64,000 nucleotides of DNA, from NCBI RefSeq assembly GCF_032854445.1, contig NC_088302.1, forward strand, positions 40,616,191 to 40,680,190, given 5' to 3'. The stretch is from Liolophura sinensis (Eukaryota > Mollusca > Polyplacophora > Chitonida > Chitonidae). A program made the position numbers and the translations under genes. The first letter of the stretch is position 1. Each line of letters starts with the position of its first letter. The notes under the pieces were generated by a model. The model was given only the letters and a program-made list of their open reading frames with translations. It was not told where the DNA came from and did not search any database. This document shows positions 1-64,000 of this stretch, in pieces.

Positions 1-3000
1 AATTGTCAGTGTAGCTAAGATTGCCTTTCCATAGATGGTTAGCGCCAGCAAATTGGCGGTTGTGCGAGTTGTGCACCAGTCTCATCTCACCCATCAACTG
101 ACTCGTTCATTTCTCCAGTAATGGTGCTTTTCATGGCGGATAACCTCTGATTAGAAACCAAAACAAACCTATTAGGTGGAGGAACTTGGGGGGTTTGCTC
201 AGACAATGCCTGGTCTTGCCAGAAACATATCGATTTTTTTGGTGTGTGCTCAAGTGAGGAGGTATAGCTAGTACCACAAACAATCATAACTTCTTACAAA
301 ATAGTCAAGCAGAAAATATAAAATCGAAAGTTTTCTTTTCCTTCTCCGATACTTCGTTTGCAGAAATTATTTACTTTAAGACTCTCTTGGTTTTGCAATC
401 TTAGATTCTTAAAAACCTTTTCGGGAAAATTATTTTGAAGATTTATTTGGTTTCTCAGGGACACAATAGTGTAGGCATCTTTGCTCTAGAGGGCACTACG
501 AAGCCTTTCCAACAGCATGTATGCCATCCGCCAGTTGGAAGGAGACGACGAATACATATTCCCGCCAGTAGCTGTCTCCTTTGGTCTCGCTAGCTGTACA
601 TGCTAAAACAAGCTGACAATCCCAGGACGGACATTCGTTTACTCAGCTCATTTCACGCTCCACAGCGAGGGACTGGCAAGAAAACCCCTTCTCTGTTCAC
701 TGTGTCCAATATTTAAGTCATACTTTACCGCTCCCTCTGGAGTTGTTTCAGAACTCGTGTTTTGTTTCGGATTCTCACGTCATGGCTACAACATAAATGC
801 CAGTTCTGTGCTTACTTTTCTCAGAAGCAAGTTTTTCTCTCAACAGCCTGTCGAAAATTCCGTTACTTTGACAACGGTAAAATATTCCACATGTCTTGTG
901 ATCCAATCTAGGAATCGATACCAGCTGGGTTGTTTTCCAATCTTGTACTAGAAAAAGAAAACAGCGAAGATGTTTCTTTCGGGAACTTTTCGTTCTGATA
1001 AATGTCAAATTTGATTAGGATTCATTGTTTGCATATAGAGCACTTCATATTTGACTATTTATTGCCTGAACAGAACATCATAGTAAGACATCTACTGACT
1101 AGATTAAAGTAACTCCAGTGACACTGATATCATATAAGCACGTTAAGATTTCTTCATTTTGGTTTTCCGTTGGCCGTTGGCCTATATATTAACTGGATAG
1201 TGATACATCGGAGGTTCTTTTGTCGTGTCTTACGATTTATATTGTTACAGCTTTCCACACAATATACATCACACTAATATGTAAATCATTAAGCATTTTG
1301 TTCCTGTGGCCCTTTGTATTTCTACGACATCAGACTGTTAGCATTGTATATGCAGTGTATCAAGGGTTGTATACCATATTGGTGTTCTAAGGATTGTTCC
1401 AGCGAAGTGGTCAGCTAGCCACGACAACTCATTAAACAACAATGGCCATGTTCACGTACGTGGTCATGTATGTTTATGGTTCCAGTTAATGACTGTCTGG
1501 AGTCCGGATAATCAGGGGAAACATTACAGAGTAAATCCTACACTCGACAAACGGTAATTAAAATACGGACAACATCATTAAAACTGGCGTTGATAATAAA
1601 ATACGGAAAGTTATTACATTACATGAATGTCGCGTCGTCGGTTGATGATGACCATTTTCTGGACTCCGCATCGAGGAGTTCATGCCACCCAGTGCTGTCA
1701 TTTCTGGTAGTGTCGGATCATCAGTCCAGACAGCGAGAGCCTGTACACGACTTGGCATGTGAAACGATGAACGCAGATTGATTCGAAGTATATACTCCCA
1801 AGGGGTGTCCTTTGATGCCGTTTTTATACCTGGGATATAAACCATAAATATTTATAAGCTTGTCACCTGTAGATGAAGAAGAATACACTTGGTAATGCGA
1901 TCCTATGATAAACTGTTCTTCTGAGAAAATATCTGTTTATGGCTGTCAAAAGTGGCGGGCACATTTCACACCCGTCTTAATCGCTACCAAGAGACACAAT
2001 CTGACAGGATAAGCACTGAGATTTTTGTACCATTTATTAGTCCAGATGTATGAGGGGACTTAAGACAATTGGTACGCATTAGGTAAAATATTAGCCTAAA
2101 TGGTTTGGTGGTAAACCATTAACAAAAAGAAAGGCTACACTGGAGAGTTACAGGAGGCTACAAGATACATTGCTTACTTGAGCGTCACATGGGGTGCATT
2201 CTTGAAGGAGCATTCGCGAAGTGCACCAATGCTCTGAATAATTTTTTGTGTACAAAACATACGTAATCGGGTGTGTCTTGCATATCATTTGGCAAAATAA
2301 TCTTCTCTCCAGAGAAGATAAATGTGCTGCACGAAATCCTTGCGAAATTAGACTGAATTTTTGTAATTACATGAAGAATAGCTTTACAGAACAGGATTGA
2401 TATTACACTTCAAAAGAACTTACCCTGACTGACGCCATTTAATGATCGAAAAAGAAAATCTCCCGTAGTTCCGTGCATTTGTGTGCCTTTGAATGAAGTA
2501 GACATCAACCAACTGACAAAAGGAAAGTAATACGTCACAAATAACGCTAGGTGACGTGATGTGTTCTTGCTTGACGTGGAAGAAACCGGAGTGCCAGTGG
2601 GAAGTGATCGACATTTGGTGGATTTAACATCTTCGTGGCAAGGTTCATTGCATTGACTTAATCCCGTTGTATGTTAAATGTGATGACAACACAGCATTTT
2701 GAGTAATTCTAGACCAGTGATATTGAATTAACTGAAATAAACATTAATGTATTTTTTTCACCTACATTTAATTTTACTGAAATCATGGTTCTAGGGAACA
2801 TGTGAGTTGATAGAATTCAAGCATTTATGTAAATAGTTCGAATAAAACTCTAACCTAATTATGTTTAAGTCATGGTGCTGGGGGGCGTGTAATTTGATAC
2901 TATTTTGGCATTTGCACGAAAACGTAGAATAAAGTCCCAACAGAAGTAAACCGACAAGACGCGAAATTTAACCGGTTGCGTGTGACCATTTACCACGTGT

Positions 3001-5714
3001 CACACTGTGGTAGCTGTTCTAGTTTTAATCTGATTGCAGTTGTCTTATATTATAATTGTAGGAAACTTATAAGGTACCCGTGTAAGTTCACAGAAGTGGG
3101 CTGCGTAGGTGTCGAACAGAACCCGAAAAAGGATTATCCAAATACCCGAGTTATTAGTATCTACTATTCCCAGAAAAAAGTCATCATGTGCCAGGCAAAA
3201 TATGGTGCAGTAATATTTTGTAATATCAAGCATCGGTAGGACCATTTAGTACAATATAGAGGACATAAAGTGCATGTTATTCTTTAGGGAAATATGAAAA
3301 TGTCACAAGCGACAGAATGATTTATATCTGAGTTATTGCAAGTTGTTCACAGAGGTACACAAAGACGTCTGCAATAAACGCCACTCCTGTGTAATTCAAT
3401 GGAAGGGAACGCGGAAAAAGTGATGTCCGAAAAAAAAAACAAGAAGCAAAAATGCCCCCCCCCACCCACACACCACCCTAATAACAATGTAATACTCCAA
3501 AACATATTACACCTTCTATTGGTGACTTGTACTTTTGAGATACGAAATGGCTATTTGACTACAAGACCGTAGGACAGAAGATAGAAAATAACCCTATTAA
3601 ACAGACAAATGTTTTTTGGACCTTGGGACACAATGACAAAAGGAAATGTAAACGTTTTTAGGAGAAACTAATTACTTGGCAATGCGCAATTATGGTGTGG
3701 CAAGAAACTTTGGGGTGTGTTTTGAACTGTGCGACATTCTTTATGTCAGCAGCTGAGTGATTCATGGCTCTGAGAAAATGGACCCTCCTGTCAAACTACC
3801 TGTGATTTGTAATTGGCCAAATTCCTGCGAGACAGAGTAAGTCGAGAAGGACATAACTCATCGGCAACATTATGGATGCACTTATAGTGTGTTTTACAAA
3901 GTGTAGCTCACAAAATGGCAATGACTTTTCTTGCAGAATCTCTTCACTTTTACCTCCATTTTACAAAGCTGTTAGTTTATTTTTGTCGTTTGTGGTAGAG
4001 AACACTTTGTTTTGTACCTCGTTACAAGTCCTGCTGAGAATATTAACCGAAACTCTCTGGCTGTGTCTCGTCCTTTTTTTTGACGTTGAGAATACGGACC
4101 ACGTCGTGTGCTCCATGATCGTTTGCTGTTTTGGGCGGCGTTTTATTATCACGTGACGTAATGCTAAGCCAACACTAAGCAAGTGATAATGCTCGCTTTT
4201 GACGCAGAAGTACAAAGGCTCAGGTACTTACACACGCCATCCGACATTACTCCATAAGTGAGTGTTTGCGAACGAGAATCGCTTTCCAGTCTACTCTTTG
4301 GTAGATCTTAGTCTGACACGCACGTCTTCTCAGCGGAGTAGGAGGCGTTTAGGCTATGCTGTCACACCGAATCTTCATTTTGGAATCTTTGGAAGGATCA
4401 GCTTTAAATAGGCATAGAAACTTAAGGTTTAATGGTGGTGTATTGTCTTAAAGACAGCTGTAAAGCAAATGTACGAACACGCGAGTCGAAATTTGAATTC
4501 TTTAATTACTAACAAAGGGTAGCTTTACCCGCGCAATGGAGGTTCGTGGCCAAACCGGATTGACTATAGTTCTCTGGTAATACACGATATAATAAAAGAC
4601 TTACAGCATGGAGTCTAAAACCAGAGCAGTGACGACAGTGTTATCTTTGGCAATAATCATACCTAACCGGTGAAATACGACCTCTTGTCAATTTACCTCA
4701 GTTAGGGTTTTATTCTAACTTCATGCAAATGCTTAAATTGTAGCAAGTTACACGCACCCTAGGACCATGGCTAAAGTAGAATTAGGTAAAAAAAATGCAA
4801 CGAAGTTGCATTAACTGCAATTTGCTAGACGTGCCTTGGTCTAGAAATTACTCAAAATGTGGCGTATCAGTTTTCTTACAAATGGTCAAGGCAGGAATGA
4901 CCAATAGACTGCACAGCCTTGGTTCGAATTATGGGAAAGGAGAGAATATAGTGTATGCTTTGAGCAGAAAACATTAATAAAACAGGCGAAAGTACGGGTA
5001 GATTAAAAGAAAACTTGTCAAGGGCCTTTCAGAATTTTTTAATTTTATTAAATCCGAAATTTGAGGTCTACCTGAGGCCCAGCTTTTGGAATCTTACACC
5101 AGTAAGATATCAGACGATCAGGTGTTGACAGGGGTTGCAATATTCACACAAAATGGATGGGTTTCTTGATAGCAGGATGTGCTAGTAGTCCGAGGGGGTG
5201 ATGGATGTGCAGTGTGAAGCATTGAGAAAGAGGAAGATGGGTAGGTATATATTTCCTGTCAGCGAGCTGCTCGCAGATGTAACACACCCTCGTCTCTCCC
5301 GCCTGGCCACAGAGCTTTTATTATCAGATGTAAATATTGCTATTCCCTACATGTCCCATATTACGGCTAATTTCGTATTGGCCGGCAGTGTATAATTGCT
5401 ATGATTAGTGCCAGTCTGGTGAATCCATTGTTAGGGGTGGATAAAGCCTATTGCGGGTGATTAATGATCCTAGCTTATAACTTCCTCTATCTTAATGATA
5501 TAGATTATACAAGTCTGACAGATTGGTTAATATCGCCCACCACTAGAGGGAGCCATGTGTTACATCCGGGGAATCCGGGAAGACGAAATGAAGCGAAAGG
5601 CTACTACACGGATCAAAATTAGTCGAAATAAAACCAATAAGAGAGTCTTCATAACGACGTTGTCTTCTTGTAATAAGCCAGTTCCAAATACGGGGAAATT
5701 TATGGTATTACCTC
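1..5714. other. no gene recognised (intergenic or intronic)
   Basis: All open frames here are short (under about 95 codons), lack recognisable motifs and are not framed by convincing splice sites that link into a gene. A short C-rich low-complexity tract lies near 3456-3478. One dispersed-repeat fragment near 2.9 kb is listed separately. Nothing else stands out. Confidence 0.6.
2928..3022 (+). repeat. dispersed repeat fragment, partner at 37831-37913
   Basis: This stretch aligns by eye with 37831-37913. Both contain an 'agaataa..ccc..' run, then 'GAAGTAAAC.GACA', then 'ACCGGTT.CGTG', then 'CACACTGT.GT.GCTGTTCT'. The two copies are same-strand and differ by several substitutions and small gaps. 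The element type is unknown. Confidence 0.5.
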
Positions 5715-6635
5715 ACCAGGACACCATGCTGATCTTACCAGATATGACGCTACAACCAGTCAGTATACCGACATCTGTCCTTCACAGTATATTAAAACAT
5801 GGCCAGCCCATTATACTGTCACCTGGCGAATTACAGAAACCTGACCAGTCACAGTATGCTGACACCTGACCAGTTACAGTACACTAACATCTAACCAGTC
5901 ACAGTATGCTGACACCTGACCAGTCACAGTACACTAGCATCTAACCAGTCACAGTATGCTGACACCTGACCAGCCACAAAATACTGACACCTAAACTGTC
6001 ACAGTATGCAGACACCTCGCCAGTTACAGAATACTGACACCTGACCAGTCATAGTATGCTGACACCTGACATGTCACATAATACTGACGCCTGAACTGTC
6101 ACAGAACATTGGCACATGTCCAGTCACAGAATACTGACACCTAACCAGTCACAGCAGAGTGAAATCCGACCAGTCACAGTATGTAGACACCTGACCAGTC
6201 ACAGTATGCTGACACCTGACCAGACACAGTATGCTGACGCCTGACAAGTCACAGAATACTGACGCCTGAACTGTCACAGAACATTGGCACATGTCCAGTC
6301 ACAGAATACTGACACCTAACCAGTCACAACAGAGTGACATCCGACCAGACCCATACGCTGACACCTGACCAGACACAGTATGCTGACACCTAACCTGACA
6401 AAGTATGCTGACACCTGACCAGTCACAGTATGCTGACACCTGACCAGTCACAGAATACTGACGCCTGAACTGTCACAGAACATTGCCAAATGTCCAGTCA
6501 CAGAATACTGACACCTAACCAGTCACAACAGAGTGACATCCGACCAGACCCATATGCTGACACCTGACCAGACACAGTATGCTGACACCTAACCTGACAA
6601 AGTATGCTGACACCTGACCAGTCACAGTATGCTGA
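5715..6635. repeat. 25-bp minisatellite with higher-order periodicity
   Basis: A tandem repeat with a 25-bp unit close to 'CAGTATGCTGACACCTGACC' plus 'AGTCA'. It is degenerate at the left edge and regular from about 5840. Variant units recur in blocks: the run starting 'cagaatactgacgcctgaac' occurs at 6252 and again at 6451 (199 bp, about eight units). A related run starts at 6077, seven units earlier. The 104-codon open frame overlapping the left edge (5555-5869) runs into the repeat and is not taken as a gene. Confidence 0.9.
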
Positions 6636-6790
6636 TTTACATGAGGAATTGTGTCTGATTTACATGAGGAATTGTGTCTGAATTACATGAGGAATTGTGT
6701 CTGAATTACATGAGGCATTTATATAAATTATATAGTGATTTGTGTATTTGTGTCTGAATTACATGACGATTTGTGTCTGAATTTGGGTTC
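6631..6790. repeat. 23-bp tandem repeat
   Basis: It directly abuts the 25-bp minisatellite. The unit is close to 'ACATGAGGAATTGTGTCTGA' plus 'ATT', with about four near-perfect copies. An AT-rich interruption near 6720-6755 is followed by two further diverged copies. The unit is unrelated in sequence to the neighbouring array. Confidence 0.8.
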
Positions 6791-6908
6791 ACGTAGTTCA
6801 ATATTAACTCAAATAGTTATTAGCCAGCGGGTAGATCGCGGAAAAGACACATTTACACAACGTCAGAAATAGGGAAACATCGAAAACGTGCAAATTAGGT
6901 TCTGAGGT

Positions 6909-7390
6909 GCAAATATAAGCGTCAAGTCCGACATTCATATACCATTCGTAGTCCGTAAAAGGCGTTCCAAGTCGATAATCTCAAGATCCATTTTCAAAAC
7001 AACGTTTAACTCCCAAAGACAAAGGTATGTAAGAAATTATACAAATAAGAAATAAAGCCGATAACACTAAAGAGAGAAGCGGTCATCAGTTTTCATTGAG
7101 ACAATGAATATTCCAGGCATGAATTCCATATCAAAATTTGTAGTCCGTGAATGAGTTCAATGTCAAATAACAATTAAACAAGTATCTCAGTCGCGCTTTA
7201 ATTGCAACTGTTCACAAAGGCATCATGCTGATGTAATGAGCATGGCTACCTTTACGGCCCCTAGCCCCAGGTTAAGCGGCATTAGATACAGTTTGAAAAT
7301 GACGAGGGTTACAGACCCTAACCGATCAGATTGTGATTCAAAAGTAACGGAAGATTACGTCTTTCCCGTTAATATGTAAAGATCGCATGT
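6909..7390 (-). mobile_element. 3'-end fragment of the Penelope-like element family
   Basis: Read on the minus strand, this is closely similar to the non-coding 3' segment of the Penelope-like element at 30.13-30.56 kb. Shared marks are 'CCCCAGGTTAAGCGG', a 'GATCAGATTGTGATTC'-type block and a shared terminus near 'GCAAATATAAGCG'. No reverse transcriptase sequence is present, so this copy is 5'-truncated. Its terminus helps place the 3' end of the element near 30563. Confidence 0.75.
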
Positions 7391-9830
7391 GTCACCAAGG
7401 AAAGTATTTCGCAACTTGTTTAGCCAGATTTCTCGATATATCGACTGGACTAATACACAGTGTGAACTGACATACACAATACAGGTGTGTAATCTGTAAA
7501 CATGATTTCGGCAAAAAATATCAGCTGGACGGGATATCAGGAGATTTAAACTAAGCCCCATGGCCATAAAGGGCGATGTAGATGAAAGGGGTGTTGTCAA
7601 TCCCATTACCCATGTCTTAACATTATGTTCACCTGTCACCGATCTCCCCTGATGGCATTAACTTTCAACATCATTCGATCTTAACGAAATTATATATGAT
7701 CTTTGTTACATTCCGATGTAAGGTGATTTTAAGGTAGCCGTGCAGAGATATGACTCCTGTTGCTAGTCAGGCAATCCTAGCTAATGATTAAAACAAATCA
7801 ATATTTTGAATGACATGGATTTTACGGGGTGGAATAAAATGTCAGTGATGTCCTTAAATTTTAACATCTGCAATAACAGTAAGCCATATGTAACTAAATG
7901 ATGATTTCAACCGGCAGTGGCTAATATATGTCGCTGAGTTCGGAAAACACCACAATAACAACGAAGTACAGTGACAATGGAAGAAATTGCAAAAAAAAAG
8001 AGGTTGTGACTTTTGGTTAGTTAGAATACATAGCTACAATGTTAAAATCAACGCTGGATGGATGTGGGCTTTTCCTCTAAAATGCGAGGTCAGCGTGAAA
8101 AAGTTACAATCAATTCAAGGAACGACTTTGTCAAACAAATTTAACACTCTTTAAAAATCGTACAAGTTAAGTACAAATGCATTGATTTACAAATCCTTTA
8201 TGTATTTACATAAGAAACATATTTGTTCGCGTTGCGTATTCCAAATATAATTGAAGGGATTCCTCGGTAGAGGGCGCTATTAAAGGTCATGAGAGTTGGA
8301 AGTAGTTCCGGAAAGAGGGCTGACGCCATCGTCTGATACAAACAAGAAAGGTATATGATAAAGGTATATATATAACCATAAGACAACAGCTGATAAATAC
8401 ATTTAAACATAGTGTTATCTGCCAGGTATGTTCAGTCCTCTTCAAAGATCTATAATAAGGTCAAGCTATTTTCAGCCCTGAATATATCCACCGCGCACCA
8501 CTATTCGTATATCTAATATCGGAATGTTTCGTTATTGGTACGACACAACAGGTGCGCTTCGATGTTTCTTGGCTGGAAACTCCGATTCACTCCTCGCAAA
8601 TGGTTTCTGCTATACGATCTTTATAAGTTAGTCAGAGCTTCTCTTTGAAATGCATACCCGCTACATATCACAGTCCCCATGTGGTAAAAGCATTGAGTTT
8701 CACCTCAATGAACAACACCAGTCAACACCCACTACACATTGGGCATTTAGCGCAATGAATATCAACAGTCGATATCACGAATAAGACATCAGCTGTTGTA
8801 CGCCGTGAATGAAATGCTGCAAACTACACAGCAGAACTGTACATGAACCAAATTGCATATATGGGCTGACTGACCAACACCCAGTACCTTTAAACGGTAC
8901 AAGGGCGTTTCAGAAATTTACACTCATGAACGGGTCTGGGATCTTCTCCAACATTGATTATCTAAAGAGTGCCCCGACGACAAGCATCATATGAGGCTCA
9001 TCGTGTGGTGATTGACAAGCCAGCTGGCAAGACCACCGTTCATAAATATAATGCACATCAAAATTTCAGAGGGATGAAATTAACTTGTACATGGCCCAAA
9101 GACCATGATTTTGCAGTGCCACGTTAACATTTTCATACCAATATGGCTGCGTGGATTTCTTTCTCATATTTGCTTTTTTCAAAAAATTCAGTTTTATGAC
9201 ACGGTGTCTGAATAAAGCAATGCAAATAACACAACATCGTTTCAGATTTAATATTTAAGCTTTTTATTGCACAACTCATAATTTAAGGCTAATGAACCAA
9301 AATATTAAATGCATGACATTGATTGCTTGTTTCCATTCCGCGAGGCTGCTGCACAAGACGTCCCTATGGAAATCAGGTAATAACGGAAATGCAGGGAGTC
9401 CATAAAACAATTCCACTGGATGATATCCGGTTGTATTCTGGCTAACAGATATACTCCGGGTGAACTGCTGATTGATATATCGATCTTACTTTTGACGAGT
9501 TTATTTTATGTACATTTTGTTAATGTTAATGACTTAATCAAGACTATTTCGCTACCAGTGTATTACATTACATAACTTCACAATGAGAGTTGGAAAAGTA
9601 GGAAGTGAGCATCAAACCTAGAATAAATGTCATGGGAGAGAGGAAAAGTGGATAGACAAAAACAGCATAGGCGAAAACGGGATATGCGATAACATCGCTT
9701 GACCAAAACGAGACATCAGTTGTCAAGAAGTAGTGAATAAGACTCATTGTACTTCTGCGCTAACCTTGACATTGAGCTTAGATGCTCGGGTTTGTTTTAA
9801 TTTTGGAGATCAGTTTTCACTTAAGTTTAA
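7391..9830. other. no gene recognised
   Basis: Only short open frames are present (the longest, 7355-7639 on the minus strand, overlaps the Penelope fragment). No recognisable domain, repeat family or RNA gene was seen. Confidence 0.55.
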
Positions 9831-9943
9831 TTTATTTATTTATTTATTTGATTGGTGGTTTACGCTCTTCTCAAGGGCATTTCACTTTACGGGTGGAGGA
9901 AAACGGACAGAGCGCGGGGAAACCCACGCTCAACCACAGGTTG
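9831..9943 (-). mobile_element. V-SINE copy, 5'-truncated and internally deleted
   Basis: It starts with the reverse-complemented (ATTT)n tail and 'GATTGGTGGTTTACGC', then the V-domain block 'GGGGAAACCCACG'. The 'TATACGACGGCGGCCAG' part is deleted and the tRNA-like head is missing. Old copy. Confidence 0.8.
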
Positions 9944-11410
9944 ACTTCAGATTGAAACTGAAGTTTGATTAGCTGGTGGGTCCTGAAATGTTGGCCCTCT
10001 GTATTATTTTAAACTTTTTCATTTAACCTATATTTAATTAACTTTTTGTTTTAGTGCAGCCTTTAGCGAAAGTCTTTGCGATGTGTCTGTTTACATATGC
10101 TAAGAAACTCAATCTTACAGTCTAGAATCAAGCGGGAAGCAGGTTTTGTGTCTATGTATATTATTTTCGCATACTCCGTGGTCGTCACAGCAAAGAGTGG
10201 GGGTGGGAGTAGGGTGGGGTGGGGGTGATGAGATGAGGCTGGAGGTGGGGATGGTTATTCACCTTAAACAGCAATTTATCTTGTTTATTACTATTATATT
10301 ATTACTTTGTATCTTGTATCTTTGTCTTAAAAACATAAGCATTGCTGTTATCAGACCACGAAAATTAAAGAATGTGTTTACCCCTTCTAAGAAGTATATT
10401 GATGTGCAATACCACGAATAGCCATCGGCAACATCTGGACAATGTCTGACCCATCAATCAAGTGACAGGCACGTCTGGAATATACCACACTTTGCAGACA
10501 CTGTGCAGATATCATCGTATATGGAGATGCTATTATTTGATACGGACGGGACAAATGAGACACAGAGCAGCTGGTAAGTGGTGCAGAACCCGATTGTGTT
10601 GTGATTTTATGGAATAATCGAGGATATAATATGAAACACTTGCAGCATACAGGGTAAAACCAGTGCAACAACGACAGAACATACTAGGAAATATTGTGAG
10701 CCAGATCAGTGTACGCCATGATAACAAACCACGTCACAACCAAATTTTCTATATGCGGAGGTCACTTAACTTCTTCTTTCAATTTTTGAAAAAAGTTTTT
10801 ATATGATCAACTTATAGAAAACATATTGACAGCTGCCTGAAACTATCTCGCATGCCTAATACCCTACTAGGGTTTGTATACATAATTACATGAATTATCA
10901 CATACTACTACCCATGGTGTTGTTTTATGCAAAACTTAGCAACGTTCTGTTTACTTAATGTTAAATTTTAATTATTCCAGGGATAAATCAGAGAACCAAC
11001 AGCGGATACCAGAAAATACGACTATGAGCTAAGGTTTTTAATGATGTTTACCAACTAAAGTCGCCCTGCAGTTTGTAACCTCGTATGCTTCCTGCTGCTT
11101 GGGTCATATTATCACTTCATTTACATAGTTCTTCTGGATTGTTTCTTTACTTTGACCTAGGCATGAAGAACAGTAATAATCATCTTATAGAGTTTAAGAA
11201 AAAACGACCTTAAAGTAGATCCTCATTGCTGGCCCTTTCAAGCTGCTGATAGATGGTTTGATGTCCCTTGATTGGATTTCGATTAGTTAAAACGTCGAAA
11301 GCGGAAGAAAAACGGCAGAATTTGGTGATGAAACATCAGAAAATCTTCCCCACTACGAACGAACCACCTCTGACCTATGACGTCACAGCAGTTCATTCCT
11401 TGCAGGCATC
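9944..11410. other. no gene recognised; weak array-like motif
   Basis: Apart from the G-rich tract, no gene is supported. Around 10437-10490 there is a short match ('gacaggcacgtctggaatat') to a motif that recurs in the 15-36 kb array (18.95, 19.70, 22.94 and 26.00 kb), so an eroded array unit may lie here. Confidence 0.45.
10199..10225 (+). other. potential G-quadruplex tract
   Basis: Five closely spaced runs of three or more G (runs of about 5, 3, 3, 4 and 5, separated by one to three bases) lie on the plus strand. This fits the usual G4 pattern of four G3+ runs with loops under 7 bases. No gene start is recognised next to it. Confidence 0.6.
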
Positions 11411-11630
11411 TGGGGCCGATTTCACAAAGCCAGTTTTGACTTAAGTCAAAATTTGCAATGCGATTTAGAGCTTGTTTTTGGGCACTGTAAATTAAAATTT
11501 TTACCATCTACCCAAGGTTAATTTAAAACAAATGTGCCAAAATTTCAATTTCATTTACCGAAAACGAATCATGGTGACAAGGTTTGAAGTTTTGGCTTAA
11601 GTCAGAGCTGTCTTTGTGAAATCAGCCCCT
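11411..11630. mobile_element. MITE-like element with about 40-bp terminal inverted repeats
   Basis: The left end reads 'GGGGCCGATTTCACAAAGCC' continuing into 'AGTTTTGACTTAAG'. The right end is its reverse complement with a few changes (ending 'TTTGTGAAATCAGCCCC'). The element is about 220 bp with no coding capacity. Target-site duplication and superfamily could not be settled. Confidence 0.75.
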
Positions 11631-11867
11631 GAGTCTTCGCTAGGTGTACAACATAGAGAACAGGAGACAATCGTGATATTTTAACAGCTAATTTCTAGAT
11701 ATTCCATGTCCAAGTGTGGCTTGCGACTCCAATAACACGATATTGTAAAGTTACACACATGGCCTAAAAATGCGACAGGTTGAGAAAATATGGACCAGAT
11801 CGCATTTTAAACTTTGATTTACGGGTAACTCGATCATAGTAATATATACCTTATAATATCCCCCTCC

Positions 11868-11898
<31 letters not shown>

Positions 11899-12747
11899 AA
11901 GAAAGAAACGACGTCCGAATTTTCACTCCCCGGAATGTAAAAGTTGCTTAGCTACTTACTTCCTTAGAACCTTAGGCTGTGACAGGAACTGTGGAGAGCC
12001 GCTAACCTTTGCCTACAACGGCACAAGGCTACAGGGCGCCAGCTCAGTTCACACCTCACCCACAGGCCGTGTGCGTGCTGTACCTGAAGCAAGACGAATG
12101 GGACTTTTGTTACCTACAGCTGCACAATCACATGACGGAAAGGCAGCTTGTCGTGTTGCGTAACAGATTCCATCTTGTTGGCCTTTCAAGCAATGCTTTC
12201 AATATAGCACAAAGTATAAAAACAGAAGGCTTATACCGAATCTTCGATTAGATAAATAATTAGTTTGTAGAGTCAGCTCAATAAACTTTATAACAACACC
12301 CGGGTTCAAATACAACAATACATGGTGACATTTATATAGCAGCTCTGCAGGAATAATTTTTTAACTGAGATACAGGTTTGTGATTGCTAATAATTGAGGG
12401 TTATGTGTACCATGTTAATTCAGGTATAAGAGAGAAACATGTCATCACCATTCCACAGTTTATCAGTTACCGTACATAAGAATATCTCCGAAAGATGCAC
12501 AGAACATTTTATCTTAATCTGCTCTTGAACGGCTCTTTGCTAATAACACCTCTTATTATCAATGAGATTTACCTGTCCTTGAAGGAAGCTAAGAATGGCC
12601 ATAGCTGCCCCGTTAGTTGCTGTCACGTATTATATTATTATCATTAAATTTTCATCAAGTACGTAATTAAATTGCATGACAGTAAGTAAAAATTACCATA
12701 CTGATTTCATTCATTCGCCCAGAACATTTCCTGCATCTTTCCAATAT
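11631..12747. other. no gene recognised; eroded array-unit similarity
   Basis: The 80-codon frame at 12009-12251 has no recognisable motif. Between about 12290 and 12470, patches such as 'TACAACAAtAcATGGTGACA' and 'GCTAATAATTgAGGGT' resemble the 15-36 kb array in the same order, suggesting a strongly diverged unit outside the main array. Confidence 0.4.
11868..11908 (+). repeat. poly(A) run followed by (GAAA)n
   Basis: About 29 consecutive A, then a few GAAA units. It could be the tail of a decayed retrotransposed sequence, but no element body is recognised upstream. Confidence 0.85.
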
Positions 12748-12950
12748 CCTTGAAAACTGTTGACTCCTTCCTTGTGTATGAATCCGTCTTAATTTCGTAA
12801 TGTATATTCTTCCTAGTTCTTTGGTGATTTGTGTTGAACCGATGTTTTGGGAATTGGTCTTACGATTAATGACCTGGAACGTCAATATTGGAACAACATT
12901 TTGGTTGACAGCTGGTATACGAATGTCTGTTTTGAAGCTTATATACAAGA
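12748..12950 (+). repeat. Penelope-family 3'-end fragment (diverged)
   Basis: It shares an ordered set of short blocks with copies at 43938-44095, 46100-46285 and 30.42-30.56 kb: 'AAACTGTTGACT', then a 'CTTAGTTCTTTGGTG'-like block, then 'TTTGGTTGACAGCTGGTATACGAATGTCTG'-like sequence. The 117-codon minus-strand frame here (12667-13020) lies on the repeat and is not taken as a gene. Confidence 0.6.
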
Positions 12951-13518
12951 GTTTTGCACTCGCCTCAAGTTCCGGGGTTAAAATGCTATTAAAACGCCTG
13001 TTTTGTGAATGATTAGGCATTTGTGTCTCATTTTATTATTATTTTTTCATAAGCCGAGAAAAAGTGAAACATTACGAAGTCCATATAGATCGTTATTCCA
13101 AGCTTAAATTTTCGTTACCTTATGCATATGTATTTCAGGGGGGTGAGAGTTTCATGCGGGTAAAAATTTAAGTCCAACAGTGACACAGTGTCAACTGTCA
13201 CAAACACCGATCATTTGTTGTGAACAATGTCTAGCTAGAAAAGCAGGCTTAAACTGTTTTAAGCGCCTTCCTCACAAGTTTCTGAATTGTTCAGGTTCTA
13301 GGTCAAGACTTGTAATCAAGCTTAAACCTTATTTTCTATTAATGTTCGATTTGCAAGCTCATAATAAAATGTTATATTAGAAGTTATATTAGTTGTTAGA
13401 ACAGTTTATTTTGAATGTTGTTAACGATTGGCAAACACGACTCTATTTTTGACCAAGACTATCCTTTAACAAATTAAAAAGTGTTTTGAAGAAGGAAAGA
13501 CATGTCGATGTAATAGGT
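12951..13518. other. nothing recognised
   Basis: Only short chance frames. No repeat or gene is supported. Confidence 0.5.
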
Positions 13519-13806
13519 GAGTGATTGATTAGGGTTTAACGTCGTACCCACCAAATTTTCAGTCACGACGACAAAGGAGTCCTTAGTGTGCACGTAATGT
13601 GCCTCCTTATTGCAGGACGGATATCCACCACTCTTTTATCTAGTGTTGTTTCACTGAGACGACTTACCGAAGGCAAGTAATGTGCCCCACACCAGCCATT
13701 ATCCTTGAACTGGGCATCCAGTCGTTGCACTATCCCTTTAATGATAAACGCCAAGCGAGGAAGATACATTTGCTCTTTTAAAGTCTTAGGTGTGTAAGGG
13801 TACCAC
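13519..13806 (-). mobile_element. second SINE-like family, copy without head
   Basis: On the plus strand it begins 'GTGAGTGATTGATTAGGGTT', continues through 'TGCAGGACGG', 'CTCTTTTATCTAG' and 'GAGACGACTTACCGAAGGCA', and ends at 'TTTAAAGTCTTAGGT'. Fuller copies continue into a reverse-complemented tRNA-like segment, so the element's 5' end is at the right and it is read on the minus strand. This copy lacks that segment. Confidence 0.65.
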
Positions 13807-14888
13807 TATCGGAGAGTAAAGATGGGAAACTACTGGCTTGTTCAACATACAGATCAACCATAGGCCTTACAGAAGATCAAACAAAGAAACACGAAGACGC
13901 ATGAATAAGTTCAATACATATATTTGAACAAAACAGACAAATATTACAACTGAAAATAAGATACCAAACAATACAAATAAGTACAAAAATATATAGTAAA
14001 CATTCGGCTTCCAAAGGCGAGTCGGTCCATATAAACATAGAATCCACAGTTAAGAGAAACTCCTCAATCGACCGATGACAGTCCGATAAGTGACAAGCTG
14101 TAATGGGCACGGCACGCTGACCATGGTTTATTCCCCAAGTGCCTATGAAGTTGTAACTTCACAGGGCGGACGGGTTGACAGTAGCGTCCGTGATGCCTAG
14201 CTGTCGATGTCTGTTTCACTCCTCGGAAATATACACAAAGTCACTTTCTGGGTAAACTGGGATGAAACGTACGTAATCGCACAAAGAGACAATGAGCGAT
14301 ACAAGCTCCAAAATAACGTCTCAAAAAATTATCAGTTGGCGAAACATAAGCTCATTAAGTGCTAGGTACAGAAAATGGTGTACAAATAACGAAGGTCAAA
14401 AGACGTGAAAGCCAGTATCTCCAAGCCAGATAGAATCCTTCACAGTCGATGACAGTGGATATGACTGCTCTCAAGTGGACTTGAGTATATCAAGAGTATA
14501 TGACTGCGAGTTTTACATCGCTCATATTTATAGACTAACGTGAAGAAAATTCTGGATGATTTGATTGTAAAGATGTTTACAACGCCGATCTATATTTCCT
14601 GAATGTATATGCTATGTACAATGACACTAACTTCATAAACACCGAAGCCTCGAGAACGCTCGACTGGATTACAGTGCTAACTATAACGTACACAGAGGGA
14701 AAAATGTAAGTCACACACTGACCCCATAAGCTCAAGAAAAGAAATATATAATACAATATTTAATGACGGTTTTCGTAACAGGTGTGACACTGAATCTCGG
14801 TTGAAGATGTAAAGGGGTTTTTAAATATTCTGGGTCTGACCATTCGTATAGGAATATCGAATTTTGCCACTTTCACTCAAATTCTCAG
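13807..14888. other. no gene recognised
   Basis: Only short open frames with no recognisable protein, and no repeat family identified. Confidence 0.5.
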
Positions 14889-15240
14889 TGTGAGTGAGTG
14901 CTTGGGGTTTAACGTTGTACCCAACAATTTTTCAGCCGTATGACGACGGAGTCCTTAGAGTGCATGTAATGTGCCTTTGTGTTGCAGGACGGATTTTCAC
15001 CGCTCTTTTATCTAGATCTGCTTTACTGAGACGACTTAACGAAGGCAAGTAAGCCGTTCCGCCCGAGCCATTAGACTGATATGGGTCAACCAGTTGTTGA
15101 ACTATACCTTTAATACTGAACTTCTTGCCTTTTTAAGGTCTTAGGTAAAACCCGACCCAGAAATGACCCTGGATCTACCGCCTCTGAAGCGGACGCTCTA
15201 TCAGCTGTACTACCAACTGTGCTACCAACTGTGCCGGTCA
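14889..15240 (-). mobile_element. second SINE-like family, near-complete copy
   Basis: Same body as 13519-13806, here extended to the right by 'GAAGCGGACGCTCTATCAGC'. Read on the minus strand this resembles the 5' part of a tRNA (A-box region). I infer a tRNA-derived head on the right and a tail on the left. It is mutated in the head, so not a functional tRNA. Confidence 0.65.
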
Positions 15241-16423
15241 AACCAAATTCTTAGATGTTGTATACTTGGTAATGTACATGTAAATAAAGACTGTGTGATA
15301 AGACACAGTCATTCACACAGTCACAGTAATTTTATCTATAATTATCAGCTGGTGGAAAAGACAGGCAATTCGATGAAGCATTTAATTTTTTACGCCAAAT
15401 AAAATATCGGCCTTTAAGAGCCTGATAAAATTGCCTCAGGGGAAAGTCAACTGTTTTTCACAGAGCCCTGTCATATTTCTGTGTTTTTTGGCATGAGCCT
15501 GAAAAAGCTCGGCCATTTTCCTGTCGGATGTTAGAAGGAGTTTAGTCCGCCATAACTCTGTCTGAGGCCCCAGGCGCTGTGTTTGTGGTCATGCCAGATG
15601 GCAATGGAGACAATGTGAGTCCTGACTTATACCGGCGAATAAAGCCAAATGTCAAGACGAAGGAGACGAGATATATTTTTATCAATCCTCATGGCAAAAG
15701 CTGCGGTTAGTCTTTCATGGTATACATTTGATCGTTTTGAATTGGCACTTCAGGGCGCGTTGGCCAGACATGTGAAAAACAAGAATGGAAGTCATCTTGG
15801 ACATTAATGATACTTACAGCGAGAGAGTTTAACTTACGTTCCTGTCCATGAGATTAACTGCATGGATATAATTCCAATACTCAAAAGGAAATAGTCTACA
15901 AGATGAAAATGCACTGAGAGCTCACGTACATGTAGTAAAGGATCAGCTGAAGCACAAGGCTCTCCACTAAATCCCCAAGGCGTAAATAATTAAATGTAAT
16001 GGTCAATTCAACATGTTATAAAACACCAGCTGGATTCATACACAACAAAATGTGGTGACATTTAAACAGGAACACTGTAGAAATACGAATGACTTTCACC
16101 CATTGCACGAACCACTTGTTTTTATCCTGAGTTCAACTCCTCCCATTGCCACTTTGTCTTGATCTTCTCCGTTCTTTTGCAGGCTTGGGATTCTTTACGT
16201 TGAAATTGATGAGATTTGCCTTTTATCATAGAACATGTAACAAATGTCATAATATTATTATTATTAAACTGGCAAATTTACCATGAATTTTGCATGAAAG
16301 TAAATTGTCACCCGTGCCTGATATGGATTTTTGCATTAATTCAAAACGTTCGCATTCAGTACTCCAGAGAACAAAAATGCCAATGCGACTAAATGTAATA
16401 AACTTCATTTTGTAATGTATGCA

Positions 16424-16595
16424 TCGAAACAGACTTTCGCAGACCAACCGTCAACCAGTAAGGGCGTTCCGGGTAAATAATAGCAAGGCCAATTCCCAAA
16501 ACAACGTTTAACACAAATTACCAAGAAGAAAGTATATAAAGCACAAAAATATGACGGAATCATACAAAGAGAAGCAGCTAACAGTTTTCAGTGAT
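16424..16595 (-). repeat. Penelope-family 3'-end fragment (minus orientation)
   Basis: It matches the reverse complement of 43938-44095 and 46100-46285, for example 'TCGAAACAGAC.TTCG', 'CCGTCAACCA', 'CAATTCCCAAAACAACGTTTAAC' in part, and 'AGAGAAGCAG.TAACAGTTTTC'. It has the same orientation as the 6909-7390 fragment and is embedded in an array unit. Confidence 0.6.
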
Positions 16596-16902
16596 GTAGG
16601 AAACAAACAAAGTATGCACAAGGCGACTGAGTGAAATCATTATACATAAGGGTTATTTAACACGGCTGCTGACAAACCATGGGTTCGAACCTCCGACAGG
16701 TGAGTTAGCAATCCATGCAGCCCTTCACGTGGTTTCAAATAATGTTTTCGTTCTCTTAAGTAGATGTATTTCAATGGGAGGGAATTTCACACAGGTAAAT
16801 ATTCCTGCCACCTGTATGCTACGATATAGATAAGACTGTGGAATGCAAAACCCGCTGCGTAGCACTCATTTATTTGTGGACAAGGCTCTGTAACAAGGAA
16901 CA

Positions 16903-17090
16903 CCAGGGTCCTGTTTCACAGAAAGTTCATTAAATTGCTTAAATCGGTATTTTTTTGCCTAAATCTCAAACGGACTGTATCTGGACAAAATTTAAGTTAA
17001 ACACTTTGCAAAGATAGTATTATGTTACTTAAGAAAAACACTTTTGCTTATAAAACAGAACTTAAGAAATTTTGTGTAACTGCTACCTGG
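16903..17090. mobile_element. MITE-like insertion shared by array units
   Basis: It begins 'CCAGGGTCCTGTTTCACAGA' and ends with an imperfect reverse complement ('TTTTGTGTAACTGCTACCTGG'). It is about 190 bp and non-coding. Counterparts at the equivalent place in other units (22108-22492, 25205-25550, 28322-28475) show that it inserted in an ancestral unit before the array expanded. Confidence 0.6.
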
Positions 17091-17515
17091 CTTGAGACAA
17101 TCGCTATAGAGTCACTTATCAACATCAAACGCTGTTTTCCTTTGTCCACTTTAAATGTATGTCATAACGTAACCCGCGAATTATTTGATTAGTTTCTTCG
17201 GAATGGTATTAACAATAGTTTGGAAATGGGATCTTTTCATTTCTGCATTTTGACCATAGAAAATTGTATGATGACTAACACAGAATATTACAAAATGGTC
17301 ATTACATAAGATGATGTTAGGACGCGCCTGGACAAGACTAAGTGCGACGATAAAATGTCAGTATCAAGGATCATGCAATAGAATGTGGTCTGCAGACTGA
17401 CTGAAATTATACTCCTGACCATCTTCTTCTGTGAGGCTGGTTTGAGTTTCCTCCGGATTTGACCAGCTGTATAGATGTGTCCAATTTTATGGGCACTTAA
17501 AATTACATCCCCGGC

Positions 17516-17733
17516 AGTCTCTCACCAATTCGGTCACTGTGAGTTCAAGTCCAGCTCATGCTGGCTTCCTCTCCGGCCGTAAGTGGGAAGGTCTGACAGC
17601 AACCTGCGGATGGTCTTGAGTTTCCCGCGGGCTCTGCCTGGTTCCCACCCACGATAATGCTGACCGGCGTAGTATAAGTGAAATATTCTTGAGTACGGCG
17701 TAAAACACCAATCAAATAAATAAGTCAAATACA
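17516..17733 (+). mobile_element. V-SINE copy, head-truncated
   Basis: It starts at 'TCTCACCAATTCGGTCACTG', contains the B-box-like 'GAGTTCAAGTCCAGC' and the V-domain with 'GCTCTGCCTGGTTCCCACCC', and ends 'GAGTACGGCGTAAAACACC' plus an AATA-type tail. Confidence 0.85.
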
Positions 17734-18198
17734 ATAAAATTGCATAAAAATGTCCGAGTTGACGCTAGTATTTTCGAGCATAAATTTCTTTGGACAGAGA
17801 TCTGTCATATTTCTTTGTTATCTCCTGTGTCTGGCAAGTTCCGTTCCATTTTCCTGTCGAATATTTTAGAAGGAGTTTAGGCTGTTAAAACTCTGTCTAT
17901 GGCCAGTGTTTGTGGTAATACCGGGTGGGACTGGAGACAAATGCCTCCCACGTGTCGTTACTTAAACGGGTGGAGAAAACTCGTTACAGGTTATGTCAGG
18001 ACGAAGGAGATGGAAAATGTTTTGTTTTTATCCTCTTGATAAAAAGCTGGGCTCAGCTATCAAAGTATACATTTGATCGTTCTGGAATGAACATCAGCCC
18101 AATATTGGCGCTTAGAAGAGAGAAAGTAGATGAAAGTAGTGTCAGAAAGATTTTAGCGCGGTAATGACCCTATGACATCTGTAAATGTCTTGATGAGA

Positions 18199-18850
18199 TA
18201 AAATATAATACTATAAAACTGTTCTACTGGGCAATGTATATTATTTACTGACGTTGCGGTTACAACTTATCGCCTTCAACAGAGTAAGGTGTTAAACAAA
18301 AAGAATTCCTATTTATATTGAAGTAACATACAAAGTGAACAAACCAGTATGTACAAGTTTCATGGTGAACACAGTTCACGTTCACGGTTGAAGTATACAA
18401 TGGGTCTATACAATTTAAAACAATGAGACAACAGGAGCTGGTGTATAGTGACAGAATTTGAATATAATACAGTTTCACATGAGTGAACAAATTTTATCAT
18501 GTTGAGGTACATTTGCACAAGCTAATTAACATTTTTTCAATCTGTGTCCCAGGTGTGTAATAACTTAGATCTGAGTCCTCCATTGCGTTGAGAGTAGGAT
18601 TTTTAACCTTCACGAAAATTCCTTAACCCCTCTCTCAAACCAGTGGGGCTCCTTGGATAAAATATTTACGTTATCCCCATTAAAAATGTGACCTGAATTA
18701 CATATATGCTGGAATACAGCAGAATCATAGCCACTAGATACCGGTTTTTGGTGTTGTTTAACACGGTTACTTAGTGGCTGCTGTGTTTCACCATACATTG
18801 TCCAGCAATATACATTGTCCAGTAGAGCAGTTTTATAGTATTATCTTTTA
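18199..18850 (-). mobile_element. Penelope-like remnant flanked by 44-bp inverted repeats
   Basis: The arms at 18199-18242 and 18807-18850 are inverted copies with 41 of 44 positions matching by my count (core 'CAGTTTTATAGTATTAT'). Between them, next to the right arm, lies a minus-strand GIY-YIG endonuclease remnant. The rest of the interior is unassigned. It sits inside the array and interrupts a unit. Inverted or partial terminal repeats are known in Penelope-like elements, so this may be the end of such an element. Confidence 0.65.
18545..18810 (-). pseudogene. GIY-YIG endonuclease domain remnant (Penelope-like)
   Basis: The minus-strand frame starting at 18798 reads 'MYGETQQPLSNRVKQH', then 'DSAVFQHICNSGH', then 'EPHWFERGVKEFS' and a stop. 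This order (YxGET, a basic helix, SAVxxHI..xGH, WFxRGVKE) is the one seen in GIY-YIG domains at the C-terminus of Penelope-like polyproteins, which cut the target DNA during retrotransposition. After GVKE a frameshift is needed to continue into 'KVKNPTLN', the usual family continuation, so it is dead. The N-terminal reverse transcriptase part is absent. Confidence 0.75.
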
Positions 18851-19743
18851 TAGTATACTATCCTGGATGTCTGAAAATGACAGAATATTGCAAAATGGCC
18901 GCTATTTAAGATGATATTAAGAAGCATCTGGGCAAGTCTGAAGCATCTATCAAGTGTCAGGCACATCTGGAATATACCTAGGGAGATAATGCCACTTACG
19001 TAATTCCAGCTTGGAGAGGACCTGGAGAAATGGGCACATTCTTGTTCTTGTGTACAGGTAAAGTACGTGTAAATAATGGATAGCAATCAATCATCTAATC
19101 ACAGACACTAAGTATATCCATACTTACCTGTCTACTTTAAATGCACAGACAATCCAATGCCTCATGGAAGCCTTGATGTTATCAGGCCAACTAAGGTATC
19201 TTGCTTCAAAAGTCAAGTAAAATTGCTTACTGAGAGAAAATATATTTTGTTTCATAGATCTGTCATATTTCCTTTTTATCTCTCGTGTCTGGCAAGTCCC
19301 GGTTCCATTTTCCTGTCGGATATTTCAGAAGCAGTATAGACTGCCATAACTCTGTCTGTGGCCACAAGTGCTGTGTTTGTGATACTACCGAGTGGGAATC
19401 GAGACAAATGCCTCCCGTGCGAGTCCTGATTTACACCGGCGCAGAAAACAAATTACAGGTTATGGCAGGTCGAAGAAGATAAATAATGAATAACAATCAA
19501 TTATCCAACACAGTCACTCAGTATATCTATAGTTATTGGTTTACCTTAAAAACATAGACAATCAAATGCATGAAGGAAGCTTTGATTTTATTAGGTCAAA
19601 CGAAGTATCCTGCTTCAAGAGTCAGGCCGACACGGAATCAAATGGCCATTACTTAAATGATATTAGGAAGCATCTGGACGTCTGAAGCATCGATTAAGTA
19701 TCAGGCACATCTGGAATATACCCAGAGAAAAAACACCACTTAC

Positions 19744-19807
19744 GTAATTCTATGATATAACTGTCAGTGCCTGACAAACAGAGGACGACAACGAGCCTGG
19801 AGAGCAT
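19744..19807 (-). pseudogene. signal-peptide-like first exon, array unit copy 1
   Basis: A minus-strand ATG at 19807 opens 21 codons (start 'MLSRLVVVLCLSGTDSYI') plus one base, followed at once by 'GTAAGTG', a consensus splice donor. The peptide has a short basic start and a hydrophobic core, like a secretory signal. Units at 22981-23044, 26031-26094 and 34812-34875 carry the equivalent 64-bp segment. The matching downstream exons are not established and the surrounding unit is damaged, so I treat it as a remnant. Confidence 0.45.
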
Positions 19808-21557
19808 AATGGCATAGAATCTAGTGTTCAGATTAAATTTTATACTCCTTACCTTATTATGCTGTAACGCTGGTTTGATTTTCTCCCGATCTAAACAGTC
19901 ATATAAGACCAGTCGAATTTTACCGGCCGTTAGATGGTATAAAATTACCATAGTTGACACTCGCATTTTTGACCAAATTCCTGTTGTTGTATACAGGTTC
20001 GTGTAAACAATGGAAAACAATAAATCCACTAATCACTTAGAGTCACTTAGTATATCCATACTCACTGATTTACCTTAAAGAGATAGACCACCCAATGGTG
20101 CCTTGGTGTTTGAAGGCCAACTGAGGTATCCTCTTTCAAGAGTCAAATAAAACTGCTTGCTGAAAGAAAAATTTTTTAGGATAGATATGTCATACTTTTA
20201 TGTTATCTGGCGTCAGTCTGAAAAACAGCGGTGCTACTTACCTGCGGGATGTGTTAGAAGGAGTTTGGCGCTGCGTATACGGTAATGTAGGTGTGAGAAT
20301 GGGGCCAAATGAGATATACCGGTGCATACGATGGCAAAACGACGACGATGGAAAATGTATTTACAAACCCTTTTGGTAAAGGTAGGGTTCAGATCTTCAA
20401 AGTATACGTTTGATCGTTTTGGAATGGCACACCACCAGGGTCGGGATGGCGAAAATGTGACGAGGAGTGATGAAGGCAAACGATTGACGTCAGCTTAAAC
20501 ATTGATTACAGAACGGTGGTTGGTGGAATGCGATGCCAAGAAAGTTCTGTGTAAGGCCCTTTTCGACCGCTTATATCTAACAAGGCGCTCAGAACAGATG
20601 AAGCGTTAAAATTCTCTATCCATTGTCAGGATTGAATCAGACCCCGCGTGTGCAATTGACCGGATTGTATTAGGTTCTGACTTCAGTTCTATCCCTCTTC
20701 CATATCATTCGTTATCTGTCTTAGTGTAACAACTGATATGTTGTACAAAGAGGAAGACTTGACTGCCATAGATGATGCGGCCTCTGTCACAGTAAGGGAA
20801 GAGATAGCGTCCTGGATTTGCAGCTGTCTCTCAGCTGGAACGAGGTTCCTGCCATAGGTATGGAATCTACATCAGCAACTGAAGGGGAAACGTTTACTTG
20901 AAGTAGCTGTACATGAGATTTATTGCATACAATAATGATATGCGCACAATTCCGATCTCCATTTCCCGACTGCCTAACGGAAGTAGTCTACAAGATGAAG
21001 ATGTATCGAGGTCTCGTGCTTATGTAGTAAGGATCAGCGGAAGTACAAGGCTCTCCTCTAAATCCCCAAACACATAAATAATCAATTGTAATAGTCAATG
21101 CAGTATGTTATAAAACACCAGCTGTGTTCGTGTACAACAAAATGTGGTGACATTTAAATGGCGACTTTGTCGGAATATAAGCCAGTCTAATCTTTGCTGA
21201 TATACGGAATTCTGATGGTTAATAATTCAGGGTAAAGTGTAAACTGACAATCTGACCTGAAGTATGGCAGACATAATTCAGCTGTCACCGCCACTTGCCT
21301 CCTTATCACTTACGTGGAATTATTTTGGAAAACTAAAGTGTATGTTTTACCTTCATGTTCTCTTGAATGACATTTTCCAACATTACTGACCAGTTCTTTT
21401 TTTTATCTTGATTTCGTTTTCACCCATGGCCACTTTGCGCTGATCTTCTCCGTCTTTTACACTGTTGAGTTTCTTAAAGTTGAAAGTGATGAGATTCGAG
21501 TTTTGTCATAGAAGATTTAGCATAACACAATTATTAAACAGACAAAGTTATCATTGA

Positions 21558-21720
21558 ATGAATGAAGGAATGCTTGGGGTTTAACATCGTACTGAACAAT
21601 TTTTCATTCATGTGTCGAGGTGGAGTCATCAGGCGTGTGTACATATAATGTATCTTCTTGTGACAGGGCAAGTCCATGTCACCAAAGTGCTGCCGCCACC
21701 CATGTATCAGTGATTTTGTT
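21558..21720 (-). mobile_element. second SINE-like family, fragment (copy A)
   Basis: It contains 'GCTTGGGGTTTAACATCGTA', 'GGAGTCATCAGGCGTGTGTA' and 'AAAGTGCTGCCGCCACC', matching the left half of copies at 31742 and 39481. The head is missing. Confidence 0.65.
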
Positions 21721-22107
21721 GTTAAATTGCGTATAAGTAACTTGTCATCTCTACCTGCTACACCTTCCTTCAATAGTTACAAAAGTTCGCGTTCAACACT
21801 CTAAAGCGCGTCATTGCTAATGTGACTTGAAATGGTTAAGTTCAGTATGTGAAAACACTAAGCATAAGGGGGATGATACGCGGATGCAATTTAACATCAA
21901 GAGTTTGAACTTAGGAAAGCTGAGTTAATAATACATGTAATCCCTCAGGTTGTTTTCGTTGTCTCCAAGTAGATGTATTTTAGTCTGAGAGAATTTCGCG
22001 ACGGTAAAACTTCCTGCCACCTCTATGTTACGACACGCGTAATGAAGCGGGTTGAGCGAAAAACACTATTGCTTCACAGCACCTATTTTTTTGTAAACAA
22101 GGCCCTG

Positions 22108-22492
22108 TAACAAGAAACACCAGGAACCGCTTTCTGAAAAATTCCTAAGTTTAGTAAATTGATTTAGTTTGAATCGGTAGTTTAAAGTTCAATAAAGTTT
22201 AAAATCTCTGGACAAAACTTAAGTCAAAAACATCGTAAGTATAGTAGTATTCTGTTGCTTAAGCAACTTTTGACTGAGGAGGTTAGTATGCCAGCACGGC
22301 GCAGTGACCCAGGAGGCTTTCACCAATGCAGTCGTTGTGAGCTCAGGTCCAGCTCATGCTGGCTTCCTCTCCGACCATAAGTGAAACATTCTTGAGTGCG
22401 GTGAAAAACAAATGTCAAATGTCAAGTGTCAAATAAATAAATCAAAACACTTTTGCTTATAAGTAAAGGCACTTAAGAAGTCTCGTTAAACT
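22108..22492. mobile_element. MITE-like element split by a nested SINE (copy A)
   Basis: The left end is 'CACCAGGAACCGCTTTCTGA' and the right end 'GTCTCGTTAAACTGCCACCT'. They are imperfect inverted partners of each other and match the element at 16903-17090. A V-SINE copy (22276-22441) sits inside it. Confidence 0.55.
22276..22441 (+). mobile_element. V-SINE copy with the V-domain deleted (copy A)
   Basis: It has the tRNA-like part ('GGCGCAGTGACCCAGGAGGC', B-box-like 'GAGCTCAGGTCCAGC') joined directly to the 3' segment 'GTGAAACATTCTTGAGTGCG'. It ends in a '(TGTCAAA)' and AAATA tail. The central V-domain is missing. Confidence 0.8.
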
Positions 22493-22507
22493 GCCACCTG
22501 ACTTCAA

Positions 22508-22710
22508 GGGGCCTGCGTGGCTCAGTTTGTTAGCGCGCTAGCGCAGCGTAATGACCCAGAAGCCTCTCACCAATGTGGTTGCTCTGACCCGGGGTCGTGG
22601 GTTTCCCCTGGGTTCTGCTCGGTTTCCTTCCAACATAATGTTGGAAGTCGTCGTATAAGTGAAGTATTTTTGAGTATGGCGTAAACACCAATCAAATAAA
22701 TAAATAAATA
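22508..22710 (+). mobile_element. V-SINE copy with tRNA-like head (copy A)
   Basis: The head 'GGGGCCTGCGTGGCTCAGTT' carries an A-box-like 'TGGCTCAGTTTGTTAGC'. About 70 bp around the B-box and neighbouring body are deleted. The V-domain ('GGGTTCTGCTCGGTTTCC') and 3' end are present, with an (AAAT)n tail. Confidence 0.85.
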
Positions 22711-22980
22711 TTGACTTCAAACCTTGTTATTTCGCCCACTCACATTATATAACACACGAAATATTTCGTTAGTTTCTTTGAAATGGTGTTAATGATTGCT
22801 TGGAAATGGGATCTTTTCATTTTTGACTTTTGACCACAGAATGTTGTATGATGGCCAACACAGAATATTACAAAACTGTCATTAATTAAAATGACAATAG
22901 GGGGCATTTGGACAAGTCTCGACGCATCGATCATATGTCTGGCACAACTGGAATATACCCAGAGAGATTATACCACTTAC

Positions 22981-23044
22981 GTAATTCCAAGACATAACTG
23001 GCAATATATGAGAAATAGACGATGACAATGAGCTTGGAAAAAGA
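22981..23044 (-). pseudogene. signal-peptide-like first exon, array copy A (start lost)
   Basis: The equivalent of 19744-19807: the 64 bp before a 'GTAAGTGG' donor read open as a hydrophobic peptide ('KLIVIVYFSYIASYVLEL' at its C-terminal part). The frame and length match the other copies, but the position of the ATG is changed, so no start codon remains. Confidence 0.4.
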
Positions 23045-24649
23045 TCCTGTCACAGAATCTTGTGTTCAGATTTACTTAGAGCTAACTTCTTACCTTCTTC
23101 TTACGAGAATATCGGTCTGATTTTTTTCGTTTGGATCTGACCAGTCGAATTAAATTTTATCGGTCGTTAAATGGCATAAAATTGGCAGAGCTGACACAAA
23201 CATTTTCGAGCAAATTCCTGGTGTTGTGTACATTTAAAGTACGTGTCATACGACTATGCAAGTCACAGTCACTCAGTGCATCCATAATTACCCGCTCACT
23301 TTAAACACGTAGACAATCCAATGCTTCATGGAAGCCTTGGTGTTTTAGGACATCTGAAGAATCCTGCTTCAAGATTAAAATAAAACTGCTTTCCGAGAGA
23401 GTAATTTCTTTTTGACAGAGATCTGTCACATTTCTGTGTTATTTAGCATGATTTAACTCTCAAAAGTATACATTTGATCGTTTTGAAATGACACACCAGG
23501 GTCGCAATGGCAGAAATCTGACTAAGAGTGATGAAAGCAAGGATTGACTCCAGCTAAACATTGACATCACTTACAGCGCGATGACTGGTGGAAGGCGATG
23601 TCAGCAGAGTTCGTAAGGCCGTTTTCGACGGCTTATTTCTAACAATAGAGGGGACAGTGAAATTCTCAAACTTAATTCTCTTTCCATTGTAAGGATTGAA
23701 TCAGACCCCGTGTGTGGGGTTGACTGGATTGATTGGAGGACGATTGTATCCCTCTTCGATATCGTTCGTTAAGCTGTACGTAGTGTTTGTTAACATCATT
23801 ATAACTTATCTATCCGTGTGTAACTAGAGGAAGACTGGATTACTACAGGTGATGCGGCCTCTTTCACAATGAGGGAAGAGATTGCGTCCTAGATTTTGCA
23901 GCTGTCTATTCAGCAAATAATATAAAGTAAACGAGGTTCCTGCCATAGGTATGGAATCTACATCAGCAACTGAAGGGGAAACGTTTACTTGAAGTAGCTG
24001 TACATGAGATTTATTGCATACAATAATGGTATGCGCACAATTCCGATCTCCATTTCCCGACTGCCTAACGGAAGTAGTCTACAAGATGAAGATGTATCGA
24101 GGTCTCGTGCTTATGTAGTAAGGATCAGCGGAAGTACAAGGCTCTCCCTTAAATCCCCAAACACATAAATAATCAATTGTCATAGTCAATGCAGTATGTT
24201 ATAAAACACCAGCTGTGTTCGTGTACAACAAAATGTGGTGACATTTAAATGGCGACTTTGTCGGAATATAAGTCAGTCTAATCTTTGCTGATATACGGAA
24301 TTCTGATGGTTAATAATTCAGGGTAAAGTGTAAACTGACAATCTGACCTGAAGTATGGCAGACATAATTCAGCTGTCACCGCCACTTGCCTCCTTATCTC
24401 TTACGTGGAATTATTTTGGAAAACTAAAGTGTATGTTTTACCTTCATGTTCTCTTGAATGACATTTTCCAACATTACTGACCAGTTCTTTTTTTTTTATC
24501 TTGATTTCGTTTTCACCCATTGCCACTTTGCGCTGATCTTCTCCGTCTTTTACACTGTTGAGTTTCTTAAAGTTGAAAGTGATGAGATTCGAGTTTTGGC
24601 ATAGAAGATTTAGCATAACACAATTATTAAACAGACAAAGTTATCATTG

Positions 24650-24813
24650 AATGAATGAAGGAATGCTTGGGGTTTAACATCGTACTGAACAATTTTTCAT
24701 TCATGTGTCGAGGTGGAGTCATCAGGCGTGTGTACATATAATGTATCTTCTTGTGACAGGGCAAGTCCATGTCGCCAAAGTGCTGCCGCCACCCATGTAT
24801 CAGTGATTTTGTT
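24650..24813 (-). mobile_element. second SINE-like family, fragment (copy B)
   Basis: The tandem-duplicated twin of 21558-21720, differing by about one base ('CATGTCGCC' for 'CATGTCACC'). Confidence 0.65.
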
Positions 24814-25204
24814 GTTAAATTGCGTATAAGTAACTTGTCATCTCTACCTGCTACACCTTCCTTCAATAGTTACAAAAGTTCGCGTTCAACACTCTAAAGC
24901 GCGTCATTGCTAATGTGACTTGAAATGGTTAAGTTCAGTATGTGAAAACACTAAGCATAAGGGGGATGATACGCGGATGCAATTTAACATCAAGAGTTTG
25001 AACTTAGGAAAGCTGAGTTAATAATACATGTAATCCCTCAGGTTGTTTTCGTTGTCTCCAAGTAGATGTATTATAGTCTGAGAGAATTTCGCGACGGTAA
25101 AACTTCCTGCCACCTCTATGTTACGACACGCGTAATGAAGCGGGTTGAGCGAAAAACACTATTGCTTCACAGCACCTATTTTTTTGTAAACAAGGCCCTG
25201 TAAC

Positions 25205-25550
25205 AAGAAACACCAGGAACCGCTTTCTGAAAAATTCCTAAGTTCAGTAAATTGATCTCTGGACAAAACTTAAGTCAAAAACATCGTAAGTATAGTAGTA
25301 TTCTGTTGCTTAAGCAACTTTTGACTGAGGAGGTTAGTATGCCAGCACGGCGCAGTGACCCAGGAGGCTTTCACCAATGCAGTCGTTGTGAGTTCAGGTC
25401 CAGCTCATGCTGGCTTCCTCTCCGACCATAAGTGAAACATTCTTGAGTGCGGTGAAAAACAAATGTCAAATGTCAAGTGTCAAATAAATAGATCAAAACA
25501 CTTTTGCTTATAAGTAAAGGCACTTAAGAAGTCTCGTTAAACTGCCACCT
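25205..25550. mobile_element. MITE-like element split by a nested SINE (copy B)
   Basis: The duplicated twin of 22108-22492. It lacks about 38 bp just after the left end that copy A retains. Confidence 0.55.
25326..25490 (+). mobile_element. V-SINE copy with the V-domain deleted (copy B)
   Basis: The duplicated twin of 22276-22441, with the same internal deletion and tail. Confidence 0.8.
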
Positions 25551-25557
25551 GACTTCA

Positions 25558-25760
25558 AGGGGCCTGCGTGGCTCAGTTTGTTAGCGCGCTAGCGCAGCGT
25601 AATGACCCAGAAGCCTCTCACCAATGTGGTTGCTGTGACCCGGGGTCGTGGGTTTCCCCTGGGTTCTGCTCGGTTTCCTTCCAACATAATGTTGGAAGTC
25701 GCCGTATAAGTGAAATATTTTTGAGTATGGCGTAAACACCAATCAAATAAATAAATAAAT
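25558..25760 (+). mobile_element. V-SINE copy with tRNA-like head (copy B)
   Basis: The duplicated twin of 22508-22710, with a few substitutions ('GCTGTGACCC', 'GTCGCCGTATAAG') closer to the family consensus than copy A. Confidence 0.85.
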
Positions 25761-26030
25761 ATTGACTTCAAACCTTGTTATTTCGCCCACTCACATTATA
25801 TAACACACGAAATATTTCATTAGTTTCTTTGAAATGGTGTTAATGATTGCTTGGAAATGGGATCTTTTCATTTTGACTTTTGACCACAGAATGTTGTATG
25901 ATGGCCAACACAGAATATTACAAAACTGTCATTAATTAAAATGACAATAGGGGGCATTTGGATAAGTCTCGACGCATCGATCATATGTCTGGCACAACTG
26001 GAATATACCCAGAGAGATTATACCACTTAC

Positions 26031-26094
26031 GTAATTCCAAGACATAACTGGCAATATATGAGAAATAGACGATGACAATGAGCTTGGAAAAAGA
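26031..26094 (-). pseudogene. signal-peptide-like first exon, array copy B (start lost)
   Basis: Identical in frame to 22981-23044 and likewise followed by 'GTAAGTGG'. It also lacks the ATG. It arose with the recent duplication, so it is not independent evidence. Confidence 0.4.
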
Positions 26095-28321
26095 TCCTGT
26101 CACAGAATCTTGTGTTCAGATTTACTTAGAGCTAACTTCTTACCTTCTTCTTACGAGAATATCGGTCTGATTTTTTCGTTTGGATCTGACCAGTCGAATT
26201 AAATTTTATCGGTCGTTAAATGGCATAAAATTGGCAGAGCTGACACAAACATTTTTCGAGCAAATTCCTGGTGTTGTGTACATTTAAAGTACGTGTCATA
26301 CGACTATGCAAGTCACAGTCACTCAGTGCATCCATAATTACCCGCTCACTTTAAACACGTAGACAATCCAATGCTTCATGGAAGCCTTGGTGTTTTAGGA
26401 CATCTGAAGAATCCTGCTTCAAGATTAAAATAAAACTGCTTTCCGAGAGAGTAATTTCTTTTTGACAGAGATCTGTCACATTTCTGTGTTATTTAGCATG
26501 ATTTTAACCCTCAAAAGTATACATTTGATCGTTTTGAAATGACACACCAGGGTCGCAATGGCAGAAATCTGACCTAAGAATGATGAAAGCAAGGATTGGA
26601 CTCCAGCTAAACATTGACATCACTTACAGCGCGATGACTGGTGGAAGGCGATGTCAGCAGAGTTCGGTAAGGCCGTTTTCGACCGCTTATTTCTAACAAT
26701 AGAGGGGACAGTGAATTCTCAAACTTAATTCTCTTTCCATTGTCAGGATTGAATCAGACCCCGCGTGTGGGGTTGACTGGATTGATTGGAGGGACGATTG
26801 TATCCCTCTTCGATATCGTTCGTTAAGCTGTACGTAGTGTTTGTTAACATCATTATACTTATCTATCCGTGTGTAACTAGAGGAAGACTGGATTACTACA
26901 GGTGATGCGGCCTCTTTCCACAATGAGGGAAGAGATTGCGTCCTAGATTTTGCAGCTGTCCTATTCAGCAAATAATATAAAGTAAACGAGGTTCCTGCCA
27001 TAGGTATGAAATCTACATCAGCGACTGAAGGGGAAACGTTTACTTGAAGTAGCTGTACATGAGATTTATTGCATACATAATGGTATGCGCACAATTCGAT
27101 CTCCATTTCCCGACTGCCTAACGGAAGTAGTCTACAAGATGAAGATGTATCGAGGTCTCGTGCTTATGTAGTAAGGATCAGCGGAAGTACAAGGCTCTCC
27201 CCTAAATCCCCAAACACATAAATAATCAATTGTATAGTCAATGCAGTATGTTATAAAACACCAGCTGTGTTCGTGTACAACAAAATGTGGTGACATTTAA
27301 ATGGCGACTTTGTCGGAAAATAAGTCAGTCTAATCTTTGCTGATATACGGAATTCTGATGGTTAATAATTCAGGGTAAAGTGTAAACTGACAATCTGACC
27401 TGAAGTATGGCAGACATAATTCAGCTGTCACCACCGCTTGCCTCCTTATCTCTTACGTGGAATTATTTTGGAAAACTAAAGTGTATGTTTTACCTTCATG
27501 TTCTCTTGAATGACATTTTCCAACATTACTGACCAGTTCTTTTTTTTATCTTGATTTTGTTTTCACCCATTGCCACTTTGCGCTGATCTTCTCCGTCTTT
27601 TACACTGTTGAGTTTCTAAAGTTGAAAGTGATGAGATTCGAGTTTTGTCATAGAAGAGTTAGAAAATGGCATAATACAATTATTAAACAGACAAAGTTAT
27701 CATTGAATGAAGGAATGAAAGCTTAAGTGAGTGTGGGAAAATCACGGTGCTATTTAGCTGTCAGATGTCTTAGAATGGAGTTTGGTCCGCCATAAACTCT
27801 GTCTGTGGCCACATACAGTTTGTGTGGTAATACTGGGTGACAATGGAAACAAATGTTTCCGGTGTGAGTCTTGATTTATGTGGGTGCAGAAGGCTAGTTA
27901 TATCAAGGCGATGGGGATGGAAAATGTTTGTGTCGGTGGTCTTGGTAAAAGCTTGATTTAACTCTCAAAGTATACATTTGATCGTTTTGAAATGACACAC
28001 CAGGGTCGTGATGGCAGAAATCTGACTAGGAGCGATGAAAGCAAGGATTGACGTCAGCTTAAACATTGACGTCACTTACAGCGCGATGACTGGTGGAAAG
28101 GGATGTCAAGAGAGCTCGATTTAAGGCCCTTCTTGTACTCGTTATTTCTAGTGGTCGGTGAACAGAAAGGGCAGTGAAATTCTCAAATTCCCTTGTACTA
28201 GGTTCTGAGGTCGGTTGTACCCCTCTTCGATATCGTTGCTTATGCCCTGCGTAGTGTTTGTTAATATTGTTATAACTTATCTGTCTAACAATTGATATGT
28301 TGTTACAATTGTCACAGTAAA

Positions 28322-28475
28322 CTGCTTGAGTTTAAGTCGGTAGTTTTTGGCCCTATTTGGAGAGTTTCTGGACAAAACCTTAAGTCAGTCACATCAAAAG
28401 TATAGCTTGATAAAGCAAACCACATAGGCTTAACTAAAAGAAATTAAGAAGTTTTATGAAACTGCTACCTGGTTT
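28322..28475. mobile_element. MITE-like insertion shared by array units
   Basis: The right end 'GTTTTATGAAACTGCTACCT' and interior 'GGACAAAACCTTAAGTCA' match the elements at 16903 and 22108. The left end is eroded. Confidence 0.5.
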
Positions 28476-29076
28476 GAGATAATCTCCTTAGAGTAACTTA
28501 TGTTGTTTTTCCCCCACTTTTGATGTAGTTTGATTATGTAATCTACGAATTAATTCATTAGTTTCTTTGGGATGGTGTTGGCGATTATTTGGAAATGGGA
28601 AATTTTTTTTTTTTACTTTTGACCACAGAATATTGCATGAGGACCAGTACAGAATGTTACAAAACGAGTTGACGTTTGCAATATCAAGCAAATTCTCCGT
28701 TGCTGTATCCTAGGTAAAGTACGTGTCAATAATACGTAACAATCAATCATGCAATTACAGCCACTCGTTATATCTATAATTATCGAGTGACTTTCAAGAT
28801 GTAGAAAATTCCATGTCTCAAAGAAGCCTTGATTTTATAATGTTTGCTGAGAGATAAATTCTGTCATACTTGTGTCTTACATTTTCCTGTCAACTGTGTT
28901 AAAAGGAGTTAAGTCCGCCATAACTGTTCGGCCACAGGCGCTGTGTATGTGGGGAAATGTCAGGTGAAAATAGAGACTGGAGATTCCCGTACGAGTCCTG
29001 ACTTTTACAGAAAACAAGTTTGTCAAGACGGCGGGAATGGAAAATGTTTATGTCAAACCTTTTGGTAAAAGGTGGG

Positions 29077-30563
29077 TTTTAATATGCATAAATCCCATAC
29101 AAGGCTTGATTTATTGCAGGTTAAAGAAGCTGTACCACCAAACTATATATCCACATGGGATTTCTCTACTCTCTATACTACGATTCCTTACAAGATCTTA
29201 TTGAAAGAATATCGTCGTTAATTGTCTCGGTATTTACTAAAACAGGTCACCGTTACATTACGTCAGAAGCAATAAGGCTTTCTTTGGTTCTACTATTTAT
29301 AAGGTTACCAGTCAAGGGATGTTACATTATTTATTGAATTCCTTGAATTTCTCATTAATAACATCTATGTGAAATTCGAGATACCATTTACCAACAGTGC
29401 ATAGGTATTCCAGTGGGTACCAGTTGTGCGCCTCTTTTGGCAGATCTATACCTGTTTTCATATGAATACGACTATATCCAGAAATTACTTAAAAGTAATA
29501 TCTGTGAAGCTCGATCCTTTTCATTTACCAAGCGGTGTATTGATGATCTACTGGCGTTAAATAACCCCCATATTGCCGAAGCGGTGAAGGAAATCTATCC
29601 GCTTTCATTGGATTTAAAGGAGACAACAGATAGTCCTGATGGTACATCTTATTTGGGATTCTATATCTGTACAAAGACGAACAAGGTCTCCCTTCACGCC
29701 GCCTTTACGACAAAAGGGATAATTTCAATTTTGATTCATAATTTTATCCTTATTTGGATAGCAATATATCAAAGGGTCCTGCATAATGGTGTATACATAT
29801 CTCGCCTTGTAGCATTTGTCAGATCTTGCGTTAACTGTGATGACTTTAATCTGCGTCACAAGTTGTTAGTTCAAATAATAGTTTGTCAAGGATACTCCAT
29901 CAAACGCATTCATTCTAAGTTTCTCAAATTTTACAATGAATATAACACTCTCGTTGGCAGGTATGGACATAGCGTTCAGAACCTCTGGCGATCTGCATTG
30001 TGATCAACCACATAAACGACGCTGTTATCTCTATGTACATGGTAATTAACAACATAGATGGCGCTGGTTGCCCAGTGTAACCGTCTATCTTGTATGTCAT
30101 GTGTAACATCATAGATGGCACCTCTTGTAGTATGAGATCTTTACACATTTACGGGAAAGACGTAATCGTCTGTTACTTTTGAATCACAATGTGATCGGTT
30201 AAGGTCTGTAATGCTCGTCATTTTCGAACTGTATCTAATACCGCTTAACCTGGGGCTAAGGTAGCCATTCTGATTACATCAGCATGATGCCTTTATAAAC
30301 AGTTGCAATTAAAGCGCGACTGAGATACTTGTTTAATTGTTATTTGACCTGGAACTCATTCATGAACTACGAATTTGAACTTTGATATGGAATTCATGCC
30401 TAGAATATCCAGTCTGCCCGGCATCACTGAAAACTGATGACCGCCTCTCTCTTGTGTGTTACCGGCTTTATTTGTTATTTATATAATTCCTTGCGATTAT
30501 CGACATGGAACGCATTTACGGACTACGAATGGTATATGAATGTCGGACATGACGCTTATATTT
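29077..30563 (+). pseudogene. Penelope-like retroelement, truncated and frameshifted RT
   Basis: Plus-strand frames show reverse transcriptase blocks in order: 'STWDFSTLYTTIPY' near 29151, 'EFLEFLINNIYVKFE' near 29340, 'GIPVGTSCAPLLADLYLF' at about 29409, 'CIDDLLALNNP' near 29540, 'LDLKETTDSPDGTSYLGF' near 29610 and 'GVYISRLVAFVRSC' near 29790. GIPxGT..APLxAD and IDDLL mark a Penelope-like RT, which copies RNA into DNA. At least three frameshifts are visible: after 'TTIPY', between 'YVKFE' and 'IYQQCIGIP', and a compensating pair around 29715-29785. The tyrosine before IDD is replaced by cysteine. No GIY-YIG domain follows; the frame ends at 30003 and a 3' non-coding tail runs to about 30563. 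Array landmarks resume directly on both sides, so it inserted into a unit. Confidence 0.88.
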
Positions 30564-31741
30564 GCTCTCAAAGTATACATTTGATAGTTTTGAAATGGCA
30601 CATCAGGGTTGCGGTGGCGAAAATGCTAGGCGAAGCAATGAAAGCAATGATGGATGTCAGTTTAAACAGTGATATGGCTGACAGACCGATGGTTGTTGGA
30701 AATTCGCTTTCCACTGCTAGAATTGAATCAGTCAACACATGTTCAAACCATTGGAATATATTAGGTTCTAAGGTCGGTTGTATCCCTCTTCGATATCGTT
30801 GCTTATGCCCTGCGTAGTGTTTGTTAACATCATTATAACTTAGTCTAAGTGTAACATCTAATGTACGAAGAGGAAGACTGCAATACCAAAATGATGCAAT
30901 TTCTTTCGCAATGAGGGAGGAGATATCTTCGTGCGATTTTGCATCTGCCTTTTCGGCAAAGCCGATGGTGTAAACGAGGTCTCTGTCCTTGGTTGGTGTG
31001 GGTTCCACATAAGTAACCAAAGTGATAGAGTTTATCTGAAGTAGCTTTCCATGAAATTTAATGCATACAGTAATGGTATGGCCATAATTCCAATTTCCAC
31101 ATCCCTACTTGCAAGCTGAAGTAGTATACAAGATGAAAATACCGAGATCTTGTGCTTTTGTAGTAAAGTAATAACAACCCAAAGCACATTCAAATGTCTC
31201 CACTAAATCCTCAGTACACAAATAATTAATCGCAGTAGTCAATTCAGCATGTTATAAAACACCAGCTGTGTTGATATACAAACGAATGTTGTGACATTTA
31301 AACTACTGCAGGAAAACGAGTCAGGTATTTTTTGCTGATATACTGGATTCTGATTGTTAATTATTTAGGATGATGTGTAAACTGACAACGAGACTTGAAC
31401 TATGGCAGACATAATTCAACTGTCACTACCACTTGCCATCTTAACTCTCACGTGGAATTACATTGGAAACTGAAGAGAATGCTTGCCCTGTCATGTCCTC
31501 CTGAGTCATGTTTGCGAACTGCACGCGCCGCTTCTGTTCGTATGAGTTCGAGTCCAATGATTGTCAGTTTGTCTCCATCAATTTTGTTTTTTTACACGGT
31601 TCAGTTTGTTTAGTTTGTTGAAACCAGGCGAGTTTCACTTTTTTTTTAGAAAAGTTGAAGAAAATATCATAGCTCACGATATTATTGTGAAACTGATGAA
31701 ACTTATCACTGGTTTAGTAGCTAACCTGCGTAAAAGTATAT

Positions 31742-32088
31742 ATGAATGCGTGCTTGGGGTTTAACGCCATATAATGACAAGGAATCATTAGGTGTGAGTA
31801 CATATATTGTGTCTTCTCTTGCTAGGGCGAGTTCATGCCGCCAAAGTGCTACCGTCACTTAAGTATCATGCCAAAGGCACCAGGCATGACACCCTACCCA
31901 GCCATAATATACTGACACCGGCCCACCAGTTCTGTTTTTTTGCTCTAACCACTTAGTGCTAAGCGCCAAGTGAGGCAACAGTAAGTACCATTTTTAAAGT
32001 CCTGGGTATGACCATAACTGTGTTTGATCCCGAAGCCTTCCAACTTAGAGACTTAGAGCTTCCAACCTATTAGGCCATCGAAGCGGTC
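31742..32088 (-). mobile_element. second SINE-like family, long copy
   Basis: It has 'GCTTGGGGTTTAACGCCATA', 'GGCGAGTTCATGCCGCCAAA', 'GGCATGACACCCTACCCAGC' and 'AGGCCATCGAAGCGG'. The right end is the degenerate reverse-complemented tRNA-like head. It is inserted in an array unit. Confidence 0.7.
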
Positions 32089-32373
32089 TAACGCATGTCA
32101 ACATTCAAACGATCAGTCACACAATCAGTCACTCAGTATATCTATAATTACTGGTCTGCCCTGAATGACATACACCCGTAAACAATTCATACTTCCCCAA
32201 GGCTATGAGATTATTGAGATTCGGATAAGACTGCTTCCAGAAAATGGTACATTTTGACGGAGATATGTGCATTTATCTAGCGTGAGTCTGGCAAGTCCCG
32301 GTGGCATTTTCTTGTGGGTTATGTTGGAAGACCTTAGTCCGCCATAATTCTGTCTGTGGGCACAGGTGCTGTG

Positions 32374-32643
32374 ATTTTTTTTTTTTTTTTTTGATTGGTG
32401 TTTTACGCCGTACTCAAGAATATTTCACTTATACGACGGCGGCCAGCATTATGGTGGGTGGAAACCGGGCAGAGCCCGGGGGAAACCCACGACCATCCGC
32501 AGGTTGCTGGCAGACCTTCCCACTTACGGCCGGAGAGGAAGCCAGCATGAGCTGGACTTGAACTCACAGCGACCGCATTGGTGAGAGGCTCCTGGGTCAT
32601 TACGCTGCGCTAGCGCGCTAACCGACTGAGCCACGGAGGCCCC
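32374..32643 (-). mobile_element. full-length V-SINE with 13-bp target-site duplication
   Basis: Read on the minus strand: head 'GGGGCCTCCGTGGCTCAGTC', A-box-like TGGCTCAGTCGGTTAGC, B-box-like GAGTTCAAGTCC, V-domain with the CCCGGGCTCTGCCCGG palindrome, 3' end 'GAGTACGGCGTAAAACACC', then an A-rich tail (T-run at 32374 on the plus strand). It is flanked by identical 'CACAGGTGCTGTG' at 32361-32373 and 32644-32656. It is the most intact copy in the window and probably the youngest, inserted into landmark 1 of an array unit. Confidence 0.95.
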
Positions 32644-34811
32644 CACAGGTGCTGTGTGCGTGGGGGGTAATGCCGGGTGAGAAATGGAGACAAATACCTC
32701 CCGTGTGGGCCCTGACTTAAATCGGCACAGAAAACAAGTTATCTTAAGACGTAAGAGATGGGAAATATTTTGATCAACTCCACTGCCATTAAATGTATCT
32801 TAATTTCATCGTTTTGGAATGGTACCCCAGGTTCGCGAAATGCGACGAGAACTGATGAGAATAAGGATAGGCGTTAGTTTAAACACTGACATCCCTGACG
32901 ATGATTGGTCGTAGGCGATGCACAGCGAGTTCTGTGTAGGACGGCTTTAGACCGCTTATTGGTAAAACGCTGGGAACAGTGAGGAATAGTTTAATGTGGA
33001 AAATTCTCTTTGCATTGCTCGGATTGAATGAGACTCCGCATGTGCAAACGATTGGGCTGTTGTAGGTCCTGAGACCGGTTGAATCGCACCTCGTTGTTGT
33101 TGTGCCGTAAGACATGCTTAGTGATTGTTAACATCTTTTTGTGTCCAAATGTAACATTTGATGTGTTGTACGAAGAAGACAACTGAAATGCCATCTTATG
33201 TCGCAAGGAGGCAACGGATAACGTGTTGGATTTGCAGCTGTCTCTTCAGCAAAGATTATAGGGTAAACTAGGTTCTTGTCATTGATACGGGTTCTACATA
33301 AGTAACTGAAGTGGTAGAATTAACCTGAAGTAATTCTCCATGAGATGTTCAGCATGCAGTGATGGTGTGGACAAAATTTCAATCTCCACATCTCTATTCG
33401 CGAGATTTTTGTTGTTAACAATGCAGAGTAATGCGTAAACTGGTATCGTAACTTGAAGTATATGGCAGACAGAATTCTGCTGTAACCGACGCTTGCCACC
33501 TTATCTCTTACGTGGAATTAATTGGAAAGTTGATGACCAAGTTTTCCCTGGCATGTCCTCTCGAATGGTTTTTGCTAATTGTACGAGCCACTTTTTACTT
33601 ATCTGAGTTCAACTCCAGCCATTGGCAGTTTCTCGCAGTCTTTTCTGCTCTTTTACACTGTCAATTTGTTTGCTTCGAAACGTTTACGTTGGCTTTTGTC
33701 TTTTTTAAGAAAAGAGGTAGCACATAGCTCACAGCTCTGTTAGGTGCCGATATTATTATGAAACTGAAAAACAAATGATTGGTTTAGCATTTAAAAAGGA
33801 GGTAAGGTCTGGTTGGAAAACGGATCTTACAAACTATTCCTTATACGATTGAAAAGTTCCTCATCAACACAAGATATGATAATCTCATCAAATTTTCAAG
33901 TACTGACTGATATATGATACGCAAGTTTTCTGGTGAGTTTATTTGTGTAAATGAATACGGTAAACAATAAACCACACAATCACAGTCACTCATTATAATT
34001 ATAATCATCGGTTTGTCTTGATGACCTACAGCTGCAGACATTTCAGGCTTCCTCAAAGCCACGATTTTTCTGGTCCGAATGAAACTTTCTTTTCCGAGAA
34101 GCAGAAGAAACTGCGAGAGAGTAACTTCTTGTTGACAGCAAATCTGTCAAATTTCTGTTATCTGGCGTACGTCTGGCAAGTCCCCGTGCCATAACTCTGT
34201 CGGCGACGAGAGGTGCTGTGTGTGTGGTAATGTCGGATGAGAATGTAGACAAGTGCCTTCCGTGTGAGACCTGACTTACACTGGTGCAGAAAACAAGCTA
34301 TGTTAAGAAGAAGGAGACGGGAAATGTCTTGATCAATCATGTTAGTGAAAGTTGGGTTTAGCTCTCAAATGTGTACATTTGATGATTTTGGATTGGCACA
34401 TCAGCGTCATGTTGGCGCAAAGGCGCGCCTCAGTGTTAGAAGCTAAGGATATAAGTCAGTTTGGACTCACAGGAGGATAATGTCGCTGAGGCCTGGAATG
34501 TGTCGATATCTTTGTAGGAATTATAACTTCCACCAACTTACTGGAGTGATTTCAAACATAACATCCGTCGCAATGAAAAAAAAAATTACACAGGCGGGCT
34601 TTCCAGTAAGCAATGTTCTATAAAATTGGCTACTGCCGACTATTATATCACAGAATTTTATAAAATAATATCCATTGTCGGCTGAGTCGTTTTGTGTGAG
34701 CAACCCTTGTACAGCTTCTGGAAATGATCTTGGACGGCATGGGGATAAGGTCGGACGCACAAATGGCACATCTGGGATATACCCATTTCCATTTCCCTTT
34801 TCCACTCTTAC

Positions 34812-34875
34812 GTAATTATATAATATAACTAAAAATACCCGGCAAATATAGGGCAAGGAGCTCGGAGAAAATCAT
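34812..34875 (-). pseudogene. signal-peptide-like first exon, array unit copy 3 (stop gained)
   Basis: An ATG at 34875 opens 'MIFSELLALYLPGIFSYII', then TAA replaces the GAA codon found in other units, then one more codon and one base before 'GTAAGAG'. The total is 64 bp, the same as at 19744-19807 although the sequences are strongly diverged. The in-frame stop makes this copy non-functional. Confidence 0.42.
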
Positions 34876-36913
34876 GACGAAGAAAGCTTTACTTCTTTCC
34901 TGCTCCTGCTGGAACGCTGGCTTGGGTATTTTCTTCGTGATATTGACATCAACGACTTCAAGAATTGTCTCCCGAAGCCCAAGACAAACAAGACACAGGA
35001 GAATAGTAAATCAAGACGAATGACCGGAGTTCTTTTGTTACTAAAAGCTCTACAAATTACACGTGAGGTATTGATTCCAACATGTCAGCCACTAAAAGCG
35101 ACATTTTAAAAACTTTACACGAGAAAAAAATCTGTCATAGCGATTTACTTTTGTCATGGAGGTTAGTAAATAAGTAAATGGCGTTTCGTTAACCCAAATT
35201 TTTTGCTACATAACCACAGGTACATCTTGTTTGGATATCCTTTTGGCGTGTGACTCGCACAGTGTTGTTTTTGCGCGTATTTAAGTAGACATGGGCCCTA
35301 GCATCTTCTACACATTTACCAGAAACTCGACAGGTCACGGTAACGGTAAAAAGAAGCTAGTTGTTGAACACAGCACCCTTGTCCTGATGCCTTTTCAGAA
35401 ACATGTACGTGCATTAATTGTTTGTATTGTGACGACACGGACTTTAAGGATGTAAAACATCTGTATCAACTACATGCTTTTCCGTGCATTTGATGCATAT
35501 TTGCACAAAAGCAGTTGTAGTGTTCGTTTACATTATTGTCCCATCTTAGTATTAAAATTTCTATTTATTTATTCAACGGATGTATAATATAACTATATAA
35601 ACGAAGGCCTTTGCAAACGGACACACAACATAGGTAAAACATAAATCCGTGAACAGTAGCAAAACGTTCTTTTAAGGAATATTTCGTTTTAATTATGTTT
35701 AAATTAAATCTAAATTAAATATTTTATGCATATTTATATTTCTAGCATTCTTTTTTAAAATTGGTTGATATTTTTTGTTATTTGGTCGTGTTTTGTTCTG
35801 CAAAGTTTCCAGAGATAGGTTGCTTTCGTTTGGTATGGGTTCGACATACATCTCTGTAAAGTAAGCGTTTATCTGAAATAGTTGCCATGATGTAAGAAAG
35901 GTACTGGACATGATTCCAGTCTCCATTTCCTTATTAGTTGAGCTACTGAATTAGATGACAAGGCCAAAATGTATTGAGGGCTTGTGTTCATGTAGAAAAG
36001 AGTCATCGGAATCATATGATTCTCCACTAAATCCTCATTTCTTAAATAATTAATTGTTTTAGTCAATTCAGTCTAATATAAATCGCGGAATATGGATCAG
36101 TTTTTGGGCTGAGATATTTGGATCAGACCGTTAATAATTCAGGGTAACGTGTTAAATGGCATCCTGAGTTCAGCTGTGACAGACATTACTCAGATGTCAC
36201 TCAGATGTCACTACCGCGCGCCACTTCATCTGTTAGGGAGAATTAGTTTGGAAAGCTGAACAGAGCCTTAGCAGGGCTCGTGGAATGGTTTTTTTTCTAT
36301 CTTCTCTGATCACCTATTATTATCTTGAGTTCAATTCTATCCGTTGCCATTTTTGTCTTAAAACTGCTTTTTTTTTTAAACCAAAGTGTCATTCCGAAAA
36401 GTGGAAGAGGGGAATAAGAAAGATCATAGTTGTTTCACATTGTCAAGCTGCAGTAACATGCAGTATTATGGGGTGACAATCGTGTGATTAGGTATAGGGT
36501 TACAATATCAACCGCAATGTCTTTTTCAACCGCATTCAGTAAAACATCATGCTTAGGGTTTATATGACTCGCCCTTATTCCAGGAAAAGATCAAAGGAAG
36601 AGTCAGCAGATAGGCCATTTAACTGTAGGCACGATACTTTCTTTTATTTCTTTAACATTTTTGTGAATATAAGACATTCAAATATTTGAATTCTACGGCG
36701 GGATTTAATGGACCATACTACCGGTGTTTTGGAACTCTGACATCACAGGTAGTTTTTTCCACCTCTAAACACGACACTGGATGTTGGAAAAGCTCTTTTT
36801 ATCCATGAGTAAACCATAATTGAAATAATGTTCTAACAGTTTCTCAGAATAAGAGTTCCTAAACAATGTCAGTATGGCCAATAAGGCACAGCATCGAAAT
36901 GAAATATTTTAAT

Positions 36914-37132
36914 GTCGCCTCCGTGGCCGAGGTAGTTAGCACCACAGCGACTAAGGAGTCTTTCACCAATGCGGTCGTTGTCAGTTCAAGTCCAGTTCTT
37001 GCTGGCTTCCTCTCCGAACGTACGCGGGAAGGTCTGTCGGCAATTTGCGGATGGTCGAAGATTCCTCTGGGTTCAGTCCGGTTTCCTCTCACCAATATTC
37101 TTGAGGACGGCGAAAAAAACCAATCAAATAAA
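36914..37132 (+). mobile_element. V-SINE copy, diverged
   Basis: Head 'TCGCCTCCGTGGCCGAGGTA', body 'CACCAATGCGGTCGTTG', V-domain 'GGGTTCAGTCCGGTTTCC', and a shortened 3' end 'TTCTTGAGGACGGCG' plus an AAATA tail. The short frames on both strands here are artefacts of the SINE. Confidence 0.88.
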
Positions 37133-37235
37133 TCATACATCTAAAAAGATAAATGACTATTTTTGCACAAAGTTTTAACTTGCCTGTCTGATGAACCTTC
37201 CTTCATATTTTAGCTTTTTATCTTTTTAAGCCGCG

Positions 37236-38323
37236 AGGTGGAACACACGCGAGTCGCGAATATTCCTCGAGAGCTGCGATTCTCTCAACACGCTCAGAAT
37301 GTGTGTTAACCCAACAGGAGTTCTGATTAATTGCACACAGCCTGGGACGCACAAATACCAGAGTGTTTTAAATTAACATTCTGCTAGTATGAACATTTGC
37401 AATCATAGCGCCAATGAGATACATGCAGACATCTTTTATCTGGATACCAATCATGCACCGCTGGCCAATGCGCTCACATACTCAAATTTAGATCTCCCTG
37501 GTCTATAATAAAAGGATGTATCTCCGTTAATCTGATTGTAACCTTTCATATAAACCCCTTATAGATGGGAAAGGAGTAATGTTTTTGCTCAGACCGTATA
37601 GCCCCAGGTTAATTTATTCAGCATTACTATCCAAACAGCGCATATTGTGCTAAGGGTTGATCGAGTTCATATGTATTTCAAACCTGGATTATGCTTCTGA
37701 AAACATAAGCCCCGTTTCACGGGAGTATATAACCTGGGTCAACTTGAGTGTTACCAACATGACCACACGTCTTCAGGCCGAGGTTCTAGCGGGTCTAAGT
37801 TGCTGCTTTTTAAGTGTTAACATGAATAGTGAGAATAATACCCTAGCTGAAGTAAACTGACACCAGACCAGATTTCACCGGTTACGTGAGGCACACTGTT
37901 GTCGCTGTTCTGGCTTCATTCTCTATGCTTTAGTCTTGCACATTTAACATATCGTGACATGTCATGAATCGATTTGGTTTGGTCTGGTTCAATCCCAGCC
38001 TTTGACAAGAAATCCTGGACATGCCTTCTACCCCCACTGTTCTTGAGGCACTGTTGGCAATCAGCGGTCGACAGCGCTCGTGCATGGCCGTTTCGTTGGA
38101 GACGCGACGTGGAACACACGCGAGAATGTTTGCCTGGAAAATTAAGAGTTTCTCAATACGCTCAGAATGTGTGTCAACCCGAGAGGAGTTCCATTTTAAT
38201 TGCAATCCCAGCCTTGGACAAGGAATCCTGGACATGCCTCCTACGCCCACTAATCTTGGGGCACTGGTGGCAATCAGCTGTCGACAGCGCTCGTGTATGG
38301 CCGTTTCTTTGGAGACATCCTGC
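37236..38323. repeat. partial tandem repeat, about 215-bp unit, about three partial copies
   Basis: 'CAATCCCAGCCTT.GACAAG' through 'GACAGCGCTCGTG.ATGGCC' occurs at about 37990-38108 and 38203-38323. The block 'GTGGAACACACGCGAG' to 'CTCAGAATGTGTGT.AACCC' occurs at about 37240-37320 and 38109-38180. Intervening DNA (37345-37830) is unrelated. The overlapping 145-codon frames on both strands come from this duplication and match no family I know. Confidence 0.75.
37831..37913 (+). repeat. dispersed repeat fragment, partner at 2928-3022
   Basis: The same-strand partner of the fragment near 2.9 kb, sharing 'GAAGTAAACTGACA' and 'ACCGGTTACGTG', then 'CACACTGTTGTCGCTGTTCT'. Confidence 0.5.
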
Positions 38324-38325
38324 CT

Positions 38326-38982
38326 TCTGCGAACACAACCTACACGCTGAGTTTCCATTATACACATATATATGTGTAACTACCGCATTCAGCACAATCA
38401 GTATATGCTGAACACAGACGTTGTCGTTTTACTAATACGGCATGAATTCCTTTTCTTAAATTATGAGACATCATTAAGACATCAGCGTCAATGAAAAGAT
38501 GCCCCATTCCCCTCAGTGTTTAGTTGTTACTGATTTCTAACGGTTATCGTCATACCGATATCGAGGAAACCATCTAAAATCATGTCTTGTGTAAGGAATA
38601 CCTTATGTTTATTTTGGACCATGCTCAACCAGACAGTTTGGCCAAATTCCAAGCCTTTGGTCACAGAAATGTCGTTGGGTTAAAGCCCACAAAGAAATAT
38701 GAACTAATTGGGATTTAGAGAAGCTCGTCCTTGTTCGGCTCGGTCGGTCCGATCCGTGCTTTTCCTTCTGTGCTCTATATTGGCTTTGTAGATTATTGTG
38801 GTCAGCTTTGTGCACCTCAAAGTGATGACAGTCTACACGGGTCGATCTGGCGGGAACGATTCGCTCCTCTGCAGGACGCCAATGTGACAGACCAGACTTT
38901 TGGGGTTCGTTCGCAGTGACAATACATCTAGCGTGATGTAAAACCGATAAGTGATAAGACTACAAAAGAATAGATGACTGTG
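38326..38982. other. nothing recognised
   Basis: Short frames only, with no recognisable domain or repeat. Confidence 0.5.
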
Positions 38983-39076
38983 TCTGTTTTCCTCCCACTA
39001 TATATGCTGGCAGCCGTCGCATAACTGAAATATTTTTGAGTACGGCGTAAAGCACCAACAGTATTAATAAATGAAT
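38983..39076 (+). mobile_element. V-SINE 3' fragment
   Basis: Only the 3' part is present: 'GTTTTCCTCCCACTATATAT', 'CAGCCGTCGCATAACTGAAA' and 'GAGTACGGCGTAAAGCACCA', with a degenerate AATA tail. It is 5'-truncated. Confidence 0.8.
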
Positions 39077-39427
39077 ACCTGTACAACTGAGCACAAAACA
39101 ATCGTAAGCGTTGAATGGAACGGACGCGCGATATACATGCGTTGTTACGGTAGCGCAATTAGCGTAGTCGACGACCGCTTTTGGCAGGAGGCTACAGCAG
39201 GCTGTTCCTCAAAGCAGTTGTAGCTGAAGTTGAATGGAAATTATAATGGCGACATTGGATAAAGAATCTGTTACCAAGTACGTTACCGGCATCCTAGCCT
39301 GCGATTGGATACAGAGACCACTTGCACGAAGTAAGCTTTAACCTAAGTTATTCATAAATCACTAAGATCGCTATAGTAGCCCTAATTTTACAACAGATAA
39401 CCTCTTGCAAATGGGATAGTATTTAAA

Positions 39428-39462
39428 TGTTTATTTGACTGGTGTTTTATGCCTATTTGAGA
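39428..39462 (-). mobile_element. tiny V-SINE 3'-end fragment
   Basis: 'TGTTTATTTGACTGGTGTTT' followed by 'TATGCC' resembles the reverse-complemented tail and 3' end of the V-SINE. It abuts the next SINE-like element. Confidence 0.45.
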
Positions 39463-39480
39463 GCCTACTAAGTATATGTA

Positions 39481-39799
39481 TGTATGCTTGGGGTTTAAGG
39501 TCGTACTTAACAATTATTCAGTCAAGACGACGAGGAGTCATGTGTGTGTACATATATTTTGTCCTCTTGTGGAAAGGCGAGTCTATGCCGCCAAAGTGCT
39601 GCCCCCCAGTCACATTATACTTACACCGGGCCAACCAGTCATGTTTCTCTGCTGTAACCTGTAACTCCTGAGCGACAATCGACGCAACGGCAAGTACCAT
39701 TTTTAAAGTCTTTGGTATGACCCGAACCGGTTCTATCCGGGGGTCTTCGGATTTCGAGGCGGACGCTGAGAGGCTCTTATGTCATTGTGCCACCCTATC
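39481..39799 (-). mobile_element. second SINE-like family, near-complete copy
   Basis: It opens 'TGTATGCTTGGGGTTTAAGG', has 'CGAGTCTATGCCGCCAAAGT', 'CCGGGCCAACCAGTCATGTT' and 'ACCATTTTTAAAGTCTTTGG', and ends with 'GAGGCGGACGCTGAGAGGCT' near the tRNA-like head. A deletion removes part of the middle relative to 31742-32088. Confidence 0.72.
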
Positions 39800-41116
39800 A
39801 CGCTGACCATGCTATGCTACGATCGTCGTAATCATTACGATGTAAGTTGTCCAAATAAATAGGCAAAGTTTATGTGTGAGTCAAATGTGACCTATGATCG
39901 CGAAAAAAATTTAAAATTCTTGTGTTCAGTCGAGGCAGCTTATTCTCAGAGTCGACTGTGAGCCAGACGTGATGCTTAAAATTACTGGAAGCTATGACCT
40001 CATTGTCTAAACTTGAGCTGATTTCACAAAGCTGTACATGAAGTTACGTGCTTGTAACTACCACTACGACGTTATACGTTATTACAGAACTAATTGGTAG
40101 TTACATGTACTACTACTATTTTTGGGCGGAAGTATTTTTAGTTTGAGGTTTCAAGGGGATGAACGACTTCATAAAGGTGTTTAAAAATGAACTCTCCATG
40201 GATCAAGGGACATTTTCGGTAATAAACAAATGGATCAGCTCCCTAATTAAAGGTCTTAAGGTGGCTTTCTTATTCCACATTTGTTTTTCCGAAGAAAAGG
40301 AGCTTTGTAAATCGGCGTTGGCACTGTTCTTCAAACAGATCAAAAGGTTGGAGTGTGAAACTCTCATAATAGACCAGTCTGTACCACGAGATCTGACCAA
40401 CAATGCTTGAGTTTGTTTAAAAAGCGCATCGACTGTTGAGAGACAGAGTGGCGCAGACTGTTTTTCAAATCAAAGTGGCGAAACCTCGTGGGACAAGAAC
40501 CTTTAACCGGGTGACAGTCGGCTCGTAGAGAAGGATTGACCTCGTACTGATCCCCTAATACTTTATTCTACACAACGGCCGTATGAGCTAATTACTGCCC
40601 GGATTTGTTCCAAACGCATTGACCTTCGGTTCGGTTACTCAAGTCAAATGCACTTGGTCTTTAAGGCATTTTGAGGCTCGCGCAAATCTGCAGAGGCGAA
40701 CAGTTCGCCGCCCCCTGGCGAGCGACATCACAGCCGCGTACGAACTTGAGAGCCAATTTATACATGCACTAATTTCGCGTCTTTTCCAGGGGTATGCATA
40801 CAAAGGTGTATAAAGTGCCCATGAGGAAATCTGGGTAAAAAGCCTTTTGAGTCATATCGCTGTGGGGTCAGCTCAACACCGTACTAATGTCAAAGTAGGC
40901 CACATCCAATAAACAGTTTTACTGTTCTTGCACTCAAGAAAATGGTTTCATCATACGGAGCTTTAAAACTCCTTTTTAATACCTCTAAGACTTGATTTTT
41001 GTACTAAAGTACTGGTTAATTATAGTGTTTAATGACAAGGCCGACGACTCTTCAAACAGTGGGCGGCACGCCAGTTTTTCCTACATGACACTAAAGCTTT
41101 TACCTCAAATGCCATA
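39800..41116. other. no gene recognised; small hairpin
   Basis: No supported gene. The 83-codon frame at 40159-40410 has no family I recognise. Near 40020-40140 a 'GATTTCACAAAGCT' start like the MITE at 11411 is followed by the inverted pair 'GTAACTACCA' (about 40052) and 'TGGTAGTTAC' (about 40096), possibly a decayed MITE. Confidence 0.45.
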
Positions 41117-41365
41117 GGGGCCTCCGTGGCTCAGTTGGTAATGACCCAGGGGCCTCTCACCAATGCGGTCGTTGTGAGCTCAAGCCCAGCTCATGCTGGC
41201 TTCCGACCTTACGTGGGAAGGTCTGCAAGCAACCAGCGGATGGTCATAGCTTTTCCACGGGCTCTGCCCGGTTTCCTCCCATCATTATGCTGGCCGCCGT
41301 CGTATTAGTGAAATATTCTTGAGTACGGCGTAAAACACTCATCAAATAAATAAATCAATCAAATA
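41117..41365 (+). mobile_element. V-SINE copy, nearly full length
   Basis: Head 'GGGGCCTCCGTGGCTCAGTT', a short deletion after the A-box region, 'CACCAATGCGGTCGTTGTGA', a V-domain with 'GGGCTCTGCCCGGTTTCCTC', 3' end 'TTGAGTACGGCGTAAAACAC' and an AAATA/AATC tail. Confidence 0.92.
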
Positions 41366-43937
41366 CCACACCTTTATTTCTATTCTGACACATATTGATT
41401 TAACCAAAGCGTTATGAATTTGTTGCATTTTTCATGAACTCCTCTAAAATGAACAAGCTTTCACAGGTAAACCTCAACCAGATTGGAGTGTGTAAACTGG
41501 CGATTCCTACGTAAAGGCAACAAGGAGGCAACTTTTCGACTAATGAGAATGACTTACCTGAATATCGGAACTGAATTTGTGCATTGAGCTCAATAATTTT
41601 GTAAAATTATTACGGGGTTCTTTAGTATAACTCTTTGTGAGTTGTTTATGGTTTGATTGAAACAGACCACGGATATGACGGTAACGTATTTATCCTCACT
41701 TGGAAGAGTCAACTTGGCTAGATTGTCACATATGTAAGTTCTGGCAAGATACCAGGAAGCTTAAAACCATGGTGTCTGACTGCCCTGTGCGTTCTACTGC
41801 CTTAAAATAGCTAATTCCGCTGGGAAAATGCGGCATTGAGCTGACATCTTTTAATGGTTCGACACATGTAAATCTTAAACGGTTTCGCTTGCAGTGGAAA
41901 GACGCATTGCGTTTCATGAGGAAGTCCACTGATACGGTTATTTCAATCGTCATATTTTGAATTCGAAGACACAATTCAACCGTACCAAACAGTCTTTGCT
42001 ATGAAAGTTGTTCCTGGAAGAAATCGTACTTGGGATAGTCAGATGTATAGCCAGGAAGAGGTAAATTTGGAGTTGTGACCTTGGTATGTTTCACAGTGTT
42101 CAATGAGTATAGGAATAACCTTGAACCGAAAACCTTAATTCGGGCTTTTCCCTTGAGTAATGGAGGTGATGAACTAAAGTTGAGGGAATTCAATTATTTA
42201 AATGAGAAATGCTTACCAGCAAAAAGGTATATGCGACATACTTTTTTCTGTGGCTAATGGTACTTCGGCATTTGGAGGATGTGTTTTTGTTACAGGATAA
42301 TTGAGGAATGGAATGCCCTGCGGTGGCCCACAGAACGGAACAGGCAAGAAAGCCTTCTAATGGTTTTTGTTTAAGGATACCGTACAAATGGCGTCTACTG
42401 GTCAGTCCAAATCGGTAAACAGGTATCTTCAATATATCAGAATAATGGTTACGAGTAAAAGGAGGGTCCCAGCTTGTGCCACTAAGATACACGGGATACC
42501 GGTAGTAATGATGTCCTCAAAGGCGTAGATCACTATACCAATAGGTGTAGGTGGACGGACAGATTTGGTAAGGTTGATGCATTTTTTATTATCCATTTCC
42601 CTCTTGACTTGCAGATGTTACAGTGTGCTCCCGTCAGTAAATGTATGTATGGTAAAGCCGGATTTACAAACGGAAATTAACTGGGTCAGAATTAATGCCC
42701 ATTACCAACTAAGTAATACTTGTGAGGTGATTAAGCTTAGTTAGGAAAAACCAAAACAATTTTGAGTTTAAGAAAAAAAAAGACCATGTTGGGAAATGTA
42801 TGAAAAATTATCTAGAAGAACAAGTCCTGACGATAGAAAGATAAAAATATAAAAGAGCAGATTCTGCTGCTCGCACTAAAAACTGAAATGTAACGCTATA
42901 TTAAACAATTTAAGCTATTAAGATCTAAACAGTAAGGCCACCGAATGCCTGTTGCTCTAAAGCATGTAAAGATAGTATTTTGTTGTTAACAAAGGCCAAT
43001 TATAAAAAAAAGGATGTGGAAGATTTCGGTTTTTTGAAATGTGTTCTGGGAAGTATATAGCACGAAATGCACTTTGCAATGTTCTCAACTAGGATATGTT
43101 TTTTTTACTACTGCTCAATTCTACTACTTCGATGAGGAAATTATAATCTTATTTCATGAAAATGCAGTGATAAGTGTAACTGTGATTAAGGCTTGTACCA
43201 AGACGCTTTCAGGTTTCAGTTTCAATTTTGATTAATTAAAATTATTCAAAATTTCGAAAAAAGACGACCTCTGTCTGCAATTTCACGTAAGGCTGAATAC
43301 GTTGACAAGCAAGCAGCTTGTTTTTAGTGTGTTATTCTCGAAATACATTTTATTTCCTCGAATTTTGATCTTGGATAATGGGGTTTCCTCTAACAAAAGC
43401 TAGCGCTAGTTTGATATAGGCCCTGCATGTCAAAAGTCATTTGTTGCGCGACGCGAACATCTTAGGTGATGCAGTTTCATCCTTGACGTATTTGGTCCGT
43501 TGTCAGTGAAATGACGTAAGACGTCGCACTTCGGACTTCTGTTGGTATCCCATTGACTTAGCGAAGGGCCTGGGATGCAACACGACATGGATTTTTCGCG
43601 ATGTGTTACAGCTATTGGGAATTTGTGTTTTCTCTGAAAGCCCTGTCACACCCACACGTGCGATTAGTTAAAAAAAAACGTGAGAGCGAAAAATCGCGAT
43701 ATCTAATCGTCGTAAGTCTGGGATTGATCGTACGATAATTAAGTCATGGGGGGGGGTCTTGCTAAATATGAAGATATAGTCAGCGGTCGCATGCAAAAAA
43801 AATAGCTGCGATCAAGTGCGATCTAAGAAAATTCTGACAAATCTTAATTTGTCGGGCATTGTTGTTCACGCTGCGCACGAACATCGCAAAAAATCTCTAT
43901 GAATCGTACTGAGAGCATGCAGAACATATCCAGCATC
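41366..43937. other. no gene recognised; odd CGAT-rich patch at the right
   Basis: Short frames only. From about 43650 to 43870 the sequence is rich in CGAT/ATCG words ('CGCGATATCTAATCGTCG', 'GATCGTACGATAATTA'). I cannot assign this, though such palindromic words occur at ends of some DNA transposons. Confidence 0.45.
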
Positions 43938-44095
43938 AATGTTGACTGCTTCTCTTACACGATTCCCTCTTATTTTCGCACTTATGTTTCTTTGCTGGTA
44001 GGTGTTCTCCGTCGTCTTGGGAGTTCGCCTTACTATTATTGACCTTATTAGTTGACGGCGGGTATACGAATGTCTGTTTCGACGCATAGGTTTCA
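43938..44095 (+). repeat. Penelope-family 3'-end fragment
   Basis: 'TGTTGACTGCTTCTCTTACA' through 'GTTGACGGCGGGTATACGAA' and 'TGTCTGTTTCGACGCATAGG' match 46100-46285 and 12748-12950 in order. The overlapping minus-strand frames (43866-44328) are chance products of this and adjacent sequence. Confidence 0.55.
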
Positions 44096-45668
44096 TTTTT
44101 TGCGCTTACACCACGAATATAATATAGTCGTGAGAGAGGCAACGGCTGTATTTGAATCCACATCGGTGCGTAATCCAAATGCAGGGGGAGCTTTATTTCA
44201 GTAATGTATTTGTTGCACCCCGTTCCAACATCGCAGATATGGAGAGAGAAAAAACCCCGTGTTAAATTTTGGCATTCGAAATCTCGTTCTTGTGTTGGAG
44301 ACGAGAACAGCAATTCGAATTCGCCCATTGCATCAATTTAGGTGTGGTTGCAAACGGTTACAGAAGATCGTAGCGAATCGCAGAGTTCGTAGCTGGTCGT
44401 ATATCTCTGGAGTGACGGCGAATTTAAACGACAGTCATGTTTATGAGTGGGCAAATGTAAGAAGACGGAGGGTGATGGAGAAGCACTGTGGAGACTCCGC
44501 ATGTACACGCATGTGCCAGGGAACCTCTACATACTTCCTGTCACCTGAATATCTGAGTGCGGAAGGCCAATCCGCGTGGGAGATCTGTGGAGGTGTGAAA
44601 TTTAAACAGTTTATATAGAGTCCATGAAGATGGTTTAGTCACTCCATCGTGTGTTTATAGTCACTATTAATAGCCGTTTATTCCTTGTTTTAAGTGTCAG
44701 AGAGAGTAATTTAAACTATCAAGGGACAATTTAAGAAAGGGATTAATTTTTTTTCTTGCATTGCATGTTCAAACTGTGATACATGTGTGTTAAAAATGTC
44801 ATTATAAAGGGTATACTGGATCCGAAAATAAATATGTGTGTTAAAAATACCACCTTTGTTTATTCCAGTGTACTCGATGCTAAAATAAACGTTTGAATCA
44901 AACTTAACCACCATCCACACTCAGCTCTCAATCCCATAAAATTTGGCGGGGGATTGGGAGTGGTAACTGCTAGCCACACAAGCCAACTCACCCTGTTTTT
45001 GTCAGTCATCTGCCACACAAGCATCACACGGTGTAATTTTAACGAGATTTGGGTGCAAAACGAACACGGTGTAGGCGTATAACGCGAAATAATTATGGTT
45101 GTAAATTCTTACAATTGAGACCAGGCTGTTCATTACTCATTGAGAGAACAGCAGGCAGGAAAGGCCAGGGAACTTCCTTGTACTCTAAGGAAAATATTCA
45201 GCGTTGGGAGGAGCCATTGGGTTTAAGCTATATAGCATGGAAGGTCCAATCAGTACGTTGTGTAGTACACATGAGCGTTGGTCTAATGGAAACAGCTGGA
45301 AACAGTTGACGTCAATTTCGAAAATTACTGTAAACTATTAACTAACGTTTTTATTATGTTGAGTTTCTTTTGTGTTCGATTTCTGTTTTGATTCTCAAAT
45401 AAATATCGCCACACCTGGTAAAGCTGAATATCTTTTAATCTACTCCCATTGAAGTTGCTCAGTGCATAGTTCATTCTTGTGACACGTTTGATTTTATTGC
45501 GGAACTCCATTGTCGGAACACTGGGCAAATTTTGTATCAAAATAGGAAGTAGAATATGGCCGGCGTAACGAAGCAAAACACGGATGGCTGAAGGCAAAAG
45601 AAACATTAAAAATGAAATAGACATAAATAGAATAATCATTAAACAGACCATCTGTATCTAAAATAGGG
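44096..45668. other. no gene recognised
   Basis: Several frames of 70-120 codons exist, but none has a recognisable motif. The minus-strand frame 45325-45651 begins with a hydrophobic stretch that could be a membrane segment, but no splice or family support was seen. Confidence 0.45.
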
Positions 45669-45808
45669 GTCGGTCAGCAACCTGCGGATGGTCGTGACTT
45701 TTCCCCTGGGCTGTGCCCGGTTTCCCCTCACCATAACGCTGGCCGCCGTCGTATAAATGACATATTCTTGAGTACGGCGTATAACACCAATCAAATAAAT
45801 AAATAAAT
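45669..45808 (+). mobile_element. V-SINE copy, 5'-truncated
   Basis: It starts inside the body ('GTCAGCAACCTGCGGATGGT'), has the V-domain 'GGGCTGTGCCCGGTTTCCCC' and the 3' end 'GAGTACGGCGTATAACACCA', with an (AAAT)n tail. Confidence 0.9.
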
Positions 45809-46099
45809 CTTAAAATACGTTCAAACATTTGTTAGATTTTAACCCTTATCTGGATGCAGTCAAATGTTTGGATTGTAAGGTGTGGTTTATATATGGGCAT
45901 TTAGAATGGACAAAGAATGCGTCGATATGTTCTCCATATGTTCCCGTACCAATGTGTTTTTATGTAATAAAATGACTTGATTAGTGACATTTTGTTTCAC
46001 GCCTAAATATTAGAAAAACAAGGCCAATCGCGGTGTTGAAATCGCAGCTCCCAAACCCCCACCTTTTTGGGAAATGCTTCATCCTCTTTGGAACATCAG

Positions 46100-46285
46100 T
46101 GGAAACTGTTGACTGCTTCTCTTTGCATGAATCCGTTTTAGTTTCATACTCTGTATACTTTCTTAGTTCTTTGGTGGTTTTTGTTAAACCTCGTTTTGGG
46201 AACTGATCTTGCGATTATTGACACTGAACGACCATTTTGGTTGACGGCTGATACACGAATGTATGTTTCCACGCAGAGATACTCG
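46100..46285 (+). repeat. Penelope-family 3'-end fragment
   Basis: 'GGAAACTGTTGACTGCTTCT', 'CTTAGTTCTTTGGTGG', 'CCATTTTGGTTGACGGCTGA' and 'TACACGAATGTATGTTTCCA' match the 12.7- and 44.0-kb copies in order and strand. Confidence 0.6.
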
Positions 46286-49200
46286 TCCATCCTCTTTCAA
46301 GTAGGCCTACTTCTGGGATTTTCATCGAGGACAAGTTCAGCCACGTTATTTCTTTCGGACTCGTTTACAGCTTTATAAACAGCCACCGTGCCAGACAGGA
46401 CCAAGCAAACAGCGCTGGTCCCTCAGCAGGATAACTCTAAGCACACTCTGTTCTTTTCTGGAGTAAGGGCTCTTGTTGATTATGGGCCGATCTCTTGTAT
46501 CCACTTCATCTCACTTCCCCATACAAAACTGGCCCACAGCTCATAAGTGGCCCATTCAGCGGCTTTAATCCCTCACTAATCAATGCCTCTATCGACATTC
46601 CCTCCCAAAGTCTGTATTTACGGGAATCGGCGAAAAAGCAAATTTAACTCATTTCACAAGAGATACAATTTTAGACGGTACATATGATCTTAAATAAATT
46701 AGCAGCCATTCACAGTTAGAAAAAGATGAAACTTTCTGAAGCGTTTTCGGAGATTATAAAAAGCTAAAATCCCATAAAGTGCTGTGTAATCCGTTTCCAG
46801 TCCACTGCAATGTAATGGCTTGAAGTAAAAACTCATAGTTTAATTTATACACAGAGTCGTGCCCTTCTGGCACGTATAGACGAGCTCCAGCTTCTTCTTC
46901 AATAGACAAAACCCACATCTTGTCACTTCACTGGTCATATGTAGGTAAGGTAAATTATTATTGATACACCAAAGACGTCATGTTTTATGGTCATCATGTC
47001 AATTGCCTGTATTCGTAACTCGTTAAAATTTTGTTTGGTTTGTACTAACAAAAACGTGGTGCTGATTCCGTCTTTTAGAAATGGCAAAACACGTATGAGA
47101 AGAGGAAGAAATTAAATTAGCCAAGGAAAACGGCAAATGTGAAAAATGACATGTTTGGTTTTTTGATATATCACCTCGGTTTGGTGGCAGTTATTACCTC
47201 GAAGTGAATCCGTGATGAATTCCTCGACCTACAATAATAGCGCCTGGTTGACACAAAGATTTATCATGATTTCAAAAACACACCCGTTTCTGTATCAGTC
47301 GGGTGCAAACTTTTAACCAAAAAGCCTTGAAAATAACTGGACGGAAGCGTACGTTTTTACCTTTGATGTGTGAAACGGAAATTGAAATCAGTTTGCGCCT
47401 AGGGCCTTGAATTAGTATCGTTAAGGAAGTTAATAACTTGACCACAAATAAATGTTTATGTCTTTACTTAACCTTTAAAGCATTCAATACAATTCATCAG
47501 CATGGTCATTTATTACAATTTCTTATATCGAGGAACATTATAACAGAAATACGTAAGTAATTTATGTATTTGTGTGAAGCCAAAAAACAACATCATAGTC
47601 ATCACACAATAGTGAAGTGTGCCCGCCGTGTAATGAATGATGTTATCTAGATGATGGTTTGTTCGCTTAGATAAGGGGTAATTGTAGTACACAGTGGCAA
47701 ATTTTCAATAGTTTAAGACTCATTACTTGGTAAGGAGTCTCTCAGAAGATCCGACTAAATGAAATCGATCGGTTCGATTGGCCATCTCTTACACAGCGAC
47801 GGGGACTAGCTCTGGCGAGAGACGAATGACTCCATTAGGCCAGTTCCAACCTCACATATCTCAGCTAATGTCCCGCTCCTTTGATGTGAAAATCATTTTA
47901 TTTCTGTTTGGCCAGCTTTGAATTCTACTGTTGAAATCTATTATCGATGTCATGCTTTATAAAGTTTCACTAAGACCGATTTCCATTTGCCACAGAAAAA
48001 ATCTCGTTGTATGAGAAGAGACAGAAGGACAAGCGATGTAACTGGACATGTTCCCGGGATGGCCGTGTTTACCCTGTGTACAAACCGGCTTAGCCACATG
48101 CCTGGCTTTGATTCTCGCCTCCCGTTCCTCTGTCCATGTTTACATCTCCACATATTACGTCTGAGTCAACAGTATGAGGTTCGCCCCGACCGCCTTGTTC
48201 TCAGCGCCAGGTTTCCGTCATGAAGAACAACCAGAAATATAAAGAGGAATGGCGTCTCTTCGTACCCAACTCCTAACTTTCTCGTTATACTTTTCTTGGT
48301 TAGTTATTTTTGGAACGTTTAAACCTTTAATATTCAAGGAGGACAATAACTAATAATTAAAGATTAAACATTAATTATTTGAAGAAATTAATAACTTGAC
48401 CACAACTGAATGTTTATGTTCGTACTTAAACTTTAATGCTTTCAGTGCAATGATGTCACTTTCGTGTCCAACGCCTCACTTCTGGTTCCTTTATTGCTTT
48501 TTTATTGGTTTGCTATTTTGAAACTTTTAAACCTTTATACTGTGAGCGTACATTTGTCCTGAACCAACTTGACTCAAGTTATTTTCTCTTAAAGCAGAAG
48601 ATATACAGAGTTTACAGTGTCTAATTTTTTGGTTTCACATACAGTTTGCTAGAAGTGTGAGAAGAACTATCATGGCGTCATGGACTACTTGTACATGAAG
48701 GATGGCGTCGTCCATCTTTAGACCGTTTTTGCCATTGATAAGACAACCTAGTCATGATGTTGGCATCTATAGAAATGTATATCATCATACGCAGTAGGAC
48801 TCTTTTGGACGTGCAAATCAGGCTTTCGTGAAAAATGCGTAAATCGCATATTCCATACTACACAAACTCGTGGCCAGTAACTGTTAGTCAGTATAGACAT
48901 GCTATCAAAGCAAACAGAAAACGCCAATAAAACTCATTGACAGCGCTAGAGAAATGTATCGCTCTATTTACTCGCCAATCTATTTCTTACACCACTCTGT
49001 ACAAGCAATCATTTTTTACATGGTTTTCGTGCAGAAAGCTTGGTGTTGGATAAGATTAAAGCACAAGACGTGTTAACAATATTGATTATAACGTTTAGCC
49101 GTGCGGTAATCAATCCCTGTCCAAAAGGCCAAATCTCGTTGTCCACGTGAATTACATCTCGCCATGTCGTATACCGAGTTTACGAGGAAAGCCCCACGTA

Positions 49201-51790
49201 CAGCGTTACTGTCTGAAAGAACTGTTTCCGGTGAGAACTTTACATGCCATGCTGCTTGATCAAAGGGCCAAATTCGACATTCGCCAGTTAAACATTGGGC
49301 GTTCTCAGACGATAATTTCAACACCCTTCTTCAAAACATTCATTCGCTGAAAAACCAATTTCGTACAAAGAAATTTACTAGTATTCATTTTACCAAAACG
49401 TAAAATAAATACTCATGCATTTCGATAACCATTTATTTTCGTTTTACACCCTGTTCCATCAGAATACATATATAACATCAGGTTGAAATCATCACGGTAT
49501 TTGCATATACCTAGTGATTCCTCGTCGTCATATGACTGAAAAACTGTTACGTACAGACATTCTGTTCTGAAGCAGGCGGTCGCCATCGGCGAAGAAGAAA
49601 TCCTCGCCTTTCAGACTCCTTCATTTTCATATGTGTATGGTGAATAGCCTCTATACCCATGTATATATCTTATAGACGCTCGTAACAAGCCATGGTTCGA
49701 GCCCATGTGTCTGACATCGGAGGTATACCCACATCATTTAAGAATGTAACTTAGCCATTGTACAAGCCATTGTGATGTCTGAAGTCCACAGTTAACTATT
49801 TATCCCGAAGGAATAGCCAGTGATCTTAACAATCCAGACGTGTCTTGTGTCGGCGCCATCAAAGAGTACAAGAATGAAAGCGGCCACTGATAGTCTTGGT
49901 TCTCACAATTACACACAGAAAATTGTAAAAGAGGAATAATTAAGCTCCATTTCCGGCGACATTGCACCCCGAGGTGAGAATCTTATCGCCATACTGGAAT
50001 AACAGATCAGAGTTGTGAAAACAGGTGAAACAGGTGTGTGCTTCCAATCCGACAAGAATTTCTCCGAAACGGTGTAAAAATACAATGTAAAAATCGCTGG
50101 AAACACTCAAATAATTTGGCCCATTCCAGCACCTATGGTCATGCCTTTAGAAAGCTTTTCGCACGGTTTATACGAAGTTGTAGGACGATCATTAAAGTTC
50201 GTTTGAGGTTTAAATCACACTAAAAGAAATATTGTACATCTGTGTTAGCTAGGAGTCCACTCAATGGTATAATACTCAGTCCCCTTAGTAAGAGTGTAAG
50301 TCTGAGTGCAAACTCCTTTCAAAACATTTTTTTGCGGGTTTAGGCTACACCGAAGATAAAAAAATCCGGAAATGGAATAAAAAATAAAAGTTCAAATCTG
50401 CTTCAACAGGAGTAGCCCACATTTTCCACAACTTAGATGATCTTCAATTTTTATTTTTATTTTTGTACCCTCCTCCGATATCGAGAAAGGATTTGTTCTG
50501 CCCGTAAAACAACAATTTAAGTTGTTGTTTTCTTATGCTATTTTCAGACCGATCATTAAACTCCGTTTGAATAGAAGGAAATAAAAAATGGTGTGCGAGG
50601 TTGTTACTAGGAGTCAGCCTTTTCTTACAGCGTGTGAGATATGGGTGGAGATATGTCGCTGGGTGTAACACTCTTCTGGGTGATACAGGCATGACCAAGT
50701 CTACGGCGGGCTTCCTTCGATCTCAATGAGCCACTGCTACACCTCATGAACTAGGTCATTTGATCTGCCCTATCGATCTACATGGCTTTGGCGCAGGACT
50801 CCTGTGAGGCGGAGAATGGTTCTTGTTCCACAAGTACCCTCGGGATTCCCGTGATCGTGGGGAACTAACAGACCGTTTCTCGTCTCCTTGTAGGAAAAAA
50901 TGAAAAAGACGAATGAGAGCTCAATGTAAGGCGCACTTCCGTTGTATAGCGACATAGCCGGAGAACTCAGCTCTGGCTAAGTGGCTACAGCGTCGATGTT
51001 ACAGGCTCAGGAACAAACTAAGCTTAATCCTCAGTTAGGGGTGGTACCAGGCTGCACAACCACTAGACGTTTGTCGTCTAATAACTCGGACACAAGAGCT
51101 AATTAACTATAGTCCATTTCTTTTAACCTGTCGCCTATATTCACCTCTGTAAAACCAGTCATACACACTGTCACGTAATTGGTCTAAAATCCGTTTCCAC
51201 TAAGTATAGTTTTACAAATTCCCCTTGTCCAACAGTGCAGGACCCTGCGGTGTATGTTCTGATGTTATCCTTGGGAAACAGTTAACTCGTTCACACTGTC
51301 AGATTATTCAAATCCCAGATTATATAAGACGACCACACACGCACCCATAGCGAGTGACACATGTCACCACAAGCTCTACACATTGGAAGTCCATATTATT
51401 GCAAGAAAAATGCAATAATTAAAAAAACAAAAACAAAAATCTTCGTAATTTATAATGTTATACTCCATAAGCTTGTTTAGGTTTCGAAACCGTAGTGCTT
51501 CTAGTGACATCATAATTATTAAAACACAAGTTCAATGCTGGATGATACGCAGTTCCCATTATGTTTTGAAGAAGAGAGACACCAGTCACCTAAATTGAGA
51601 TCGATTTTACTCTGAAACCTGTTCCAGAGACTGCCATGTTTAAAATTGTTTTCAAGTTTAGTATAATATAACCTTCATACATTAAATCTATTTTATTTTT
51701 TTTCAGCTATATGACCTCTCGACAATATGGCTTCAGAGTTCGATGTGAGGAAGTTCGGTTATGAAAAGCAACTTAATCCATTCGCTGGGC
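46286..51790. other. no gene recognised; two faint direct repeats
   Basis: No supported gene in 5.5 kb. Direct repeats: about 47420-47500 and 48375-48450 share 'TTAATAACTTGACCACAA' and 'TGAATGTTTATGT'-like sequence. 50185-50265 and 50548-50622 share 'CGATCATTAAA', 'CGTTTGA' and 'TAGGAGTC' in order. Their origin is unknown. Confidence 0.5.
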
Positions 51791-51792
51791 AG

Positions 51793-51836
51793 GGGTGTTT
51801 GCTATAACCGCGTGGAATGCGGTTATAGCAATACCC
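51793..51836. other. perfect hairpin, 13-bp stem and 7-base loop
   Basis: 'TTGCTATAACCGC' at 51799-51811 pairs perfectly with 'GCGGTTATAGCAA' at 51819-51831 across the loop 'GTGGAAT'. Pairing extends outward with a bulge (GGGT... / ...ACCC). A related segment ('GTGGTTATACGCATTCCAC') lies near 52196. It may be the end or core of a MITE; a structured RNA is possible but unsupported. Confidence 0.85.
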
Positions 51837-52050
51837 ATTGTCCATCACGCCACTTGTGTATGAATGTTTATGACGTCACCCGAGCTCTCTGTGGTCAAAA
51901 CAAGCTTATGACGCTTAACACTTTGATTTAGAAGAAGTGTTCTAACTACAGTTTCCTTGTAATAACATGGACGTTCAGCACTTGCGGTGTTACGTATCAC
52001 AATAATGACAGGCAACTTTAGTTGCAAGTGTGATTGATTGCACACAATGA

Positions 52051-52146
52051 GTACGTTGTACTCAAGAATATCACACTTAAACGACAGCGGTCAGTATTGT
52101 GGTGGAAGGAAACCGGGGAAACCGGTGATCAGGGGCTCTTGGGGGA
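52051..52146 (-). mobile_element. V-SINE fragment, internally deleted
   Basis: 'TTGTACTCAAGAATATCACA', 'ACGACAGCGGTCAGTATTGT' and 'GGAAACCGGGG' match the reverse-complemented 3' part, joined to 'GGGGCTCTTGGGG', likely from the head region. Confidence 0.7.
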
Positions 52147-52309
52147 TAGCTCAATCAATCTATCCTCATTATAGCTATACCAAAGACTGCAAAATGGTGG
52201 TTATACGCATTCCACAAACCTTCATCACATTCAGAATTATGAAGCGTTAAATTTAAAGCAAAGCCACAATGAACTAATTCTAGGGTTTATCACAAATGCA
52301 CCATTATAG

Positions 52310-53172
52310 TCAGACTGGCGGCCAACGTCTGCACCATCAGACTGACGACAAATATCTGCACCATCGGACCGACGACAAACGTCTGCACCATCGGGACTGA
52401 CCACAATGGCTTGCACCATCGGGACTGGCCACAAACGTCTGCACCATCGGGACTGACCACAGACGCATGCACCATTGGGACTGGCCACCAAACGCCTGCA
52501 CCATCGGGACTGACCACAAAGGTATGCACTATCGGGACTGGCCACAAACGTCTGCACCATCGGGACTGGACACAAAAGTCTGCACCATCGGGACTGGCCA
52601 CAAACGTCTGCACCATCGGGACTGGCCACAAACGTCTGCACCATCGGGACTGGCCACAAACGTCTGCACCATCGGGACTGACCACAAACGCATGCACCAT
52701 TGGGACTGGCCACCAAACGCCTGCACCATCGGACTGACCACAAAGGTATGCACTATCGGGACTAGCCACAAACGTCTGCACCATCGGGACTGGCCACAAA
52801 CGTCTGCACCATCGGGACTGGCCACAATGGCTTGCACCATCGGGACTGGCCACAAACGCATGCACCATCGGGACTGGCCACAAACGTCTGCACCATCGGG
52901 ACTAGCCACAAACGTCTGCACCATCGGGACTGGCCACAAACGTCTGCACTATCGGGACTGGCCACAAACGTCTGCACCATCGGGACTGGCCACAATGGCT
53001 TGCACCATCGGGACTGGCCACAAACGTCTGCACCATCGGGACTGGCCACGAACGTCTGCACTATCGGGACTGGCCACAAACGCCTGCACCATCGGGACTG
53101 GCCACAAACGTCTGCACCATCGGGACTGGCCACAAACGTCTGCACCATCGGGACTGGCCACAAACGTCTGCA
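52310..53172. repeat. 28-bp minisatellite, about 30 units, open in several frames
   Basis: The unit is close to 'CTGCACCATCGGGACTGGCC' plus 'ACAAACGT' (28 bp). Edge units are diverged and central ones near-identical. Variant units recur in sets: a run with 'cgcatgcaccattggg' then 'ccaaacgcctg' then 'aaaggtatgcacta' occurs from about 52456 and again from 52681 (about eight units apart). The 'AATGGCTTG' variant occurs near 52405, 52825 and 52993. Because 28 is not a multiple of three and the unit has few stops, long frames (up to 237 codons) appear on both strands. They are artefacts. Confidence 0.95.
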
Positions 53173-53332
53173 TATTCTGACTGGGAGGTATGAGTATAAG
53201 TTTTAAATAATATTCGGTATTGCTGTTGGCCATAGCCACTATGTTATGTAAATATGTGTGATGCTGTACCTCCCATACACCCTGTACTCCCACCCTGAGT
53301 GGTTGGAGTGTGTAAATTAATGAAATAAATAG

Positions 53333-53440
53333 CCAAAAACATCTGCACCATCCAACTGACCTCAAACAACTACACCACGGGACTGACCACAAATGCATAC
53401 ACCATCAGACTGACCACAAACGGCTGCACAATCGGACTGA
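53333..53440. repeat. diverged outlying units of the 28-bp minisatellite
   Basis: 'ATCTGCACCATCCAACTGAC', 'CACGGGACTGACCACAAATG' and 'ACCATCAGACTGACCACAAA' are degenerate units separated from the main array by about 160 bp of unrelated sequence. Confidence 0.8.
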
Positions 53441-53574
53441 TTTGTCACGGTAAGAAAGTCCATTACTGGAGCCAATTCTCATGGTTATGCCTCGGGCATT
53501 TAGATGTAAATAAATATATAATACTGTGATGTAAATCTTTAATACTGTGGTTTTAGCAAGTTATTTGTCAAATT

Positions 53575-53745
53575 ATGACATGAGATATCATGTGTCTATT
53601 TTCTCTAACACTATGATTCGTTATCATGTCTCCCTATTTTCTCTCACATTATGACCCGATACCATGTCTCCCTATTTTTTCTCACATTGTGACTCGATAT
53701 CATGTCTTCTCTTTGTTCTCTTACGTTATGACTCGCTACTAAATC
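53575..53745. repeat. about 38-bp tandem repeat, four diverged copies
   Basis: 'TATCATGTCTCCCTATTTTC' followed by 'TCTCACATTATGACCCGA'-like sequence recurs every 36-39 bp (starts near 53588, 53624, 53662 and 53700). Weaker traces may continue to about 54050. The pyrimidine-rich unit is unrelated to the 28-bp array. Confidence 0.75.
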
Positions 53746-54074
53746 TCCTGTGTTGTAATTCTCAGTGCGTTGTGCTGTGTCTCTCGTGTACGCTGTCTTC
53801 TATTGCGATTCCCAGTGTCTTGTCTTTTTCACTCTGGCCCCCATCACTGTCCTGTCACTGGGTCCTATCTTTAGCAGGTGCTTTCGCTTTCGCTAATACT
53901 ATCTCATCTTTCATACCGTAGTTTTAATAGTGGTGTCTATCGAACAATTGCTCTCATTATATATAATCAATTCATGGCTTTTACTGTAACACGAATACAA
54001 TGCCCTGTGTTTCACACTGTAAGCCTCAGCATCGTATCTTATTTGTGACAATGTTGCGTCTCTAAAAATATTAA

Positions 54075-54208
54075 GGGGGGACTGTGGCCTTGGGGGTTAG
54101 CACGCCAGCGCGGCGAAATGACCCAGAAGCCTCTCATCAATGTGGTCATTGTGAGTTCATGTTGGCTTCCTCTTCGGCCGTACATGGTAAGGTCTGTCAG
54201 CAACCTAC
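54075..54208 (+). mobile_element. V-SINE head and body fragment, 3'-truncated
   Basis: Head 'GGGGGACTGTGGCCTTGGGG', then 'GGCGAAATGACCCAGAAGCC', 'CATCAATGTGGTCATTGTGA' and 'GGTCTGTCAGCAACCTAC'. The V-domain and 3' end are absent. Confidence 0.82.
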
Positions 54209-55510
54209 AAATTGTAGTACAGCTAGTACAGCTCCCATATGTAATGTGGCTCTCACAACTCGGCTTAACAGGCGCGTTAAACAGTTCAATATGACATGCC
54301 CTACGGCATTCCTTTCTTAGACAATACAAATATAAGGATCTCATGTTATTGTTGACAGAGTATATCAGTGACTAAATACTATATACATTAAACTATAATG
54401 AATTGTCAGTGTGTTGGATTGTTCTACATAAAGTCTTGTATGAGTAGGTCAGTTGGAATAGTGTTAAATACGAATGGGCCCCATGGCGATTCTAGCGTGT
54501 CGGGTGGCCAATGGCTAGTCACCGGCTATGAGCTGCTAATCAATGGCGAATTATTCGGAAACGCTGACAGCCACGTCGCGTCTCTATGAATAAATAATTG
54601 CTACTCACATAAGTGGAGTGAGGGGACACTGACCGTACGGATTCCAGTGTATGATAGTTGCTTTGTCCGGCAGTTTCCTTTAGCAATGGAGGACAAGCCT
54701 GGCAGAGATACTACGTGATCCTCCTCACAGGGACGGTCGGGGGGATTTCCTGTGGACTGGCTAGTCTTCTAGCTATCTTCGGACCACGATTTGTTGCCGT
54801 GACAGTCAAGCAATCAGTCATATGCAATCAATCTTCCTAATAGTTAACCATCTATAGCATTTAGTCACACGGTCAAACAGTATATATCGATCAATAATAA
54901 CGTTTCATACCGTACAGGAATCAAGCTTTTTAAATTCGTTATTATCATCCCCGGGGGCGAGAGAACCATCCGGAGAGTCCCTGTTAGCCGGATTACAACC
55001 GGAAGTCACACAACACTACGGTTTTACGGACTTCTTGCTCTTCCACTCGAATTGTTATGCGAGGTCTTTTCGGTTCGGGTTACAGATTAGATGCGAACAG
55101 TGGATATAATACATTTAATAGTGCAATTCAATGTATTAGTGTCATGCGCCATACAATTAAATGCTTACGATATGAACTGTTACGTCTGTGCTATGTTTTG
55201 TTGTTTATTCTGTTGGCTGATGGAATTCAAACTCGCCTTCTTCAAAATGCAATGCATTTCGATGAGCTAACAATTGGAAGGCTCCAATTCCATTATGGTC
55301 CATAGAGATGTTTTCTTTTCCTAAAGTAAACCGTGGGTTAGTCAGACTACCAGGACGTTAAACGTGATTTGATTCACAACTTTAACTTTCAAAGAATTTG
55401 CACCGATATTTATCTGAAACATTTACATAGTGATCAATAAACATATTTATTTGGGTTTCTAGTGAATTTATTGTTGCGATCAATAACTTTAGCCTTGTCT
55501 TAATATAGAT
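54209..55510. other. no gene recognised
   Basis: Small frames at 54398-54589, 54658-54840 and 55057-55305 have no recognisable family and no linked splice sites. Confidence 0.5.
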
Positions 55511-55609
55511 TTATTCATTTATTTTGGTGTTTTTAACCGTACTCAAGAATATTTCACTTATACGACGGCGGCCAGCATTATGCTGGGAGGAAAATGGGCT
55601 GAGCCCGGA
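55511..55609 (-). mobile_element. V-SINE 3' fragment
   Basis: 'CCGTACTCAAGAATATTTCA', 'CTTATACGACGGCGGCCAGC' and 'GGCTGAGCCCGG' match the reverse-complemented 3' part. The head is missing. Confidence 0.88.
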
Positions 55610-55654
55610 AATACAGATTATAAATATAGATTAACGAATGTATTTAACCATCAT

Positions 55655-55790
55655 TTAAGTCCACATTGAGATATCTGATGATGTAGGTTTTCTTGTATCG
55701 CCCCCCCCCCCCTGCACATATTTTCATCGAGTCCACATTGAGACATCTGATTATGTAGGTTTTCTTGAATCACCATTATTTCATTGATTC
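55655..55790. repeat. two-copy direct repeat of about 71 bp with C-run
   Basis: 'GTCCACATTGAGATATCTGA' to 'GTAGGTTTTCTTG.ATC' occurs near 55660 and again near 55731. A run of about 12 C separates them. Confidence 0.8.
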
Positions 55791-58700
55791 GTTGGTGAAA
55801 TTCCAGAAAGCTAATCCTTTGTTTTCTTCAATCAAATCGTACTCTGTTTTGTGTCCTACTTCACACTCAGCTATATTTCTAAGGGCTATTAATGGCTGTG
55901 GAGTTTGGAGCCTGGATGTCGTGTGCGTCGTATGAGAGTGAACACTAGGGTGATCCCACGCTATTACAGTCGGCAGCAGAATGCGTCGAATCGATCATCA
56001 TCCGTATGATTATTGCCTATCGCTTCTGATAACACGCCATCACTTTGAGGAGTCAGTAAAGACAAATGCCACTTGATATTTTCACGATAAAAGGCGCTAG
56101 TGCTCGGCTGAGCAGTACGAATGTGGGAAACTCGGATAACTGGAGATTTGTCCAATTGTTGAGGGGTTTCTATACGACCCTCTCCGTTCCTATGGCAACG
56201 AAGGAGTCGCCACACCCGCTTTTCGCGAGCTTTCCTGTCAAATTGTCACTGACGTTATAATGGCTGCCACCCTTGATCATGTCACGTGATCTGATTTCTT
56301 AGGAATTTTGTACCGGTTGTTTGGTGTGGTTCTATAACGAGCTGATGGTGTCCTCGGCAGATCATATGGGTTGTATTGAGGTAGAAAATGTAATGGGATA
56401 GATCAATGTCAAAACTCGCCTAAATAACAAAGAGCTGATCAATATATCAAAGCCGGTCTCCGCTGTGTTGCCGGCTGTTGTGCGCTCAACAGCAAATGTC
56501 AAACCTTCCTAGGCAATGATCGCGTCTTAATTGACAACAACAACAACAAAAAATGAAGATCTCTCTTATTATGGGAAATTAATACTGCTCATAACAGTGC
56601 CATAACTAGCGGTATCTTGGTTCTCGGCAATACTTTCCCTCATCAATCAAGAGGCCGCCACGAGCACAACAGCACTAGATCTTTTCATTTTTTTATGACG
56701 GTAATGTAGGAATTACGCACCAAAATTCGTTAAGATTTCATTGATTGATGGACTGGGAATACCTCACATGATTGAGTCTCTGACGCTTAAAGGCATCGGG
56801 AATAGAGCGATTCACATGCAGACAAAGTACCAATACAGCTAGCTGGGATGTCAAATAAATGAACTGACAGTTTGTGATTAACAGAATGGAGTGATGCTGT
56901 GGTTACTTTGAACTTTTAGTAAGGAATTAATAACAAGAAATCTGCAAAAATATCCTTTTAATATGTATGGAACTGACAATCGAAATGAGATAGTTGTTTC
57001 GTTTTATCTTACAAGTTGATCTAAATTGGCACATATGAACCGAGATGAATTAATGAGCCTCCACAGGCAACTCCACAGAATGGCTATAGGTCTCTAGTCC
57101 AGACTGGAGCCCAAATTGAAGATGTGCTTATGAGATGAACAATCACAATGGAAAACGCACAAAAATCCCTATGATTTGCATCGTCATCTTGGCTAATATA
57201 CAAAATCTACACAGGAAAGACAGGTATATAGTCATTGATGGAGGAAATAAATGTCCCTTAACGTCAAATATTCGACGTCAAGTCTACATACTGCCTAAGA
57301 CAGTTCCACACCCAATCAGGGTGGCTGGACCGGCTCGCCATACTGTAACAGTGAACACGTAAGTCCAATAACGGGTGAGATTCCCTAAGGTTATGCACTG
57401 TGCATTAAGTGGTCTTCTCTGAGACAGTTGGCTACAGACTGGACAGCTCCTAGTCAATAGACACCATCAGGTTGTCAGATACGATACAAGTTTCATCGTT
57501 GATTGAGAAAACGCCTGTCGACTCGTAACGTAGACCGCGCTGAAATGATGTCAAACAGGAACACAATTAAAACAGCTGATGAGGACATTGGCGGTTTGGC
57601 GGGCTACACGTATGGATTTCTGTTCGTCGGACGGCAGGGAACTCCATGACACATTAAGATAGCCCCGACGATAACATAACCTCCTTCTGTATCCACAGCG
57701 CACTCAGTCGATGGCCAAGATGTAGATTTACATGAGTGGGAGAATAAGCCCGTCTCTTCGGGAATCCCCAGGCTGATTATGACCGACATTGGAGGCAATA
57801 TCCGTCTGGATCGCAAACAATAATCGGAGCGATCAAACTGAGGGGAAACGCCGCGGCACGCCATCCATGGGAGGTACTCACAATAGCCACTCGCCACTAA
57901 CTGTTGGTCTTGTCAGGGAAGGGCTGGGACGAGTGAGACCCAGACAGTTCAGGTACACTGAAGACGGAAACAACATTTATTTAGTTTGAAGATAAAATTA
58001 AAATCACGGTTTTGTTGTTATGCGATTCTCTCCCAAGTGATAAGAACTCATGGTGTCACAGTGACCTGGCAAGATTCGAAGAAAACTTTGTAATCAAAGC
58101 GTGGAGAAAAAGTAGCAATTTTTCAGCACGAGGATATTGTGAGGAGCGGGTAACCTTCCACGTGTAAAGCAAGTCAGGCTCGAGATCAGTAGTACATTGG
58201 TCTTTTTCTCATATTTAAGTCGTCTTCCATGTACGTGCAAAGCAGTTACGTAATAAATATATTAAAAAAAGAGAACAAGTTCATACCTTAGGTAGTAAAA
58301 TATTTCCTAACACAACAGAGGGAAGTTTCAAGAGTTTGCAGCACACCATTCTATATGGCTACGGTAAGTTAGAACAAGATGACCGATGTTACACATTCAC
58401 AGTGAAAACGACCGACAAACAACTGTACGGATCCACTGAGGCCTGTTCCTGTAAAGTGTGTTAATAGTCCTATATCCCAATATATTGTCTAAAATCCTTT
58501 ACTCCTGTGTAGAGTTCTTTGCCTCTACAATATTTTGCTCCTATGTAAGGTCTATAATCCTTTGTTACTATATAAAGTTTACATACACATTCAAGGTAAA
58601 CATCCTTTAGCTTCCAATCGTTTTCGCACGAAGTTCTCTCCATTCACAATGTTCCTTTTGTTCTCCATTGCTGGTATGCATGAATCCGACGACATCTGTA

Positions 58701-60167
58701 TATACAAACTTCCATCAGGTGACTTCACACCACAGATCCAAGCTCATTCACAAAAAGGCGGTTAAATTAACACTACTGTGTTTGGAGATTGGGAATCTGA
58801 CAATTCACAATAAGAGCGTGTCAACGATGATAGCACCAGCAATAATATCAACTGTCGTATAAAATCTGCTAGAATCTACATCTGGGTATTAACCAACCAG
58901 CCATACATGTACAGTCGCGCAGAGATAAGGAATGTACACAGATGGGCGTTGGACCCATGCGTTTGAATACAGCGGAAGTCAGTTTTCATAAAGAACCGTC
59001 TTTTATCGGCCATTCAAGGCAAACAAAAATCAGCACGACGCGTTGGCAGTATTTCCTCCACATAACTCTCTCTTTTTTTTTTAAAAAAAGGACTGTCCCA
59101 AGTCGAATACAAATCTGAAAAAGAAAAACTTTAAGTTTAAAAATGTCATCGTAATAAACAGTAATTGATACTTTCCTTCTGTCAATAGTGTCAATATCAT
59201 GCAACATCTTATAGAAAATCAAACAGAAAAATGACAAATTTAATAAAGCAATTAAATGTCACAAATTATTAGAAATTGTCATGAATTTCCTCTGTCATTT
59301 AAAATTAAAACATAAAAAGAAATAGAAATAAAGAAAGAGTGTCAGTGTTTTGCAGAACTAACCATCAGTGACTGAGGACTTCGTCTTTGACACAGCATTT
59401 TCCATCAGAGGACATCTATAAGGCGATAGTGGTTCCAACAGTTAGTCTAAATACCGACTGTTTACTGAAATAGTGCAATAAAAACGAGTCAAAACAGCTG
59501 AAACAATATATCCATGAAATGTTCCTGTAAAATAGGACCCAGTAACTAGACGTAGCACGACTTGTCAAAGATTCATATTAAGAAAGGTCTTCGCGCAAAA
59601 ATGCAAGGACGACCGATTTGCTAACACTTAATCAAATTTTGTCGGATCGAATTTGCCAGATGTGGCTTTCTTTTGCAATGGCGGCGTAGCTTCTTGATTA
59701 GTGTTAATGCGTTTACCGAAACTTCTGACATAAGTAAGTGGATGGATATTAAAAGTGTAATGGCATCAGCCTCTTGGACAAGGTCATGAGTGTACAAGAG
59801 GATTAAGTGGTCAATCCTATAATGACATCCAATCGGTTTTGTCATGCTCTTATCGGTGAGCGTCATTCAGAGCTCAGACTGCCCGGCCACACCAAACTTC
59901 TCTGTCACCCCTGTCTCCTGGACATGTCTGAGCAGCCATGCTACCGGAACTTGTTTACCAATATTTTGCTGAAAGGAAGCGGACAAGACTCTAAATCCAT
60001 GTCTTTTTTGAACGACAATCCTTTTAGATTAGACAGACGGGAAGGTGAGTAAGATTAAACATAGGTTTGGGATAAGTTAGCTGCCAGGTCCGTTGGCCTC
60101 GTGACCTTATCACGCTAAAAGTGATCACGTACATTTAGGTGCGTCATTCTGTCCGGGTCGGGTGGAG
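55791..60167. other. no gene recognised
   Basis: No supported gene. The minus-strand frame 57604-57897 (97 codons) lies in slightly GC-richer DNA but matches no family I know. The plus-strand frame 59807-60052 is noted in the findings because it runs into a consensus donor. A poly(A)-like patch occurs at 59090. Confidence 0.45.
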
Positions 60168-60191
60168 GGCCTCTCGACCGTCGGGCAGGTC

Positions 60192-60356
60192 TTATTCCCT
60201 CAGACGGACCAACACATTAAATACATCTGACATCTCGTTATCAATGTCACGAGGGTCGATGGCGGCGAGCGATGCCAGTGGAACGCGGCTTAGGGACTCT
60301 TGCCTGACAAAGCTGTCGAGAAACGCCAAAATCAGCCTCTTTAGTATATCCAAGAG
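60192..60356 (-). CDS. unassigned exon-like open frame, possible C-terminal exon
   Basis: The minus strand is open for 54 codons between a stop at 60357-60359 and a stop at 60192-60194, with no ATG until near its end. The text looks protein-like: 'LLDILKRLILAFLDSFVRQ' (amphipathic), then 'SRVPLASLAAIDPRDID', ending 'FNVLVRLRE'. Possible AG acceptors lie after 'ACTAAAG' (phase 0, weak tract) or 'TTTCTCGACAG'. It lies downstream of the carbonic anhydrase-like exons on the same strand but does not resemble the usual C-terminus of that family. It may be a separate gene or chance. Confidence 0.25.
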   Translation of the reverse strand, partial: LLDILKRLILAFLDSFVRQESLSRVPLASLAAIDPRDIDNEMSDVFNVLVRLRE

Positions 60357-61786
60357 TTATCGAACTATATAACTCACGAAGTTTTGAGTATTTGTGTCAA
60401 ATGTGACTGCTATGTAAGTTATTAAGAGACAAGAGACAACGAATGTGGTAGACGCGTGTGTAGTTAAAGGCATCGTAAGAGTTATTGGAGGGGCAATTGG
60501 CATACAAGAATTATTTTTTATGTAATTTAGACCTTACCCAAATCACTCAGGAATGGGTAAGTATATATTAGTATATAAGTAAGTATGTGACTGTGAACGT
60601 TAACTGAGAAGAGCAACGGGCCATTAACATGGGTAAGAGCTAATTATTTCAGTGTTTTTACAGTGTTACAGGGAAGATTTTACAGTATAAGGTCTAAATA
60701 GAATTCTTCAACCTTTCTTTGTAGAAATGGTTTTGGGCCACTGTTGGAATTAGTCTCATTCTGTTCCTGTACAGAAGATCCGCCTCTTAGAAGAGGCTTT
60801 TTGCTGATCTTTTCGGAAACACTTCAAGCTGATAATTGAAATGTAAAAAAGAGGCTCTGGACGGCTAGGTGGACTAGGCAATAAACTAATCACTCTTGAC
60901 TTAGACGGAGGCAATGCCAGCAAGTCCGGCCCAATGTAAACTGCACGGCTCAGTGTTAACAATTCCACCTAGGCTCGTTTAAACAAGTCTTCTTTCTTTG
61001 GATCAGTAATTAACGTGGCCAATTTACAGAGGATCGCATAGTCGAGGTGCATCAGACTTAACAAACAACGGACTGCGTAGACACGGTCTCGTCTTAACGT
61101 CCCAAAGACAATTCAAGGCTTATCCTAATGATATTTCTGAACTGCCTGAACTAACCTTGAGGAAGAGCAATACCTTCTAATGACACGCAAGAACAGCAGC
61201 ATCTAAGCTGAAACCCAAAGAACTGTACAACTTACACCCGTTTGGTGATTTACAATGTCTGTTTGTATACAGCGAATATTCTTAATGGAAGGGGTGAATC
61301 GTTTCTATAAAGAGAGTTCACTGAGTCTTTCTTCACCGATTTGCCCTCAATGCATCGTGAACACCAGGGATCATTATTGGTTGCTTTGTTTGCAAATGAA
61401 CTGGCGCAATACCGCAGTAACAACAGCCTGACAACATACTATGGATTTTCGTGGTTGCCTTACCTTCAAAAGATATATTCCGGCTCATACTGCAGCCACG
61501 TCTCTGGTAGAACACAAACAATTGACAAGTTAACGCTCCAATCATTACATGGTTGAAACAACAACGACACTGTTTACATAAGGCCACTTTATTTATGGTT
61601 GCAGTACAATGAAGTGAAGTGTATTGGTAATCGTTAAGGGCTGCGGCCATCTAGAAGACACAATGTATTAAAGTAGCAGTCTTTCGCAAATTTAAGGTTT
61701 TAAACAATAATTACCAAACAAACGAATAGACAAACTCTGTAAACTGCACAAGCTTCTGTAACTAAAACCATCATCCACATACTTAC
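60357..61786. other. downstream of the CA-like exons; last exon not located
   Basis: This is where the final exon of the CA10-like gene would be expected. A phase-0-compatible frame opens after 'GTGTCTTCTAG' at 61650 (105 codons to 61333), but its content is cysteine-rich and unlike the family. No convincing candidate was found. Confidence 0.4.
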
Positions 61787-61906
61787 AAAATTGATATTCG
61801 TCCGAATTACTCGATGATTAACAGGTCTGATGGGCCGACTGTTCCTTTCTAATAACATCTGAGAATTTTCAAATCCACCCTTGTTCAAAGATTTTATTAA
61901 TTCTAT
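61787..61906 (-). CDS. CA10-like: CA10-like exon (RTNINF exon)
   Basis: 120 bp, 40 codons, phase 0 at both ends. It is preceded by 'TGTATGATTTTCAG' and followed by the donor 'GTAAGTATG'. It encodes a helix-like start ('IELIKSLNKGGFENSQ') and 'NSRPIRPVNHRVIRTNINF', which aligns with the RPVQxLxxRxIRTNI(N/D)F stretch near the C-terminus of CA10/CA11. Confidence 0.9.
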
Positions 61907-62851
61907 CTGAAAATCATACAAACAAAACAATTGTTACATTCAAAAGTATAGTAATAACTTTGAAATGGTGAAGAGTAAAGGATGGGGACAAATATATGAG
62001 CAAACAGTTCGCAACAGAACTGCTACTTGGGATAAAATTTTTCATTTAATGACCATTACAGCAAGAAATATTACATTGCGTCATTTACAGACGCGTGTGA
62101 ATTTGAGACTGATCCATGTTTTACGCCTTCAGAAATAAGGTTCTGTTAACAGTTTTCAAATAAAAATGCAAACGACATCTGTGTTGCACCCGCTTGAGGT
62201 ACATGCTTATTTGCTCACCTGTCTTTGTGACACGTATATCGGTCTGTTCATGATAACCCACGTGACCGTCTCGTAACATCCGGGCTGTGTCAGCGACCCT
62301 TCGTAAGTTATAAACTGGGTAGTGTTTGGTAATAGCCACTTCATCTTCACTTTGTTTAAAGATACGAATTGTCCTGTTGAGAAACAGAAAACATGTAGCA
62401 ACAAATATCGACTGAGAGTACTAGATTAATACAAAATACATCAAGAACTGGTGAACTTTCTACAGGCGCTATGGGTAATGATCCGAGTCTTGCTTGTGGT
62501 TTGTTCGGGAATGGCCTTAAAGTTCGAGTGAGTTGAGTAGTTTGTTAGCCGTCAAATATCAAAAAGCACGGGAAAAGTAATCGTACTTTAGAATCGGATT
62601 GCTTTTGGGCCCATTTATTAACATATCTGTGAGATGAAACTGTATACCTCGACATCAACCCAACGGCCCACTTCACATCTCCTGGTAAGTTATTCTACGC
62701 CGCGCTGTGGAATTCAAATTTATCGGGGAGAAAATTCAAGACAAGGTACCGTGATATTTCTACAATCATTGTGACATTTCTTACCTTGAAATCTTACTTT
62801 TGACATAGAATGAGCTAAAACATCGAACTCCTCATTTTCTGATGTTCCAAC
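61787..62851 (-). CDS. CA10-like: carbonic anhydrase-related protein (CA10/CA11-like), three exons visible
   Basis: Partial minus-strand gene: exons 62851-62785, 62373-62219 and 61906-61787. The joined frame contains the CA signature region ending the beta-sheet core ('WLLPNTTQFITYEGSLTQ', 'PGCYETVTWVIMNRPIYV') and the C-terminal 'RPIRPVNHRVIRTNINF'. The NRPIYV and RTNINF wording is typical of the CA10/CA11 branch, which are secreted or surface proteins of nerve tissue thought to lack CO2 hydration and, in vertebrates, to bind neurexins. In catalytic enzymes the core motif is SLTTPP; here the second Thr is Gln and the second Pro is Gly, fitting a non-catalytic relative. The zinc-ligand histidines are in exons outside the window and were not checked. 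All three introns bounding these exons have GT..AG ends with consistent phases. Confidence 0.9.
62219..62373 (-). CDS. CA10-like: CA10-like exon (core YEGSLT exon)
   Basis: 155 bp. Acceptor 'CTGTTTCTCAACAG', donor 'AGACAG|GTGAGC'. The first two bases complete a glycine codon begun in the previous exon, and the exon ends in phase 0. It encodes 'QFVSLNKVKMKWLLP', 'NTTQFITYEGSLTQPGCYE' and 'TVTWVIMNRPIYVSQRQ'. The TWxI and PI.VS spacing is standard for alpha-carbonic anhydrases. Confidence 0.93.
62374..62784 (-). other. intron of the CA10-like gene
   Basis: 411 bp with GT..AG ends. No repeats or other features were seen. Confidence 0.8.
62785..62851 (-). CDS. CA10-like: CA10-like exon (VGTSENEEFDVL exon)
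   Basis: 67 bp: 22 codons and one base. Acceptor 'TTTTTCTACTGCAG', donor 'TTTCAAG|GTAAG'. It encodes 'VGTSENEEFDVLAHSM' and 'SKVRFQ', matching the VGxxNxEL...L..V.xxG segment that follows the central beta-strand in alpha-CAs. Starting in phase 0 and ending in phase 1, it joins cleanly to the next exon. Three diverged copies of this segment lie just upstream. Confidence 0.85.
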
Positions 62852-62885
62852 CTGCAGTAGAAAAAAAAACAAAGACAGACAATGA

Positions 62886-63105
62886 TTGCGTGAGTCACAA
62901 ATGAGTTAAGACATCGAGTTCATCATTTTTTAGCTTCTCCGTACAGAAAAAACATAGACACCATTTTGATTCATACAAATGAGCTAAGACATCACCTTCC
63001 TTATTTATTTTGGTTTCCTACGTCCAGAAAAAAACATGTTATACCAATGAATTAAGTAATCAAGCTGTCGATTTTTTAGGTATTTCACCTGCAACGAAAA
63101 ACAGA
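62886..63105 (-). repeat. three decayed tandem copies of a CA10-like exon
   Basis: Copies at about 62886-62952, 62966-63032 and 63036-63105 repeat the layout of 62785-62866: on the plus strand 'AATGAG.TAAGACATC', an A/T-rich middle, then a short C-T block and an A-run (the acceptor polypyrimidine tract on the minus strand). The first two have lost the AG or gained stops and indels. The farthest copy keeps an AG acceptor ('TTTCGTTGCAG') at 63089-63090 and 14 in-frame codons beginning 'VKYLKNRQLDYLIH', colinear with 'VGTSENEEFDVLAH', but no matching donor. Confidence 0.75.
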
Positions 63106-63416
63106 GAAAAAAGAGTCCAGGCATGATTAGCTGCGATAGAATTCATATACGAATGATTATGGCTTAACAGCAATATGGCAGTCATATTGTAATGAGAATA
63201 TGTTTATACCAGGAGACAGTAAATGGTATATTGGACGCCACAATGAGAATAGCTAAAATCAACCCCAAAACATGGCCATTTTTAAAAACCAACTTAAATA
63301 GCGCAAAGTTAAATGTGGAGAAAACAGCAAAAATACATAAAGATCAGATGATCGAGAATGATAAGCGAGAAAACTTAGTCGTAATTGTGGTCTTAAATAT
63401 TTTTTTGAATCTTCTT
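63106..63416. other. likely upstream intron of the CA10-like gene
   Basis: No exon is recognised. The plus-strand 75-codon frame at 63192-63419 is AT-rich and has no motif. Confidence 0.5.
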
Positions 63417-63742
63417 TGAAGAGAAAAAGACACTTGAAAATAATTTTTGTATGGTGGGTATTTATTTTTCATTATAATAATGTTATAATGAAGATGTAAC
63501 AAATGCTTAAAAACATATTAGCACTAGAATTTGGTCTTTTAGCTAACAAACGTGTTTTTGAACATATTCATATTTATACTTCAGATTAAATGCATGTGTT
63601 TGGATGTAAACAACAAATTTACATTCAAATAAATTTGGAGGACATGTATCACCTCATTATTTAGGACATTATAATACAAAGACGATATATTGTGATCAAA
63701 ATACCCACCATACAAAAACATTTTCAAAAACCTTCTTCTCGT
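63417..63742. mobile_element. MITE-like element with about 45-bp inverted ends
   Basis: The left end includes 'TTTTTGTATGGTGGGTATTT' (about 63446-63465) and the right end its reverse complement 'AATACCCACCATACAAAAA' (about 63699-63717). Outward, 'GAGAAAAAGACACTTGAAAA' has a matching counterpart. It is about 325 bp, AT-rich and without a coding frame of note. It lies in the probable upstream intron of the CA10-like gene. Confidence 0.75.
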
Positions 63743-64000
63743 GAAAAAAAAAAATGAAAAAAAAAATAGTAAAGACCATCCCTGCAAATATGTTTTCACG
63801 CTTTTTAAAACTGATTTTGGCCTCATATGTATGTTTTCTTCTCCTTAAAACTCGAAACTATATTGATATCGTTTAAAATATGTAATGTAAGAAATTCTAT
63901 ATAGAAAATGCATCACAGGTATATTAAATGATGAAGGCAAATGCCCTTTAAATACTAGACGACAGCATCACAGTCGACGACCCTGTAAAATAAATCAAAC
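63743..64000. other. nothing recognised; window edge
   Basis: AT-rich. No exon of the CA10-like gene was found before the edge. Confidence 0.5.

Follow-up and report, generated by a model that had tools for sequence, protein, structure and literature searches.

Partial exon copies upstream of a carbonic anhydrase-like exon in Liolophura sinensis: a probable old minisatellite across an intron-exon boundary

Are tandem copies beside a short exon alternative exons in the making, or do they only resemble them? The question is raised by a carbonic anhydrase-like gene in a stretch of 64,000 nucleotides from the chiton Liolophura sinensis (contig NC_088302.1, positions 40,616,191 to 40,680,190; the whole stretch is called the window here). 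On the minus strand of 62785-63107 a tandem array is formed by a 67-nt exon and three partial copies in its upstream intron. A preliminary description had seen in it a multiplied single exon and an early stage of mutually exclusive exons. The parts of the array and the neighbouring exons of the gene are listed in the order of the gene.

64418-64323 on the window scale (L002 2608-2513), outside the window, minus strand: preceding exon, 96 nt
63089..63107, minus strand: outermost part of the array, the intron end of copy D with its pyrimidine tract
63046..63088, minus strand: copy D, exon-like part, acceptor 15.8, an open 67-nt exon being possible if it is extended to 63022, where the donor is weak (5.5)
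63018..63035, minus strand: copy C, intron-end part, its outer limit being the block cut chosen for alignment
62964..63017, minus strand: copy C, exon-like part (about 54 nt), acceptor weak (4.6), frame open into copy B
62941..62960, minus strand: copy B, intron-end part with pyrimidine tract, its outer limit likewise the block cut chosen for alignment
62900..62940, minus strand: copy B, exon-like part, AG missing at the acceptor place, exon frame reaching a TGA after 14 codons
62785..62851, minus strand: real exon (67 nt, phase 0 to 1), VGTSENEEFDVLAHSMSKVRFQ, acceptor 15.7, donor 8.6
62219..62373, minus strand: exon downstream of the real one (155 nt, phase 1 to 0)
61787..61906, minus strand: exon after that (120 nt), ending ...IRTNINF before a GTAAGT donor

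A repeat finder returned four members on the minus strand (62806-62840, 62897-62931, 62975-63009 and 63043-63077); across 35 nt, identity to the reference member ranges from 71 to 80%. In five of the six member pairs the pairwise alignment score was reached by none of 1000 shuffles, and for the outermost pair (D-A) it was matched by 12 of 1000. With member starts 91, 78 and 68 bp apart, the tandem copies beside the exon were confirmed as had been described. Acceptor AGs stand directly before 62851 (real exon), 63017 (copy C) and 63088 (copy D), the latter two 71 nt apart. The output of Tandem Repeats Finder at a minimum score of 30 did not contain the array. The motif 'AATGAGCTAA.ACATC', given earlier as common to all copies, is exact in the real exon and in copy C, but carries one change in copy B and several in copy D. 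An origin from a dispersed repeat or transposon was rejected, as a genome search with a 371-bp stretch, which skips very common words, gave a single match, the stretch itself.

When the exons are joined with the real exon included, one open protein is obtained that matches PF00194 (alpha carbonic anhydrase) with 180.7 bits at a cut-off of 27. In an alignment to the CA7 chain 3ml5_A, at what we take to be the zinc-ligand positions, the first histidine is replaced by lysine, the second is retained and the third is replaced by glutamine. Since two of the three zinc histidines are missing, the predicted protein is probably acatalytic, like CARP VIII, X and XI, which are acatalytic according to the passages cited from PMC2873310. 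The loss of zinc-binding histidines, as expected of CA10/CA11, is present and makes the gene a candidate CA10/CA11-like gene by this one feature; no CA10 or CA11 sequence was among the matches listed, 60 of 214, in the search with the CA7 structure. Eleven carbonic anhydrase-like loci are located on the chromosome of the window (contig C8, 17.5-48.5 Mb), and the usual HFHWG motif is replaced in all nine zinc-site exons that were read (all loci except L004 and L012), an apparent expansion of relatives that would be acatalytic.

The repeat unit consists of the 3' end of the intron, with pyrimidine tract and acceptor, and the first 43-54 nt or so of the 67-nt exon. In the alignment, copies B and D reach about 43 nt into the exon and copy C about 54 nt, and neither the 3' end of the exon nor its donor is repeated in any unit in the alignment of the four members. 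An intron would not fit beside a 67-nt exon within a spacing of 68-91 bp, and the copies are thus tandem acceptors with exon starts and not exon copies. The multiplication of a single whole exon proposed earlier is therefore not supported, as exon end and donor occur once only and the spacing is too tight. Gapped alignment with the real exon gives the copies an identity of 62-78%. For copy D a stretch of 14 codons without indel had been reported; the net length is indeed kept, GAT and CAT being found at matching offsets, but without gaps only 22 of 42 nt agree and the best alignments need compensating gaps.

Splice-site scores were compared with 116 reference acceptors (median 9.6), whose exon edges were placed automatically and are certainly wrong in some cases. 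The acceptor of copy D (15.8, 99th percentile) scores like that of the real exon (15.7), so the intact acceptor claimed for the most distant copy is there, whereas copy C scores 4.6 (10th percentile) and the nearest AG in copy B 1.9. The decay that had been suspected for most copies is seen in B, which lost its acceptor, and in C, where it is weak. If the acceptor of D is joined to the real donor, a stop codon follows at 63007-63005, in agreement with the early protein end that had been named as one possible outcome for this copy; from the acceptor of C the stop lies at 62897-62895. Mutually exclusive exons would have an acceptor, a donor and an equal frame in each copy. Here, B has no acceptor AG, C has a weak one, homologous donors are absent and only D has a possible, weak donor.

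The codon-position bias of the aligned copies, proposed earlier as a check, was counted against the real exon. Substitutions at positions 1, 2 and 3 amount to 6, 1 and 3 in B, 4, 2 and 3 in C and 7, 7 and 3 in D (gapped), and to 9, 6 and 5 in D when 42 nt are compared ungapped. Over these few sites no third-position excess is present in B, C or D. The corresponding exon of the paralogue L004 differs from the real exon by 5, 2 and 7 substitutions.

The preceding exon of the same gene carries an array as well. Tandem Repeats Finder reports a 73-bp unit in 13.5 copies at L002 2564-3550 (window scale 64374-65360, minus strand, beyond the window). This unit comprises about 28 nt of intron end and the first 45 nt of the 96-nt exon, and the last copy runs 45 nt into the exon, so that two adjoining exons of one gene show the same kind of boundary structure. 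In all 12 extra copies examined the acceptor AG is changed to AC, and an AG six bases on persists with scores of 7.5-10.0, compared to 12.9 for the real acceptor. Raw substitutions against the exon (24, 31 and 51, of 180 each) show a third-position excess. Counted as distinct sites, the consensus differs at 2, 2 and 4, the copies vary among each other at 4, 3 and 3, and all 12 differ at 1, 1 and 4; counted in this way the excess is small, and it may stem from silent change in the exon itself. A 297-bp piece of this array matched the genome only within the array itself (four rows; this search, too, skips very common words).

Arrays at exon edges were then counted in 37 carbonic anhydrase loci, hand-paired from 108 profile matches with several matches, e.g., C1:91182417 and C6:14867251, left out. 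The window gene and the 36 further loci provided 228 edges (117 acceptor and 111 donor). At a fixed score 11 of the 228 edges passed, compared to 382 of 4872 intronic control tests. Three of the passing rows were dropped: L035 at 1947 because it is itself a copy, L020 at 869 because the match contains stops and the edge is unreliable, and L024 because its alignment starts about two bases inside the exon. The eight remaining edges belong to the preceding exon described above, to L025, L019 and L020, and to L034, L035, L037 and L038, which share a contig. Exon sequence is held by donor-side arrays at L019, L020, L035 and L038, where the alignments were viewed, and at L034 and L037 as judged from scores only; at L025, an acceptor-side array whose alignment was viewed, the exon start is uncertain. 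In a z-score test 6 of 190 edges reached at least 6 (one of them, L020 at 810, is unreliable), compared to 62 of 700 intronic controls. The donor arrays of L020, L035, L037 and L038 were left out of this test because their flanks are too short, and when these four are added the count of about 10 of 194 still stays below the controls. The array under study (the exon-5 array) lies below the threshold of the fixed-score test and has a z of 11.1 in the z-score test. Neither the 228-edge score test nor the 190-edge z-score test showed an enrichment of arrays at exon edges over intronic controls; arrays are frequent in these introns and sometimes overlap exon edges. The repeat, its unit and the splice-site scores are read directly from the DNA, as is the recurrence of this design at the preceding exon and other loci.

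An array common to the paralogue L004, taken as the closest by eye from its exons, was not seen (z 0.8 and 0.2 at L004). In a replicate with cytochrome P450 genes (40 of 99 matches, hand-picked, the match ends serving as exon edges) a z of at least 6 was reached by 2 of 80 edges: L079, an acceptor array with about ten bases inside the match, and L065, which is near the profile end and may not be a splice edge. A donor-side mirror of the arrangement was seen at four carbonic anhydrase loci on contig C1, where 60-bp units of exon end and donor occur in 1.9-3.4 copies.

L034 2178-2323, contig C1: donor-side 60-bp array
L035 1852-1967, contig C1: donor-side 60-bp array
L037 1882-1997, contig C1: donor-side 60-bp array
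L038 2295-2499, contig C1: donor-side 60-bp array

Because the unit length of 60 bp is divisible by three, splicing from a later donor could insert 20 additional codons. At L038 the first read-through reaches a TGA just past the donor.

That similar arrays are found at further exon edges, donor edges included, points to minisatellite formation and not to a step towards mutually exclusive exons. Together with the absence of a third-position excess on the few sites counted, these arrays speak against the reading as early mutually exclusive exons in the preliminary description. We therefore consider it likely that the array is an old intronic minisatellite seeded across the intron-exon boundary, a 'mirage', and not a set of working alternative exons. 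As to how the duplication arose, which way the change went and how the transcript is spliced, we infer the following course. The intron end and the first 43-54 nt or so of the 67-nt exon would have been tandemly duplicated by slippage or unequal exchange. Only a copy still continuous with the exon end and donor, which were not duplicated, could serve as a full exon, and as there is one such copy the upstream ones would have turned into intron and drifted, B losing its acceptor, C being weakened and D retaining a good one. Splicing would normally use 62851, with perhaps rare cryptic use of 63088, and most likely the whole array is spliced out as intron. Short tandem duplications can reportedly double splice signals and in this way give rise to introns by tandem genomic duplication; here, in contrast, an existing intron was lengthened, at a position that is presumably old in alpha carbonic anhydrases.

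Copy D differs from the other copies. After 63022 a donor-like site (score 5.5, 21st percentile, compared to 8.6 for the real donor) would close an open 67-nt exon of correct phase. In this reading 63088-63022 (67 nt, phase 0 to 1, VKYLKNRQLDYLIHWYNMFFSG) would stand in for the real exon, as a mutually exclusive exon that is either in use or just arising; inclusion of both would shift the frame. Its acceptor is as good as the real one, and an open stretch of exactly 67 nt with such a donor has a frequency of 0.0012 at 115123 intronic points, a control set that still contained real unlisted exons. Any open, frame-compatible stretch of 46-99 nt with such a donor has a frequency of 0.018, and donors of this strength occur at 347 of the 115123 positions. 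Furthermore, of 36 intronic acceptor-like sites scoring at least 10, D is one of 11 that are followed exactly 67 nt on by a donor-like site, and the other ten are read as real unlisted exons of this type. However, the donors of these ten presumed exons are stronger (7.5-10.9), D shows no third-position excess on its few sites, and the letters of its donor are those of the acceptor region of copy C. The 67-nt fit is suggestive, but it was spotted after the fact. When D is swapped in for the real exon, the PF00194 score drops by 15.7 to 165.0 bits, compared to 156.7-162.6 for five shuffles of D and 181.7 for the paralogue's exon. A nascent or working exon D is unlikely in our view. We give an equally low chance to the related course in which the acceptor of C drifted to GTAGG, a usable donor, and closed D as an open 67-nt exon, so that a latent mutually exclusive exon would have emerged from a boundary minisatellite. 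Copy D nevertheless offers a concrete and inexpensive test case for whether a boundary fragment can turn into an exon.

A role in regulation, with the additional acceptors and pyrimidine tracts as decoys for the real exon or with decay of the message when C or D is joined to the real donor, would fit the strong acceptor of D and the stops into which the frames from C and D run. It is improbable, given that the acceptor of C is weak and that of B lost, that L004 has no array and that the 12 copies at the preceding exon lack the AG at the matching place, even though the AG six bases on scores 7.5-10.0. Whole-exon duplications whose 3' ends and donors were deleted later are very improbable: copy C does align to about 54 of the 67 nt, but all three copies would require similar deletions and the more uniform 73-bp array of the preceding exon has the same truncated design.

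The minisatellite across the boundary, which we prefer, has a counterpart in amphioxus, where the cited passages describe 'mirages' as minisatellite-like tandem duplications of intron end and exon start, or of exon end, in globin genes and Adh3 (PMC3087553) and also in PGBD5 and TnC (PMC3902484). Like the array here, they consist of tandem copies of an intron end and the neighbouring piece of exon, on the acceptor or the donor side, and tandem units across the intron-exon boundary are found both at the array under study and at the preceding exon. According to these passages the units measure 10-72 bp in Adh3, 150-160 bp in the globins BflGb6 and BflGb9, and 60 and 108 bp in PGBD5; many, not all, retain splice signals. 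Regular splicing reportedly goes on unaffected by mirages (PMC3087553, PMC3902484), which were also proposed as a source of new introns (PMC3087553). In difference to the amphioxus genes, the array here belongs to a mollusc carbonic anhydrase-like gene, known from the sequence of one assembly, and identity between its copies and the real exon is 62-78% in gapped alignment, whereas the BflGb6 units described are 81-100% identical to each other. With the tandem exon duplications linked to mutually exclusive exons in the cited part of PMC9013439 it shares homologous copies beside an exon and, in D, a possibly equal length and phase; unlike those duplicates the copies lack the exon end and a homologous donor, and coding constraint is not seen on the few sites compared. 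By analogy the array would be a further case of the mirage kind, with splicing behaviour and length instability as predictions. A narrow literature search yielded no earlier mollusc mirage, by which absence from print is not claimed; a Conus paper (PMC3862624) concerns simple repeats in the passages cited. If the reading is true, the mirages described for amphioxus are present in a mollusc as well, on both the acceptor and the donor side of exons and, in one gene, at two exons. Such arrays would show how introns collect exon fragments resembling alternative exons, which may mislead gene prediction and any search for mutually exclusive exons.

Two large minisatellites were found elsewhere in the window, one of 28 bp in 30.8 copies at 52313-53172 with long open frames on both strands and one of 25 bp in 32.2 copies at 5832-6635. 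In addition, eight hemocyanin-domain matches follow each other consecutively in the genome; PF14830 being a molluscan domain, they indicate a mollusc and speak against amphioxus as the source. Contig C99 contains seven COX1 matches about 15.5 kb apart and looks like mitochondrial genomes joined head to tail, probably an assembly artefact.
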